A stretch of DNA of 64,000 nucleotides from Buttiauxella gaviniae. GTDB taxonomy: Bacteria > Pseudomonadota > Gammaproteobacteria > Enterobacterales > Enterobacteriaceae. The notes under the pieces are model-generated. The model did not search any database. It was given only the letters and a program-made list of their open reading frames with translations, and was not told the origin of the DNA. Shown here piece by piece: positions 1 to 64,000 of the stretch. Both the position numbers and the translations under genes were made by a program. Position 1 is the stretch's first letter; each line of letters starts with the position of its first letter. The stretch is taken from contig NZ_JBFMVT010000002.1 in the NCBI RefSeq assembly GCF_040786275.1, forward strand, positions 3,534,001 to 3,598,000, written 5' to 3'.

Positions 1-1362
1 GGCGACGAGCAAATTACCGTGCGCAATATCAATCTGCAAATGGAGCAGAATGATAAAAAACAGGCGCACATTGAGCTGAGCAGCCGTATTAATCGTGACC
101 AGCGAGACCTGAATTTGTCGCTGGTCGCAGACCTTGATGCCAGCGACTATCCGCAGCAACTGAATGCCACAATCTCTAAACTTGATTACCAGCTTCAGGG
201 GGCCGATCTCCCGGCGACAGGAATTGCCGGTAACGGGACGCTCGTCCTGCGCTGGCTTGAGCAGCAGCGTCGGCTTGAACTGAATCAACTTCAACTAACC
301 GCTAACGACAGCGATCTGCAAGGTAACGCCAGCGTTGTGCTGGAAGAGAAACCTCAGTGGGTGCTCGATCTTCATGCCAATAAGTTGAATCTGGATGGCC
401 TTGTTGCCGCCACTGCTGTAACCAGTACCAGGGCGGTGCAACAGGCGCAGCAGCAAAACACGTTACCGCGCCCGATCATCGCCTCCGGTATTGACGACGC
501 CAGTTACCAGAACCTGCGTGCGTTTAGCGCTCAGGTGAAAATCGCCGCTTCCTCGGTACGCTGGCGCGGCCTGGACTTCACCGATGTGCAATCGGCGATA
601 ATGAACAAATATGGCCTGCTTACGGTTTCGGAATTAACGGGGAAATTCGGCAAAGGCAGTATGTCGTTCCCCGGCGAGCTTGATGCGCGCCAGAATCACT
701 CTCAGTTAACCTTCCAGCCTAAGGTTGAGGAAATTGAAATCGGGCCGATTCTGACAGCCTTCAACTACCCGATTGCTTTGTCTGGGGTGCTGTCGATGGA
801 AGGTGAGTTCAGCGGCGACAAACTTAATGCCGATGCTTTCCGCCGCAGTTGGCAGGGGGATGCGAGCATCACCATGACCAACACCACCATGCAGGGGATG
901 AACTTCCAACAGTTGATTCAGCAAGCGGTGACCCGCAGTAATGGCGATGTTCAGGCCCAGGAAAACGACGACAACGTTACGAGGCTCGACAGTTTATCCG
1001 CCCAGGCGAGTCTGGATAACGGTGATCTGGTGCTCAATAAAATGAGCGGCAAATCTTCCATGCTGGAGCTGACAGGCCAGGGGACGCTCGATCTCATTAA
1101 AGAGCAGTGCGATGCCCGCTTTAACGTTACGGTGCTCGGCGGTTGGAAAGGGGACAGCAAGCTGATTGATGTCCTGAAAACCACGCCAATTCCACTGCGC
1201 GTTTACGGCCCGTGGCAGAAGATGAACTACTCTTTGCAGGTGGATCAAGTGCTGCGTAAGCAGTTGCAGGGCGAAGCCAAACGCCGTCTGAATGACTGGT
1301 TAGATCGCCACAAAGACAGCAGCAAATCGAAAGATGTGAAGCAACTGCTGGATAATCTGTAA
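1..1362 (+). CDS. asmA: AsmA, C-terminal part (5' end outside window)
   Basis: The reading frame is open from base 1 with no start in the window, so only the last 453 codons are present. The protein matches the C-terminal half of the AsmA family, inner-membrane-anchored periplasmic proteins of the bridge-like lipid-transfer type that affect outer-membrane assembly. Visible hallmarks are beta-rich repeats such as GNGTLVLRWLEQ and SGVLSMEGEFSG, the LDNGDLVLNKMSGKSSMLELTGQG-type layer near the end, and a basic C-terminal tail ending VKQLLDNL. The gene lies immediately upstream of convergent yegH, as in E. coli. Identity is confident from order and sequence. The GTG at 19 that could open a shorter frame is internal and not the true start. 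Confidence 0.93.
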   Translation, partial: GDEQITVRNINLQMEQNDKKQAHIELSSRINRDQRDLNLSLVADLDASDYPQQLNATISKLDYQLQGADLPATGIAGNGTLVLRWLEQQRRLELNQLQLTANDSDLQGNASVVLEEKPQWVLDLHANKLNLDGLVAATAVTSTRAVQQAQQQNTLPRPIIASGIDDASYQNLRAFSAQVKIAASSVRWRGLDFTDVQSAIMNKYGLLTVSELTGKFGKGSMSFPGELDARQNHSQLTFQPKVEEIEIGPILTAFNYPIALSGVLSMEGEFSGDKLNADAFRRSWQGDASITMTNTTMQGMNFQQLIQQAVTRSNGDVQAQENDDNVTRLDSLSAQASLDNGDLVLNKMSGKSSMLELTGQGTLDLIKEQCDARFNVTVLGGWKGDSKLIDVLKTTPIPLRVYGPWQKMNYSLQVDQVLRKQLQGEAKRRLNDWLDRHKDSSKSKDVKQLLDNL

Positions 1363-1373
1363 TCTGCAAGACA

Positions 1374-1403
1374 AGTCAGAGAGAACCCAGGTTCTCTCTG
1401 ACT
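1374..1403. terminator. Bidirectional terminator between asmA and yegH
   Basis: A 13-bp perfect inverted repeat (agtcagagagaac / gttctctctgact) with a 4-base loop lies between two convergent genes. No long T run follows, but the stem is strong and the position suits a shared terminator. Confidence 0.75.
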
Positions 1404-1410
1404 GATTCAC

Positions 1411-2991
1411 TCAAACCTCAAAATCCATCTCTTCATCATTTTCCAGCGGCACAATCTGCACTTTCTGCACGCGATGGCTTTCCACCTGTAACGTTCGCAG
1501 CAGAAAATCGCCGACCTGCACGGCTTCTCCGGTTACCGGAATATGCTGCAAGGCTTCCATTAATAACCCGGCAATGGTGTGGTAGTTGCGCTTTTCATCA
1601 AGCGGCAGCGGCACATACTGGACGAGATCATCGAGCGGCATATGCCCGTTCGCGGTCCACGTTCCGTCCGGATTTTTTTGGATGTCATGCCGGGCATCTA
1701 TCTCTTCCACTTCATTCGGCAAATTACCGGCGATGGTTTCCATCACGTCACTTAATGTCACCACGCCTTCTACTGAGCCAAACTCATCCACTACAAATGC
1801 AAAGTGCGTTCTGGCATTGCGGAATTGTTCCAGAGCCGCAAGCAGAGGCAGCGTTTCCGGGAAAATCAGCGGCTGGCGAATCAGCACGTTAAGATTAAGC
1901 GCTTCGCCTTTAAGCGATTGCTGGAGCAAATCAATAACGTGTACCACGCCTAAAATCTCATCCCCATCGCCGGTAATGACGACGCGGGTATGCTGGTTTT
2001 TATCCAGCAGGGTTCGGATTTGCTCTTCCGGGTCGCTAAGCCTGATGTGTTCAACGTCATGGCGGGAGGTCATGATGCTGCTGACCGATCGTTGATTCAG
2101 GTTGAGCACGCGTTCAATCATCAGCCGCTCTTGCGGGTCAAAAATCTCATCCTGATGAGAATGGTCGGCAATTAACGATGCGGTCTGCGCGTCCAGTTCG
2201 GCCTCTTCCTTTTTGCCATTTAACAGGCGCAGCACGGCTTCGGCAGTGCGCTGGCGTAAAGACTGATCCGCAGATAAAAAGCGGCGGCGGTTAAAGATAG
2301 CGAGCTGGTTCAGGCTCTCAATCATCACCGAGAAGCCGATAGCGGCATACAAATAGCCTTTCGGAATATGGTAGCCAAAGCCATCTGCGACGAGGCTGAA
2401 GCCAATCATCAGCAGGAAGCTGAGGCAAAGAATGACGATGGTTGGGTGGTTGTTCACAAACCGGGTCAGGGCTTTGCTGGCAAGTAGCATCAGGCAAATC
2501 GCGATGATCACCGCCGCCATCATGACCGGCAAATGGTCAACCATGCCCACCGCAGTAATTACGGAATCGAGAGAAAAGACCGCATCCAGAATGACGATTT
2601 GCGTCACCACCGGCCAAAAGCGCGCGCCACGCCGCTGGGTTCGCGTTTCGCTATCTTTGCCTTCAAGCCGCTCATTTAACTCAACGGTGGCTTTGAATAA
2701 CAGGAAAAGCCCGCCGAAGAGCATGATGAGATCCCTGGCGCTAAACGAAAGATCGCTAATATGAAAGAGGGGGCGCGTAAGCGTCACCAGCCAGGAAATA
2801 GAGGCCAGCAATAAGAGACGCATCAGCATGGCAAGAATAAGCCCGGTAACGCGCGCCCGGTCACGTTGCGCCGGGGGAAGTTTTTCGGCAAGTATCGCGA
2901 TAAACACCAGATTATCGATACCGAGGACCAGCTCAATAACCACCAGTGTTATCAGGCCTGCCCAGATTGATGGGTCGGCAATCCATTCCAT
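1411..2991 (-). CDS. yegH: YegH: TerC-like membrane protein with CBS pair and CorC/HlyC domain
   Basis: 526 aa, close to the E. coli length of about 527. Residues 1-240 form a TerC-type integral membrane domain with conserved acidic signatures ([16 protein letters not shown] near residue 20 and [16 protein letters not shown] near 135). Two CBS-like segments follow at about 300-420 ([38 protein letters not shown]), then a C-terminal CorC/HlyC transporter-associated domain. The family is linked to metal or ion handling in the inner membrane, but the substrate is not established. The gene is convergent with asmA and divergent from the colanic acid operon. Start ATG at 2991 gives the usual N-terminus [10 protein letters not shown]. 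Confidence 0.93.
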
Positions 2992-3234
2992 ATCGCTTAC
3001 GGCACCTTTTACGAGATGACAAATGTCACAATGAAAGAATGGATAACCCCGCGCAAAATTGCAATGTCATGGGCAGGACAAATCTAATACCGCTTAATTC
3101 CTCCTAATAACTAAGGTAAACCGTTATTCATTTTTGGGAAATAATAAGGAATTGGTTTTTCTTATAATGAAATTCACATGAGATATATCTGCATATTAAC
3201 GTGTGACGTATCACTTATTAATTTTCTGTCAATA

Positions 3235-3248
3235 TAAAGAAATTCCTA
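3235..3248 (+). promoter_or_regulatory. RcsAB box upstream of wza
   Basis: The 14-mer TAAAGAAATTCCTA fits the RcsAB consensus TaAGaatatTCctA and, from memory, differs by one base from the E. coli wza box (TAAAGAAACTCCTA). It lies 523 bp upstream of the wza start codon, in the expected position upstream of the JUMPStart. This predicts Rcs-phosphorelay activation of colanic acid synthesis. Confidence 0.75.
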
Positions 3249-3422
3249 AACGCATGTAAATGAGTGGTTAATATTATTCTTAAAAGTCCGGGTATCGTTC
3301 TATGGTGCCTTGCCTGATATAGGGTTAACTGCAACAATCGATATCGGTGTCTGATAGTAGATTTAATTTTTTATTTTCTCTGAAGGCGGAATATTTAACC
3401 TGGCTGCGTGGTAATTATTTCC

Positions 3423-3436
3423 TAAGAATATTCTTT
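3423..3436 (+). promoter_or_regulatory. Possible second RcsAB-like box (palindromic)
   Basis: TAAGAATATTCTTT is a near-perfect palindrome (AAGAATATTCTT) and fits the RcsAB consensus in its left and central parts. It sits 46 bp upstream of the JUMPStart element, so it could be a downstream operator or a chance AT-rich palindrome. It is weaker on the CCTA side than the box at 3235. Confidence 0.4.
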
Positions 3437-3481
3437 GGATTTAATCCCCGCATGGATTACCCCTTACAAATCGTCTTTTTT

Positions 3482-3519
3482 CAGTAGGTTGGTGACTGTA
3501 AGCCAGGGGCGGTAGCATG
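3482..3519 (+). promoter_or_regulatory. JUMPStart element with ops site, colanic acid operon
   Basis: The segment matches the enterobacterial JUMPStart sequence: a CAGT...GGTGACTGTAAGCCAGGGGCGGTAGC core ending in the ops motif GGCGGTAGCATG at 3508-3519. The ops site in the non-template strand recruits RfaH, which suppresses termination across long surface-polysaccharide operons. It lies about 250 bp upstream of wza, consistent with a role in the long operon ending at wcaM. Confidence 0.9.
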
Positions 3520-3600
3520 CTCAAAGGCCAGAGAATAAGCCTCAATTATTCTGTCAATAGGATGTCGGGAAATAAGCGTTTTTTAGGATTGATGCCAGTT

Positions 3601-3665
<65 letters not shown>

Positions 3666-3770
3666 CATCAAACGGCACGCGAGTTTAAATTCATATCTCA
3701 TTCGTAAACCTAACGAGTCTCTTATTTTATTCGCTCAGGATAATTACTCTGCCATAGTGATAAATACTCA

Positions 3771-4904
3771 ATGATAAAATACAAACTTAAATTGATGCCT
3801 TTATTGGTGTCGGTAACCCTGATGAGCGGTTGCACAGTACTCCCCGGGAGCAATATGTCTACCATGGGAAAAGATGTTATCAAGCAGCAGGATTCAGACT
3901 TCAATCTGGATCGCATGGTGAATGTGTATCCGTTAACGCCGCGCCTGGTTGAACAATTACGCGTGCGCCCAGCCGTCGCCCAGCCCAATATGTCCCTCGA
4001 CCAGGAGATTTCGGCTTACCAATATCGTGTGGGGCCAGGGGACGTATTGAACGTCACGGTCTGGGACCACCCTGAACTGACAACGCCTGCAGGTCAGTAC
4101 CGTAGCTCAAGCGATGCCGGTAACTGGGTACAGTCGGATGGCACCATGTTCTATCCGTATGTCGGTAAAGTGAAAGTCGCGGGTAAAACCCTGTCTGAAA
4201 TCCGCAGTGATATTACTAGCCGTCTTGCGACGTACATCGCAGACCCGCAGGTGGACGTTAATATCGCTGGTTTCCGCTCACAAAAAGCCTACGTTTCAGG
4301 GCAGGTGAATAAGTCTGGTCAACAGCCGATTACCAACGTCCCGCTCACCATCCTTGATGCGATTAACGCCGCGGGCGGCCTCACCGATGCCGCTGACTGG
4401 CGCAACGTTGTGCTGACGCATAACGGCCAGGAAAAGCGTATTTCCCTGCAGGCGCTGATGCAAAACGGCGACCTGAGCCAGAACCATCTGCTTTACCCCG
4501 GCGACATCCTGTTTGTTCCGCGTAATGACGATTTGAAAGTGTTCGTGATGGGCGAAGTGAAAAAACAGACGACCCTCAAAATGGACTTCAGCGGCATGAC
4601 GCTGACCGAAGCGCTTGGCCAGGCCGAAGGTCTGGATATGACCGCCTCGAACGCCAGCGGGATCTTCGTCATTCGCCCAATCAAAGAGAAGCAGGGCGGC
4701 AAAATTGCCAACATTTATCAGCTTGATATGTCGGATGCGACCTCGCTGGTGATGGGCACTGAGTTCCAGTTGCAGCCTTACGATGTGGTCTATGTGACGA
4801 CCGCCCCGGTCACCCGTTGGAATCGCTTGATCAACCAACTGCTGCCAACCATCAGTGGCGTTCGTTATATGACGGATACCGCCAAAGATATCCATACCTG
4901 GTAA
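3771..4904 (+). CDS. wza: Wza, outer-membrane polysaccharide export lipoprotein
   Basis: 377 aa versus 379 in E. coli. The N-terminus is a lipoprotein signal with lipobox LMSG-C at Cys21. It is followed by the poly_export/SLBB domains: [18 protein letters not shown] near residue 90, then SLBB repeats containing [30 protein letters not shown] and [15 protein letters not shown]. The C-terminus, with a Trp-rich amphipathic segment ([16 protein letters not shown]), forms the octameric outer-membrane alpha-barrel. The protein is the channel that exports colanic acid together with Wzc. It is the first gene of the operon, 6 bp ahead of wzb. Long leader and RcsAB/ops signals upstream imply Rcs and RfaH control. 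Confidence 0.97.
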
Positions 4905-4910
4905 CACGCT

Positions 4911-5354
4911 ATGTTCAACAAAATTTTGGTTGTCTGTGTCGGAAATATTTGTCGTTCACCTACCGCTGAGCGGCTGCTGAAAAGTTATCACCCGGCGCTT
5001 ACCGTGACCTCTGCGGGGCTCGGGGCGCTGGTGGGCAAGGCGGCTGATGAGGCTGCTATGCGCGTGGCGCAACAGCATAACCTCTCGCTTGAGGGCCACT
5101 GCGCAAAACAGGTCTCCGGCAAAATGTGCCGTGAATACGATCTGATTCTTGCCATGGAAAAACGCCATATCTCCGCACTGTGCGAGATGGCTCCAGAGAT
5201 GCGCGGCAAAGTGATGCTGTTTGGTCACTGGGATGCGGAGCGAGAAATCCCCGATCCCTATCGCAAAAGCCATGACGCTTTTGAAGCGGTTTACAGCCTT
5301 CTGGATCTCAGCGCCCAAAAATGGGCCCACGCACTCAACGCTCATCAGGGATAA
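4911..5354 (+). CDS. wzb: Wzb, low-molecular-weight protein-tyrosine phosphatase
   Basis: 147 aa, the usual size. The N-terminal CX5R phosphatase loop is visible as VCVGNICRSPT (Cys9-Arg15 region), and the general acid loop is DPYRKSHDAF near residue 115. Wzb dephosphorylates the C-terminal tyrosine cluster of Wzc, a cycle required for colanic acid polymerisation and export. It lies between wza and wzc with 6-bp and 2-bp gaps, the standard wza-wzb-wzc order. Confidence 0.97.
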   Translation: MFNKILVVCVGNICRSPTAERLLKSYHPALTVTSAGLGALVGKAADEAAMRVAQQHNLSLEGHCAKQVSGKMCREYDLILAMEKRHISALCEMAPEMRGKVMLFGHWDAEREIPDPYRKSHDAFEAVYSLLDLSAQKWAHALNAHQG

Positions 5355-5356
5355 CA

Positions 5357-7525
5357 ATGACAGAGAAATCACGCCGTTCGAGCGCCCCGACTGAGGGCAA
5401 TGACGAAATTGATATTGGCCGGTTGTTTGGTACGGTTCTGGAAGCCCGCTGGTGGGTTTTGGGGATCACCGCCATCTTTGCCGTCCTGGCAACAATCTAT
5501 GCCCTGTTTGCCACACCGATTTATAAAGCCGATGCGCTGGTGCAGATCGAACAAAACGCCGGTAACTCTCTGGTGAACGACATTAGTTCCGCGCTCTCCA
5601 ACAAACCGCCTGCGTCCGCTGCCGAAATGCAGTTGATTCAGTCGCGCCTGGTGTTGGGCAAAACCGTTGACGATCTCAATCTTGATATCGCGGTTGAGAA
5701 AAACAGCTTCTGGCTGCTCGGTGCGGGCTGGGATCGCCTGCAAGGGCGTCAAAATAATACCGTCGTGGTGGATAGTTTTAATCTGCCCGCCGGTCAGGCC
5801 AAAAATGTCTTTACGGTAGAAGTGGTTAGCCCGACACAATATTTGCTGACCAGCGATAACGGCTTTAGCGCCAAAGGGCAGGTGGGGAAAACGCTGAATC
5901 AGGGTGGCATCACCATGAATATCAGCGCCATCAAAGCCGATGCTGGCGATACCTTTACCGTAACCAAATACTCCACGCTTGGCATGATAAACCAGCTTCA
6001 GGGCAACCTGACGGTGGCAGAAAATGGTAAAGATACCGGCGTATTGAGCCTCTCTTACACCGGTGAAGACAAAGATAAAATTCGCGCGATTCTCGACAGC
6101 ATCACGCAGAATTACCTTGAGCAGAACGTTCAGCGTAAATCCGAAGAAGCGGCGAAAAGCCTTAAATTCCTGGCCGAACAATTGCCGGATGTGCGCTCTC
6201 GCCTTGATGCTGCGGAAAACAAACTGAATGCTTATCGCCAGCAGCAGGATTCGGTTGACCTCTCTTTAGAGGCGAAATCCGTTCTCGACACCATGGTCAA
6301 TATCGACTCGCAGCTCAACGAGCTAACCTTCAAAGAGGCTGAAATCTCCAAGCTGTATACCAAAGTCCACCCGGCTTATCGCACGCTTCTGGAAAAACGT
6401 CACACCCTCGAAGAAGAGAAAGCGCGTTTGAACGGGCGTGTCACGGCGATGCCAAAAACGCAGCAGGAAATTGTGCGTTTAACGCGTGACGTGGAGTCAG
6501 GTCAGCAGGTTTATATGCAGCTGTTAAATAAACAGCAAGAGCTGAAAATCACCGAGGCCAGCACCGTTGGCGATGTGCGCATTGTGGATGCGGCGATTGC
6601 TCAGCCGGGCGTAGTGAAACCGCAGCGGGCGTTGATTATTCTTGGCAGCATTATTCTCGGCCTGATGTTATCCATCATGGGCGTGCTGTTGCGTTCCCTG
6701 TTTAATCGCGGCATCGAAAGCCCGGCGGTCCTTGAAGAAGCGGGAATCGGGGTTTACGCCAGTATTCCGCTTTCGGAATGGCAGAAATCCCGCGATAACG
6801 CCACGGTGCGCAACGTTAAAGGGGCGAAGCGCAACAAGCAGAGCCAACTGCTGGCGGTGGGCAACCCAACGGATCTCGCCATCGAATCGATTCGCAGCCT
6901 GCGTACCAGCCTCCACTTCGCCATGATGCAGGCGACGAATAACGTTCTGATGCTCACCGGGGTAAGCCCGTCCATCGGTAAAACCTTCGTTTGTGCCAAC
7001 CTTGCAGCGGTTATCAGCCAGACCAATAAACGCGTACTGCTGATCGACTGCGATATGCGTAAAGGCTATACCCACGAACTGCTGGGCACCACCAACACCA
7101 ACGGTCTTGCGGAAGTGTTAACCGGGCAGGCGGAAATAAGCCGCTGTGCACAAAAAACCTCCGTACCTAATTTTGACCTTGTACCGCGCGGCGTTGTGCC
7201 CTCAAACCCTTCTGAATTGTTGATGAGCGAGCGCTTTGCCGAGCTTATCGCCTGGGCAAGCAAGAATTACGACCTGGTGTTAATTGATACCCCGCCAATT
7301 CTCGCCGTCACCGACGCCGCCGTTGTCGGCCGCCATGCGGGCACCACGCTGATGGTTGCGCGTTATGCGGTTAATACGCTTAAAGAAGTTGAAACCAGCC
7401 TCAGCCGCTTTGAGCAAAACGGCATCACCGTGCGCGGCGTCATTCTCAACTCAATCTTCCGCCGGGCGGCAGGTTATGAGGATTACGGGTATTACGAGTA
7501 CGAATATAAATCTGACGCTAAATAG
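5357..7525 (+). CDS. wzc: Wzc, polysaccharide co-polymerase and tyrosine autokinase
   Basis: 722 aa from ATG 5357 (E. coli 720). An upstream in-frame start at 5321 would overlap wzb by 34 bp and add residues absent from the family, so 5357 is preferred. An N-terminal Wzz-type domain is bounded by transmembrane segments (about residues 32-52 and 425-445) and a periplasmic coiled-coil region. The cytosolic BY-kinase domain shows Walker A GVSPSIGKT (about 535), Walker A' LLIDCDMRKG (about 561) and Walker B LVLIDTPP (about 640). The C-terminal tyrosine cluster is YEDYGYYEYEY. Wzc with Wza forms the trans-envelope export machine and its phosphorylation state is reset by Wzb. Confidence 0.97.
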   Translation: MTEKSRRSSAPTEGNDEIDIGRLFGTVLEARWWVLGITAIFAVLATIYALFATPIYKADALVQIEQNAGNSLVNDISSALSNKPPASAAEMQLIQSRLVLGKTVDDLNLDIAVEKNSFWLLGAGWDRLQGRQNNTVVVDSFNLPAGQAKNVFTVEVVSPTQYLLTSDNGFSAKGQVGKTLNQGGITMNISAIKADAGDTFTVTKYSTLGMINQLQGNLTVAENGKDTGVLSLSYTGEDKDKIRAILDSITQNYLEQNVQRKSEEAAKSLKFLAEQLPDVRSRLDAAENKLNAYRQQQDSVDLSLEAKSVLDTMVNIDSQLNELTFKEAEISKLYTKVHPAYRTLLEKRHTLEEEKARLNGRVTAMPKTQQEIVRLTRDVESGQQVYMQLLNKQQELKITEASTVGDVRIVDAAIAQPGVVKPQRALIILGSIILGLMLSIMGVLLRSLFNRGIESPAVLEEAGIGVYASIPLSEWQKSRDNATVRNVKGAKRNKQSQLLAVGNPTDLAIESIRSLRTSLHFAMMQATNNVLMLTGVSPSIGKTFVCANLAAVISQTNKRVLLIDCDMRKGYTHELLGTTNTNGLAEVLTGQAEISRCAQKTSVPNFDLVPRGVVPSNPSELLMSERFAELIAWASKNYDLVLIDTPPILAVTDAAVVGRHAGTTLMVARYAVNTLKEVETSLSRFEQNGITVRGVILNSIFRRAAGYEDYGYYEYEYKSDAK

Positions 7526-7547
7526 CCGACGGGAACGTAATGCCTTT

Positions 7548-7642
7548 ACCCCCTCCCAACCTCCCCCTTGCCAGGGGGAGGGGCTAACAGGATGTAGATA
7601 ACGGCTCCCTCCCCTGGAAAGGGGAGGGTTGGGGTGGGGTCC
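7548..7642. repeat. GC-rich hairpin repeat between wzc and wcaA
   Basis: A 95-bp imperfect palindrome. The outer arms are ACCCCCTCCCAACCTCCCC and GGGGAGGGTTGGGGTGGGGT. Inside are shorter hairpins such as CCCCCTTGCCAGGGGG and CTCCCCTGGAAAGGGGAG. The same outer arms bound the longer repeat at 19697-19868. It sits inside the colanic acid operon and would form a strong RNA hairpin without a following U tract, so it may modulate mRNA stability or downstream expression. Confidence 0.8.
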
Positions 7643-7723
7643 ACGGTTTGCGCCTTCTCCCTCAAGGTGAAGGCTGGGATCAGGGGATTTTATATTGTCA
7701 TCAATAAAATTTTGGGGAGTGTT

Positions 7724-8572
7724 ATGAATACCACTGCATCGCGCCCACTTATTTCTATTTATATGCCGACATGGAATCGTCAACAGTTGGCTATTCGCGC
7801 CATTAAATCGGTGCTGCGCCAGGATTATGAACATTGGGAACTGCTTATCGTTGACGACTGCTCTTCTTCTTATGAACAGCTCCAGAGTTTTATTCACGAG
7901 CTTGGCGATGAGCGCGTGCGCTATACCCGCAACGATTTTAACTCCGGCGCGTGCTCGGTGCGCAACCAGGCGATCAGCCAGGCCGCGGGTGAACTGATTA
8001 CAGGTATTGATGACGATGATGAATGGACGCCCAATCGCCTGTCGATATTTCTCGAGCACAAGCCCCAACTCGTGACGCACGCCTTTTTGTACGCCAATGA
8101 CTACGTTTGTGAAGGGCAGGTCTATTCCCAACCCGCGAGTTTGCCGCTGTATCCGAAATCGCCATTCTCTTTAAAGCTGTTTTATAAGCGCAATATTATT
8201 GGTAATCAGGTGTTTACCCGTGCCGATCGCTTTAAAGCCTGCCTGTTCGACACTACCCTTGCGGCAGCTCAGGATTACGATATTTTCCTGCGCATGGTGG
8301 TGGAGTACGGTCAGCCGTGGAAAGTGGAAGATGCCACGCAAATTTTGCACATCAATCACGGGGAAATGCAGATAACCAAATCCCCGAAAAAGTTTGCCGG
8401 TTACTTCCATTTCTATCAAAAGCACAAAGATAAATTCGACCGCGCCAGTAAGAAATACCAGCTCTTTACTCTCTACCAAATCCGCAATAAGCGTATGTCT
8501 TTACGCACGTTATTAGCGTTGCTGAGCGTGCGTAATACCAAACGTCTTGCCGATGGTTTATGGGGGAAATAA
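7724..8572 (+). CDS. wcaA: WcaA, colanic acid glycosyltransferase (GT2)
   Basis: 282 aa from ATG 7724, preceded by TTGGGGAGTGTT as ribosome binding site. The longer frame from 7634 reads into the GC-rich repeat and is rejected. The family-2 fold shows at the N-terminus as ISIYMPTWNRQQLAIRAIKSVLRQDYEHWELLIVDDCSS, with the metal-binding region GIDDDDEW near residue 100 and AAQDYDIFLRM near 180. It is a cytoplasmic enzyme adding one sugar to the lipid-linked colanic acid repeat unit. The exact linkage cannot be read from sequence. It is separated from wzc by about 200 bp containing a hairpin repeat and nearly abuts wcaB. Confidence 0.93.
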   Translation: MNTTASRPLISIYMPTWNRQQLAIRAIKSVLRQDYEHWELLIVDDCSSSYEQLQSFIHELGDERVRYTRNDFNSGACSVRNQAISQAAGELITGIDDDDEWTPNRLSIFLEHKPQLVTHAFLYANDYVCEGQVYSQPASLPLYPKSPFSLKLFYKRNIIGNQVFTRADRFKACLFDTTLAAAQDYDIFLRMVVEYGQPWKVEDATQILHINHGEMQITKSPKKFAGYFHFYQKHKDKFDRASKKYQLFTLYQIRNKRMSLRTLLALLSVRNTKRLADGLWGK

Positions 8573-8574
8573 AG

Positions 8575-9060
8575 GTGCTTGAAGACCTACGCGCAAACTC
8601 CTGGAGCCTTCGCCCTTGCTGCATGGTAATGGCCTACCGTATCGCCCATTTTTGTTCGGTTTGGCGCAAGAAAAGCGTCATCAACAACCTGTGGGCCGCC
8701 CCGATAATCCTGCTTTATCGCTTTGTGACCGAGTGCCTGTTTGGCTATGAAATTCAGGCGGGAGCCACCATCGGACGGCGTTTTACCATTCACCACGGTT
8801 ATGCCGTCGTCATCAATAAATTCGTTATCGCCGGAGATGATTTCACTATTCGCCACGGCGTCACCATCGGCAACCGTCGCGAAAGTCACGATTGCCCGGT
8901 CATTGGCAACGGCGTTGAGCTGGGCGCCAATGTGGTGATGATTGGTGGCATCACGGTGGGGAATAACGTCGTCGTCGGTGCGGGAAGCGTGGTGCTGGAT
9001 AACGTGCCAGACAATGCGCTGGTGGTGGGTCAGAAGGCGCAGATAAAGGTTTTAAAATGA
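8575..9060 (+). CDS. wcaB: WcaB, colanic acid O-acetyltransferase (hexapeptide repeat)
   Basis: 161 aa from GTG 8575, giving the family N-terminus (V/M)LEDLRANSWSLRP; E. coli WcaB has 162 aa. The GGGGGA 7-12 bases upstream is a plausible ribosome binding site. The ATG at 8560 overlaps wcaA and adds five residues not seen in the family. The C-terminal half is a left-handed beta-helix of hexapeptide repeats (IGNGVELGANVVMIGGITVGNNVVVGAGS), a serine-acetyltransferase-like trimer using acetyl-CoA. The stop overlaps the start of wcaC by 4 bp (ATGA), indicating translational coupling. Confidence 0.93.
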   Translation: MLEDLRANSWSLRPCCMVMAYRIAHFCSVWRKKSVINNLWAAPIILLYRFVTECLFGYEIQAGATIGRRFTIHHGYAVVINKFVIAGDDFTIRHGVTIGNRRESHDCPVIGNGVELGANVVMIGGITVGNNVVVGAGSVVLDNVPDNALVVGQKAQIKVLK

Positions 9061-10274
9061 ATATTATGCAATTTAACGTACGCCTCGCAGAAGGCGGGGC
9101 GGCAGGTGTGGCGCTGGATCTCCACCAGCGGGCACGTGCGGCAGGCTTTAGTTCACGATTTATCTACGGGTACGGCAAAGGCGGGAAGAAAAGCGCCAGC
9201 CACGATAAATTCCAGGGCGTTGAAAAACACACCCCGCGCCTGACCTCTATCGCCAACATCATTCTGTTCCGCTTTTTCAATCGTGACCCGTTCGGCAACC
9301 TGAACAATCTCTATCGCAAAGTCACTCGCGCAAGCGGCCCGGTGGTTCTGCATTTCCATGTGGTACACAGCTACTGGCTGAATCTTGAAGAGATGGTGAG
9401 CTTTTGCCAGCGCGTGAAAGCGCATAAACCGGATGTGACGTTTGTCTGGACGCTGCACGACCACTGGAGCATTACCGGCCGCTGCGCATTTCTTGACGGC
9501 TGCGACGGCTGGAAAACCGGCTGCCAAAAATGCCCGACGTTAGATAACTACCCGCCGGTAAAACGCGACCGCGCCCATCTTCTGGTGGATACCAAGCGCC
9601 AGTTATTCCGCGAAATGCTGGCGCTGGGCTGCCAGTTTGTCTCGCCGAGTCAGCATGTGGCTGATGCGTTCAACCGTATCTACGGGGCAGGGCGCTGCAA
9701 AATTATCAACAACGGCATTGATGTGGCGACCGAAGCGATTCTCACTGAATTGCCGCTGAACCGCGCTGCGGGCGCTAAGCCAAAAGTGGCGGTGGTGGCA
9801 CACGATTTACGTTATGACGGTAAAACCAACCAGCGGCTCGTGCAGGGGATTATGGCGCTTGGGGATGCAATAGAGCTGCATACCTTTGGTAAATTCTCAC
9901 CGTTTAACGGCCCAAACGTGGTGAATCACGGCTACATGACCGATAAAAAAGCGTTAATGAGCCAGCTCAATGAAATGGACTCGCTGGTGTTTAGCTCCCA
10001 GGTCGACAACTACCCACTGATTTTGTGCGAAGCGCTATCCATTGGCGTGCCGGTTATCGCTACGCAAAGTGAGGCCGCAGACGAAGTGTTACGCAAAGTC
10101 GGGGGCAAAACGTTTAATGATGAACAGGTGCTCTCGTTAATAAAAATGCCAAAAGAAGCGTTGGCGCAACAGGTGTTTGGCCAGGATTTGCAGGCTTTTA
10201 AAACGGCAAGCCGCCAGGCGTTCAGTGGACAACAGATGCTGGAGGAGTATGTCTCGTTCTATCAAAATCTGTAG
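9057..10274 (+). CDS. wcaC: WcaC, colanic acid glycosyltransferase (GT4-like)
   Basis: 405 aa, the normal size. The N-terminal Rossmann domain begins MNIMQFNVRLAEGGAAGVALDLHQRA, and the C-terminal donor-sugar domain carries the EX7E-type region LILCEALSIGVPVIATQSEAADE near residue 325. A cysteine-rich insert (GRCAFLDGCDGWKTGCQKCPT near 140-155) is characteristic of this subgroup. Predicted cytoplasmic transferase acting on the lipid-linked colanic acid intermediate; donor and linkage cannot be read from the sequence. It overlaps wcaB by 4 bp and wcaD by 26 bp, a compact arrangement that implies translational coupling. Confidence 0.93.
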   Translation: MNIMQFNVRLAEGGAAGVALDLHQRARAAGFSSRFIYGYGKGGKKSASHDKFQGVEKHTPRLTSIANIILFRFFNRDPFGNLNNLYRKVTRASGPVVLHFHVVHSYWLNLEEMVSFCQRVKAHKPDVTFVWTLHDHWSITGRCAFLDGCDGWKTGCQKCPTLDNYPPVKRDRAHLLVDTKRQLFREMLALGCQFVSPSQHVADAFNRIYGAGRCKIINNGIDVATEAILTELPLNRAAGAKPKVAVVAHDLRYDGKTNQRLVQGIMALGDAIELHTFGKFSPFNGPNVVNHGYMTDKKALMSQLNEMDSLVFSSQVDNYPLILCEALSIGVPVIATQSEAADEVLRKVGGKTFNDEQVLSLIKMPKEALAQQVFGQDLQAFKTASRQAFSGQQMLEEYVSFYQNL

Positions 10275-11469
10275 TTATCTGCTGCTACCGTTCATCTATC
10301 TGGTCGTCAACGTCAAGTTGGCGTCACTGGGGGAAAGTTTCCCGATAACGATAGTCACCTTCTTGCCCGCGCTTCTTTTTTTGTACATCGAACGTATTAG
10401 CGTCAAAAAATTGATGATTGCGTTAGGCATTGGGGGAGGGCTAACGGCATTTAACTATATCTTTGGCCAATCGCTGGATGCCAGTAAATATGTTACCTCG
10501 ACATTGTTGTTTGTTTATATTGTGCTGATTCTGGCAATGACCTGGAGTTGCCGCTTCAAAACTATTTCACAACACAATCACCGAAAAATACTGAGGTTAT
10601 TTTATGGCGTGGTGGGCATTATTGTGCTGCTGGCCGCCGCAGAGATGGCGCAGATTATTCTTACCGGTGGAAGCAGCCTGATTGAGAAAATTTCGAAGTT
10701 TCTTATTTACAGTAATAGCTATGTACTGAACTTTATTAGCTTTGGCGGGAAGCGAACGACGGCACTCTATTTTGAACCGGCGTTCTTCGCTCTGGCATTA
10801 ATCTCAATTTGGCTCAGCATCAAACAGTTCGGTATCAAAACACCAAAAACTGATGGTATGATTCTTTTCGGGATAGTACTTTCAGGTTCGTTTTCAGGGG
10901 TAATGACATTTATCCTGTTTTATCTGCTTGAGTGGGCATTTCAGTACCTTAATAAAAGTGCCATCAAGAAGAAGTTACCGCTGGCAATTATTTCTCTTTC
11001 CGTATTTTTAGTGGGGTTAATATTTGCATTTCCCTATATCGCGACGCGTTTGGGCGATTTAGGCACCGAAGGGTCATCATCGTATTATCGAATTATTGGC
11101 CCGTTGGCGATGGTCGGATATTCATTGAGCAATATTGATGGAGTAGTGCGTTTCGGATCTTTATATGAATATGTCGCATCATTCGGAATCTTTAACGGTG
11201 CGGATGTCGGTAAAACAGTAGACAATGGTTTGTATCTGTTAATTATCTATTTTTCATGGTTCGCCGTATTACTGACCATTTGTTATATGTGGAAAGTCTT
11301 TAAAATGATGCGCACGGCATTTGGTAATAACGAAAATTATCGCGTGCAGTTATGGCTTTTCACACCGGTGTCGTTATTTTTTACCGGCTCAATTTTTAGC
11401 CCTGAATATGCGTTCTTGATTGTGTGCCCGTTTATTTTACGAAAAGCACTCAAGATTTCCAGCTCCTGA
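10249..11469 (+). CDS. wcaD: WcaD, colanic acid polymerase (Wzy type)
   Basis: 406 aa from ATG 10249 (N-terminus [14 protein letters not shown]), close to 405 in E. coli; the upstream extension to 10177 lies inside wcaC and is rejected. The protein is almost entirely hydrophobic with about ten predicted membrane segments and a long extracytoplasmic loop after about residue 255 ([18 protein letters not shown]). It is the Wzy-type polymerase joining colanic acid repeat units on the periplasmic face. The start lies 26 bp inside wcaC. Confidence 0.94.
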
Positions 11470-11486
11470 TTAACGAGACCATAATC

Positions 11487-12239
11487 ATGTTATTAAGTGT
11501 CATCACTGTTGCCTTTAAAAATCTCGCTGGGATAGAAAAAACCTGGCAGTCGCTGGCCCACCTGGCGAAGGCGCAAGGCATTAAATTTGAATGGATTGTG
11601 GTAGACGGCGGCTCAAATGACGGCACGGCGGAATTCCTTGAAAATCTTCACGGGCAATATGGGTTACATTTTGTCAGTGAGAAAGACAGCGGCATTTATG
11701 ATGCGATGAACAAAGGCATTGATATGTGCTGTGGTCGCTATGCTTTGTTCCTGAATTCCGGCGATGTTTTTCATCATGATATTGCTAATGTGGTACAGCA
11801 GCTTGCCGCGCTGCCGCTAACCGATAATGCAATGGTTATCGGCGACGCATTATTAGATTTTGGCGACGGCACAAAATTAGAGCGCCGTGCAAAACAGGGC
11901 TGGTATATTTACCACAGCCTGCCCGCAAGCCATCAGGCGATATTTTTCCCTCGCGATGGATTGCTGAAATACCCTTACGATCTGCAATATAAAGTCTCCT
12001 CTGATTATGCATTAGCCGCAAAAATGTATAAAAACGGTTATGCATTTAAACGCATCAAAGGACTCGTCTCAGAATTTTCAATGGGTGGTGTGTCCACGTC
12101 AAATAATATTGAGTTATGCCGTGATGCAAAAAACGTGCAGCGCAAAATATTAGGCGTGCCGGGTTTTATTGCCGAGCTCTCATACAGGCTTCGCTTACGC
12201 ACCACCGGTAAAGCAAAGGCGCTCTACAACAAAGTTTAA
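11487..12239 (+). CDS. wcaE: WcaE, colanic acid glycosyltransferase (GT2)
   Basis: 250 aa from ATG 11487 (E. coli 248), chosen because the protein then begins with the family start [16 protein letters not shown]; the longer frame from 11424 lies inside wcaD. GT2 features are [14 protein letters not shown] near residue 38 and [23 protein letters not shown] near 75, the nucleotide-sugar-binding strand. [14 protein letters not shown] is the acceptor-side motif. It is a cytoplasmic transferase for one side-chain or backbone sugar. It is followed by a 53-bp gap containing a REP-like hairpin. Confidence 0.93.
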
Positions 12240-12242
12240 AGC

Positions 12243-12277
12243 CTGTAGGTCGGATAAGCGTAAGCACCATCCGACGA
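12243..12277. repeat. REP-like hairpin between wcaE and wcaF
   Basis: CTGTAGGTCGGATAAGCG followed by CACCATCCGAC is the typical enterobacterial REP/BIME Y-type unit: an imperfect palindrome GTCGGAT...ATCCGAC with a GCG/TAAGC centre. The start of the same sequence recurs at 12838. Confidence 0.85.
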
Positions 12278-12292
12278 AAATAAGGAAATAGT

Positions 12293-12835
12293 ATGCAAGA
12301 CCTAAGCGGCTTCACTGTGCCGAGGGGCTTTCGCGGCGCAAACGGAATAAAAGTGCAATTATGGTGGGCCGTACAAGCCACATTATTTGCCTGGTCTCCA
12401 CAAATATTTTATCGCTGGCGTGCATTTTTATTACGGTTATTTGGCGCACGAATTGGCAAGGGCGTGGTGATTCGTCCGTCGGTGAAAATTACTTATCCAT
12501 GGAAATTAACCCTGGGCGATTATGCCTGGGTAGGCGATGACGCGGTGTTATATACGTTGGGCGATATTACCATCGGCGCAAATTCCGTGGTGTCACAAAA
12601 GTGTTATTTGTGTACCGGCAGCCACGATTATATGAGTCAGCATTTTGATATTACCGCGGCCCCGATTGTTATTGGTGAGAAATGCTGGTTAGCCACAGAT
12701 GTATTTGTTTCACCCGGCGTGACCATTGGCAATAACACCGTGGTTGGGGCCCGCAGCAGTGTTTATAAATCATTACCGGCGAAGGCCGTTTGCCGGGGAA
12801 ATCCGGCAGTGAAAATACGCGATCGAGTTTTGTAG
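12293..12835 (+). CDS. wcaF: WcaF, colanic acid O-acetyltransferase
   Basis: 180 aa (E. coli 182). The N-terminus MQDLSGFTVPRGFRGANGIK is the family signature, and GGAAATA five bases before the ATG serves as ribosome binding site. Hexapeptide repeats of the left-handed beta-helix run through the C-terminal two-thirds (IGANSVVSQKCYLCTG; IGEKCWLATDVFVSPGVTIG), with the catalytic histidine in TGSHDY near residue 112. It is a maltose/galactoside acetyltransferase-like enzyme transferring acetyl from acetyl-CoA to a colanic acid sugar. REP-like hairpins flank it on both sides. Confidence 0.93.
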   Translation: MQDLSGFTVPRGFRGANGIKVQLWWAVQATLFAWSPQIFYRWRAFLLRLFGARIGKGVVIRPSVKITYPWKLTLGDYAWVGDDAVLYTLGDITIGANSVVSQKCYLCTGSHDYMSQHFDITAAPIVIGEKCWLATDVFVSPGVTIGNNTVVGARSSVYKSLPAKAVCRGNPAVKIRDRVL

Positions 12836-12837
12836 CC

Positions 12838-12900
12838 CTGTAGGTCGGATAAGCCTGCGCCATCCGATAAATCGGTGGATGGGACTGCGTTTATCCACCT
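12838..12900. repeat. REP-like hairpins between wcaF and gmd
   Basis: CTGTAGGTCGGATAAGCC...CATCCGAT (12838-12867) is a second copy of the unit at 12243. It is followed at once by GGTGGATGGGACTGCGTTTATCCACC (12874-12899), another palindromic unit of the REP class. The pair forms a small BIME inside the operon ahead of gmd. Confidence 0.8.
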
Positions 12901-12946
12901 TAGGGACCTTCAAATAAGAACCTGGTTTAACAGAGGAAAATCCATT

Positions 12947-14068
12947 ATGACTAAAGTAGCTCTCATCACCGGTGTAACCGGACAAGACGGCTCCTATCTG
13001 GCGGAACTGCTGCTGGAAAAAGGGTATGAAGTTCACGGCATTAAACGTCGTGCCTCTTCTTTCAACACTGAACGTGTCGACCATATTTACCAGGATCCGC
13101 ACTCCAGCAACCCGAAATTCCATCTGCACTACGGAGATCTTACAGACAGCTCAAACCTGACCCGTATTCTTTCCGAAGTGCAGCCGGATGAAGTCTACAA
13201 CCTGGGCGCGATGAGCCACGTTGCCGTCTCTTTTGAGTCTCCGGAATACACCGCCGATGTAGATGCGATGGGGACGTTGCGTCTGCTGGAAGCCATTCGC
13301 TTCCTGGGCCTTGAGAAGAAAACCCGTTTCTACCAGGCCTCCACCTCTGAGCTTTACGGCCTGGTGCAGGAAACGCCGCAGAAAGAAACCACGCCTTTCT
13401 ACCCGCGCTCTCCGTACGCTGTCGCCAAACTTTACGCTTACTGGATAACCGTAAACTACCGCGAATCCTACGGCATGTTTGCCTGCAACGGCATTCTGTT
13501 CAACCACGAATCTCCGCGCCGCGGCGAAACCTTCGTGACCCGCAAAATCACCCGTGCGATCGCTAACATCGCTCAGGGTCTCGAGAACTGCCTGCACCTG
13601 GGCAACATGGATTCTCTGCGTGACTGGGGCCATGCCAAAGACTACGTAAAAATGCAGTGGATGATGCTGCAGCAGGAGACACCAGAAGATTTCGTGATTG
13701 CCACCGGCGTGCAGTATTCCGTCCGTCAGTTCGTCGAAATGGCCGCCGCCCAGTTGGGTATCAAACTGCGCTTTGAAGGCACGGGCGTTGACGAGAAAGG
13801 GATTGTGGTTTCCGTAACGGGCCATGACGCCCCGGGCGTGAAGCCGGGCGATGTGATTGTCTCCGTTGACCCGCGTTACTTCCGTCCTGCTGAAGTGGAA
13901 ACCCTGCTGGGCGACCCAACCAAAGCGCACGAAAAACTGGGCTGGAAACCGGAGATCACCCTTAAAGAAATGGTCGGCGAAATGGTAGCGAAAGATTTGG
14001 AAGCGGCGAAAAAACACTCGTTGCTCAAGTCTCACGGCTATGAGGTTGCCATTGCGCTGGAGTCCTGA
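12947..14068 (+). CDS. gmd: GDP-mannose 4,6-dehydratase
   Basis: 373 aa from ATG 12947, exactly the E. coli length, with CAGAGGAAAA as ribosome binding site; the upstream extension to 12875 runs through the REP unit. It is a short-chain dehydrogenase with NADP-binding [14 protein letters not shown] (residues 9-22) and catalytic Tyr-Lys in [12 protein letters not shown], with Ser/Thr at QASTSELYG. It converts GDP-D-mannose to GDP-4-keto-6-deoxy-mannose, the first step to GDP-L-fucose. fcl follows after 2 bp, so the two pathway enzymes are coupled. Confidence 0.97.
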
Positions 14069-14070
14069 GT

Positions 14071-15036
14071 ATGAATAAACAACGTATATTTGTAGCCGGC
14101 CATCGTGGGATGGTCGGGTCCGCCATCGTCCGCCAGCTTGAGCAACGTGCTGACCTTGAGCTAGTGCTGCGCAGCCGCGACGAGCTCAATCTGTTGGATG
14201 GCGCGGCGGTTAACGCCTTTTTTGCCGAAGAACGTATCGACCAGGTTTACCTGGCGGCGGCGAAAGTGGGCGGTATTGTCGCAAATAACACCTATCCGGC
14301 AGACTTTATCTACGAAAACATGGCCATCGAAAGCAATATTATTCACGCGGCGCATACGCATAACGTGAATAAGCTGCTGTTCCTCGGTTCATCTTGCATC
14401 TATCCGAAAATGGCGAACCAGCCCATGGCGGAGAGCGAGTTGCTGCAAGGCACGTTGGAAGCGACTAACGAGCCGTATGCGATTGCCAAAATCGCCGGGA
14501 TCAAACTGTGCGAGTCCTACAACCGCCAGTACGGTCGCGATTATCGCTCGGTGATGCCAACCAATTTGTATGGCCCGAACGATAACTTCCACCCGAACAA
14601 CTCGCACGTCATTCCCGCGCTGCTGCGCCGCTTCCACGAAGCGACTGAGCAAAACGCGCCGGATGTGGTGGTGTGGGGCAGCGGTACGCCAATGCGCGAA
14701 TTTCTGCACGTTGACGATATGGCCGCCGCCAGCATCCATGTGATGGAGCTGGACCATGAAGTCTGGCAGGAACATACCGACCCGATGCTTTCCCACATCA
14801 ATGTGGGTACCGGCGTGGACTGCACGATTCGCGAGCTGGCGCAAACCATCGCGAAGGTGACGGGCTACCGTGGACGCGTGGTGTTTGACGCCACAAAACC
14901 TGACGGCACGCCGCGCAAACTGTTGGATGTCACACGTCTGCGTCGCCTGGGCTGGTATCCGGAAATCACGCTGGAGCCGGGGCTCGCCAGCACTTATCAG
15001 TGGTTCCTCGAAAACCAGCAGCGGTTCCGGGGGTAA
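14071..15036 (+). CDS. fcl: GDP-L-fucose synthase
   Basis: 321 aa, identical in length to E. coli Fcl (WcaG). The N-terminal Rossmann motif [15 protein letters not shown] and the catalytic Tyr-Lys of [12 protein letters not shown] near residue 136, with Ser in LGSSCIYPK, define the epimerase-reductase. It completes GDP-L-fucose synthesis from the Gmd product by 3,5-epimerisation and NADPH reduction. It lies 2 bp after gmd and 2 bp before gmm. Confidence 0.97.
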
Positions 15037-15038
15037 CG

Positions 15039-15518
15039 ATGTTTCTGAGTGCTGAAGATTTCTCAACCGTCGTCCGTTCCACACCGCTGATCTCAATCGA
15101 TCTGATTGTTGAAAATCAGGCGGGAGAGTTCCTGTTAGGGCAGCGCACCCAGCGCCCGGCGCAGAAATTTTGGTTTGTGCCAGGGGGCCGGGTTCAGAAA
15201 GATGAAACGCTTGAGCGGGCTTTTGCCCGCTTAACCGAGGCTGAATTAGGCACCGCTTTCACCCTGGCTGACGGCGACTTTTATGGCGTATGGCAGCACT
15301 TCTATGACGACAACTTCTCCGGGGCGGATTTTTCCACGCACTACATCGTGCTGGGTTTTCACCTGCGCGTAGATGCCGAAAAGTTGCACTTGCCGGATGC
15401 GCAGCACAGCGCGTATCGCTGGCTGACACAGGAAGCACTGCTGTCTGCGCAGAACGTCCACGACAACAGTCGCGCTTATTTCCTCGATGAGAAACGCGCG
15501 GAGGCACCCGGCCTGTGA
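15039..15518 (+). CDS. gmm: GDP-mannose mannosyl hydrolase (Nudix)
   Basis: 159 aa from ATG 15039 (N-terminus [19 protein letters not shown]); the start at 15000 lies inside fcl and is rejected. The altered Nudix motif typical of this enzyme is visible as [14 protein letters not shown] then RLTEAELG, where the usual REUXEE is replaced by RLTEAE. It hydrolyses GDP-mannose and related sugars to GDP and the free sugar, probably balancing GDP-sugar pools. Also named wcaH or nudD. Its stop overlaps the GTG start of wcaI by 4 bp. Confidence 0.95.
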
Positions 15519-16735
15519 AAATTTTAGTGTACGGCATTAACTACTCTCCCGAACTCACAGGCATCGGCAAATACACCGGCGAAATGGTGGAATGGATGAC
15601 GCGCCAGGGCCATGAGGTGCGGGTCATTACCGCTCCACCTTACTATCCGGTCTGGGAAGTGCATCCCGAATATTCATCCTGGAAATACCGCAAAGAAGTG
15701 GGGGCAGCCACGGTCTGGCGCTGCCCGCTGTATGTCCCGAAACAGCCGTCAACGTTAAAGCGCCTGATCCATTTGGGGAGCTTTGCGCTGAGTTCGTTCT
15801 TCCCGTTGCTGGCGCAGCGCCGCTGGAAGCCGGATCGCATTATCGGCGTAGTGCCAACGCTATTTTGTGTGCCGGGTATGCGCCTGCTCGCAAAACTGAG
15901 CGGGGCGCGCACGCTTTTGCATATTCAGGACTACGAAGTGGACGCCATGCTTGGCCTGGGCATGGCAGGCAAAAAGCAGGGCAAAGTGGCCCGTCTGGCG
16001 ACTCGTTTTGAACAAAGCGGCCTGCATAACGTCGATAACGTTTCGACTATTTCCCGTTCGATGATGAACAAAGCGGCTGAAAAGGGTGTGGATCCGAAGA
16101 AAGTGATCTTCTTCCCTAACTGGTCTGAAGTGGAGCGTTTTCGCGGTATTCCCGAAAGCGAGATCCAGGCGGTACGTGCCAGCCTGCAATTGCCTGAAGA
16201 TAAAAAAATCATCCTCTATTCCGGCAATATCGGTGAAAAACAGGGGCTGGAAACGGTGATTGACGTTGCGGCGCGTTTTGCGAACCAGCCCTGGTTATTT
16301 GTGATTGTCGGGCAGGGCGGGGGCACCGCGCGTCTGAAAAAACTGGCGCAGGAGAAGGGATTGCAAAACGTGGTGTTCCACCCGTTACAGCCTTACAACG
16401 CGCTGCCAGCCCTGCTGAGCCTTGCGGATTGCCATCTGGTGATTCAGCGCCGTGGCGCAGCAGACGCCGTGCTGCCATCAAAACTGACCAATATTCTTGC
16501 CGTGGGCGGCAATGCGGTGATTACCGCAGAACCGGATACCGAACTCGGCCAACTTTGCGAGGTGTATTCCGGGATTGCCGTGTGTGTTGAGCCTGAATCG
16601 GTTGACGCGTTAGCTGAGGGAATCGAGCGCTGCCTGCAATTGCCGGAACACAACACGGTGGCACGTGACTACGCCGAGCGCACACTAGAGAAGAATAGTG
16701 TGTTGAATCAATTTATTGCCGCTATATCTTCATAA
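15515..16735 (+). CDS. wcaI: WcaI, colanic acid glycosyltransferase (GT4)
   Basis: 406 aa from GTG 15515 (E. coli 407), overlapping gmm by 4 bp (GTGA). The N-terminus [27 protein letters not shown] is the family signature with a nucleotide-sugar glycine-rich loop. The C-terminal domain contains [20 protein letters not shown] and the donor-site region [25 protein letters not shown]. It is a cytoplasmic GT-B transferase, annotated as a fucosyltransferase in E. coli; that specificity is by family knowledge only. Confidence 0.93.
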
Positions 16736-16751
16736 CATGTCGGGGTTAAAA

Positions 16752-18191
16752 ATGAGCCAACTCTATCCAGTCATCATGGCAGGAGGAAACGGCAGCCGCT
16801 TATGGCCGTTGTCCCGCGTACTTTATCCAAAACAGTTCCTGTGCCTGAAAGGGGAACTGACGATGTTGCAGGCCACCATTAGCCGTTTAAACGGCGTGGA
16901 GTGCGAGAGCCCAGTGGTGATTTGTAACGAAGAGCACCGTTTTATCGTGGCTGAACAGTTACGCGAGCTGAACAAACTGACGGAAAATATCGTGCTGGAG
17001 CCCGCCGGGCGCAACACGGCCCCTGCCATCGCGCTTGCAGCTCTGGCGGCGATCCGTAATCAACCTGAAAAAGATCCGCTAATGCTGATTCTGGCAGCGG
17101 ATCATGTGATTCAGAACGAAGAGGCATTTCGTGAGGCGGTGCGTAACGCTCTCCCGTATGCCGAAGCGGGCAAACTGGTCACTTTCGGTATCGTGCCTGA
17201 TTTACCGGAAACCGGTTATGGCTATATTCGCCGCGGCGAAGTGGCTAACCCGAACACGCCTGGTGTTGATGCTATCGCGTTCGGCGTGGCGCAGTTCGTT
17301 GAAAAACCCGATCTGAACACCGCCCAGGCGTATGTTGCCAGCGGGGAGTATTACTGGAACAGCGGCATGTTCCTGTTCCGCGCCGGGCGCTACCTCGAAG
17401 AGCTGAAAAAATTCCGCCCGGATATTCTCACCGCCTGTGAAAAAGCGATGGCGAATATCGACCCGGATCTCGATTTTGTGCGCGTGGATGAAGCGGCGTT
17501 TCTGGCCTGCCCGGATGAATCTATCGACTACGCGGTAATGGAAAAGACCGCTGATGCGGTAGTGGTGCCGATGGATGCGGGCTGGAGCGATGTCGGCTCG
17601 TGGTCTTCGCTATGGGAAATCAGTACCAAAAACTCGCAGGGCAATGTGCATCATGGTGATGTGATCAGCCACGATACCGAAAACAGCTATATCTATGCCG
17701 AATCAGGGCTTGTGACGACGGTTGGCGTGAAAGATCTGGTGGTGGTGCAGACTAAAGATGCGGTGCTGATCGCCGATCGCGATCACGTGCAAAGCGTGAA
17801 AAAAGTGGTCGAAAAAATCAAATTCGATGGCCGCCATGAACACCACAATCACCGGGAAGTGTACCGCCCGTGGGGCAAATACGACTCCATTGATTCCGGC
17901 GAACGCTACCAGGTGAAACGCATCACCGTGAAGCCGGGCGAAGGGCTCTCTTTGCAGATGCATCACCACCGTGCCGAGCACTGGATTGTGGTGGCGGGCA
18001 CCGCGAAAGTGACGCTGGGCGACGAGATAAAACTGCTCGGCGAAAACGAGTCCATCTACATTCCGCTGGGCGTCACGCACTGCCTGGAAAACCCCGGAAA
18101 AATCCCGCTTGACCTGATTGAAGTGCGTTCCGGCACTTACCTCGAAGAAGACGACATTGTGCGTTTTGAGGACCGGTACGGACGCATTTAA
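16752..18191 (+). CDS. manC: Mannose-1-phosphate guanylyltransferase (bifunctional family)
   Basis: 479 aa from ATG 16752 (E. coli CpsB 478); starts at 16716 and 16737 fall inside or at the end of wcaI. The pyrophosphorylase signature is [20 protein letters not shown] (residues 9-28) and the sugar-binding loop is FVEKPDLN. A cupin-type C-terminal domain carries [18 protein letters not shown], the phosphomannose isomerase type II segment. It makes GDP-mannose from mannose-1-phosphate and GTP, feeding gmd/fcl. Also named cpsB. manB, the preceding pathway step, lies 109 bp downstream. Confidence 0.96.
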
Positions 18192-18196
18192 CTTTT

Positions 18197-18226
18197 GTCG
18201 GATGCCGCTTCGCTAATCCGATCTAC
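18197..18226. repeat. REP-like palindrome between manC and manB
   Basis: GTCGGATGCCGCTTCG followed by CTAATCCGATCTAC forms the same GTCGGAT/ATCCGA palindrome as the units near wcaF. A second small hairpin, CCCACAG/CTGTGGG at 18249-18268, lies just before manB. Confidence 0.7.
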
Positions 18227-18300
18227 ACATTCTGAATATTCCACATCCCCCACAGACAACGCTGTGGGTTGGGCAACTGTTGCCTGGAGGAGACTGAAAC

Positions 18301-19671
18301 GTGCAAAAACTGACCTGTTTTAAAGCCTACGACATCCGTGGTCGTCTGGGCGAAGAGCTGAACGAAGAGATTGCTGAGCGTATTGGCCGCGCCTACGGCG
18401 AATATCTGAAACCCAAAACTATCGTACTGGGCGGTGATGTGCGCCTGACCAGCGAGGCGCTGAAACTGGCCCTGGCGAAAGGGTTGCAGGACGCGGGCGT
18501 GGACGTGCTGGATATTGGCCTTTCCGGTACCGAAGAGATCTACTTTGCCACCTGGCATCTGAACGTGGATGGCGGCATCGAAGTGACCGCCAGCCATAAC
18601 CCGATGGATTACAACGGCATGAAGCTGGTGCGCGAGGGCGCCCGCCCGATCAGCGGCGACACCGGCCTGCGCGACGTGCAGCGCCTGGCGGAAGCGAATG
18701 ACTTCCCTCCGGTGGATGCAGCGAAACGCGGCAGCTATAAGCAGATTTCTGTGGTTCAGGCTTACATCGACCATCTGTTCTCGTACATCAACGTTAAAAA
18801 TATCAAGCCGCTGAAGCTGGTCATTAATTCCGGCAACGGTGCGGCAGGCCCGATTGTTGACGCCATCGAAGCACGCTTTAAATCCCTGAACGTACCGCTG
18901 ACGTTTATCAAAGTCCACAACCAGCCTGACGGTAACTTCCCTAACGGTATCCCGAACCCACTGCTGCCGGAGTGCCGCGATGACACCCACAATGCGGTGA
19001 TTGAGCACGGCGCGGATATGGGCATTGCCTTTGACGGTGATTTCGACCGCTGCTTCCTGTTCGATGAGAAAGGGCAGTTTATCGAGGGGTATTACATCGT
19101 CGGCCTGTTGGCGGCGGCGTTCCTCGAAAAACAGCCAGGGGCGAAGATTATTCACGACCCGCGCCTGAGCTGGAACACGGTGGATATCGTTGAGCGGGCA
19201 GGCGGCACGCCGGTGATGTCTAAAACCGGGCATGCGTTTATTAAGGAGCGTATGCGCGAGGAAGATGCGATTTACGGCGGCGAGATGAGTGCCCACCACT
19301 ATTTCCGTGATTTTGCCTACTGTGACAGCGGGATGATCCCGTGGCTGCTGGTGACGGAGCTGCTGTGCCTGAAAGGGAAAACCCTGGGCGAGCTGGTGTG
19401 TGACCGCATGGCGGCGTGGCCGGCGAGCGGGGAAATCAACAGCAAGCTGGCCGACCCGAAAGTCGCGATTGCCCGTGTGCAGCAGCATTTTGCCCCGCAC
19501 GCCGTGGATACCGATAACACCGATGGTGTGAGCATGGCGTTTGCAGACTGGCGTTTTAACCTCAGAAGCTCAAACACCGAGCCGGTGGTACGCCTGAATG
19601 TGGAAGCGCGTGGCAATGAGCAACTGATGCAGACGCGAACGCAGGAAATTATGGAACTGTTGAATCAGTGA
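18301..19671 (+). CDS. manB: Phosphomannomutase
   Basis: 456 aa from GTG 18301, with TGGAGGAG as a good ribosome binding site. It is an alpha-D-phosphohexomutase: the phosphoserine loop is [14 protein letters not shown] (about residues 95-108), the metal loop is FDGDFDRCF (about 244), the sugar loop is [10 protein letters not shown], and the phosphate loop is [12 protein letters not shown] near the end. It interconverts mannose-6-phosphate and mannose-1-phosphate for ManC. Also called cpsG. A 425-codon open frame on the opposite strand is a codon-bias shadow. A large GC-rich hairpin repeat follows before wcaJ. Confidence 0.96.
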
Positions 19672-19696
19672 TTCGATTGGCACTTGTCGCCCTTAC

Positions 19697-19868
19697 GGAC
19701 CCCCTCCCAACCTCCCCCTTGCCAGGGGGAGGGGCTAAAAGGCGTTAAGCTCCCACCCTTGCCAGGGGGAGGGGCTAAAAGGCGTTAAGCTCCCTCCCCT
19801 TGCCGGGGGGAGGGGCTAATGGACGTTAAGCTCCCTCCCCTGGAAAGGGGAGGGTTGGGGTGGGGTCC
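19697..19868. repeat. Expanded GC-rich hairpin repeat between manB and wcaJ
   Basis: A 172-bp element bounded by the same outer arms as 7548-7642 (GGACCCCCTCCCAACC and GGTTGGGGTGGGGTCC). Inside are about three tandem units of roughly 40 bp, each with a TTGCC(A/G)GGGGGAGGGGCTAA hairpin side and a GTTAAGCTCCC spacer. It looks like the 7548 element with internal unit duplication. It lies 30 bp upstream of the wcaJ start. Confidence 0.85.
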
Positions 19869-19898
19869 GTGAGAACAATAGTGAACAAAGGTAAAACG

Positions 19899-21293
19899 AT
19901 GACAAATCTAAAAAAGCGCGTGCTGCCAAAAACGAACGCATCGTTAATCTCTATGGTGCAACGTTTTTCTGACATAACCATCATGTTTGTTGGGCTATGG
20001 GTGGTGTGCAAAGTTAACGCGATACCGTTTTTGTATATGCACTTGCTGATGGCGTTGCTTGCCCTTGTGGTCTTCCAGATGATTGGTGGAATGACCGATT
20101 TTTATCGCTCATGGCGAGGGGTGAGAATCTCCAGCGAACTCTTACTGCTGCTACAAAACTGGACGCTAAGCCTGATCTTTAGCGCAGGTCTTTTGGCGTT
20201 TAATCCTGATTTTGATGGTTCATTCTGGGTTTATCTCGCCTGGTATGTGTTGAGCAGTTTTGGCATGGTGATGTGCCGCTCAATGATTCGCATCGGTGCC
20301 GGTTGGCTGCGCAATATGGGCTACAACACCCGCCGCATCGCTATCGCGGGGTCGCTGCCGGTGGGTTATACCCTGGCGGAAAGTTTTCGCAATGAACCGT
20401 GGCTGGGCTTTGATGTCACCGGCGTGTATGACGACCATCAGCCAGAATCGCCGCACGGTGATTATGCGGGCTGTTTCGCAGATTTGGTTGAGCAGGCGCG
20501 AGCCGGGCAAATCGATAACATCTACATCGCGATGGCGATGAATGAAGAAGCGCGCATTAAATCGTTGGTACGCGAACTGACGGACACCACCTGTTCGGTC
20601 ATGCTGATCCCCGATGTTTTCACCTTCAATATTCTTAACTCCCGTACCGAAGAGGTGAACGGTGTACCGGTGGTGCCGCTGTTTGATACCCCACTAAACG
20701 GCACGAATCGCGTACTGAAACGCCTCGAAGATATCGTGCTGTCCACAATGATCCTGCTGTTTATCTCCCCGGTCCTGCTGTGCATTAGCGCTGCGGTAAA
20801 ACTTACTTCCCCTGGCCCGATTATCTTCCGCCAGACCCGCTACGGCATGGACGGCAAGCCTATCAAGGTCTGGAAATTCCGCTCCATGAAAGTGATGGAA
20901 AACGATGCGGTGGTGACTCAGGCAACCAAAGGCGATAAGCGCGTAACGCCGGTGGGCAATTTTTTACGCCGCACTTCGCTTGATGAGCTGCCGCAATTTA
21001 TCAATGTACTGATGGGTGAGATGTCGATCGTCGGCCCGCGTCCGCACGCGGTTGCCCATAACGAGCAGTACCGCTCGCTGATTGAAGGCTACATGCTGCG
21101 CCATAAAGTGAAGCCAGGCATTACCGGCTGGGCGCAAATCAACGGCTGGCGCGGGGAAACCGATACGCTTGAGAAAATGGAAAAGCGTGTGGAGTTTGAC
21201 CTGGAATACATCCGCGAATGGAGCCTGTGGTTCGACATCAAAATTGTCTTTCTGACCATTTTTAAAGGCTTTGTTAACAAAGCAGCCTATTAG
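19899..21293 (+). CDS. wcaJ: WcaJ, undecaprenyl-phosphate glucose phosphotransferase
   Basis: 464 aa from ATG 19899, equal to E. coli. The longer frame from 19860 begins inside the GC-rich repeat. Four to five N-terminal membrane segments (about residues 25-145) precede a CoA-binding-like Rossmann region and the C-terminal catalytic domain with its own membrane helix. Catalytic motifs are KVWKFRSMKVM (about 323) and RTSLDELPQFINVLMGEMSIVGPRPHAV (about 365-392). It starts each colanic acid unit by transferring glucose-1-phosphate from UDP-glucose to undecaprenyl phosphate. Confidence 0.96.
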   Translation: MTNLKKRVLPKTNASLISMVQRFSDITIMFVGLWVVCKVNAIPFLYMHLLMALLALVVFQMIGGMTDFYRSWRGVRISSELLLLLQNWTLSLIFSAGLLAFNPDFDGSFWVYLAWYVLSSFGMVMCRSMIRIGAGWLRNMGYNTRRIAIAGSLPVGYTLAESFRNEPWLGFDVTGVYDDHQPESPHGDYAGCFADLVEQARAGQIDNIYIAMAMNEEARIKSLVRELTDTTCSVMLIPDVFTFNILNSRTEEVNGVPVVPLFDTPLNGTNRVLKRLEDIVLSTMILLFISPVLLCISAAVKLTSPGPIIFRQTRYGMDGKPIKVWKFRSMKVMENDAVVTQATKGDKRVTPVGNFLRRTSLDELPQFINVLMGEMSIVGPRPHAVAHNEQYRSLIEGYMLRHKVKPGITGWAQINGWRGETDTLEKMEKRVEFDLEYIREWSLWFDIKIVFLTIFKGFVNKAAY

Positions 21294-21317
21294 ATGACAA
21301 GCCTTTTGTGTGTAAAC

Positions 21318-21390
21318 GGTGGATGGCGCTTGCGCTTATCCACCCTACAACGGCCTTGCGTAGGTCGGGTAAGCGTAGCGCCACCCGACA
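21318..21390. repeat. Paired REP-like hairpins between wcaJ and wzxC
   Basis: Two palindromic units in tandem: GGTGGATGGCGCTTGCGCTTATCCACC (21319-21345) and GTAGGTCGGGTAAGCGTAGCG...CCACCCGAC (from about 21360). Both belong to the REP/BIME class found elsewhere in this operon. Confidence 0.8.
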
Positions 21391-21415
21391 TTCACTTGAC
21401 GTAACGGATAACATC

Positions 21416-22891
21416 ATGAGTCTGAGAGAAAAAACCATCAGCGGTGCCAAATGGTCTGCCATCGCCACGGTCATTATTATTAGCCTGGGCCTGGTGCAAA
21501 TGACCTGGCTTGCGCGCATTTTTGATAATCACGAGTTCGGTTTGCTGACCGTGTCGCTGGTGATTATCGCCCTGGCCGATACGCTGTCGGATTTTGGCAT
21601 CGCGAACTCGATCATCCAGCGCAAAGAGATCAGCCACCTTGAGCTGACGACGCTCTACTGGCTGAATGTTGGCCTCGGTTTAGTGGTTTTTGCGCTGGTA
21701 TTTTTGCTCAGCGATGTTATCGCCTCGGTGCTGCATACCCCGGCGCTTTCCCCGCTGATTAAAACGCTCTCTTTCGCGTTTATCGTCATTCCGCACGGCC
21801 AGCAGTTCCGCGCGTTAATGCAAAAAGAGCTCGAGTTTTCAAAGATTGGCTCGATTGAGACGTTATCCGTGCTGGCCGGATTTACCGTGACGGTGAGTGC
21901 GGCGATGTATTACCCGTTCGCAATGACCGCGATTATTGGCTACTTTGTAAACACCGTGGTGCGCACCTCGCTGTTTGGTTTCTTTGGCCGCAAAATTTAC
22001 CGCCCAGGCCTGCACTTCTCGCTGAAATCCGTTAGCTCAAATCTCAAGTTTGGCGCATGGCTGACCGCCGACAGCATTATCAATTATGTGAATACCAACC
22101 TCTCAACGCTGGTGCTGGCGCGTATTCTCGGCGCGGGCGTGGCGGGCGGGTATAACCTCGCTTACAACGTGGCGGTGGTGCCGCCGATGAAGCTCAACCC
22201 GATTATCACTCGCGTGCTGTTTCCGGCGTTTGCCAAAATTCAGGACGATACCGACAAGTTACGCATCAATTTCTACAAACTGCTGTCGATTGTCGGGATC
22301 ATTAACTTCCCGGCGCTGCTCGGATTGCTGGTGGTGTCGAATAATTTTGTGCCGCTGGTGTTTGGTGAGAAGTGGCTGTTTATTACGCCGATTCTGCAAC
22401 TGCTCTGCGTGGTGGGCCTGCTGCGTTCTATTGGCAACCCGATTGGCTCGCTGCTGATGGCGAAGGCGCGCGTGGATATCAGCTTTAAATTCAACGTATT
22501 CAAAACCTGCCTGTTTATTCCGGCAATTATTGTTGGCGGGCATCTGGCGGGGGCGCTGGGCGTGACGCTTGGTTTCCTGGTTGTGCAGGTGGTGAACACC
22601 GTTCTGAGTTATTTCGTGATGATTAAACCGGTGCTGGGTGCGAGTTTCCGCCAGTACATCCAAAGTATCTGGCTGCCGTTTTACCTGTCGATTCCAACGA
22701 TTGTTATTAGCGCTCTTTTAGGTTTTGCCCTGAAAGAGCAGCTCTCCCTTGGCCTGCTGTTGGGCGCACAAATTACAGCGGGCGCACTGGCGTTTATCGT
22801 CATGCTTTTGCTTTCTCGCAATGCGCTGGTGGTTGAGATGAAGCGTCAGTTCATAACCAGAGAACCCCATTTGAAAAAGAGGTCTGTATGA
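21416..22891 (+). CDS. wzxC: WzxC, colanic acid repeat-unit flippase
   Basis: 491 aa from ATG 21416 (MSLREKTISGAKWSAIATV), close to 492 in E. coli; the longer frame from 21308 runs back through REP units. It is an MOP-superfamily polysaccharide transporter with 12-14 predicted membrane segments across its length and the typical N-terminal amphipathic start. It flips lipid-linked colanic acid units across the inner membrane for WcaD. The stop overlaps wcaK by 4 bp. Confidence 0.95.
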   Translation: MSLREKTISGAKWSAIATVIIISLGLVQMTWLARIFDNHEFGLLTVSLVIIALADTLSDFGIANSIIQRKEISHLELTTLYWLNVGLGLVVFALVFLLSDVIASVLHTPALSPLIKTLSFAFIVIPHGQQFRALMQKELEFSKIGSIETLSVLAGFTVTVSAAMYYPFAMTAIIGYFVNTVVRTSLFGFFGRKIYRPGLHFSLKSVSSNLKFGAWLTADSIINYVNTNLSTLVLARILGAGVAGGYNLAYNVAVVPPMKLNPIITRVLFPAFAKIQDDTDKLRINFYKLLSIVGIINFPALLGLLVVSNNFVPLVFGEKWLFITPILQLLCVVGLLRSIGNPIGSLLMAKARVDISFKFNVFKTCLFIPAIIVGGHLAGALGVTLGFLVVQVVNTVLSYFVMIKPVLGASFRQYIQSIWLPFYLSIPTIVISALLGFALKEQLSLGLLLGAQITAGALAFIVMLLLSRNALVVEMKRQFITREPHLKKRSV

Positions 22892-24168
22892 AATTATTGA
22901 TTCTTGGTAACCACACCTGTGGCAACCGTGGTGACAGCGCCATTTTGCGCGGATTGATCGATGCGATTACCACCCTTGATGAAACCGTCCAGGTCGACGT
23001 GATGAGCCGCTACCCGGTGAGTTCCTCCTGGTTGCTGGGCCGCCCGGTGATGGGCGACGGGCTGTATAAGCAGATGAAGCAGCATAACAATGCCGTCGGG
23101 CTGATGGGGCGGGTGAAGAAAGTATTGCGCCGCAAATATCAGCACCAGGTTTTGCTGGCGAAAGCCACCGATAACGGGCGCCTACGTAATATCTCCATTC
23201 CGCAGGGCTTTATTGATTTCGTGAAATCGCTGCAGAAATATGACGCGATTATTCAGGTCGGCGGCTCGTTTTTTGTCGATCTATACGGGGTTTCGCAGTT
23301 TGAGCATGCGCTGTGCAGCTTTATGGCGAAAAAACCGGTTTACATGATTGGCCATAGCGTCGGGCCCTTCCAGGATCCGCAGTTTAATCATCTGGCAAGC
23401 TATGTGTTCGGCAATGTGCAATCGCTGATTTTGCGTGAATCCGTCAGCCTTGAATTAATGAAACAGAGCAATATTGATTGCAGCAAAGTGGAGCAGGGGG
23501 TTGATACCGCCTGGCTGGTCGAGCATCACAATGACAGTTTTGTTCCGAGCTATGCGGTACAGCACTGGCTGAAAACTATTCAGCGCAAGAAGACGGTGGC
23601 AATCACATTGCGTGAACTGGCGCCTTTCGATAAACGCCTCGGCACCACGCAGCAAGCCTATGAGCAGGCGTTTGCTTCGGTGGTTAACCGAGTGATTGAC
23701 CAGGGTTATCAGGTGCTGGCGCTGTCAACCTGTACCGGCATCGACAGTTACAACAAAGATGACCGTATGGTCGCGCTTAACCTTCGCCAGTATGTGAATG
23801 ACCCCGAGCAATATCACGTGGTGATGGATGAATTAAACGATCTCGAGATGGGCAAGATTCTTGGCGAATGCGAACTGACCGTCGGCACGCGCCTGCATTC
23901 CGCCATTATCTCTATGAACTTTGGTACGCCAGCGATTGCCATCAACTACGAACACAAATCCGCAGGCATCATGCAGCAGCTCGGTATGCCGGAAATGGCG
24001 ATTGAAATTCGCCAGCTTCTGAACGGTTCTCTCCAGAGTGTGGTTGCGGATGTATTAGGGCAACTCCCGGCTATTAATGAGCGCCTGGCTCATGCGGTGC
24101 GTGCGGAGCGTGAAGATGGCCTGCGCATGGTGGAGTCGGTACTTGGGCGTATTAAGGGGGCGAAATGA
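22888..24168 (+). CDS. wcaK: WcaK, colanic acid pyruvyltransferase-family protein
   Basis: 426 aa, the family length. It belongs to the polysaccharide pyruvyl transferase family: N-terminal LLILGNHTCGNRGDSAILRGLI (glycine-rich NRGD loop), central VQVGGSFF and YMIGHSVGPFQDP, and C-terminal VGTRLHSAIISMNFGTPAIAINYEHKS near residue 330-360. The family transfers pyruvate from phosphoenolpyruvate to a terminal galactose, consistent with the pyruvylated end of colanic acid. It overlaps both neighbours by 4 bp. Confidence 0.94.
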   Translation: MKLLILGNHTCGNRGDSAILRGLIDAITTLDETVQVDVMSRYPVSSSWLLGRPVMGDGLYKQMKQHNNAVGLMGRVKKVLRRKYQHQVLLAKATDNGRLRNISIPQGFIDFVKSLQKYDAIIQVGGSFFVDLYGVSQFEHALCSFMAKKPVYMIGHSVGPFQDPQFNHLASYVFGNVQSLILRESVSLELMKQSNIDCSKVEQGVDTAWLVEHHNDSFVPSYAVQHWLKTIQRKKTVAITLRELAPFDKRLGTTQQAYEQAFASVVNRVIDQGYQVLALSTCTGIDSYNKDDRMVALNLRQYVNDPEQYHVVMDELNDLEMGKILGECELTVGTRLHSAIISMNFGTPAIAINYEHKSAGIMQQLGMPEMAIEIRQLLNGSLQSVVADVLGQLPAINERLAHAVRAEREDGLRMVESVLGRIKGAK

Positions 24169-25394
24169 AAGTTGGCTTTTTCCTGCTCAAATTCCCGGTG
24201 GCGTCTGAAACCTTTGTTCTCAATCAGATAACGGCCTTTATCGATATGGGTTATGAGGTGGAAATTGTCGCCATCCAGAAGGGGGATTTGACCAACACGC
24301 ACGCGGCATTCAAAGAGTACAAACTTGCCGCGAAAACGACCTGGCTGATGGACGAGCCCGCGGGGAAAGTGGCGAAACTTCAGTCCCGGGCGGTAAACAC
24401 GCTGCGTGGCGCACTTCGCCCGCGCACATGGCGGGCATTAAATTCAGCCCGTTATGGTGAGGAAGCGCGCAATCTGATTCTCTCTTCTATTTGTGGCCGT
24501 AACCCGCAAACCGTGCAGGCCGATGTGTTTATTGCGCATTTCGGCCCGGCGGGTGTGACGGCGGCAAAATTGCGGGAGCTGGGTTTGCTGAAAGGCAAAA
24601 TCGCCACGGTATTCCATGGGATTGATATTTCAGGGCGTGACGCGCTGGAACGCTATACGCCGGAATATCAAAAACTCTTTGTGCGTGGCGATTTGATGCT
24701 ACCGATAAGCCATTTATGGGCGGGGCGCCTGCAACAAATGGGTTGCCCGGCGGAGAAAATTTCTGTGTCGCGCATGGGCGTAGATATGGAACGGTTCTCC
24801 CGGCGTGCGGTAAAAGCGCCAGCCAAAACGCTTGAGATTATTTCGGTCGCCCGTTTGACCGAGAAAAAAGGGTTGCACGTGGCGATTGAAGCCTGCCTGT
24901 TGCTGAAAAAGCGCGGCGTGAAATTCCGCTACAACATTCTCGGGATTGGCCCCTGGGAGACGCGTTTACGCACGCTTATCGAACAACATCAGCTCGACGA
25001 CGTGGTATTTATGCCGGGATTTAAGCCGAACCACGAAGTCAAAGCGATGCTGGATGATGCCGACTTGTTCTTGCTGCCCTCTATCACGGGCGAGGACGGG
25101 GATATGGAGGGCATTCCCGTGGCATTAATGGAAGCGATGGCGGTTGGTATTCCGGTTCTTTCAACCGTGCATAGCGGTATCCCTGAACTGATCGATGCGG
25201 GCCGTTCTGGCTGGCTGGTGCCGGAGAAAGACGCGGCAGCCCTTGCCGACAGCTTGCAGGCGTTTGGCGATATTGATGAAAATGAGCTGAAAACGATGCT
25301 CACTCGCGCGCGCGCGAAAGTTGAAACGGAGTTTAATCAGAAAATTATCTATCGAGAATTAGCCCGCCAGCTCCATACGCTACACACTTTATGA
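24165..25394 (+). CDS. wcaL: WcaL, colanic acid glycosyltransferase (GT4)
   Basis: 409 aa versus 406 in E. coli. The N-terminus MKVGFFLLKFPVASETFVLNQITAFIDMG is the family signature. The GT-B C-terminal domain shows ISVARLTEKKGLHVAIEACLLL near residue 225, and the EX7E donor region GEDGDMEGIPVALMEAMAVGIPVLSTVHSGIPE near 307-340. It is a predicted galactosyltransferase of the colanic acid repeat. It overlaps wcaK by 4 bp and lies 6 bp ahead of wcaM. Confidence 0.94.
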   Translation: MKVGFFLLKFPVASETFVLNQITAFIDMGYEVEIVAIQKGDLTNTHAAFKEYKLAAKTTWLMDEPAGKVAKLQSRAVNTLRGALRPRTWRALNSARYGEEARNLILSSICGRNPQTVQADVFIAHFGPAGVTAAKLRELGLLKGKIATVFHGIDISGRDALERYTPEYQKLFVRGDLMLPISHLWAGRLQQMGCPAEKISVSRMGVDMERFSRRAVKAPAKTLEIISVARLTEKKGLHVAIEACLLLKKRGVKFRYNILGIGPWETRLRTLIEQHQLDDVVFMPGFKPNHEVKAMLDDADLFLLPSITGEDGDMEGIPVALMEAMAVGIPVLSTVHSGIPELIDAGRSGWLVPEKDAAALADSLQAFGDIDENELKTMLTRARAKVETEFNQKIIYRELARQLHTLHTL

Positions 25395-25400
25395 GGCCGT

Positions 25401-26828
25401 ATGCGCAAAAATTTTAAACTCACACCTCCTTCCTTTTCCTCCTCCCGCCGCAAATTACTAAAAGCCAGCTCTCTGCTGGCTGCGGTGCCACTCCTTGTTC
25501 CTCGCTGCGTGCTGGCTGCCGCTGGCAAAAGTGAGGCCAGCGTCCAAAAATTCTATAACGGTGACTGGATCGCTGCCTTTAAACAGGCGTTTGCCGCGGC
25601 GGACACCGTTTCTGTTCCCGCCGATTTAGTTTGCGACAACATCAACACCGCTATCTTTATGCCCGAAGGCAAAACGCTGCATGTCGCCGGTGGTTTAAAG
25701 GGCAATGGCAAAGGGCGTTTTGTGATGCAGGACGGCTGCCAGATTTTGGGCGCGAAGGGCGGGCGGTTTAACAATATCACCCTTGATGTACGGGGGTCGG
25801 GCTGCACTATCAAAGGCATTGATATGAGCGGTTTTGTTCCTGTAACGCAGATCTACATTGGCGGTAAAGAGAAGCGGACCATGCGTAATCTGGTCATCGA
25901 TCAGATTACCGTCCACGACGCGAACTACGCCATTCTGCGGCAGGGGTTCCACAACCGCATGGAGAACGTGAAAATCACTAACGGCCATTTCCGCCATCTA
26001 CAGGGAGATGCCATCGAATGGAATGTGGCGATTAACGACCACAACCTGCTGATCTCCGACCATGTGATTGAGAACATCGATTGTACGAACGGAAAGATAA
26101 ACTGGGGGATTGGCATTGGGCTTGCGGGGAGTACTTACGATAACGAGTATCCTGAAGACCAGGCGGTGAAGAATTTTGTGGTGGCGAATATCACCGGCAG
26201 TAACTGCCGCCAGTTAATTCACGTCGAGAACGGCAAACACTTTATTATTCGTAATATTAAGGCCCGCAACATTAATCATACTTTTAGTCAAAAAGCGGGG
26301 ATTGATAACGCCACTGTAGCAATTTATGGCTGTGATAATTTCGTGCTTGATAATATCGATATGAAAGATAGCGCGGGGTTTCTTATTGGTTACGGTGTGA
26401 TCAAAGGCAAATATTTATCTATTCCGCAAAATTTCAAACTCAACGATATTACGCTCGATAATACCCAGATGCCGTTTAAGAGCCGGGGGATTCAGATCTC
26501 CTCAGGTAACGCAACATCGTTTGTCGCTATCACTAACGTTACGATGAAGCGCGCCACACTTGAGCTGCATAACAAACCCCAGCACCTGTTTCTGAGAAAC
26601 GTGGATGTGATGCAGCATGCCGACGCAGGGCCCGCGTTGAAGCTAAACTTTGACCTGCGCAAAGATGTGCGCGGCCGCTTTATGGCGAAAGAGGATACGC
26701 TGCTGTCGCTGGCCAATGTGCGTGCCGTGAACGAGAACGGTGGCCGTTCGGTGGATATTGACCGGGTTGACCAAGTGCATGTGAATGCTAGTGGGTTGAA
26801 TTTTGCGCTGCCAGTGGCGACGAAGTGA
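25401..26828 (+). CDS. wcaM: WcaM, colanic acid cluster protein with twin-arginine signal
   Basis: 475 aa (E. coli 464). The N-terminus carries a twin-arginine type signal, [20 protein letters not shown] (Arg16-Arg17), which predicts folded export to the periplasm. The body has many N-D-N-I-type turns typical of a right-handed parallel beta-helix (for example [15 protein letters not shown] and [20 protein letters not shown]). Its role is not firmly established; a lyase or polysaccharide-binding function is suggested by the fold only. It is the last gene of the colanic acid operon. Confidence 0.92.
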
Positions 26829-26870
26829 ACCGTTATACAGCTTTGCGACTTTTCTGAGTATCAGCAAAGA

Positions 26871-26894
26871 GCAAAATCAAGGTTTTGGTTTTGC
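26871..26894 (+). terminator. Weak hairpin after wcaM
   Basis: GCAAAATCAA and TTGGTTTTGC pair over 10 positions (one G-U) around a GGTT loop. It lies 43 bp after wcaM and before the galF promoter. There is no uninterrupted U tract, so it may be only a pause or an mRNA 3'-end stabiliser. Confidence 0.4.
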
Positions 26895-26947
26895 GTACTT
26901 TGTTGAGAACGTTAAGATGAAGTATAAATTTTGGGGATCAATTCATG

Positions 26948-26976
26948 CTGGCATCAAGGCTTGAAAAGACTATAAT
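26948..26976 (+). promoter_or_regulatory. Candidate sigma-70 promoter of galF
   Basis: A perfect -10 TATAAT at 26971-26976 is preceded at 17 bp by CTGGCA (26948-26953), a 4 of 6 match to the -35 consensus. The galF start lies 29 bp downstream of the -10. This separates galF transcription from the colanic acid operon. Confidence 0.6.
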
Positions 26977-27005
26977 CCTCCAACCATTTCGAGGTGGAAC
27001 TGAAG

Positions 27006-27902
27006 ATGATTAATTTGAAAGCAGTTATTCCGGTCGCAGGTTTGGGTATGCATATGTTGCCCGCAACAAAAGCCATTCCAAAAGAGATGTTGCCGATCGT
27101 CGATAAGCCGATGATTCAATATATCGTCGATGAAATCGTAGCTGCTGGTATCAAAGAAATCGTGCTGGTGACGCATTCATCCAAGAATGCGGTAGAGAAC
27201 CATTTCGATACCTCGTATGAACTTGAAGCGCTGCTTGAACAGCGTGTGAAACGCCAGTTGCTGGCGGAAGTTCAGTCCATCTGCCCTCCTGGCGTGACCA
27301 TTATGAACGTGCGTCAGGCTCAGCCGTTAGGCCTGGGTCACTCTATTTTGTGTGCTCACCCTATCATTGGTGATAATCCTTTTGTCGTAGTATTGCCTGA
27401 CGTTATCCTCGATGGCGCCAGCGCAGACCCATTGCGCTATAATTTAGCTGCTATCGTCGAACGTTTCCGGGAAACGGGCCGCAGTCAGGTGCTGGCAAAA
27501 CGCATGACCAACGAAGATTTGTCTGAGTACTCTGTTATCACGACCGAGGAGCCATTAAGCAATGATGGACAGGTTGGGCGCATTGTTGATTTCGTGGAAA
27601 AACCAGATCAACCACAGACCCTGGATTCTGACGTTGCCGCTGTTGGGCGCTATGTCCTGTCGGCTGACATTTGGCCTGAGCTTGAGAAAACTGAGCCAGG
27701 TGCCTGGGGGCGTATCCAGCTTACGGATGCCATCGCTGCACTGAACCAAAAGCAAGCGGTTGAAGCGGCATTGATGACCGGCGAAAGCTACGACTGTGGC
27801 AAGAAAATGGGTTACATGAAGGCGTTCGTGAACTATGGCCTGCGTAACCATAAAGAAGGGCAGAAGTTCAGGGAAAGTATCCAGAAGTTGCTGGCGCGTT
27901 GA
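27006..27902 (+). CDS. galF: GalF, UTP-glucose-1-phosphate uridylyltransferase-like subunit
   Basis: 298 aa from ATG 27006, with the GAGGTGGAA upstream as ribosome binding site. The alternative GTG at 26994 lies inside that site. It is a GalU paralogue with nucleotidyltransferase sequence [25 protein letters not shown]. The GLGMHM in place of GalU's GLGTRM is the known GalF difference and goes with poor or no catalytic activity; it is thought to modulate GalU. Sugar-loop motifs FVEKPDQP and [12 protein letters not shown] are retained. galF conventionally marks the 5' border of enterobacterial O-antigen loci. Confidence 0.96.
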
Positions 27903-27940
27903 GAGTTTTGTAATCAATGAAGAACAGCGTCTGATGATAA

Positions 27941-28010
27941 GAACGGCAATCGATAGTGACAGGGTGGTTTCAATTTAGGACCTCCCTGCAACTGGTTGCC
28001 GTTTTTTTTG
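27941..28010 (+). terminator. Large rho-independent terminator after galF
   Basis: AACGGCAA at 27942 pairs with TTGCCGTT at 27996, directly followed by a run of T (28002-28009). An inner hairpin CAGGG...CCCTG lies between. The long branched structure ends galF transcription before the O-antigen JUMPStart. Confidence 0.8.
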
Positions 28011-28176
28011 AGTTGCATGTTTCAAAGTGTAAATTTTAGGGGTTGTGCCTGATATTTGAATGATCAAGATAATTAGTGCTGGTTAAATAGTCTTCTTATC
28101 TAACTGCTTGTTCATTCAAATATTTTGTGAAAATCAGCCAAGCGTTAGTCTGCAAAATCGGCTGCGTCAGAGATTT

Positions 28177-28215
28177 CAGTCCACTGGTAGCTGTTAAGCC
28201 AGGGGCGGTAGCGTG
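28177..28215 (+). promoter_or_regulatory. JUMPStart element with ops site, O-antigen operon
   Basis: CAGTCCACTGGTAGCTGTTAAGCCAGGGGCGGTAGCGTG matches the canonical JUMPStart, with a consensus ops GGCGGTAGCGTG at 28204-28215. It lies 113 bp upstream of rmlB in the 426-bp galF-rmlB gap, whose remainder contains the galF terminator and otherwise no gene. RfaH-dependent antitermination of the O-antigen operon is expected. Confidence 0.93.
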
Positions 28216-28328
28216 GCTAATACTCCACCATTCAGCATTTCGTTTTTCCATTAATTACATCAAATAATTCAATCGCCCGATATTAATTTATCGAAGAAAA
28301 TCATTACAAGATTAGAGAGATTGTTGCC

Positions 28329-29414
28329 GTGAAAATTCTTGTTACTGGTGGTGCCGGCTTTATTGGTTCTGCGGTCGTTCGTCATATTATAAATAATACT
28401 CAGGACAGCGTCGTTAATGTCGATAAATTAACCTATGCCGGTAATTTAGAATCATTAGCTGAAGTATCAAGTAGTGATCGTTACGCATTTATTCAGGCCA
28501 ATATTTGCGACAGAAACGCTTTGGACAAAATTTTTTCTGACCATCAACCTGATGCGGTTATGCACCTGGCCGCTGAGAGCCATGTCGATCGCTCTATTAC
28601 TGGCCCTACGGAATTTATTGAAACCAATATTGTTGGCACTTATACACTCCTGGAAGCCGCGCGTGCATATTGGTCGCAGTTGACTGAAGAAAGCAAAGCT
28701 GGTTTTCGCTTCCACCATATTTCAACTGATGAAGTGTATGGCGATCTGCCGCATCCTGATGAATGCCCGGCGGGTGAAGTTCTTCCATTGTTTACTGAAA
28801 CCACATCGTACGCACCTAGTAGCCCGTATTCTGCATCTAAAGCGTCCAGCGACCATTTAGTCCGTGCCTGGCAACGGACTTATGGCCTGCCATGTATTGT
28901 GACTAACTGCTCGAACAACTATGGCCCATACCATTTCCCTGAAAAACTGATTCCTCTGGTCATTCTCAATGCTCTGGAAGGGAAGAACCTGCCTGTTTAT
29001 GGTAAAGGCGACCAGATTCGTGACTGGCTGTATGTTGAAGATCATGCGCGCGCTTTATACACAGTCGTGACCCACGGCTCCCTTGGTGAGACTTATAATA
29101 TCGGCGGGCACAACGAGAAGAAAAATCTCGATGTCGTATTAACGATTTGTGATTTGCTGGATGAACTGGTTCCAAAAAATACTTCTTACCGCGAACAAAT
29201 TACTTATGTTGCGGACCGCCCAGGCCACGACCGTCGTTATGCTATCGATGCCAGTAAAATCAGCCACGAGTTGAACTGGAAACCACAAGAAACGTTTGAA
29301 AGTGGGATTCGTAAAACAGTTGAATGGTATTTAACTAATCAACAGTGGGTCGATAATATTAAAAGTGGTGCCTACAAATCCTGGATTGAACAGAATTACG
29401 GCGAGCGTAAATGA
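28329..29414 (+). CDS. rmlB: dTDP-glucose 4,6-dehydratase
   Basis: 361 aa, the standard size, from GTG 28329 with AGAGAGATTG upstream. It is an extended short-chain dehydrogenase: NAD-binding [14 protein letters not shown] at the N-terminus, [12 protein letters not shown] near residue 80, the DEVYGDL region (Asp-Glu catalytic pair) near 136, and catalytic [11 protein letters not shown] near 167. It converts dTDP-glucose to dTDP-4-keto-6-deoxyglucose, the second step to dTDP-L-rhamnose. It overlaps rmlD by 4 bp. Also called rfbB. Confidence 0.97.
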
Positions 29415-30310
29415 ATATTCTTCTATTCGGAAAAACAGGGCAGGTAGGCTGGGAATTACAGCGTTCATTGGCACCGCTTGGCAACCTTATTGCTGTCGAT
29501 GTTCATTCTACTGATTACTGCGGCGACTTCAGTAATCCTGAAGGCGTCGCTGAAACAGTGCGTCGTGTAAAACCTGATGTGATTGTTAATGCCGCTGCCC
29601 ATACTGCCGTCGATAAAGCAGAAAGTGAACGTGATTTTGCACAATTGCTTAACGCAACGAGCGTTGAAGCCATTGCCAAAGAAGCTGAAAAGTTAAATGC
29701 GTGGTTGGTTCATTACTCCACCGACTATGTTTTCCCTGGCGATGGTGAAACACCATGGCAAGAAACCGACAAAACAGCGCCGCTTAATGTTTATGGTGAA
29801 ACTAAGCTTGCCGGCGAAATTGCTGTTCAGCAGTATTGCACCAACCATCTGATTTTCCGGACCAGTTGGGTATACGCAGGGAAGGGAAATAACTTCGCAA
29901 AAACCATGCTGCGTCTTGCAAAAGACCGGGAAGAATTAGCCATTATCAACGACCAGTTTGGTGCACCTACTGGTGCTGAACTATTGGCTGACTGCACCGC
30001 ACATGCGATTACTACCGCAATGCGTAAACCTGAAGTGGCAGGGTTATATCATCTTGTTGCTTCCGGCACGACAACCTGGTTTGATTATGCAAACCTTGTT
30101 TTTGCTGAAGCCAAAAATGCAGGCTTGGAACTTGCGTTGAATAATACTAAACCAGTACCGACAAGTGCCTATCCTACACCTGCCCGTCGGCCACATAATT
30201 CACGGCTTAATACTGATAAATTCCAGCAGGTCTTTGATTTAACGCTACCTGCATGGGATGTAGGTGTGAAACGTATGCTGGCTGAAATCTTTGCTGCTGC
30301 GAATGCATAA
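29411..30310 (+). CDS. rmlD: dTDP-4-dehydrorhamnose reductase
   Basis: 299 aa, standard length. Visible motifs are the N-terminal [14 protein letters not shown], then [13 protein letters not shown] (about residue 62), [13 protein letters not shown] (about 103) and catalytic YGETKLAGE (about 128). It performs the last NADPH-dependent step to dTDP-L-rhamnose. The 4-bp overlap with rmlB implies coupled translation. A 58-bp AT-rich gap precedes rmlA. Also called rfbD. Confidence 0.97.
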
Positions 30311-30368
30311 TAAATAAATTTATTTAGTGGCCTGATTATACGTCACTTTCAAATATTGGAATATTAAA

Positions 30369-31247
30369 ATGACTTCACGTAAAGGTATTATTCTAGCCGG
30401 TGGTTCTGGCACTCGCTTGTATCCGGTAACAATGGCGGTTAGTAAACAGCTGCTGCCGATTTATGATAAGCCAATGATTTATTACCCACTTAGCACTCTG
30501 ATGCTGGCGGGTATTCGTGATATTTTGATTATCAGTACTCCTCAGGATACGCCACGTTTTGAACAGTTGCTTGGCGACGGTTCCCAATGGGGGCTGAATC
30601 TGCAATATAAAGTGCAGGAAAGTCCAGATGGCCTGGCGCAGGCATTCATTATTGGCGAAGAGTTTATTGGTAATGATGATTGCGCATTGGTGCTTGGTGA
30701 CAACATTTTCTATGGTCACGATCTACAAAAACAACTGGAAAATGCGGTTGCTAAAGAATCTGGAGCAACGGTATTTGCTTATCATGTTCATGATCCCGAG
30801 CGTTACGGTGTGGTTGAATTTGATAAAGAAGGTAAGGCTATTTCTCTTGAAGAAAAACCGCTGGAGCCAAAAAGCAATTATGCTGTAACGGGCCTATATT
30901 TTTACGATAACAGTGTAGTAGAAATGGCGAAAAGCCTCAAACCATCACCACGTGGTGAATTAGAAATTACCGATATCAACCGTATCTATATGGAACAGGG
31001 GCGCATGTCCGTGGCTATGATGGGGCGCGGATATGCATGGCTTGATACCGGTACACACCAAAGTCTGATTGAAGCGAGTAACTTTATTCAGACCATTGAG
31101 CTTCGTCAAGGTTTAAAAGTTGCTTGTCCCGAAGAGATTGCTTTCCGTAAAGGATTTATTGATGCGGAGCAGGTTAAAAAATTGGCTGCACCGTTAGTGA
31201 AGAATGATTATGGTCAGTATTTGTTAAAAATGGTTAAAGGCCTCTAA
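30369..31247 (+). CDS. rmlA: Glucose-1-phosphate thymidylyltransferase
   Basis: 292 aa, standard. The nucleotidyltransferase signature is [25 protein letters not shown] at residues 6-30, with the metal-binding [11 protein letters not shown] near 110 and sugar-binding [20 protein letters not shown] near 160. It makes dTDP-glucose from glucose-1-phosphate and dTTP, the first committed step to rhamnose. It lies 2 bp ahead of rmlC. Also called rfbA. Confidence 0.97.
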
Positions 31248-31249
31248 AG

Positions 31250-31804
31250 ATGAATATCATAAAAACAGAAATTCCAGATGTGTTAATTTTTGAGCCTAAA
31301 GTTTTTGGTGATGAACGTGGTTTTTTCATGGAGAGTTACAACCAGAAAGTTTTCGAAGAGGCGATAGGTCGCAAAGTTGATTTTGTGCAGGATAATCATT
31401 CGAAATCTTCTAAAGGTGTTTTGCGAGGTTTGCATTATCAATTACCGCCATATGTTCAAGGTAAACTTGTACGTTGTGTTGCAGGTGAAGTTTTTGATGT
31501 TGCAGTAGATATTCGAAAAAACTCTCCGACATTTGGAAAATGGGTAGGGGTTTTTTTATCAAGCGAAAATAAAAAACAGTTATGGATACCTGAGGGTTTT
31601 GCCCATGGTTTTCTTGCATTGAGTGATGGAGTTGAGTTCTTATATAAAGCGACTAACTTTTATCAACCTAAATACGAACGATGTTTCAAGTGGGATAGTA
31701 ATTTATTGGGTATTAAATGGCCAACCGTAGAAGGTGTGACTATTTCAGAAAAAGATAATAACGGTGAAGAATTTTACTTTATTAATAATGTGAATTTAGA
31801 ATGA
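31250..31804 (+). CDS. rmlC: dTDP-4-dehydrorhamnose 3,5-epimerase
   Basis: 184 aa, a cupin-fold epimerase of normal length. Visible motifs are the N-terminal FEPKVFGDERGFFMESYN, then FVQDNHSKSSKGVLRGLHYQ with the catalytic histidine, and WIPEGFAHGFLALSDG. Base composition is already more AT-rich than rmlBDA, marking the border to the variable cassette. The stop overlaps wzx by 4 bp. Also called rfbC. Confidence 0.96.
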   Translation: MNIIKTEIPDVLIFEPKVFGDERGFFMESYNQKVFEEAIGRKVDFVQDNHSKSSKGVLRGLHYQLPPYVQGKLVRCVAGEVFDVAVDIRKNSPTFGKWVGVFLSSENKKQLWIPEGFAHGFLALSDGVEFLYKATNFYQPKYERCFKWDSNLLGIKWPTVEGVTISEKDNNGEEFYFINNVNLE

Positions 31805-33015
31805 TAAATAAAAAAAATCATATCTATGGTCTACTGAATAATTTAGTTAACCTAATTGCTCCTATTGCTGTTCTACCTTTTGTTATAAATCATACGGGTA
31901 TAAATAATTATGGGACTTTCGTTCAAGTAAATATTATTTACGCCCTAACAACAGCAGTACTCTTCACTTCTCTGACAGGATATTTTATTAAGGAGTTTGT
32001 TACTAATGAAAAACAAATTGGGATCATATTTTTATTACAGATGATTTTCGCGCTCGTATCAGGCATTGCTTTTCTCTTCTATCTATTAATAACTAAAACC
32101 TATTCTGACTCTTTTATTTTTTTATTGGCCATTATATCTAATTCGGTTAATTTTGAATGGTTTTTTCATGCTAAAGGAATGCAAAAAGAACTATTTTTCC
32201 GAACCCTTATAATTCGGATTTTATTTCTTTCCGCAGTGTTTTTAATAATCCCAATTTATCAAAGTATACACATTTATATTGTAATTTATTCTTTAGTTAT
32301 TATTTTGGCAAATATTTTAACTTTCATTGTAGTAATAAAAAAAATAACTCTTCATACTCTTCTCTCGAGTATTTCAGATGCTCGCAATCTAAAAAAAATC
32401 AGAACCATAATATGGGACGCCAAGTACTTTATGCTGACACCGGCAGTAGGGTCTATCTATCAGTATGGTGATCAAATCCTAGTCAGTTTTTTGTTCGGAA
32501 ATGCTCAATTAGTTTTTGTCAATTTAGCAAAACAAATAATTGGAGCTTCGGTTATGGTTTCAGGAACATTATGTCGTGTCGAACAGAAGAATATAATAGC
32601 AGTGAATGGTAATGAGAGGTTAAAAAGAATTAAAAAAACCTTTTCATATTATAGCCTCTATCTTTTAACCTGTTTCATAGGAATTAACTCTATCTTACCT
32701 ATAATGCTTAATTTTCTTATAGCTGATACAAAGAGCTTAGCATTTTGGTATTATATTTTAATATCTTTCGTTTTTGTAATTACATCAGTTAGTATATTCA
32801 TAGACTATCTTATCGGTGTGTCATATCGCCGAGAATTCCTTACTTTGAAATCGAATATAATTTGTGCGATTATTGTAACATCACTCAATCTTACATTCTT
32901 AAAGCATTTCGGAGCTTATTTCTCCTTATTTTCACTAACAATAGGTGAAGCCATAGTAGTCACTTTACTACTTTTCTTTCACAGGAAAGCTTTCGGTCGC
33001 GAGAAAATAATTTAA
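31801..33015 (+). CDS. wzx: O-antigen flippase (Wzx)
   Basis: 404 aa and strongly hydrophobic, with about 10-12 predicted membrane segments spread over the whole length. The N-terminus (INKKNHIYGLLNNLVNLIAPIAVLPFVINHTGINNYGTFVQ) is typical of the Wzx branch of the MOP transporter superfamily. It is predicted to flip the undecaprenyl-linked O-unit. It is AT-rich and has no close relation to WzxC in this window. Assignment is by topology, N-terminal motif and position directly after rmlC; exact serotype specificity is unknown. Confidence 0.85.
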   Translation: MINKKNHIYGLLNNLVNLIAPIAVLPFVINHTGINNYGTFVQVNIIYALTTAVLFTSLTGYFIKEFVTNEKQIGIIFLLQMIFALVSGIAFLFYLLITKTYSDSFIFLLAIISNSVNFEWFFHAKGMQKELFFRTLIIRILFLSAVFLIIPIYQSIHIYIVIYSLVIILANILTFIVVIKKITLHTLLSSISDARNLKKIRTIIWDAKYFMLTPAVGSIYQYGDQILVSFLFGNAQLVFVNLAKQIIGASVMVSGTLCRVEQKNIIAVNGNERLKRIKKTFSYYSLYLLTCFIGINSILPIMLNFLIADTKSLAFWYYILISFVFVITSVSIFIDYLIGVSYRREFLTLKSNIICAIIVTSLNLTFLKHFGAYFSLFSLTIGEAIVVTLLLFFHRKAFGREKII

Positions 33016-34347
33016 ATGGAAAGTATTTATTTATACATCAATGTGATTTTGCTTTTCTTAATATGTGTAATATATTTATTCCTACTCAAAAGCACGAGAG
33101 CGCCTCGATTATTTATTTTTTACCTTTTATGTTTTGTATTATTTAATGAATCACATATTATTCTAACAGTGTTATCTGATTTCAAATTTGGAAATTCATC
33201 ATGGTTTTTTTTAGGGGGATTTTCGGATGAAATAAAATTTCAAATGGTGAATTCTTTAAATAGTTATATCATTGGTATGATTCTATCGATGTGTTTATTT
33301 TCATCTCTAAGGTATAAGCCTTATAGATATATGAAAAATGCAAAATTTGTAAAAAAAATCTCATTAATCATTTATATTATTTCGATACCTTTTGTCCTTA
33401 AATATTTGATTGCGTTATTTTTATTAATTCGAAGTAATGGTTTCTATGCAATATATGAATTGGGAGGTGTGAGTGGTAGTGGAATACTAGATGTAATGTT
33501 CATTGCGTTATATTCATTATTAATAAATTCCGAGAAGAAAATCAGAATTTCTATTTTAATAGTTTTAAGTTCGCTCATTTACATTGTTATTGGTTTAAGA
33601 TTAGAATTTATTTTCAAAATATTTCCGGTTGTATTTTATTTTGTATGCTTACGATATCAACCAAGGAGGATGTTCACCAAAAAAGTCGGCTGGATATTCT
33701 TATCTGTCTTTGTGCTAATTTATATTATGCAATATTCAGTAAATAGTAGAAATAATGACGTTACTGGTGATGCGGAACAAAGTTTTGTTTATAATTTTTT
33801 AAGCCAGCAGGGTGTAAGCATCAATGTATTAGGCATGGCTATAAAAGAAGAAAAAAATACGTTGCTACAACCTACAGTTATCCTGGCTCCAATTATTGAA
33901 CCTATTAAAGTTTACATTGATAAAATAGTTAATAATAATATCCAAATAGGTAATTCGTCCCAATATGCAGAGTCATCCTTATCGTTATCTCATAAATTAA
34001 GCTATATTGAAGATCGTGATGCTTATTTAAAGGGGTATGGTGTAGGTGGTTCTGCAATTGCTGAATTGTATTTGCTTGGTGGGACTCTTGGTTGCTTCAT
34101 AGGTGGTTTCTTTACATTCATTTTTATTTTAATAATCGAAAGAATAGCAACTATGAATTTATTCTTTACTCTTTTCGCAATGGGGGCTTCTGCAAAGATG
34201 ATCTATTCTCCACGTGGAGAGTATCTTTCATTCCTTTCGTTGGATCGAGCGACATTACTATTAGTTTTTATATCAATTATAGTATTATTATTAAAAAATC
34301 TATCTATCCCAAAAAGATTTCATGATGGAAAAAATAATGAAACATAA
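33016..34347 (+). CDS. wzy: O-antigen polymerase (Wzy)
   Basis: 443 aa, highly hydrophobic, with about 11-12 predicted membrane segments and a large loop at about residues 240-345 (NSRNNDVTGDAEQSFVYNFLSQQG onwards). The loop ends near GYGVGGSAIAELYLLGGTLGCFIGG, the kind of segment seen in Wzy proteins. Wzy sequences are poorly conserved, so the call rests on topology and position between wzx and the glycosyltransferases. It abuts wzx with no gap, and its last 26 bp overlap the next gene. Confidence 0.8.
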   Translation: MESIYLYINVILLFLICVIYLFLLKSTRAPRLFIFYLLCFVLFNESHIILTVLSDFKFGNSSWFFLGGFSDEIKFQMVNSLNSYIIGMILSMCLFSSLRYKPYRYMKNAKFVKKISLIIYIISIPFVLKYLIALFLLIRSNGFYAIYELGGVSGSGILDVMFIALYSLLINSEKKIRISILIVLSSLIYIVIGLRLEFIFKIFPVVFYFVCLRYQPRRMFTKKVGWIFLSVFVLIYIMQYSVNSRNNDVTGDAEQSFVYNFLSQQGVSINVLGMAIKEEKNTLLQPTVILAPIIEPIKVYIDKIVNNNIQIGNSSQYAESSLSLSHKLSYIEDRDAYLKGYGVGGSAIAELYLLGGTLGCFIGGFFTFIFILIIERIATMNLFFTLFAMGASAKMIYSPRGEYLSFLSLDRATLLLVFISIIVLLLKNLSIPKRFHDGKNNET

Positions 34348-35131
34348 AGTTAGTGTTATTATCCCTTTGTATAATCAGGGGCAATATATTGATGAAACAT
34401 TAAATTCTGCTCTATCCCAATCTTATGCAAATATAGAAGTTATTGTTGTTAATGATGGCAGTACCGATAAGTACACTATTAATAAAATAAAAGAGCTGGA
34501 GCTTGCTGGTATAAATATTCTGCATAAAAGTAATGGTGGGCTAGCTTCTGCAAGAAATGCTGGTATTGAAAAAGCAACAGGTAAGTATATAGTGGCTTTG
34601 GACTCTGATGATGTAATAGATAAAGACTATATTGGTAAATTAGTTAAAGTGCTAGACCAGTCGGATGCAAAAATTGCTTATAGCCGTGCTCTACTATTTG
34701 GCGCTAGAAGTGGTCTATGGATGTTGCCTAATTATTCAATAAAAAGAATGTTACATGGAAATATTATTTATTGTTCAGCAATGTATCATCGTTCTGACTG
34801 GGTGCTAAATCACGGATATGACGAAAAAATTAAAGATGGATTAGAGGATTGGGAGTTCTGGTTATCAATTATCGAAAGAGGAGGATCGGTTGTAAGAGTA
34901 AAAGAAGCATTATTTTACTATCGTATTAGAAAGAACTCCATGCTGCGAAGTTTAGATTTTAGTAAGAAAAAAGCTGTGGTTGAATATATTTTTAAAAAAC
35001 ACCAATCTTTTTTTAAAGAAAATAATATAAAACAAGATTCAATATATATACAAGAAGAAAGTAGTATTATATATAGGATAATTAATAAGATTGTGTCTGT
35101 ATTTCTCGGATATGTATATGCAAAGTATTGA
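34322..35131 (+). CDS. O-antigen glycosyltransferase, GT2 family
   Basis: 269 aa if started at ATG 34322; ATG 34325 or 34337 (MKHKVSVIIPLYN) are equally possible and would shorten the wzy overlap. GT2 motifs are VSVIIPLYNQGQYIDETLNSALSQ, VIVVNDGSTD near residue 42, and ALDSDDVIDKDYI near 95, the DXD-like metal site. EDWEFWLSIIERGG near 180 is the acceptor-side ED motif. Donor and linkage are not predictable. The gene is AT-rich and belongs to the imported cassette. Confidence 0.85.
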   Translation: MMEKIMKHKVSVIIPLYNQGQYIDETLNSALSQSYANIEVIVVNDGSTDKYTINKIKELELAGINILHKSNGGLASARNAGIEKATGKYIVALDSDDVIDKDYIGKLVKVLDQSDAKIAYSRALLFGARSGLWMLPNYSIKRMLHGNIIYCSAMYHRSDWVLNHGYDEKIKDGLEDWEFWLSIIERGGSVVRVKEALFYYRIRKNSMLRSLDFSKKKAVVEYIFKKHQSFFKENNIKQDSIYIQEESSIIYRIINKIVSVFLGYVYAKY

Positions 35132-36071
35132 TAATCAGAATAAAATTACTATAGCAGTAGTTATGGCTACCTATAATGGGGCGCAATTTATCGCTCAACA
35201 ATTAGATAGTATTTTAAAGCAAAAAATAGATGATTTTTATATAAATATATATATTAGTGACGACTCATCAATAGATGACACATGGGGAATTATTAGTGCT
35301 TATGAATCCAGTTGTTCTAATATAAAAATCGTTCTCAATGAATCTGATCATGGCCCTGCCAATAATTTCATAAATGCATTACGTCTAACAAATGATGAGC
35401 AGTATTATATCTTTGCTGACCAAGATGATGTTTGGTTTGATACTAAGGTGGCATGTTTATATAGAGCCGCCGAACAAAAAATGGATAATTACAAACCTGG
35501 ATTAGTATATTGTAATGCAGAGGTGAATGATAAAACTCTTTCTAAATGTCATAAAAATTTATATGAAAGCAATTATAAACAAGTCAACAACTTTAATGAT
35601 TTACTTTTTATGAACGGAGGTGTGCAAGGTGCCTCTATGATTATTAATAAAAAAATGAAACTTGAAATACTCAGTTATCGATCATATATATATATGCATG
35701 ATCAGTTGGCTACTTACTTAGGAGTATTGCATAACAATATATTCTATATACCCAATGTATTAATGAACTATCGGCAGCATGATAATAATGTAATTGGTAG
35801 CAATGTTGGCTTTATTAATAAGTTTAAAAAGTTAATAACTACTCCATTGCTAAATGAAAAAAGTTGTCAATTTATTTTTGGTTTTTGCAAGACCTATTCT
35901 AATTTAATCCCTGACAGGGATTTTATAAAATTGAAACTTGTTTCTAATATAGAAAACAGCGGAAGAAAATTACTATTTATGGCTATATATAATGATATAA
36001 AAATAAACGGTAGTCGTATGCAACTCATCATTAAAATTTTCCTTAAAACCCTATTTTTTAAGGTGAATTAA
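35112..36071 (+). CDS. O-antigen glycosyltransferase, rhamnosyltransferase-like GT2
   Basis: 319 aa from ATG 35112 (or 317 from ATG 35118); the longer frame opens with TTG at 35091 deep in the previous gene. Motifs are IAVVMATYNGAQFIAQQLDSILKQ, ISDDSSIDDTW, and YIFADQDDVWFDTKV. The ADQDDVW motif is typical of alpha-rhamnosyltransferases of O-antigen clusters, which fits the rml genes upstream. That specificity is inference. The start overlaps the upstream gene by about 14-20 bp. Confidence 0.83.
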   Translation: MYMQSIDNQNKITIAVVMATYNGAQFIAQQLDSILKQKIDDFYINIYISDDSSIDDTWGIISAYESSCSNIKIVLNESDHGPANNFINALRLTNDEQYYIFADQDDVWFDTKVACLYRAAEQKMDNYKPGLVYCNAEVNDKTLSKCHKNLYESNYKQVNNFNDLLFMNGGVQGASMIINKKMKLEILSYRSYIYMHDQLATYLGVLHNNIFYIPNVLMNYRQHDNNVIGSNVGFINKFKKLITTPLLNEKSCQFIFGFCKTYSNLIPDRDFIKLKLVSNIENSGRKLLFMAIYNDIKINGSRMQLIIKIFLKTLFFKVN

Positions 36072-36083
36072 AGGACATATAAT

Positions 36084-37154
36084 ATGCGAATAGCCTATAT
36101 TACCCCTTCCTTGATGAAGTGCGGACCGAATGTTGTATTATATAATGTGATATTTAATCAATCTCCAGCAGCGCTTTCTCAGTCGAGAATATATTATTTT
36201 TCTGACAGTGAAGATGATTTTTTTAAAGATATTGGTATACAAAAAATTAAAGTTTCTTCTCTGAGATTGCTTGCAAAAGAGTTAATTCGATGTGATATCG
36301 TGCATTCAAATGGTTTGAGACCTGATATTGCCTGTACTTTATTGAAGATAAGGCTCTGGTTTAGTGGAAAAAAAATTAAAACGATTACTACAATTCACAA
36401 CTATGTTTTCAAAGACTTGTTTTACTCTTATGGGCTATTGTCTTCCATAATATTTGGCTCCATCTGGTGTCTGTCATGGCTTTTTTTTAACAAGGCTGTT
36501 GTCCTGAGTGAACATGCAAAGAAATATTATTGGTTCTTGCCGGAGAAATATAAAACTACTATCCCTAATGGTGTGACTGTAAACTATAAGGAAAATCCGA
36601 ATTCATCACTAAGGCTTTCTTTAGGGGTTCCCTCAAGTGCTATTTTGATCGGTAGTTGTGCAAATTTAACAGCTAGAAAGGGATTGGACATAGTAATAAA
36701 AGGTCTCAAGAGTGCCAGTAATGTACATTTTGTTATTGCTGGTGAGGGGAAGGAAAAAGCATCCCTTCTAAAACTCGTGCAATCATATGATTTGATGGAT
36801 AAAGTTCATTTCATACCCTATGTAAGTGAACCTCTAAAATTTATAGCCCAGCTCGATATTTTTATGATGCCATCAAGATCAGAAGGTTTCGGCTTGACTA
36901 TTATTGAAGCCGCGCAACTTAACGTCCCTGTTATAACGTCAGACATTCCTATTTTTAAAGAGTTATTTAGAGATATGGTTATAATGTTTGATTTAAATAA
37001 AGCTGAATCCTTATATGATGAAATTGTTTATGTTTATAATAATAAAGAGACTTTGAGCATGCAGGCTAAAAAAATTGCCTTAGAGAAATACAATTCAGAA
37101 ACTATGACTGCAAGCTATCTTGCATTATATAAAGTCGTAAATAATGGTGAGTGA
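36084..37154 (+). CDS. O-antigen glycosyltransferase, GT4 family
   Basis: 356 aa with a GT-B fold. The N-terminal MRIAYITPSLMKCGPNVVLYNVIF has the glycine-poor GT4 opening, and VHSNGLRPDIACTLL follows. The C-terminal domain shows IPNGVTVNYKENP (about 160), GSCANLTARKGLDIVIKGLK (about 190) and the EX7E region MPSRSEGFGLTIIEAAQLNVPVITSDIP (about 262-290). It is a retaining cytoplasmic transferase of unknown donor. ATG 36084 is preceded by AAAGGACAT. It overlaps the next gene by 11 bp. Confidence 0.85.
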   Translation: MRIAYITPSLMKCGPNVVLYNVIFNQSPAALSQSRIYYFSDSEDDFFKDIGIQKIKVSSLRLLAKELIRCDIVHSNGLRPDIACTLLKIRLWFSGKKIKTITTIHNYVFKDLFYSYGLLSSIIFGSIWCLSWLFFNKAVVLSEHAKKYYWFLPEKYKTTIPNGVTVNYKENPNSSLRLSLGVPSSAILIGSCANLTARKGLDIVIKGLKSASNVHFVIAGEGKEKASLLKLVQSYDLMDKVHFIPYVSEPLKFIAQLDIFMMPSRSEGFGLTIIEAAQLNVPVITSDIPIFKELFRDMVIMFDLNKAESLYDEIVYVYNNKETLSMQAKKIALEKYNSETMTASYLALYKVVNNGE

Positions 37155-37974
37155 AGTGAATTTCTCGGTATTAATGTCTCTCTACAATAAAGAATTACCG
37201 CAATACTTAAATGAATGTTTATTAAGTTTACATTCGCAAACTTTAAAAGCTGATGAGGTGGTTATTGTATTTGATGGACATGTGGGATATGAACTTGAAA
37301 ATATAGTTAATAACTGGATGCATCAATTACCTATCAAAATTGTTAAATTAGAGACATCAGTTGGGTTAGGGCAAGCCTTAAACGCAGGTCTAAAAGAATG
37401 TACGTATGATATTATTTGCAGAATGGACACTGACGATATTTGCGCTATTGAGCGTTTTAGTACTCAGATTTCCTTTCTGAATAGTCATCCCGATATCTAT
37501 CTGATGGGATCAAATGTTGTGGAGTTTATGGATTCTAGAACAATTAAAGGTAATATAAAAGAAGTTCCATCAGATTATAAGGAAATACTTAAATTTGCAA
37601 AAACTAGAAATCCTTTTAATCATATGACAGTCGTATTTAATAAAAATGTCGTCCAAGAAGTCGGTGGTTATAAACACCATTTATATATGGAAGATTATAA
37701 TTTATGGCTTCGTATTTTAGCTAAAGGATATAAGGCATATAACTTTTCTGAACCTTTAGTTTTCGCAAGGGCAGGGAGCAACATGGTTAAAAGACGACAT
37801 GGTTATAATTATTTACTCAGTGAACTAAAATTGGCCAAGCTAAAAATTAAACTGGGTATACAGACCAAGATTGCGGCTTACTGGATCTTTATTTTAAGGG
37901 GGGGGCCGCGTATTATGCCTTTATCTTTCTTAGGGATTATTTACGGATTATTAAGAAAAAAGACTGGTAGGTAA
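37144..37974 (+). CDS. O-antigen glycosyltransferase, AmsE-like GT2
   Basis: 276 aa. The opening FSVLMSLYNKELPQYLNECLLSLHSQTLKADEVVIVFDG resembles the AmsE/WfgS-type GT2 enzymes, and the metal site region is ICRMDTDDICAIERF near residue 98. MEDYNLWLRILAKG near 180 is the ED-type acceptor motif. Donor sugar cannot be deduced. It is the last gene of the AT-rich cassette, followed by the decayed H-repeat element. With three other transferases and a WecA-type start, a five-sugar repeat would be a simple reading. Confidence 0.83.
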   Translation: MVSEVNFSVLMSLYNKELPQYLNECLLSLHSQTLKADEVVIVFDGHVGYELENIVNNWMHQLPIKIVKLETSVGLGQALNAGLKECTYDIICRMDTDDICAIERFSTQISFLNSHPDIYLMGSNVVEFMDSRTIKGNIKEVPSDYKEILKFAKTRNPFNHMTVVFNKNVVQEVGGYKHHLYMEDYNLWLRILAKGYKAYNFSEPLVFARAGSNMVKRRHGYNYLLSELKLAKLKIKLGIQTKIAAYWIFILRGGPRIMPLSFLGIIYGLLRKKTGR

Positions 37975-38120
37975 GACAGAGAAAGGTCATCAGAATTATG
38001 CTTTTCGTATAAATAAAATTGCATTTTTGATTAAAAATCACACGATTTACTGCTCATAAAAACTACTCTTCTACTATCAATTATCATCAACTATCTCCTG
38101 ATAAATAAAGGAGATAACCG

Positions 38121-39250
38121 ATGGAACTGGAAAAATTAATGATGCACATATTCCTGATTACAGACAACCATGGAAAGTCACACATGAATTATCGGATATT
38201 CTTCTTCTGACGATCTGTGCTGTTATTTCTGGTGCTGAAGGTTAGGAAGATGTCCAGGATTTTGGCGAAACCCATCTTGATTTTCTGAAAACAGTATGGT
38301 GACTTTGAACACGGTATTCCCGTACATGATACCATCGCCCGTGTAGTTTCGTGTAAAAGCCCTAATAAATTTCATGAATGCTTTATTAACTGGATGCGTG
38401 ACTGCCATAGTTCAGAAGATGGAAGCGTTATTGCTATTGATGGTAAAACGCTTCGTGGATCTTATGATAAAAGTCGCAGGCGTGGTGCAATCCATGTTAT
38501 CAGTGCGTTTTGTGCAACGGAGGGAGTTGTCCTTGGTCAATTAAAAAAAGCTGAGAAAAGCAACGAAATTACAGCCATTCCGGGTTTGATTAACTTGTTG
38601 GATATCAAAGGAAAAATCATCACTACTGATGCAATAGGCTGCCAGAAAGATATAGCTGAAAAAATTGTTTCACAGGACGGTGATTATTTATTTGCAGTTA
38701 AGGGAAATCAGGGGCGATTACACAAGGCGTTTGAAGAAAAATTCCCGCTAAAAGAACTGAATAATCCAAAGTATGATAGTTACGCAATAAATGAAAAAGA
38801 CATGGGCTTGAAGAAACCCGCTTGCATATTGTGAGTGATGTTCCTGATGGTTTGATTGATTTTACCTTTGAATGGAAAGGGTTAAAGAAATTATGTGTGG
38901 CAGTATCTTTTCGTGAAGAAATAGCTGCACAGATGAAAGAACCAGAAATATACGTTCGTTATTATATAAGTTCAGCGGATTTAAGTGCAGAGAAGTTTGC
39001 AAGATCAATAAGGGAGCACTGGCACATTGAAAACCGCTTGCACTGGTGCCTAGATGCGGTGATGAACGAAGATGATTGTCGAATAAGAAGAGGGAACGCC
39101 GTTGAATTATTTTCAGGCATAAGACATATAGTGGTGAATATTCTTCGACAGGAGAACGTATTCAAGGCGGGATTGCGTCGCAAGATGAGAAAAGCGGCGA
39201 TGGACAACAACTATCTGGCTACAGTCCTTGCAGACTGCGGGTTTTCGTAA
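38121..39250 (+). pseudogene. Decayed H-repeat (ISAs1-family) transposase
   Basis: The sequence can be followed against the H-repeat-associated protein of Rhs elements (about 378 aa). It starts MELEKLM at 38121 but is broken by a frameshift near 38150, a TAG at 38243-38245 (Trp codon in the intact form, GAEGW), a one-base insertion near 38287 in LKQYGD, and a frameshift near 38805 before RLHIVSDVP. Intact stretches include [20 protein letters not shown] with the first catalytic Asp, and [22 protein letters not shown] with the last Glu. It cannot make active transposase. H-repeat remnants between the last O-antigen gene and gnd are common and may have helped cassette exchange. Confidence 0.9.
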
Positions 39251-39395
39251 TCTTGCCCTGGTAGGGGGGGCGTAATCTTACCCTAGCTTTGATCATGAAG
39301 TTGACTCTACCTTCATGAATGAACCTGAGTTAACATCTAAGCCACATTTCAAGCCGCACATATATCGCGGTGACCAAACCTGACAGGAGTATGTA

Positions 39396-40805
39396 ATGTC
39401 CAAGCAACAAATCGGCGTCGTCGGCATGGCCGTAATGGGGCGCAACCTGGCGCTTAACATCGAAAGCCGTGGCTATTCCGTTTCAGTGTTCAACCGTTCA
39501 GGCGATAAAACTGAAGAGGTTATCGTAGAGAACCCGGGCAAGAAGCTGGTTCCTTACTATACAGTGCAAGATTTTGTGGAATCCCTTGAAACTCCTCGTC
39601 GTATTTTATTGATGGTTAAGGCAGGCGAAGCTACAGACAAAACCATTGACTCTCTGAAACCATATCTTGAGAAAGGCGATATCCTGATTGATGGGGGTAA
39701 CACCTTCTTCTTGGATACCATTCGTCGCAACCGTGAACTATCTGCTGAAGGCTTTAATTTCATCGGTACTGGTGTTTCTGGTGGCGAAGAAGGGGCTCTG
39801 AAAGGCCCATCAATTATGCCTGGCGGTCAAAAAGAAGCTTACGAATTGGTTGCTCCAATCTTGAAGCAGATCGCTGCCGTTGCTGAAGATGGCGAACCAT
39901 GCGTGACTTATATTGGTGCTGATGGTGCTGGTCACTATGTGAAGATGGTTCACAACGGCATCGAATACGGTGATATGCAGTTGATCGCAGAAGCGTACTC
40001 ACTGCTGAAAGGCGGCCTGAATCTGACCAATGAAGAACTGGCAGAAACCTTCACCGACTGGAACAAAGGTGAGCTGAATAGCTACCTTATCGACATCACC
40101 AAAGACATCTTCACTAAGAAAGATGAAGACGGTAAATATCTGGTTGATGTGATTCTTGATGAAGCGGCTAACAAAGGTACTGGCAAGTGGACCAGCCAGA
40201 GCTCATTGGATCTCGGTGAACCGCTGTCTTTGATCACTGAGTCAGTGTTCGCACGTTATATCTCCTCTCTCAAGGAACAACGTGTTGCCGCATCTAAAGT
40301 GCTAAGTGGCCCACAGGCTAAGCCATTTGCGGGTGATAAAACTGAGTTTGCTGAGAAAGTTCGTCGAGCATTGTATCTGGGTAAGATTGTTTCTTATGCG
40401 CAGGGCTTCTCCCAGTTGCGTGCGGCATCTGAAGAGAATAACTGGGATCTGAACTACGGTGAGATTGCTAAGATCTTCCGCGCTGGCTGCATCATCCGCG
40501 CTCAGTTCCTGCAGAAAATCACTGATGCGTATGCTGAAAACCCAGCTATTGCAAACTTGTTGCTGGCTCCATACTTCAAGCAAATTGCTGATGAGTACCA
40601 ACAAGCGCTGCGTGACGTTGTTTCTTACGCGGTACAAAATGGTATCCCAACGCCGACTTTCTCTGCTGCTATCTCTTACTACGACAGCTACCGTTCAGCG
40701 GTTCTGCCTGCCAACCTGATTCAGGCGCAGCGCGACTACTTTGGGGCGCACACTTATAAGCGTACTGACAAAGAAGGTGTATTCCACACCGAGTGGCTCG
40801 AATAA
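39396..40805 (+). CDS. gnd: 6-phosphogluconate dehydrogenase
   Basis: 469 aa, normal length, with GACAGGAGTATGTA before the ATG. NADP-binding [23 protein letters not shown] at the N-terminus is followed by substrate motifs [21 protein letters not shown] (about 128) and the catalytic Lys in [20 protein letters not shown] (about 183). It oxidatively decarboxylates 6-phosphogluconate in the pentose phosphate pathway. gnd is the conserved 3' border of O-antigen loci. The next gene is wzz, not ugd. A possible internal or codon-level regulation of gnd was not assessed. Confidence 0.97.
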
Positions 40806-40840
40806 GTTTTCCAAGTGATATTTTAGAGTAATAATTATAC

Positions 40841-40867
40841 GACCCTCTTATGAGGGTCTTTTTTTGG
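40841..40867 (+). terminator. Rho-independent terminator of gnd
   Basis: GACCCTC and GAGGGTC form a 7-bp stem around TTAT, followed at once by seven T. It lies 36 bp after the gnd stop. The remaining 200 bp to wzz show no gene. Confidence 0.9.
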
Positions 40868-41066
40868 GATTTACCCTCTGGTTTTCGTTTATATCTATAA
40901 GATACAGTAGGCGCTAAAGCGTAGCTCAATGGTGTTTTGATGGTTTTATATTAAAAGTGATGCGATAAAAAATACTTACTTTTCAGTGAGGTATTTTCTT
41001 GTGTAGCCATCTATACTTTGCCAAATTTGACAGCAATGAATGTGAACAATTTCTCTTAGGGTAATC

Positions 41067-42053
41067 ATGAACCAGGATAACAATAAAGTTGTGAGTAATG
41101 GCTACAATGACTCATCTGAATCCATTGATTTAATTGATCTTTTAATGCAGTTGTGGAAGGGGAAAGTCACCATTATCGCTTTCGCTGTTGCAGCTATCAT
41201 CCTTGCAGTCATCTATCTGTTTGTTGCCAAAGAGAAATGGACCTCTGAAGCGATCATCACATTGCCAGACTCAGGGCAAATAGCGAACTACAATAATGCC
41301 ATGGGTGTTCTTTATGACACAGGCGCTCCCACTATTGTTGATGTTCAGCAACGTTTCTTTGGGCGCTTTAACTCTGCTATCTCTGCTCTTTCCGAGCAAT
41401 TAGATAACCAGGCAAAACCTGAAAAATTAACAATTGAAGAAACAGTAAAAGGTCAGCCTGTTCCTCTGAAAGTGAGTTACGTGGCGACAAGTGCTGGTGA
41501 AGCTCAAAAAACGCTCAACACTTATATTCAGCAGATTAATAAACGTGTTGTCACAGAACTGGATGAAGACTTGCAGACCAGCATTAACTCTAAAGTTGAC
41601 GATCTGAAAGTCGATTTGGCAACCAAAGAGAAAATCGCTCAAGAGAAGAAAGACAAGCGTCTGGAAATTCTGAATCAGGCATTGATTGTCGCGCAGCAAT
41701 CCAACATCAAAAATACCCTGGTGCAGCAGGCAGAAACGCTGTCAGAAGATACGCTGTTTGTGCTGGGTAGCGATGCGCTTTCGTCCATCATTAAGAATGA
41801 AGCAACGCGTCCGCTGCCGCTGGATGAGTCTTACTTCGGAGCACGTCAGGCGTTGTTAGCGATTAATGCGTTGAAGTCTAAGCCAGATACCACCTACGCC
41901 TTCCGCTATGTGATGAAACCAAGCTTGCCTATTCGCCGCGATAGCCCGAAAAAAGGTCTGACGTTAGTGTTAGGTGCTCTGGTCGGTCTGATTATTGGTT
42001 CCGGTGTAGTCCTTGGTCGTAATGCACTGCGTAACTATAAACCTGTCGTATAA
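41067..42053 (+). CDS. wzz: Wzz, O-antigen chain-length determinant
   Basis: 328 aa (E. coli WzzB 326). It has two membrane segments, at about residues 32-52 (KVTIIAFAVAAIILAVIYLFV) and about 300-320 (LTLVLGALVGLIIGSGVVLG), with a periplasmic coiled-coil-rich domain between. A Pro-containing SLPIRRDSPKK precedes the second segment, as in the polysaccharide co-polymerase 1 family. It sets the modal length of the Wzy-polymerised O-antigen. It is transcribed toward the his operon and shares its terminator. Confidence 0.95.
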   Translation: MNQDNNKVVSNGYNDSSESIDLIDLLMQLWKGKVTIIAFAVAAIILAVIYLFVAKEKWTSEAIITLPDSGQIANYNNAMGVLYDTGAPTIVDVQQRFFGRFNSAISALSEQLDNQAKPEKLTIEETVKGQPVPLKVSYVATSAGEAQKTLNTYIQQINKRVVTELDEDLQTSINSKVDDLKVDLATKEKIAQEKKDKRLEILNQALIVAQQSNIKNTLVQQAETLSEDTLFVLGSDALSSIIKNEATRPLPLDESYFGARQALLAINALKSKPDTTYAFRYVMKPSLPIRRDSPKKGLTLVLGALVGLIIGSGVVLGRNALRNYKPVV

Positions 42054-42069
42054 GCACAACGCTTACAAC

Positions 42070-42093
42070 AAAGGCCGCAATCGCGGCCTTTCT
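42070..42093. terminator. Bidirectional terminator between wzz and hisI
   Basis: AAAGGCCGC and GCGGCCTTT form a 9-bp perfect stem around AATC between convergent wzz and hisI; the A and T flanks can serve in both directions. Confidence 0.85.
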
Positions 42094-42116
42094 CACATCT
42101 GAATGCACAACCAAAC

Positions 42117-42721
42117 CTATTTATGCCGTTCCCGCAAATTCTCAATCACCGCGCTTAAATCCAACTCCTGATCCTGCAGCAAAACCAGCAAGTGATACAC
42201 CAAATCCGACGCCTCGTTCTTGAGCTCAAAGCGATCATTCACCGTTGCGGCGAGCGCGGTTTCCACGCCTTCTTCCCCCACTTTCTGCGCAATGCGCTTG
42301 GTGCCGCTGGCATACAACTTCGCGGTATACGAGCTTTGCGGATCGGCGCTTTTTCTCGATGCCAGCAACTCCTCAAGCTGATATAAGAAGTGCCAGTCGT
42401 GATGCGTTTCGCCAAAGCAACTCGACGTCCCTAAATGGCATGTTGGGCCAATCGGGTTTGCCAGCACCAGCAGGGTATCGTTGTCGCAATCTGGCGCAAT
42501 ATTTACCACGTTCAGGAAATTGCCGGAGGTTTCGCCTTTGGTCCACAAACGTTGTTTGGTACGCGAGAAGAACGTGACTTTGCCGCTTTCAATCGTCTGC
42601 GCAAGCGCCTGCTGATTCATATAGCCCAACATTAATACTTCGCCAGATTTTGCGTGTTGGACGATAACAGGCATCAATCCGTCGGTTTTTTCCCAGTCCA
42701 GTTGGTCTTGCTGCTGTTGTG

Positions 42722-42728
<7 letters not shown>
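42117..42728 (-). CDS. hisI: HisI: phosphoribosyl-AMP cyclohydrolase / phosphoribosyl-ATP pyrophosphatase
   Basis: 203 aa bifunctional enzyme. The N-terminal cyclohydrolase domain (about 1-110) shows [20 protein letters not shown], the zinc and metal residues of [12 protein letters not shown], and [12 protein letters not shown]. The C-terminal pyrophosphohydrolase domain has [12 protein letters not shown] near residue 155. It performs steps 2 and 3 of histidine synthesis in the cytoplasm. It is the last gene of the his operon and overlaps hisF by 7 bp. Confidence 0.97.
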
Positions 42729-48263
<5,535 letters not shown>

Positions 48264-48267
48264 GGTG

Positions 48268-49167
48268 TTACTCCATCATCTTCTCAATTGGTAACACCAG
48301 AATCGAACTGGCACCCAGCGCTTTCAGTTTTTCCATGGTTTCCCAGAACAGCGTTTCGCTGCTTACCATGTGCATCGCGACACGCTGCTGATCGCCCGCC
48401 AGGGGCAGAATAGTTGGGCGTTCAGCGCCCGGCAGCAGGGCAACGATTTCATCCAGGCGCTCGCTTGGTGCATGCAGCATGATGTATTTGGATTCACGCG
48501 CCTGAATCACACCCTGAATACGCGTCATTAATTTGTCGATAAGCTGCTGCTTGGCTTCCGGCATCTCGCCGTCGCGCTGAATCAGGCAGGCTTTAGAGCG
48601 GTAAATCACTTCTACTTCACGCAGGCCGTTAGCTTCAAGCGTTGCGCCGGTAGAAACCAGGTCGCAAATCGCATCTGCAAGACCGGCGCGTGGAGCCACT
48701 TCAACCGAACCGTTTAACAAGCAGGATTTAAACTGCACGCCTTTGCTATCAAGGTAGCGTTTAAGGATGTGAGGATAAGAAGTCGCAATGCGTTTATTGT
48801 TAAGGCTTGCCGGGCCGTCCCATGGGTCATCAACGTTAATCGCCAGTGAAAAACGACAGCCGCCAAAATCCAGACGACGCAGCGTGAAGTAACGCGGGTC
48901 TTCGCCCTGTGCGCGGCGGTTCAGCAACTCTTCTTCCAGCACGTTCTCGCCGATAATGCCGAGATCGACAACTCCGTCCATCACAAGGCCTGGAATATCA
49001 TCATCACGAACGCGCAGAATGTCGATCGGCATATTTTCTGCCAGCGCAATCAGGCGCTGAGTGTGCAGATTGATTTTTATGCCACAGCGAGCCAGTAATT
49101 CGCGTGAGTCATCGCTCAAACGCCCTGATTTTTGAATAGCTATGCGTAAACGGTTGTTGTCTAACAT
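48268..49167 (-). CDS. hisG: HisG, ATP phosphoribosyltransferase (long form)
   Basis: 299 aa from ATG 49167, the E. coli length; the longer open frame to 49290 runs through the attenuator and is not translated. The N-terminus is [21 protein letters not shown], the PRPP-binding loop is [21 protein letters not shown] near residue 165, and the C-terminal ACT-like regulatory domain (about 225-299) binds histidine for feedback inhibition. It is the first structural gene after hisL and the attenuator. Confidence 0.97.
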
Positions 49168-49203
49168 TGTTGTAATCTCCAGATAAATTCTTGTCTGACG
49201 TCC

Positions 49204-49238
49204 AAAAAAAAGCCCCCGGAAGAAATCTTCCGGGGGCT
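49204..49238 (-). terminator. his operon attenuator terminator
   Basis: A 13-bp perfect stem (AGCCCCCGGAAGA / TCTTCCGGGGGCT) with an AA loop and, on the minus strand, a run of U encoded by the A tract at 49204-49211. It lies between hisL and hisG and is the attenuator that forms when histidyl-tRNA is plentiful. Confidence 0.95.
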
Positions 49239-49301
49239 TATTGACTCGTTCATGCACCACTGGAAGATCTTTTCGTCTCCCAGCACACATCGCCTGAAAG
49301 A

Positions 49302-49352
49302 CTAGTCAGGATGATGGTGATGATGGTGGTTAGTAAATTGAACGCTTGTCAT
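49302..49352 (-). CDS. hisL: HisL, his operon leader peptide
   Basis: A 16-codon frame read as M-T-S-V-Q-F-T-N then six consecutive His, then P-D and stop. E. coli HisL (MTRVQF...) has seven His in a row. Ribosome stalling on the His run controls the switch between attenuator and antiterminator. The start is 39 bp downstream of the promoter -10 and the stop is 135 bp before hisG. Confidence 0.95.
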
Positions 49353-49391
49353 AAAATTCTCGTATGAATGGTTATTCATGTGTGTGCAATT

Positions 49392-49421
49392 AACCTAAAC
49401 CAGATTCGCCATTCAGTGCAA
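49392..49421 (-). promoter_or_regulatory. his operon promoter
   Basis: On the minus strand, TTGCAC (complement of 49416-49421) and TAGGTT (complement of 49392-49397) are separated by 18 bp, inside the sequence GGTTTAGGTTAA that is conserved at the E. coli his promoter. It lies about 40 bp upstream of hisL. Confidence 0.7.
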
Positions 49422-49494
49422 GAGCTTTTTATCCTGGCAATTAATATTCTGTTTAGCGGCACTGATTGTCAGTTCGTCCATCGTGGCGTAGCCT

Positions 49495-49622
49495 TATACC
49501 CGTCATACTTCAAGTTGTGGGGGTGTTGGCTGCACTCACAAACCCCAGTCACTTACTTTAGTAAGCTCCTGGAAGTTTGCTCCCTTGCCGCCTACCCAAA
49601 ACTCGAATTATTTAGGGTATAT
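49495..49622. repeat. Full-length dispersed palindromic repeat (about 128 bp)
   Basis: An imperfect palindrome running from TATACCCGTCATACTTCAAG to its counterpart ACTCGAATTATTTAGGGTAT, with an internal palindrome CAGTCACTTACTTTAGTAAGCTCCTGG. A 65-bp internally deleted copy lies in inverse orientation at 3601-3665. Repeats with this sequence are widespread in enterobacteria such as Serratia and Yersinia. It fills most of the hisL-yeeZ gap, ending 33 bp before yeeZ; the rest of the 303-bp gap holds the his promoter. Confidence 0.8.
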
Positions 49623-49655
49623 ATTGCAATGCAGGTGCAATCCAGGAGTCAGGTT

Positions 49656-50483
49656 ATGAAAAAGGTTGCGATTGTCGGGTTAGGGTGGCTGGGAATGCCG
49701 CTGGCGATGTCTTTATCAGCGCGAGGCTGGCAAGTCACAGGGAGTAAAACCATGCTCGACGGCGTAGAAGCCGCGCGCATGAGCGGGATAGACAGTTATC
49801 AACTGCAACTCACCCCTGAACTGGTTTGCGATAGCGACGATCTCGATGCGCTGCTTGATGTTGATGCGTTGGTCATCACGCTGCCCGCCCGCCGCACCGG
49901 CGAAGGCGACGATTTTTACCTGCAAGCGGTGCAGGAAATTGTCGACAGCGCTTTAGCTCACAACATCCCGCGTATCATTTTTACCAGCTCTACTTCGGTG
50001 TACGGCGAAAAGGAAGGAACGGTAAGGGAAACCTCGCCGCTTGAGCCGGTCACCGCCAGTGGCAGGGTGCTTAAAGAGCTTGAATCCTGGCTGCATGATT
50101 TACCGGGTACCTCGGTGGATATTTTGCGCCTGGCAGGTTTAGTCGGCCCTGAACGCCATCCGGGGCGCTTTCTGGCGGGTAAAACCGATGTGGCAAATGG
50201 TGCGCACGGCGTCAATTTGGTACATCTTGAAGATGTTATTTCAGCAATTACGCTGTTGTTGCAGGCTCCTAAGGGCGGTCACATCTATAATTTATGTGCA
50301 CCCGATCACCCAACGCGTGCCGAATTTTATTCACTGATGGCGCGTCAGATGAATCTTGATGCGCCCGTGTTTCGCACTGAAGCGCAAAATGGCCGCGGTA
50401 AGCTGGTGGATGGCAACCGTATCTGCAACGAACTTGGGTTTGAATATCAATATCCAAACCCGCTGGTAATGCCCATGCAGTAA
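49656..50483 (+). CDS. yeeZ: YeeZ, NAD(P)-binding epimerase-like protein
   Basis: 275 aa from ATG 49656 (E. coli 274) with CAGGAGTCAGGTT upstream; the frame from 49368 crosses the palindromic repeat and is rejected. The N-terminal Rossmann motif is VAIVGLGWLGMPLAMSLSARGW. SSTSVYGEKEGTV near residue 110 and HLEDVISAITLLL near 195 are typical of atypical short-chain dehydrogenase/reductases. The substrate is not known. It is divergent from the his operon, as in E. coli. Confidence 0.9.
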   Translation: MKKVAIVGLGWLGMPLAMSLSARGWQVTGSKTMLDGVEAARMSGIDSYQLQLTPELVCDSDDLDALLDVDALVITLPARRTGEGDDFYLQAVQEIVDSALAHNIPRIIFTSSTSVYGEKEGTVRETSPLEPVTASGRVLKELESWLHDLPGTSVDILRLAGLVGPERHPGRFLAGKTDVANGAHGVNLVHLEDVISAITLLLQAPKGGHIYNLCAPDHPTRAEFYSLMARQMNLDAPVFRTEAQNGRGKLVDGNRICNELGFEYQYPNPLVMPMQ

Positions 50484-50520
50484 GGCTGTGGGGCGTTACT
50501 CGTGACTGCCAGGAACGAGT

Positions 50521-51447
50521 ATGAAACCACTGCTGGATGTGCTGATAATTCTCGATACCCTCGATAAAGAAGGGAGCTTTGCTGCGGCGGCAACAAAGCT
50601 CTTTAAAACGCCGTCCGCGCTCAGTTATACCGTTCAAAAACTCGAAAACGATCTCAACATCCAAATTCTCGATCGCTCCGGCCACCGGGCGCGTTTTACG
50701 CGAACGGGTCAGCTTCTGCTGGAAAAAGGTCGCGAAGTGCTACATACCGTACGCGAACTTGAACAGCAGGCCATTAAACTTCACCAGGGCTGGGAAAACG
50801 AACTGGTGATTGGCGTCGATGATTCCTTTCCTTTTTCGCTCCTCACGCCCCTTATCGAGGCTTTTTACAAAAGTTACAGCGTGACGCGCCTGAAATTTAT
50901 CAACGGTGTACTCGGCGGTTCGTGGGAGGCCCTCACCGAAGGGCGAGCCGATATTATCGTCGGGGCGATGAGCGATCCCCCCTCGCTTAGCGGCTTTGGC
51001 TTTACGCTTTTGGGCCAGCTCGAAAGTGTATTTGTGGTCGCTCCGCATCATCCCCTTGCGGAAGCGGAAGAACCGTTAACGCGCCGCGTAGTTAAACGCA
51101 GCCGGGCCGTGATAGTTGGCGACACTTCGCGGCTTGAGCCCTCACGTTCAATGCATTTGCTCGAAGATCAGGACGCAATTACCGTTTTTGATTTCAAAAC
51201 TAAACTCGAGCTGCAAATCAGCGGTATAGGCTGCGGCTACGTTCCGCGTTATATGGCCCAGCGGTTTATCGAAAGCGGCGTGCTGGTGGAAAAACAGGTG
51301 GTTTCCCATGTGCCATTTGTCCCGGTCTGGATTGGCTGGAATGAGCAAACCGCCGGGCTCGCCAGCGAATGGTGGCGCGAGCAAATCGTGACCAGCCCTG
51401 AAATCGCCGTGGTCTACGGAACCACGCAAAATAATACAAATGGGTGA
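50521..51447 (+). CDS. yeeY: YeeY, LysR-family transcriptional regulator
   Basis: 308 aa (E. coli about 309). The N-terminal winged helix-turn-helix is at residues 5-62 (DTLDKEGSFAAAATKLFKTPSALSYTVQKLE), and the C-terminal two-lobed effector domain starts near residue 92 (NELVIGVDDSFPFSLL). It is codirectional with, and 37 bp after, yeeZ. Its target is unknown; the aminotransferase gene starts 125 bp downstream and is a candidate. Confidence 0.9.
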   Translation: MKPLLDVLIILDTLDKEGSFAAAATKLFKTPSALSYTVQKLENDLNIQILDRSGHRARFTRTGQLLLEKGREVLHTVRELEQQAIKLHQGWENELVIGVDDSFPFSLLTPLIEAFYKSYSVTRLKFINGVLGGSWEALTEGRADIIVGAMSDPPSLSGFGFTLLGQLESVFVVAPHHPLAEAEEPLTRRVVKRSRAVIVGDTSRLEPSRSMHLLEDQDAITVFDFKTKLELQISGIGCGYVPRYMAQRFIESGVLVEKQVVSHVPFVPVWIGWNEQTAGLASEWWREQIVTSPEIAVVYGTTQNNTNG

Positions 51448-51572
51448 CTGGCGGGGCTGAATTGTCACATCTATGGTTAATAGTGGATCGATATCTCTTC
51501 TTAAAGTGTCTTCGCGTTTAAATTTTCTCCTCTGCATTGTTTTGTAGAGGCTTTTGTGCGCAAGGAGTCTGT

Positions 51573-52871
51573 ATGAAGCAAACCAATCAGCAATGGCAGT
51601 CACGGCGAGAGCAGGCAGTTCCACAGGGTGTTGGCAATGCGCTGCCGGTCTATATCGAAAAAGCGAAAAATGCCGAAATTTGGGATGTGGAAGGCAAACG
51701 CTATATTGATTTTGCTTCAGGTATCGCGGTGCTTAATACCGGGCATAATCACCCCGCAGTTATTGACGCTGTGCGTCAACAGCTTGAAAAATTTACCCAT
51801 CCTTGTTTTCAGGTGACGCCTTACGGCAACTATATTGAACTTGCCGAGCGGCTAAATAAACTGGTGCCGATAAGCGAACCCTGCCAGACACTGTTCCTCA
51901 CGACGGGTGCAGAAGCGGTTGAGAATGCGATTAAAGTTGCGCGTATTGCGACTGGGCGTTCGGCCATTATCGCGTTTCGTGGCGCGTTCCATGGCCGCAC
52001 GCTGCTGGGCATGGCACTAACGGGTAAAGTTCAGCCTTATAAAAAAGGCTACGGCCCGTTCCCGGCGGGGATCTATCACGCGCCGTATCCGGCGGCTTAC
52101 CTGGGCGTAAGTGACACACAAGCACTGGCCTCGCTTGCGGGGATTTTTGCCGCTGATGTTTCACCCGATGAAGTGGCCGCCATTATTATTGAGCCGGTGC
52201 AGGGGGAGGGGGGCTTTTATGCCGCATCGCCTTCCTTTATGAAGCAGTTGCGAGCGCTGTGCGATAAACACGGTATTGTGCTGATTGCCGACGAAATCCA
52301 AAGTGGTTTCTGCCGTACCGGTAAAACCTTTGCGATTGAACACAGCGGCGTTGAGCCGGATCTCGTCACCATGGCAAAAAGCCTTGCGGGCGGATTCCCT
52401 CTTTCGGCGCTGGTGGGCAAGAAATCATTGTTCGAAAAAGCGATGCCGGGAGGGCTGGGGGGCACCTACGCAGGTTCACCCGTGGCGATTGCGGCGGCGC
52501 TTGCCGTAACCGAGATAATAGAGAAAGAAAATCTCAATGCGCGCGCGCAAGCTATTGGGGAGCAAATCACCCGCGGTTTGCAAGAGATGGCAGAGCGATT
52601 TGACTGCATCGGCGACGTGCGCGGTTACGGAGCAATGATTGCAATGGAACTGGTTGAGGAGCGTGATAGTCACCGTCCGAATAAAGAATTAACTCAAGCA
52701 CTTGTTAAAGAGGCGGGGAAACAGGGGCTGGTATTATTGTCCTGTGGCGTGCGTGCAAACGTCATCCGTTTTCTTGTTCCGCTAACGGCCGAAAAAGAAA
52801 TTGTTAATGAAGGCCTCAACATCTTGTCATCCTGCCTCGAATTGGTGCAAAATACGCGCCTCACTAAATGA
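51573..52871 (+). CDS. 4-aminobutyrate aminotransferase-type enzyme (class III PLP)
   Basis: 432 aa from ATG 51573 with CAAGGAGTCTGT as ribosome binding site; the frame from 51537 lacks one. It is close to GabT and PuuE: DVEGKRYIDFASGIAVLNTGHNHP, TTGAEAVENAIKVARIATGR, FHGRTLLGMALTGKVQPYKKGYGPFP, IIEPVQGEGGFYAASPSFM, and the PLP lysine in MAKSLAGGFPLSALVG near residue 268. EPVQGEGGFYA and VLLSCG favour GabT. The predicted reaction is GABA plus 2-oxoglutarate to succinate semialdehyde plus glutamate. This gene is not at this position in E. coli K-12. Its neighbour plaP imports putrescine, a GABA precursor. Confidence 0.88.
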   Translation: MKQTNQQWQSRREQAVPQGVGNALPVYIEKAKNAEIWDVEGKRYIDFASGIAVLNTGHNHPAVIDAVRQQLEKFTHPCFQVTPYGNYIELAERLNKLVPISEPCQTLFLTTGAEAVENAIKVARIATGRSAIIAFRGAFHGRTLLGMALTGKVQPYKKGYGPFPAGIYHAPYPAAYLGVSDTQALASLAGIFAADVSPDEVAAIIIEPVQGEGGFYAASPSFMKQLRALCDKHGIVLIADEIQSGFCRTGKTFAIEHSGVEPDLVTMAKSLAGGFPLSALVGKKSLFEKAMPGGLGGTYAGSPVAIAAALAVTEIIEKENLNARAQAIGEQITRGLQEMAERFDCIGDVRGYGAMIAMELVEERDSHRPNKELTQALVKEAGKQGLVLLSCGVRANVIRFLVPLTAEKEIVNEGLNILSSCLELVQNTRLTK

Positions 52872-52880
52872 GAACAAAAA

Positions 52881-52910
52881 ACCGACGTTAAACGCGTCGG
52901 TTATTTTTTT
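52881..52910 (+). terminator. Rho-independent terminator after the aminotransferase gene
   Basis: ACCGACG and CGTCGGT form a 7-bp stem around TTAAACG, followed by TATTTTTTT. It separates the aminotransferase from plaP. Confidence 0.88.
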
Positions 52911-53077
52911 GCATTGAGTTCAAGTAGTCAAACAGGCATCCGCCAAAAAATCCAAGAGGCCGGGCTTCGTACCGGATAGATACTAGCTTTTAAAAAACGA
53001 CAGTCGTGTCGCCGAGGAAATTAAGATGGGGCAATTTTTTGCTTTTGCGCATGTATCCGCCGTTTGGGGGAATGACC

Positions 53078-54442
53078 ATGTCGCTTAACGTCACTGCAGG
53101 TACATCTTCACGTGTTGAACTTCGTAAAACCCTGACGCTGCTTCCAGTTGTCATGATGGGTCTGGCTTATATGCAGCCTATGACGTTGTTCGATACATTT
53201 GGCATTGTATCTGGCCTTACCGACGGACATGTCGCGACGGCTTACGCGTTTGCCCTTGTGGCAATTTTGTTCACCGCGTTAAGTTATGGAAAGCTGGTAC
53301 GCCGCTTCCCATCAGCGGGTTCCGCCTATACCTATGCTCAAAAATCAATCCACCCTGTGGTTGGTTTTATGGTGGGCTGGTCCTCTTTGCTTGATTATCT
53401 GTTTATGCCGATGATCAACATCCTGCTGGCAAAAATCTATTTTGAAGCCCTGGTGCCGTCTATCCCGTCGTGGATTTTCGTGGTGCTGCTGGTTGGCTTT
53501 ATGACCATCTCCAACCTGCGCGGCATCAAAACCGTGGCTAACTTCAACAGCCTGATTGTTGTGCTGCAAATGGCCGTCATGGTGGTTATCACCGGTCTGG
53601 TTATTTACGGTGTGGCAAACGGCGAAGGCGCGGGCACGTTGACCAGCACTAAACCGTTCTGGTCAGAACATGCGAACGTCGTGCCGATGATCACTGGGGC
53701 AACGATTCTGTGCTTCTCGTTCCTCGGGTTTGACGGCATTAGCTCGCTGTCTGAAGAAACTAAAGATGCAGGCCGCGTGATTCCAAAAGCGATTTTCCTG
53801 ACTGCCCTGATTGGCGGCGCGATCTTCGTTGTGGTGTCGTACTTCCTGCAACTGTACTTCCCGGACATCTCACGCTTTAAAGATCCGGATGCATCGCAGC
53901 CAGAAATCATGCTTTACGTGGCGGGCAAAGCCTTCCAGTTCGGCATCCTGATTTTCTCCTGCGTAACCGTTCTGGCTTCTGGCATGGCGGCACATGCGGG
54001 CGTTTCTCGCCTGATGTACGTGATGGGTCGTGATGGCGTATTCCCGGAGCGTTTCTTCGGTTACATCCATCCGAAATGGCGCACCCCGGCACTGAACGTT
54101 GTGCTGGTGGGTATCATTGCCCTGTTCGCGGTGAAATTTGACCTGGTGACAGCTACTGCGCTGATCAACTTCGGTGCTCTGGTTGCGTTTACCTTTGTAA
54201 ACCTGTCAGTGATTTCCCAGTTCTGGATTCGCGAAGGGCGCAACAAGTCCATTAAAGATCACATCAACTATCTGGTGCTGCCAATCTGTGGCGCGCTGAC
54301 GGTTGGTGCACTGTGGATTAACCTGGAAGAAAGCTCGATGATTCTGGGGCTGATTTGGGCGGCTATTGGCCTGACCTATCTGGCCTTTGTAACTCGTCGC
54401 TTCCGTAACCCGGTGCCACAGTTCAACGAAGATTTAGCGTAA
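53078..54442 (+). CDS. plaP: PlaP, low-affinity putrescine importer
   Basis: 454 aa from ATG 53078 (E. coli PlaP/YeeF 452). TTTGGGGGAATGACC supplies a ribosome binding site spaced better for 53078 than for ATG 53072; the frame from 53006 adds unconserved residues. It is an APC-family permease with 12 predicted membrane segments. Characteristic stretches are [40 protein letters not shown] and [20 protein letters not shown]. It acts in the inner membrane as a proton-coupled putrescine carrier. It is convergent with sbcB. Confidence 0.94.
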
Positions 54443-54454
54443 TAGCTAAAGACT

Positions 54455-54480
54455 AAAAAGGCCGCGCAAGCGGCCTTTTT
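54455..54480. terminator. Bidirectional terminator between plaP and sbcB
   Basis: AAAAAGGCCGC and GCGGCCTTTTT form an 11-bp perfect stem around GCAA between convergent genes, with A and T flanks suitable for both directions. Confidence 0.92.
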
Positions 54481-54486
54481 GCTATA

Positions 54487-55914
54487 TCACCCCACTAAAA
54501 ACTGCGCGTACTCAAACAACGCTTTCAGCAGCGCCGTCTTTTCTTTATCGCCTTCATGCAGGTTATATAACGCTTCCAGTTCTTGCGCGTAGGCCTGCAA
54601 CGCTTCCTGAGACAAGACCTCACGACGATGCTGCAACCAGCGCTGCTGTTCAGCTTCATCTAATGTGCCTGGGAAGTTACGAGCCCGGTAGTTAAACAGC
54701 AGTTTCTCGATACGTTTATCGACGAAAGTAATATCCAGCGCGGGCAGATTTTGCGGATCGGTTTGTAGCACAATCCGCATTGCGGCACGGTCAGCATCGC
54801 TAAAAAAACCGTTATAAAGCTGTGAATCGACATTATCGGAGGGCACAAAAGGCTCTGCTTGGGCAAAAATAGCCACGGCTTTTTCACGTACCGCCGGATT
54901 TTCTCGAAGTAATTTCAGATTTTCGAGGCAGCGTTTACGGTCAATGCCTAAGCGATCGGCATCCTCCGGGCGTAACGTATTTGCGACAGCAAGCACCGGG
55001 CATTTGTTCAGATGAACCAGTTTAATAGGCACTGCAGCCGCATCGCCCAACGCGGCTTTCGGGGTATATAACCTCTCGCGCAGCGCATCGGCATCGAGTT
55101 CCAGCAGGGGAGAAATGTCGCCCGCTAAATCGACCATAATCACCGCATTACGGTTATCCGGATGCCATGCCACAGGGGCAATCCAACTGGTGTTCCCGCG
55201 CATGGCGCCGAACATCCCGGAAACATGCACCAGCGGTTTCATCTGAGGAATATCTATCAGCGTGGTGAGTTTGTGCTTAGAGCGGTGGCTATAGAGATAC
55301 TCAAACAGGCGTGGCTGGCGCGTTTTGACCAACTGAGCCATGGCAATCGTGGCGTATACATCGGACATAGCGTCATGAGCATTGGCGTGTTCAATCCCGT
55401 TGGCTTTGGTCAAATGCTCGAGGCGGAAACTTGGCAGGCCATCGTCGTTTTCAGGCCAGACAATCCCTTCCGGGCGCAGGGCGTAGCAGGCCCGCATCAC
55501 ATCCAGCAGATCCCAGCGTGAGTTATCGTTCTGCCAGCTCCAGCCATACGGATCGTAGAAGTTACGATAGAAAATATTACGCGTCACTTCGTCATCGAAA
55601 CGCACATTGTTGTAACCCACCACGCAGGTTTTCGGCAGAGTAAAAATGCTATGAATGCGTTTTGCAAAATCGGCTTCATTGACACCGCGCGCCAATGCTT
55701 GCTGCGGCGTGATGCCGGTTATCATCACCGCTTCGGGCTGAGGGAGGTAATCATCCGCAGGTTTGCAGTAAAAAACTTCAGGCTCACCCATAACATTGAA
55801 TTGAGCGTCGGTACGAATAGCAGCAAATTGCGCAGGGCGGTCAAGCGACGGGCTTTTGCCGAAAGTCTCATAATCGTGGAAGAGGAAGGTAGGTTGTTGT
55901 TCTGAATTATTCAA
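54487..55914 (-). CDS. sbcB: Exonuclease I (SbcB)
   Basis: 475 aa, the normal length. The N-terminal DEDDh exonuclease domain has FLFHDYETFGKSPSLDRPAQF (Asp and Glu of Exo I), RWDLLDVMRACYALRPEG and ANAHDAMSDVYATIAMA. SH3-like and C-terminal helical regions follow. It degrades single-stranded DNA 3' to 5' in recombination and repair. The only start consistent with the N-terminus is TTG at 55914, because an in-frame TAA lies two codons upstream. The prophage remnant is inserted exactly here, so the start codon and upstream region are supplied by element DNA. Protein function should be intact but expression may differ. Confidence 0.95.
   Translation of the reverse strand: MNNSEQQPTFLFHDYETFGKSPSLDRPAQFAAIRTDAQFNVMGEPEVFYCKPADDYLPQPEAVMITGITPQQALARGVNEADFAKRIHSIFTLPKTCVVGYNNVRFDDEVTRNIFYRNFYDPYGWSWQNDNSRWDLLDVMRACYALRPEGIVWPENDDGLPSFRLEHLTKANGIEHANAHDAMSDVYATIAMAQLVKTRQPRLFEYLYSHRSKHKLTTLIDIPQMKPLVHVSGMFGAMRGNTSWIAPVAWHPDNRNAVIMVDLAGDISPLLELDADALRERLYTPKAALGDAAAVPIKLVHLNKCPVLAVANTLRPEDADRLGIDRKRCLENLKLLRENPAVREKAVAIFAQAEPFVPSDNVDSQLYNGFFSDADRAAMRIVLQTDPQNLPALDITFVDKRIEKLLFNYRARNFPGTLDEAEQQRWLQHRREVLSQEALQAYAQELEALYNLHEGDKEKTALLKALFEYAQFLVG
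55865..55913. repeat. Left attachment site (attL) within sbcB codons 1-17
   Basis: This 49-bp stretch matches 62494-62542 with only two mismatches (55876 and 55879, both synonymous third positions in sbcB). The perfect core is 34 bp, 55880-55913, lying in the sbcB 5' coding end. sbcB is a recorded integration site of lambdoid (including some Stx) phages. Confidence 0.9.
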
Positions 55915-56043
55915 TGTTTATTTCCGTCCAATTGTGTTATCTAACGTATTGTTATTAAACTGAAATATCACTAAATAACCTCTTTATACGTCAATCTAAG
56001 TTCCTAAATGTTGTTTACTGTCCACTTTAGTCCATGTGATATT

Positions 56044-56085
56044 GCGTACCAGAACGGTACCAAATCCACTTTCTGATGCGTACCA
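56044..56085. promoter_or_regulatory. GCGTACCA repeats upstream of the integrase
   Basis: GCGTACCA occurs at 56044-56051 and 56078-56085, with a GGTACCA half-copy at 56056-56062, all within 55 bp of the int start. The same octamer is at 62434-62441, with a related GTGTACCA at 62422-62429, beside attR. Repeats on both arms of att are what integrase arm-binding or Xis sites look like; this is inference. Confidence 0.5.
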
Positions 56086-56094
56086 AAAATTATT

Positions 56095-56946
56095 ATGGCT
56101 CTCAGTGACACTAAACTTCGCTCAATACATGGTAAACCATATTCCGGCCCGCAAGAAGTATCTGATGCTGAAGGGCTCAGTGTGCGCATATCTCCTAACG
56201 GAGTTATTCTGTTTCAGTACCGATACCGATGGGGAGCAAAGGCTCAAAGGTTGAGCATTGGCAGATACCCCGCAATTCAGTTAAAAGAGGCTCGCAGTAT
56301 CACGGCCGATTTGCGAATCCTTTATGACAAAGGGATAGACCCGCGCACACACTTTGAAAGGTCTGCGAATGAGTCAATGACTCTGGCTGATTGTCTGGAC
56401 TATTGGGAGGAGAACTGCGTCAAAGCAACGCTACGACCAAATACGGTTCAGCTATACCAGTCAACAGTTATTAAACATTTGCATGACTCATTTCCTGGAA
56501 GGCCCATTTGCTCTATTACTGTCAAGCAATGGGTTGACCTGTTTACTCAAGAGGAAAGAGCTAATAGCCGACGCGCAAAGCAGATGCTTACTCAATTGCG
56601 ATCTGCAATCAGTTGGTGCATGAGGCGTCAGGTTATTGATAATTGCTCAATTATGAGTATCCAGCCCAGAGACTTTGGATCAAGATCTGAGGTCGGAAAC
56701 CGGGTTATGACATACACAGAACTTGCTCAAGTGTGGTTAGCAATTGACAGAAGCAGAGCGGCAACATCAAATAAGCTGCTTCACGAGATGTTGATGCTTT
56801 GGGGGGCTAGGGTTTCTGAATTGAGACTTTCGGAAAGGAAAGAGTTTGATTTAACTGAAAAGGTTTGGACTGTTCTAAAAGAGCACAGCAAGGGCTACGA
56901 AGTCCATGCTGATAAGCTGTTCTGGCATATCAAGAAGCTTGGTTGA
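56095..56946 (+). pseudogene. int: Phage integrase, tyrosine recombinase, truncated at 3' end
   Basis: 283 codons remain of a family usually near 390-400. The N-terminal DUF4102-like domain is visible (MALSDTKLRSIHGKPYSGPQEVSDAEGLSVRISPNG; LSIGRYPAIQLKEAR), then the SAM-like core-binding domain (about 95-180). The first catalytic Arg lies in GARVSELRLSERKEFD near residue 237. The HxxR box and the nucleophilic Tyr are missing: the frame stops after WHIKKLG, where it runs into the end of the convergent AlpA gene. It is therefore catalytically dead, and the element should be locked in place unless helped in trans. Confidence 0.9.
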
Positions 56947-57124
56947 CTCCGCCTTTAATGATCCACTCGTTAACCGCTTCCCGGAGATAGGCTTTTGGCC
57001 TAGTCCTGATCGGCTTCGGGAAGTTATGCTGGTTCGTGTAGTTCCAGATGGTTTGGCGTGAAGAAATCCCGAGGACGTTCATCACTTCGCTTTCTTGAAT
57101 AAGTGGACTTGTTTCGCTAATCAT
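56930..57124 (-). CDS. AlpA/excisionase-like small DNA-binding protein
   Basis: 64 aa from ATG 57124 with CTAAGGAAAAATT as ribosome binding site. The sequence ESEVMNVLGISSRQTIWNYTNQHNFPKPIRTRPKAYLREAVNEWI fits the AlpA-type winged HTH: a helix-turn-helix, the FPKPI turn, and a W-hinge at the end. Such proteins act as excisionases or activators of int in P4-like and lambdoid elements. It overlaps the tail of int by 17 bp in the opposite direction, probably because the int 3' end was deleted. Confidence 0.8.
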   Translation of the reverse strand: MISETSPLIQESEVMNVLGISSRQTIWNYTNQHNFPKPIRTRPKAYLREAVNEWIIKGGVNQAS

Positions 57125-57133
57125 AATTTTTCC

Positions 57134-57376
57134 TTAGTTAAACCGAATTGTTGAACCCTTAAACCACCCACCGCAGACGACGCCTTTCACCCGTTTACCG
57201 CTCTGTCCTGTTGCGACAAACTCAGTGCGGTACACGTTATCATCGCTGCACCCTGTGAATGAGTAACCTTCAATTCTGATGTTTGTGAATCCGCTATTCG
57301 CCAATACGTTTGTTGCTTCAGTTGGGTCTGTGCAACCGGTTATCGCCAGCACTGCTATCAGTAAAATTCGCTTCAA
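57134..57376 (-). CDS. Small phage lipoprotein
   Basis: 80 aa starting at TTG 57376, with GGAGGAAACCAA giving a strong ribosome binding site. The N-terminus MKRILLIAVLAITGCTD is a lipoprotein signal with lipobox AITG-C at Cys15. A short domain follows with paired cysteines (FTGCSDDNVYRTEF; VKGVVCGGWFKGSTIRF). Proteins of this pattern are common in enterobacterial lambdoid prophages and lack a known function. It lies 9 bp upstream of the AlpA-like gene in the same direction. Confidence 0.75.
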   Translation of the reverse strand: MKRILLIAVLAITGCTDPTEATNVLANSGFTNIRIEGYSFTGCSDDNVYRTEFVATGQSGKRVKGVVCGGWFKGSTIRFN

Positions 57377-57530
57377 TTGGTTTCCTCCAGGCGTAAAAAA
57401 AACCGCACTCGGCGGTCATATATAGTCTTTAATCTGAAAATCTAAGCTGATTAGCTCACTGATAAACTGTGATGTGGCTCGTGGTTTACATGTGAGCTAT
57501 TTTGTGTGTGGAAATGGTTTTGTGGGTTAT

Positions 57531-57971
57531 TTATGACACTTCTGGATTTGGTGCGGATGCCGAATCACGACAATATGATTCATCGGAAACATACGACAGG
57601 GTCCCGTAACCGCTCAAGCTGTATCCTATTAGTTGCGCCAACTGCATGCGGTCGTCGTCGGAAAAATCATCTAGCGCCATCTCATTCAATCCATAGCCAT
57701 GCGCCGTTGAGAAATCCAGTAACTTTCTGACGATCTGGTTTTCCTTGAAACGCAGCGTGCCGTGCGAATCAAAAACTATTACCTGCATTGGCAACTTGTA
57801 AGGCTCGCTTACAGGTTCCAACTGTTCAGGATTACTTGACGGTTGGAGTTGTGGTGCTGCGTATAGCAGGGTGCCACATGGTAGGTTGGCGATGAGCAGT
57901 GCGCTGTAAGTTTTACCTGAACCACTTGGCCCGGTAAGTGCCAGCCGTAAAGGAGGTACATTAAGGCTCAA
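57531..57971 (-). other. Chimeric phage ORF: P-loop fragment fused to an unrelated early-gene tail
   Basis: 146 codons from TTG 57971. Residues 7-29 (PPLRLALTGPSGSGKTYSALLIA) are the N-terminus of a phage AAA ATPase with Walker A GPSGSGKT. The next residues, NLPCGTLLYAAPQLQPS, look like the C-terminal end of an Ea22-type phage protein. The remainder (VIVFDSHGTLRFKENQIVRKLLDFSTAHGYGLNEMALDD...IGYSLSGYGTLSYVSDESY) is typical of another small phage early protein. No Walker B follows, so it cannot be a working ATPase. It most likely marks a deletion junction. Whether it is translated is unknown; the P-loop piece also abuts the 5'-less tailspike. Confidence 0.6.
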
Positions 57972-59075
57972 TGGATTTTACGATATTAAGTATGGCGCTA
58001 TCGTTCCTCCACGTGTCACGCTGGAGGGGGGCGGTATGGATTCCTGTGGATTAATTAAAACAGGTAACGATATTAAAACCGTTCCGGATCGCATGTGGCA
58101 GGGAGTGCCGCACAGCTTCTCAAAAGACTTTATCGCCGCTGTAGATATGGACAGTGACACGGCGGGCAATCTTGACGGGAATCAGACGCGCAGTACGCGC
58201 ATTATAGTTCTTAGCCTTTTGTGTACAGCGACAATGCCTAGTGAATTCGGGGTATATAGCGCTATTAGTTACGATGTCAGGCTTGAAGGTTTATATATAC
58301 ACAACGTACAAACCGGATATCGCACTTCTGATAGCTGGCTGCAAACCTGGTAAATATTACAATTAAGGATGTTGCGACAGGGGTAAAAATTGATGTAGGC
58401 GGTACCACGTATAATATTAGTAATATGTATGTCCGCAATGTTTCAGATACTGCTTATGACCTAAAAAACATTACATATAGCTCATTAACGTGCTGTGCGG
58501 CTGACTTTGTAAATGGTACGGCATATAGATTAAAAGACTGTACGGGTGTTTCACTTTCTGGCTGTGGATGCGAGAGCGTTACAGGCACACAATTTGATAT
58601 CCAAGGATCGAGGGTATTCTTAGATAGTTTTAGGTCTGTAAATCCAAAGCGTGGAGAGAAGGAGTCGTTAATTATTTTATCATCTGCGGTTGATGTAAAT
58701 TGTTCTTATTTACCTGATTACTCAGATGGGAGTTCTCCGAAATATACTAAGCTTGATGGTGCTATTGTTAACTCAAATAATTCAATTTTCCCGGATCATT
58801 CAAATGATCGTATTGCATGGGGAGTAGTGCAATCAATCATAAATATATCTGATGAAAAAGGAGCATATTCTGTAGCTGGGAATTCCACTTATGTTGTGCT
58901 TGGACGGGTTGAAGGTGGAGTGATAACTGTACTTTCTCAAAATCCGCCAACCGGTGATGCAAACACCTACCCAGCAGGGACCAGGTGGGAATTGTTATAC
59001 CCATCCGTAACCGGCCCTTACAAGTGGATATGGCTAGCTGACAACACATGGCATGTTACTGGTAGCATTCTTTAA
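57958..59075 (+). pseudogene. Phage tailspike (beta-helix), 5'-truncated and frameshifted
   Basis: A reading frame is open from at least 57940 without a proper start. It reads GTLRLNGFYDIKYGAIVPPRVTLEGGGMDSCGLIKTGND, typical of the start of a right-handed beta-helix receptor-binding domain, and continues SFSKDFIAAVDMDSDTAGNLDGNQTRSTRI to SDSWLQT near 58345. There a one-base deletion shifts the frame; the next frame continues LVNITIKDVATGVKIDVGGTTYNISNMYVRNVSD to the end at 59075 (ADNTWHVTGSIL). The head-binding N-terminal domain is missing. Tailspikes bind and often cleave host polysaccharide. The fragment ends 72 bp before the first acyltransferase. Confidence 0.8.
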
Positions 59076-59147
59076 TATATTTTGTTTGCACTTGCTAAAA
59101 TATTGTTTAGCATTTCATCTATAAAAATTCTGGTGGCGAAAATAAGA

Positions 59148-60122
59148 ATGGATGAAAAAGCAGTCAACATACGAGCATTAGCAGCAATCATGGTGGTTAT
59201 ACTGCACATAAACTCGCAGTATTTCCACGACATTTCTAGTTACTGGCCTGTTTTTGCGGTAATTGGCGCAGCAATGAGGCCGTGCGTACCACTTTTCTTG
59301 ATGCTATCTGGATACCTTCTGGTAGGGAAGCCGGTCGGTGTAATAACTTTCATGAAAAAAAGGGTTTCAAGATTGATTCCACCTATTTTATTTTGGGGTG
59401 GTTTTTATGTGGTCTTTATTTCTATAGTAGGAGATGCGCCGATATCAATAATTTCATTTATCAGAATACTTATTGAACCACCGATGTTCCACTTATGGTA
59501 CTTATACTTAATTGTAGGCGTTTATCTAACAGTTCCTATTTTGTCAGGATGGTATGTGTCCTCATCTTTATCTGACAAGATTTTTTATGTGTCTCTATGG
59601 CTTACTTGTTTGATTCTTGGTGGCTCATACATTGGTGTTGATGTTATAAATAGATACTATCTTGGTCAGTTCTCTACTTACGTGTTTTATCTTCTCGCCG
59701 GGGCTTTGATTAGAGACATCAATACTAGGTTTGAATTTAATAAAAACATATGTCTTATTTTTTTCGCAGTATTTACTGGTGCGATTTCAGCTTTGACTAT
59801 TGTTAATTCCGCAAAAACAGGGATTCCTTCAGAGGAGTATTATGAATACACAAGCCCACTGGTTGCAATGCAATCGCTTTCTATTTTTTATTACCTCTTG
59901 TCATTTGATAAATCTAGCTCAGTGACCAGTGTTATATCAAGTAGATCGCTAGGGATTTATTGTGTTCACGTATCTGTGATTTTATGTATATTTCCATGGG
60001 TTAAATTATATATATCCATGCCTTTTGCGTCTTATGTTTTTTCATTTACGTTTACCGTCATTGCATCGTTATCAATATGCTCCGTGATAGGTAGGATAAA
60101 ATATATAAGAAGGGTGGTTTGA
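59148..60122 (+). CDS. Acyltransferase-3 family membrane protein (O-antigen acetylase-like)
   Basis: 324 aa from ATG 59148 (MDEKAVNIRALAAIMVVILHINSQ). TTG 59082 would add a hydrophobic extension not typical of the family. It has about ten predicted membrane segments. Family-3 marks are NIRALAAIMVVILHI with the catalytic-type His in the first membrane segment, PLFLMLSGYLLVGK, FMKKRVSRLIPPILFWG (Arg motif), and FHLWYLYLIVGVYLTVPIL. Its placement beside a tailspike and att matches phage serotype-conversion O-acetyltransferases such as Oac, so it may acetylate the host O-antigen. Intact and AT-rich. Confidence 0.85.
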   Translation: MDEKAVNIRALAAIMVVILHINSQYFHDISSYWPVFAVIGAAMRPCVPLFLMLSGYLLVGKPVGVITFMKKRVSRLIPPILFWGGFYVVFISIVGDAPISIISFIRILIEPPMFHLWYLYLIVGVYLTVPILSGWYVSSSLSDKIFYVSLWLTCLILGGSYIGVDVINRYYLGQFSTYVFYLLAGALIRDINTRFEFNKNICLIFFAVFTGAISALTIVNSAKTGIPSEEYYEYTSPLVAMQSLSIFYYLLSFDKSSSVTSVISSRSLGIYCVHVSVILCIFPWVKLYISMPFASYVFSFTFTVIASLSICSVIGRIKYIRRVV

Positions 60123-60130
60123 TTAGTTAT

Positions 60131-60207
60131 CATGGATACTTAACGACGCCAGGAGTGGAGAGTCCGACGATGTGCAGGTGATGTGATGGGGCATGGATGT
60201 GACAAAA
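60131..60207 (+). repeat. 77-bp repeat, copy 1 (3' end of an orphan phage gene)
   Basis: Matches 62287-62363 with four mismatches. In both copies the reading frame WILNDA.SGESDDV.VM then stop is kept, so it is the 3' end of the same unidentified coding sequence plus about 18 bp. Here it follows the first acyltransferase by 8 bp. Confidence 0.85.
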
Positions 60208-60209
60208 AA

Positions 60210-60260
60210 TTAGCGCGAACTCTCATGAACTGTGACCTTTGTTCTCAAAGTTCGCGCTAA
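60210..60260. repeat. 12-bp perfect inverted repeat upstream of the second tailspike fragment
   Basis: TTAGCGCGAACT (60210-60221) and AGTTCGCGCTAA (60249-60260) are exact complements separated by 27 bp. It lies right after the 77-bp repeat and before the second tailspike fragment. It could be an operator, a mobile-element end or a stem; no T run follows. Confidence 0.6.
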
Positions 60261-60315
60261 GCATCTGTCTAAATGCGTGATGTTTCGTGTACTTCCATGT
60301 TCTACAAAATCAGAA

Positions 60316-60979
60316 CCTCATATTAGTAATATGTATGTCCGCAATGTTTCAAATACTGCATATGACCTTAAAAATATCACATATAGTTCATTTACGTGTT
60401 GTGCGGCTGACTTTGTAAATGGTACGGCATATAGATTAAAAGACTGTACGGGTGTTTCACTTTCTGGCTGTGGGTGTGAGAGTGTTACAGGTAAGATTAT
60501 TGAACTCAATGGAAGCAGGGTCTCCGTTTCGGCCTTTAGGGGATTAAATATTCTTGATGGAGGGGGGAGGCTATAGACTTACAATCTTGCTTTGTTTCTT
60601 TTGATGCATGTCACTTCTCAGATTTCACTGGCAGTGTGGCCAGCAAGTATGTTTACTTAAATGATGCGACATTAACAAGGAATGGCACAGTCATGCCAGA
60701 TTATACATCTAACAGAATAAGATGGGGAGAGGCACAAAGCAGGGTCATAAAGATTGATTTTGACGGTGTTTATTGCGTTACTGGCAACAATTCCTGGACA
60801 GCCCTTTGCAGATTAGAGTCAGGGTATATGACGGTTTTATCAGTTAGCACTCCAACCGGTGATACTTCGGTATTCCCCCTGGAACAAAATGGGAGTTATT
60901 GAATCAATCCACCCCGGGACCATGGAAGTGGACGTACATTTCAGGTCAATGGAAGGTTTCTGCAACAACAGCGGCATAA
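60316..60979 (+). pseudogene. Second tailspike C-terminal fragment, with two frameshifts
   Basis: 60320-60491 repeats 58414-58585 of the first tailspike at about 90 percent identity (ISNMYVRNVSNTAYDLKNITYSS...GCGCESVTG). It then diverges into a different C-terminus. The frame is broken in a G6 tract near 60565 and continues IDLQSCFVSFDACHFSDFTGSVASKYVYLND. It breaks again in a short C run near 60876, and continues to the end (PGPWKWTYISGQWKVSATTAA). No N-terminal part or start exists. The C-terminal pattern GDT...FP..WELL...W also matches the end of the first copy. Confidence 0.8.
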
Positions 60980-60994
60980 ATTAATTATAAACAG

Positions 60995-61010
60995 TGGGGC
61001 TCGCGCCCCA
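60995..61010. terminator. Hairpin between tailspike fragment and second acyltransferase
   Basis: TGGGGC and GCCCCA form a 6-bp stem around TCGC between convergent reading frames, with A/T-rich flanks. A modest bidirectional terminator. Confidence 0.6.
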
Positions 61011-61025
61011 TTAATAATGATTAAT

Positions 61026-62068
61026 CTATGAAATTTTTGAGGAAATAATCTTACCAATTCTCATGGATGGCTTTTCTATTAAAATAAAAGATAAATACCC
61101 AAAAATAACACTCAGGATAATACAGAGCGCCTGATTCAAATGCAATGAAAGGCTTGGAAGGTAATAATAAACAATCTGCTCAATCATAAACCCCCATAGA
61201 TAAACGCCATAGGATATGTCATGTTTTACTTTTATTCTGCGTATTATTTTTAGTGATGACAAATACAGGGCCGAGGTGCATATGAAAAAATAAAAAAGCA
61301 GGTGCTTTATGATTTCACTAGAGATGAAGAAATATAATATTGCGATTCCGGCTGGAATGTGAAGTGAAACTAATTTTTTTCTTTATGAATTGCGAATAAT
61401 GCACCGAGAGCAAAGCATGGTGCCATCAAATATACATCTGCATTGTCAGAGTTTATAAATAAAAACCTATTCCAACCAGTTATTGGTGAGATGATTACAA
61501 TTAAACATATTAATGATGATATGTATTTGTTTTTATTTTCTGTTAACAGAAAGCATCCCAATAAAACAGCATATGATGCTACCTCATATGGTATTGTCCA
61601 AAGTGACCCATTTACTGATCCTTTGTATATATTGGCATCAAATACACCTGGTAGCATAAAAGCCATATCAAAAACTGAGCTATTTTTAATGTAATCGACT
61701 GTTAGTGGATTTGAAAAATAACTGGCAATATCTAAACTTGTTACGATAGGCCCAACCACAATAGCCGTAAATAAAATTACAAATATAAATGCTGGATATA
61801 TTCTAAAAAAACGTGAAACTAAAAAATGAATTGTACTTTTATTTGAAATTAAACTGTTTGTAACTAACAAGCCACTTATAAAGAAAAATATTTTTACTGC
61901 AACTGAGCCTGTATAGGTAAATGGCAGTAATGACTGTAGTGGCTCCGGAGCTCCATTGGCGTTAGATAGATAGTAACTATGGGCAAATATTACCATAATA
62001 GCGCAAAAAATCCGCAATAAGTCAAAGTTATTATTGTCCCTTTTGAGAACATCAGAAACAGATTTCAT
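61026..62068 (-). pseudogene. Second acyltransferase-3 (OafA-like), frameshifted in a homopolymer
   Basis: The first frame runs from ATG 62068 for 232 codons (MKSVSDVLKRDNNNFDLLRIFCAIMVIFAHSYYLSNANG...; SVAVKIFFFISGLLVTNSL; VSRFFRIYPAFIFV; GSLWTIPYEVASYAVLL) and stops in an A7 tract (T7 at 61374-61380). Adding one A would restore the frame into KLVSLHIPAGIAILYFFIS...SSLKIIRRIKVKHDISYGVYLWGFMIEQ...LSFILIEKPSMRIG. That would end at 61026 for about 347 aa with about ten membrane segments, the usual family size. It is unlike the first acyltransferase. It may be a pseudogene or a slippage-switched gene. Confidence 0.8.
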
Positions 62069-62153
62069 AGCACACCAAAGAATAAAGATAAGGAGAAATT
62101 ATGGCCATATGATATATGGAGCAGAAAAAAAATGATAGAAAACCTTGCGTTGA

Positions 62154-62342
62154 TATAAACACGATGAGTTTCGCGTTCTGCGGTACAAGACCCTGCCGAG
62201 TGTGGATCTGGAAGACATCAACAGGCCAGAGCAGAAATTCAAAATGGATGAATATTTTGAAAATGACGGCGTGTTCGGCGTTGTGACATGGATACTTAAC
62301 GACGCCTGTAGTGGAGAGTCCGACGATGTGCCGGTGATGTGA
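62154..62342 (+). other. Orphan 3' fragment of an unidentified phage gene
   Basis: Open for 62 codons after a TGA at 62151, without a convincing start (first ATG at 62232). It reads YKHDEFRVLRYKTLPSVDLED and continues FKMDEYFENDGVFGVVTWILNDACSGESDDVPVM before the stop. The last 19 codons are repeated after the first acyltransferase, with the frame conserved. I do not recognise the family. It is the cut end of a gene that lay next to att in the ancestral phage. Confidence 0.5.
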
Positions 62343-62363
62343 TGGGGCATGGATGGGACAAAA
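62287..62363 (+). repeat. 77-bp repeat, copy 2
   Basis: Second copy of the sequence at 60131-60207 (four mismatches). Here it is the end of the longer orphan frame starting at 62154 and lies 131 bp before attR. Confidence 0.85.
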
Positions 62364-62421
62364 GTTTTCTTCTATATAGTAGAAGAGAGCGAGATGTTAA
62401 TTGAGTGATGAAATCGAGGCG

Positions 62422-62441
62422 GTGTACCAAATTGCGTACCA
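62422..62441. promoter_or_regulatory. GTACCA repeats beside attR
   Basis: GTGTACCA (62422-62429) and GCGTACCA (62434-62441) match the repeats upstream of int at 56044-56085. They are candidate integrase arm or Xis sites on the right arm. Confidence 0.45.
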
Positions 62442-62493
62442 AACTAACCAATTCGTTTCATGAAGTCAGTCGTAGCAAGGGTTTTCTGGCACT

Positions 62494-62542
62494 GTCTCAT
62501 AATCATGAAAGAGGAAGGTAGGTTGTTGTTCTGAATTATTCA
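62494..62542. repeat. Right attachment site (attR)
   Basis: Matches attL at 55865-55913 (34-bp perfect core at 62509-62542). On the minus strand it carries a GTG-initiated fragment of the sbcB start, VNNSEQQPTFLFHDYETVPEN, ending at a TGA after 25 codons. Weaker similarity to the attL flank continues rightward to about 62608. Confidence 0.9.
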
Positions 62543-62808
62543 CGATTTATACCCGCCCTTGAGTGCTGTTTAACATGTTGTTATTAAACTGAAATCCCAC
62601 TAAAACTCTCTCCATGAATCAATCGACATTTTATGATGGTGCCTATGCTCATGGTAAACCATTAGCAGGCTGCCTGCACCATAAGGGAAACCCTGCAAAA
62701 GGTGGAGGTAAATTTCTCTGTTCATATCTTTTTGCAATTTAATTGCGAAAAAAGTCGAAAACTCCAGTAAAAGAGGCGGCTGAATTTATTGTCACCGAGG
62801 GTATATCG
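62543..62808. other. Region between attR and dacD
   Basis: 266 bp with no supportable gene. Its left 65 bp resemble the sequence upstream of the resident sbcB start. A 13-bp match, CATGGTAAACCAT at 62650-62662, equals part of the integrase 5' coding region at 56128-56140, which hints at further phage-derived DNA. A dacD promoter should lie in the right part but was not identified. Confidence 0.5.
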
Positions 62809-63975
62809 TTGAAGATCCGTCTGTTTGCTGTCTGTTCACTGTTGTCACTTTCTGCTCACTCCGCTTTTGCCGACGATTCCTTTGTTAATGCGCCACCACC
62901 GCCACAAATCCAGGCGGGGTCGTGGGTTTTGATGGATTACACCACCGGGCAAGTGCTGACTGCGCAGAATGAACACGTGCGACGCAACCCGGCGAGTCTT
63001 ACCAAATTGATGACCGGCTATGTGGTCGATCGCGCTATTGATAGCGGGCGCATCACGCCGGACGATATGGTCACGGTCGGGAAAGATGCCTGGGCGAAAG
63101 GCAATCCAGTGTTCGACGGCTCTTCGCTGATGTTTCTCAAAGCGGGAGACAGATTAACGGTGCGTGATTTAAGCCGCGGTTTGATTGTTGATTCAGGGAA
63201 CGATGCCTGTGTCGCGCTGGCCGATTACGTCGCTGGCGGGCAGCCGCAATTTGTGGCGATGATGAACAAATATGTGAAGCAACTCCGTCTGCGCGATACC
63301 CACTTTGAAACCGTTCACGGCCTTGATGCGCCTGGCCAGCATAGTTCGGCCTACGATCTTGCGGTGTTATCCCGCGCAATTATCCATGGCGAACCCGATT
63401 TTTATCATATGTACAGCGAGCGTAGCCTCACCTGGAACGGCATCACTCAGCAGAACCGTAATGGTCTGCTTTGGGATAAAAATCTCAACGTGGACGGCCT
63501 GAAAACAGGCCACACCGCCACTGCGGGTTTTAACATTATCGCTTCCAGCGTTGATGGCGATCGCCGCCTGATTGCCGTCGTGATGGGCGGGGAAAGCCCT
63601 AAGGGGCGTGAAGAGCAGGCGCGTAAATTACTGCACTGGGGCCAGGATAATTTCGATACCTTGCAGGTTCTGCATAAAGGCAGAAAAATTGGCAGCGAAA
63701 CTGTCTGGTATGGCGATAAAAAAAGCGTAGACGTAGGCACAAATCAGGATGTCTATCTGGCGCTGCCAAAAGCCGAAGTGCCTAACATTAAAGCTAAATA
63801 TGTTCTCGAAAGCCAGGAGATGGAAGCGCCGGTTGCCGCAAACCAACATGTTGGCGAAATCGAGCTATTTGATCGCGACAAACTTATTGCGCACTGGCCC
63901 CTGGTGACGCTGGCAGATGTCAAAAAAGGTAGCGCCTGGTCCCGATTCAAGGATTACCTGAGCCACAAGCTGTAA
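62809..63975 (+). CDS. dacD: DacD, D-alanyl-D-alanine carboxypeptidase (PBP6b)
   Basis: 388 aa from TTG 62809, equal to E. coli DacD, preceded by CCGAGGG as ribosome binding site. The frame extends to 62743 but that adds a charged stretch ahead of the signal peptide. The signal peptide is KIRLFAVCSLLSLSAHSAFA. The active-site triad motifs are SLTK (about residue 62), SGN in VDSGNDACVALAD (about 129) and KTG in VDGLKTGHTATAGF (about 232). A C-terminal beta-domain and an amphipathic anchor (WSRFKDYLSHKL) follow. It trims pentapeptide side chains of peptidoglycan at the outer face of the inner membrane. Confidence 0.95.
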   Translation: MKIRLFAVCSLLSLSAHSAFADDSFVNAPPPPQIQAGSWVLMDYTTGQVLTAQNEHVRRNPASLTKLMTGYVVDRAIDSGRITPDDMVTVGKDAWAKGNPVFDGSSLMFLKAGDRLTVRDLSRGLIVDSGNDACVALADYVAGGQPQFVAMMNKYVKQLRLRDTHFETVHGLDAPGQHSSAYDLAVLSRAIIHGEPDFYHMYSERSLTWNGITQQNRNGLLWDKNLNVDGLKTGHTATAGFNIIASSVDGDRRLIAVVMGGESPKGREEQARKLLHWGQDNFDTLQVLHKGRKIGSETVWYGDKKSVDVGTNQDVYLALPKAEVPNIKAKYVLESQEMEAPVAANQHVGEIELFDRDKLIAHWPLVTLADVKKGSAWSRFKDYLSHKL

Positions 63976-64000
63976 TACAAGGTTTGAACAAGAAGGGTCG

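Follow-up and report, generated by a model that had tools for sequence, protein, structure and literature searches.

The Lederbergvirus Sf101 (KJ832078) integrates in the 5' end of sbcB, with the gene order tailspike, acyltransferase, att, integrase, and O-antigen acetylation by its OacB has been demonstrated, according to the available part of the original description (PMC4159516). In P22, epsilon34 and Sf6, the consulted sections of two further papers (PMC2629481, PMC8787464) describe a tailspike with a variable C-terminal part and O-antigen-modifying genes near att; the same sections present gtrABC clusters as highly mobile and often located in degraded prophages. Acyltransferase-3 O-antigen acetyltransferases such as Oac and OafA/B carry R/K-X10-H and RXXR motifs, as given in an excerpt of PMC9558356. 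Prophages can also integrate into prophages, in the second of two cases, both available in part, inside late genes (PMC8112680, PMC10111431). It is already known that prophage ends carry conversion genes and that these are mobile. What the present locus adds is a left breakpoint inside the tailspike gene, a right border made of a umuD end and an att arm, and a stacked pair of such ends with two origins.

The locus lies in a window of 64,000 nucleotides from Buttiauxella gaviniae, to which all coordinates refer. We propose, with a probability of about two in three, that it is the residue of two temperate phages, a resident at sbcB and a second phage of the fliE type, whose right ends are stacked.

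Results

Both blocks are held by a decayed prophage at sbcB in the Buttiauxella chromosome, of which about 6.6 kb is left. Each prophage end carries one copy of a 111-nt direct repeat (55865-55975 on the attL side and 62494-62604 on the attR side, 83% identical), and each copy includes a variant of the sbcB att core (55869-55881 and 62498-62510) with two mismatches to the 13-bp CGTAATCGTGAAA found in the available part of the published account. The core search pattern was composed after both sites were known, with 0.07 chance matches expected. The left att side aligns with the attP region of HK140. A truncated sbcB-type integrase of 283 aa (56095-56946, plus strand) matches only arm-binding and SAM-like domains in Pfam, the catalytic domain being unmatched, whereas the HK140 integrase has 392 aa; the two share 69% at the amino acid level, and the DNA is 71% identical to HK140, Sf101 and others. 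An AlpA-like excisionase/regulator gene (56930-57124, minus strand; PHROG 66, E 6e-8; Pfam AlpA slightly below the cut-off) is 70% identical in protein sequence to its HK140 counterpart. It is followed by a P-loop NTPase-like fragment (57531-57971, minus strand) with a weak PHROG match and 62 bp at 89% to a RecA-like gene of an Erwinia phage. Tailspike similarity begins at 57950, so that this fragment is fused to mid-tailspike sequence.

As in Sf101-like phages, att sequences lie on both sides in the sbcB 5' end, the integrase is related, though truncated, and a tailspike is followed by a conversion gene adjoining the att site. Complete virion or replication genes are absent from the 6.6-kb element, which is a remnant and no longer a phage. 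Only the first acyltransferase is open; the integrase, the two tailspikes, the two umuD copies and the second acyltransferase are all broken. Among other scans, Rfam at the gathering threshold gave no family in 55000-63000, and the window holds no tRNA. Between 58500 and 62700, promoter-like sites numbered 17 against 15.8 in shuffles, and terminator-like sites 5 against 2.5.

The two repeats that an earlier note had described as common borders of two units are real. The left one spans 172 bp (58414-58585 and 60320-60491, plus strand, 93.6% identical, E 1e-72) and the right one 77 bp (60131-60207 and 62287-62363, plus strand, 73/77 or 94.8%, E 7e-31); both are far beyond what chance can account for. 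Outside them, a pairwise comparison of the units gives matches no longer than 12-17 bp. The 77-bp tail is indeed a shared right border, but it is not a repeat specific to the cassettes. It is the 3' end of a phage UmuD-like gene (..WILNDA..GESDDV.VM, then stop) with about 20 bp of att-side DNA. In the second copy a longer 3' fragment of this gene is present (62159-62342, plus strand; PHROG UmuD-like, E 9e-8), with 41-47% amino acid identity to phage UmuD-like proteins among the matches listed. The window copies are 3' fragments only; the S24 domain (PF00717, E 3e-9) is found in the full-length relative in L039.

The right border also flanks conversion genes elsewhere, with varying cargo, so that the first outcome by which the note would have been refuted, borders never found beside such genes, does not apply. 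Local HMMs place an acyltransferase or a Gtr gene near it in 6 of 10 other places in Buttiauxella, in 9 of the 20 examined places (of 35) in other genera, and in one of the four examined places in E. coli (of eight genomes); by the same HMMs, none was seen nearby in 18 of the 34 places. A profile search of genome contigs with the UmuD alignment returned only three loci, all in Buttiauxella.

The DNA beyond the two right borders differs. Past copy 2 it is of the sbcB type, while the 112 bp past copy 1 (60208-60319), which end at the tailspike junction, are identical at 105 of 112 positions to G002 and at 104 to G009, both Buttiauxella. In both genomes, the matching 112 bp serve as the right att arm for elements located at the fliE 3' end. 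In five genomes (G001, G002, G009, G225 and G105), the fliE-end core comes next after the arm; at two other border-carrying sites (G004 and G007:C17), similarity ends at 60216-60219. The core pattern search found no sbcB core between the units. A fliE-site att arm between the blocks within an sbcB prophage implies two different phages, and judged from this sequence, the phage from which block 1 seems to derive had an integration site other than that of the sbcB resident. A point against this origin is that the 77-bp window copies resemble each other slightly more (73/77) than they resemble G002 (71/77 for either copy). Against phages and E. coli genomes, 60125-60345 gave no match over at least 80% of the query length. 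The word fliE is absent from the best-matching literature on phage integration sites.

The surviving junction, 60319/60320, coincides with the left boundary of the att core and is the sole junction of the second phage that is left, no left-hand junction surviving in the window. Compared with arm plus core, the tailspike site agrees at 14 of 21 bp, a value reached by 10 of about 128,000 window positions, and part of this match is the ATAT common to both sides at the join. Agreement with the core half alone is poor, at 11/20, which 750 positions attain; for the other core variant, the values are 10/20 for the core half (2280 positions) and a lower 13/21 for the longer match (55 positions). Joining by an integrase at a secondary site and joining by illegitimate recombination have about equal odds. 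A search of the source genome, run with no positive control, found no fliE-type integrase. Repeats of TGGGRCA occur twice in the end of unit 2, once in that of unit 1 and 7 times across the window; they also occur twice in each att flank of G009 and once in L006, with none in the HK140 attP stretch, the G007 sbcB site ends or window positions 55860-56110. As a candidate integrase arm site, this motif is at most a lead, and for fliE-type phages only.

The note had placed two different tailspike ends in the locus. They do differ, but neither gene is intact: both are without their 5' part and carry frame breaks. Tailspike 1 (57950-59075, plus strand) has one break near 58350 and a C-terminus that we call C1; its centre is 77-85% and its C-terminus 67% identical in amino acids to relatives. 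Tailspike 2 (60320-60980, plus strand), with breaks at about 60576 and 60900, ends in type C2, and its piece TS2b is 63% identical in amino acids to L003 and 36% to L008. Past the common 172-bp segment, the C-termini diverge as the note had stated; at 35% amino acid identity over 104 residues (tblastx), they are divergent homologues. The Head_binding domain (PF09008), present in L003, L004 and L138, is absent from the window pieces, which start mid-gene. Among solved-structure sequences, the L003 tailspike matches P22-like head-binding and tailspike entries.

Acyltransferase 1 (59148-60122, plus strand, 324 aa) is an open gene that matches PF01757 (E 3.5e-37, profile positions 7-324 of 326). 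It carries R-X10-H at residues 9-20 and RXXR at 72-75, with only a loose fit to the V-x-x-F-F-x-S-G motif, and a simple hydropathy scan gives 8 segments against the family's ten transmembrane helices. It is 59% identical in amino acids to the L008 gene and 31% to phiV10 Oac, with no match among solved-structure sequences. We do not take its intactness as a sign of selection, an unbroken 1-kb gene having roughly a one-in-four chance by our own estimate, which counts four frame breaks over the roughly 2.8 kb that is left of the tailspikes and acyltransferase 2. Acyltransferase 2 (61026-62068, minus strand) had been read as a single open gene, which it is not: its 1043 bases are not a multiple of 3, and it falls into two ORFs (61370-62068, PF01757 E 1e-25, and 61026-61262). 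The pieces are 65% and 62% identical in amino acids to the L003 gene, and one of the frame breaks lies close to a run of identical bases. The opposite orientation of the two genes stands, but to call them unrelated was too strong, because both belong to the same Pfam family (Acyl_transf_3), though they share no blastp similarity at E 1e-3. The enzyme of each block probably alters the sugar coat of the host cell.

The relatives bear on whether a tailspike end and its cassette move together. Between L008 and L003, the tailspike centres are 99.2% identical and the C-termini 44.9%, and the acyltransferases are different. The DNA breakpoint is sharp, at L008 position 1194, about 40 bp inside the 172-bp left border, and a short common sequence (39 bp at 85%) resumes past the cassette. 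A third C-terminal type, C3, accompanies DUF6056-gtrB-gtrA in L004, L005, L142 and L138. In this small sample, each of the three C-terminal types stays with its own cassette in two backbones. Independent carriers of this tailspike family are few: among 392 family genomes, it was found in none besides G000, and a 40% relative occurs in four Salmonella phage records. The proposal that tailspike end and conversion gene travel as a block is supported by these relatives, in which C-terminal type and cassette agree; two working cassettes are not present in the window, where most parts are broken.

Discussion

We propose that an Sf101-like phage was resident at sbcB, with a right end composed of the tailspike (C2), acyltransferase 2, a umuD-like end and the att arm. 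A fliE-type phage, whose right end would have consisted of the tailspike (C1), acyltransferase 1, a umuD end and a fliE-type att arm, may then have become linked to the resident phage within its tailspike gene, which would explain why the arm borders directly on tailspike sequence. Later deletions would have cut away most of the DNA of the two phages, sparing only their right-end blocks in head-to-tail order. Each block may be an exchangeable end module, with a conserved tailspike stretch as its left boundary; the right boundary would be formed by the 3' end of umuD together with att-side DNA, the latter presumably kept because integration needs it. With a swap of such modules, the tailspike C-terminus would change at the same time as the conversion gene. 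If it acts like its counterparts in Sf6, Sf101 and P22, the enzyme would acetylate the surface polysaccharide of the lysogen and blunt re-adsorption. The earlier idea that two phages left alternative blocks side by side is supported as regards the two phages, which the fliE-type arm implies, but not as regards two working cassettes.

A second case of stacked right ends with different conversion genes, which suits both our proposal and a tandem origin, is seen in G075, from another genus: at fliE, an att core has a Gtr-UmuD end on one side, and on the other an acyltransferase and the start of another UmuD gene. Two sbcB-type phages in tandem at one site, with a subsequent deletion that linked the first phage's right end to the second phage's tailspike, would also explain why the two 77-bp copies are 95% identical. 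This origin is unlikely, being disfavoured by the arm past copy 1, which is of the fliE type and unlike the sbcB-type sequence past copy 2, and by the lack of an sbcB core between the units. Slightly less probable again is a single phage that natively carried two conversion blocks from successive captures before it integrated and decayed. Such arrangements have parallels in L021 (two acyltransferases between tailspike and UmuD), L014 (a tail-gene repeat of 233 nt, both copies of which have an acyltransferase next to them) and L120 (gtrABC plus an acyltransferase). However, an att arm of other specificity and a umuD end amid the late region would not be expected in a functional phage, and the phage searches returned none that carries both blocks.

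The frame break of acyltransferase 2 near an identical-base run could reflect homopolymer errors, and a collapsed or misjoined repeat might mimic a stacked pair. An artefact of assembly or base calling is nevertheless very improbable, since the source genome assembly consists of 2 contigs and is 100% complete, and base-calling errors cannot make truncations and fusions. The direct order of the flanking repeats would suit one cassette that was duplicated inside the prophage and then diverged. The differing cargo in effect refutes this, with only the 12-17 bp matches outside the borders, and for each block the nearer relative is found in another phage. A broader reading, which we regard as possible but doubtful, is that temperate phages in general exchange the region between mid-tailspike and att arm as a module, across integration sites, combined in the window with an integrase-driven fliE-type insertion. 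Recombination at a preferred tailspike spot and in the umuD-end/att-arm DNA would then swap spike C-terminus and enzyme in one step.

If tailspike C-terminus and enzyme swap as one block, the enzyme of a prophage would hint at the polysaccharide that its spike recognizes, and such exchange, if true, could make it easier to assign orphan acyltransferases to their spikes. Under the two-phage origin that we favor, blocks of different phages can accumulate at one site and leave the host one open conversion gene.

Conclusions

Conversion cassettes at prophage ends are known, and the pair described here, stacked and of two origins, is a variant of them; the literature consulted, with its partial coverage, does not name such a pair. 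The element resembles Sf101 in its related integrase and AlpA-like gene (71% DNA), its sbcB site and its tailspike-acyltransferase-att order, and Sf101 itself has an unannotated UmuD-like end (..IINDARYGEFDDYPLR, then stop) before the att core. However, Sf101 is intact with one cassette, whereas the window has two blocks, a foreign att arm and decay. P22-like phages have in common with the locus a tailspike with a variable C-terminal part and conversion genes near att, and the relatives L003, L004 and L138 carry the P22 Head_binding domain; in contrast, the window tailspikes are without the head-binding part and their cassettes are stacked in two. As in Oac and OafA/B, the window acyltransferases belong to PF01757, and acyltransferase 1 has the R/K-X10-H and RXXR motifs, but copy 2 is broken and acyltransferase 1 is a putative acetyltransferase. 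As in reported prophage-in-prophage integrations, an incoming element would have been joined inside a resident prophage; the cited cases, to the extent that their accounts were available, have proven att sites and both junctions, whereas the window has one junction and a partial site match.

Chromosomal Site and Prophage Remnant

Both repeat pairs of the feature were borne out: the two copies of the left border (172 bp; 58414–58585 and 60320–60491) share 93.6% identity and those of the right border (77 bp; 60131–60207 and 62287–62363) share 94.8%. When gaps are disallowed, the repeat family formed by the left borders reaches 202 nt at 88%. The feature is real and well bounded, and it is best read as the right-end conversion blocks of two phages inside one decayed sbcB prophage.

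The prophage region sits between sbcB (54487–55914, minus strand) and dacD (62743–63975, plus strand), both named from the E. coli annotation under similar DNA. Its ends are marked by a 111-nt repeat (83% identity), each copy of which contains a variant, with two mismatches, of the published 13-bp att core of Sf101 and 2851. A degenerate att-core pattern, composed after both sites had been viewed, has no further occurrence in the window. A fragmentary integrase gene and an AlpA-like gene lie downstream of attL, and beyond them an NTPase-like fragment passes into mid-tailspike near 57950. The whole region is a decayed prophage.

The sbcB site is also occupied in relatives. In a sister species (genome G007; locus L043, 8559–14000), an integrase fragment, three gtr genes, a umuD end and attR precede dacD; the outer borders are those of the window, with different cargo. 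A similar remnant in E. coli 100416 (locus L006, 8001–13947) holds an integrase fragment, IS1, an acyltransferase and an S24/UmuD fragment before dacD.

The Right Border

The 77-bp tail encodes the final codons of a UmuD-like protein. In HK140, the UmuD-like gene overlaps the annotated attP and adjoins a related integrase, and the end of each of four E. coli prophages is occupied by an S24 gene, next to ydfJ in two of them and to malI or ybhB/bioA in the others. Before the att side of G007 (sbcB) and of genome G009 (fliE), only the last umuD codons are left, as in unit 1, and a UmuD-like end is also kept at the att side of Sf101 and L006, as read from translations. We infer that the umuD-end DNA is kept for the sake of integration. 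Directly past the umuD end, 60216–60255 forms a perfect inverted repeat (TTAGCGCGAACT / AGTTCGCGCTAA); comparable GCGC hairpins come after umuD at further att sites.

Right-border-like places occur in 7 of 12 Buttiauxella genomes, the source genome included. Elsewhere in Buttiauxella, an acyltransferase or gtr gene lies near six of the ten fetched places (L039, L040, L042, L043, L046, L048). Family-wide, there are 41 places in 37 of 392 genomes; 20 of the 35 outside Buttiauxella were fetched, and nine carry a conversion gene (L113, L114, L117, L118, L120, L121, L122, L123, L126). Eight of 5426 E. coli genomes match, with gtrABC in one of the four places fetched. This border thus flanks conversion genes at a part of its places elsewhere: as a raw count, such genes were called, with HMMs built from proteins of this analysis, near 16 of 34 places, and none was seen at 18.

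The Arm between the Units and Stacking Elsewhere

The two units are separated by an arm (60208–60319) identical to G002 at 105 of 112 positions and to G009 at 104 of 112. In these genomes the arm runs into CATATGATGAAYATGCAGG or close variants, as it also does, with less similarity, in G001, G225 and G105. This core is the fliE 3' end, as seen in G005 and, in continuity with the gene itself, in G009 and G002; in G225 and G105, which show the core, fliE is the putative site. In G009, fliE and the arm are about 48 kb apart, with an integrase adjoining fliE.

In the window, the arm continues to CTCATAT and then into tailspike sequence. The tailspike site matches the arm plus core at 14 of 21 bp, a level attained at 10 of some 128,000 positions, and the arm plus the other core variant at 13 of 21 bp (55 positions); against the core alone, it scores 11/20 (750 positions) or 10/20 (2280 positions). 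The arm may have joined the tailspike by site-specific insertion. The source genome's own fliE lacks such an arm, and a search of that genome, run without a positive control, found no fliE-type integrase.

The fliE site of G075 (L146, 4069–16100) holds two stacked right ends with identical 69-nt att repeats: int, a Gtr operon, UmuD and the att core come first, followed by an acyltransferase and the start of another UmuD-like gene. In L014 (1681–5221), the start of a tail gene is repeated over 233 nt (94%) with a different acyltransferase beside each copy, possibly another stacked pair. In L021 (207–5913), a single tailspike and a UmuD-like gene enclose two distinct acyltransferase-3 genes of opposite orientation, and L120 has gtrABC plus an acyltransferase. 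Given these cases, stacking is not unique to the window.

Tailspike C-Terminus and Cassette

The proposal that the tailspike end and conversion gene move as a block gains support from relatives. Loci L008 and L003 share 99.2% identity in the central tailspike, whereas their C-termini share 44.9%; the L008 cassette is acyl1-like (plus strand) and that of L003 acyl2-like (minus strand). Their DNA matches at 29–30 of 30 positions per comparison window over L008 685–1194, then at 20 of 30 and mostly lower. The breakpoint at L008 1194 maps to about 58455 of the window, which is 41 bp into the left border, and similarity returns past the cassettes (39 bp at 85%). The L008 tailspike lacks the P22 head-binding domain, and lysis-type genes follow the acyltransferase by ORF reading.

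C-terminal type C2 is paired with acyl2 in L003, L009, L010 and L011. The cassette behind type C3 is DUF6056-gtrB-gtrA, both in three E. coli prophages adjoining a tRNA-Arg-type integrase (L004, L005 and L142, close strains of a single prophage) and in L138, where a UmuD-like gene forms the end; L138 and L004 are 88% identical in the C-terminus and 94% in DUF6056. The order in L138 (2347–7722) is a P22-type tailspike, DUF6056, GtrB, GtrA and the UmuD-like gene, with DUF6056 in the place of a serotype-specific gtrC. C-terminal and cassette types are concordant in the fetched loci with this tailspike family, which comprise few independent cases (three types, two backbones each). Outside this comparison, two of the E. 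coli records have a further place and four Salmonella phage records match at 40% identity.

State of the Genes

The earlier note placed two acyltransferase genes between the borders. Both are Acyl_transf_3 and lie in opposite orientation (59148–60122, plus strand; 61026–62068, minus strand), but the second has no single open frame. Two working cassettes were not borne out, as most parts are broken: the integrase, the NTPase-like gene, both tailspikes, both umuD copies and acyltransferase 2. The frame break of the latter (61370–61385) is close to a T run on the plus strand, where sequencing error or slippage may play a part. The acyltransferase stretches (59000–62000) are A+T-rich, with a GC content of 0.31–0.39 in 500-bp windows, versus about 0.49–0.55 in the host genes at 53000–55500.

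Acyltransferase 1 is open and retains the R-X10-H and RXXR motifs, which a review describes as essential in its relatives (PMC9558356). According to the same review, acetylation caused by Sf6 stops further Sf6 (PMC9558356). By analogy, the predicted acetylation might block re-infection of a Buttiauxella lysogen, as it does for Sf6.
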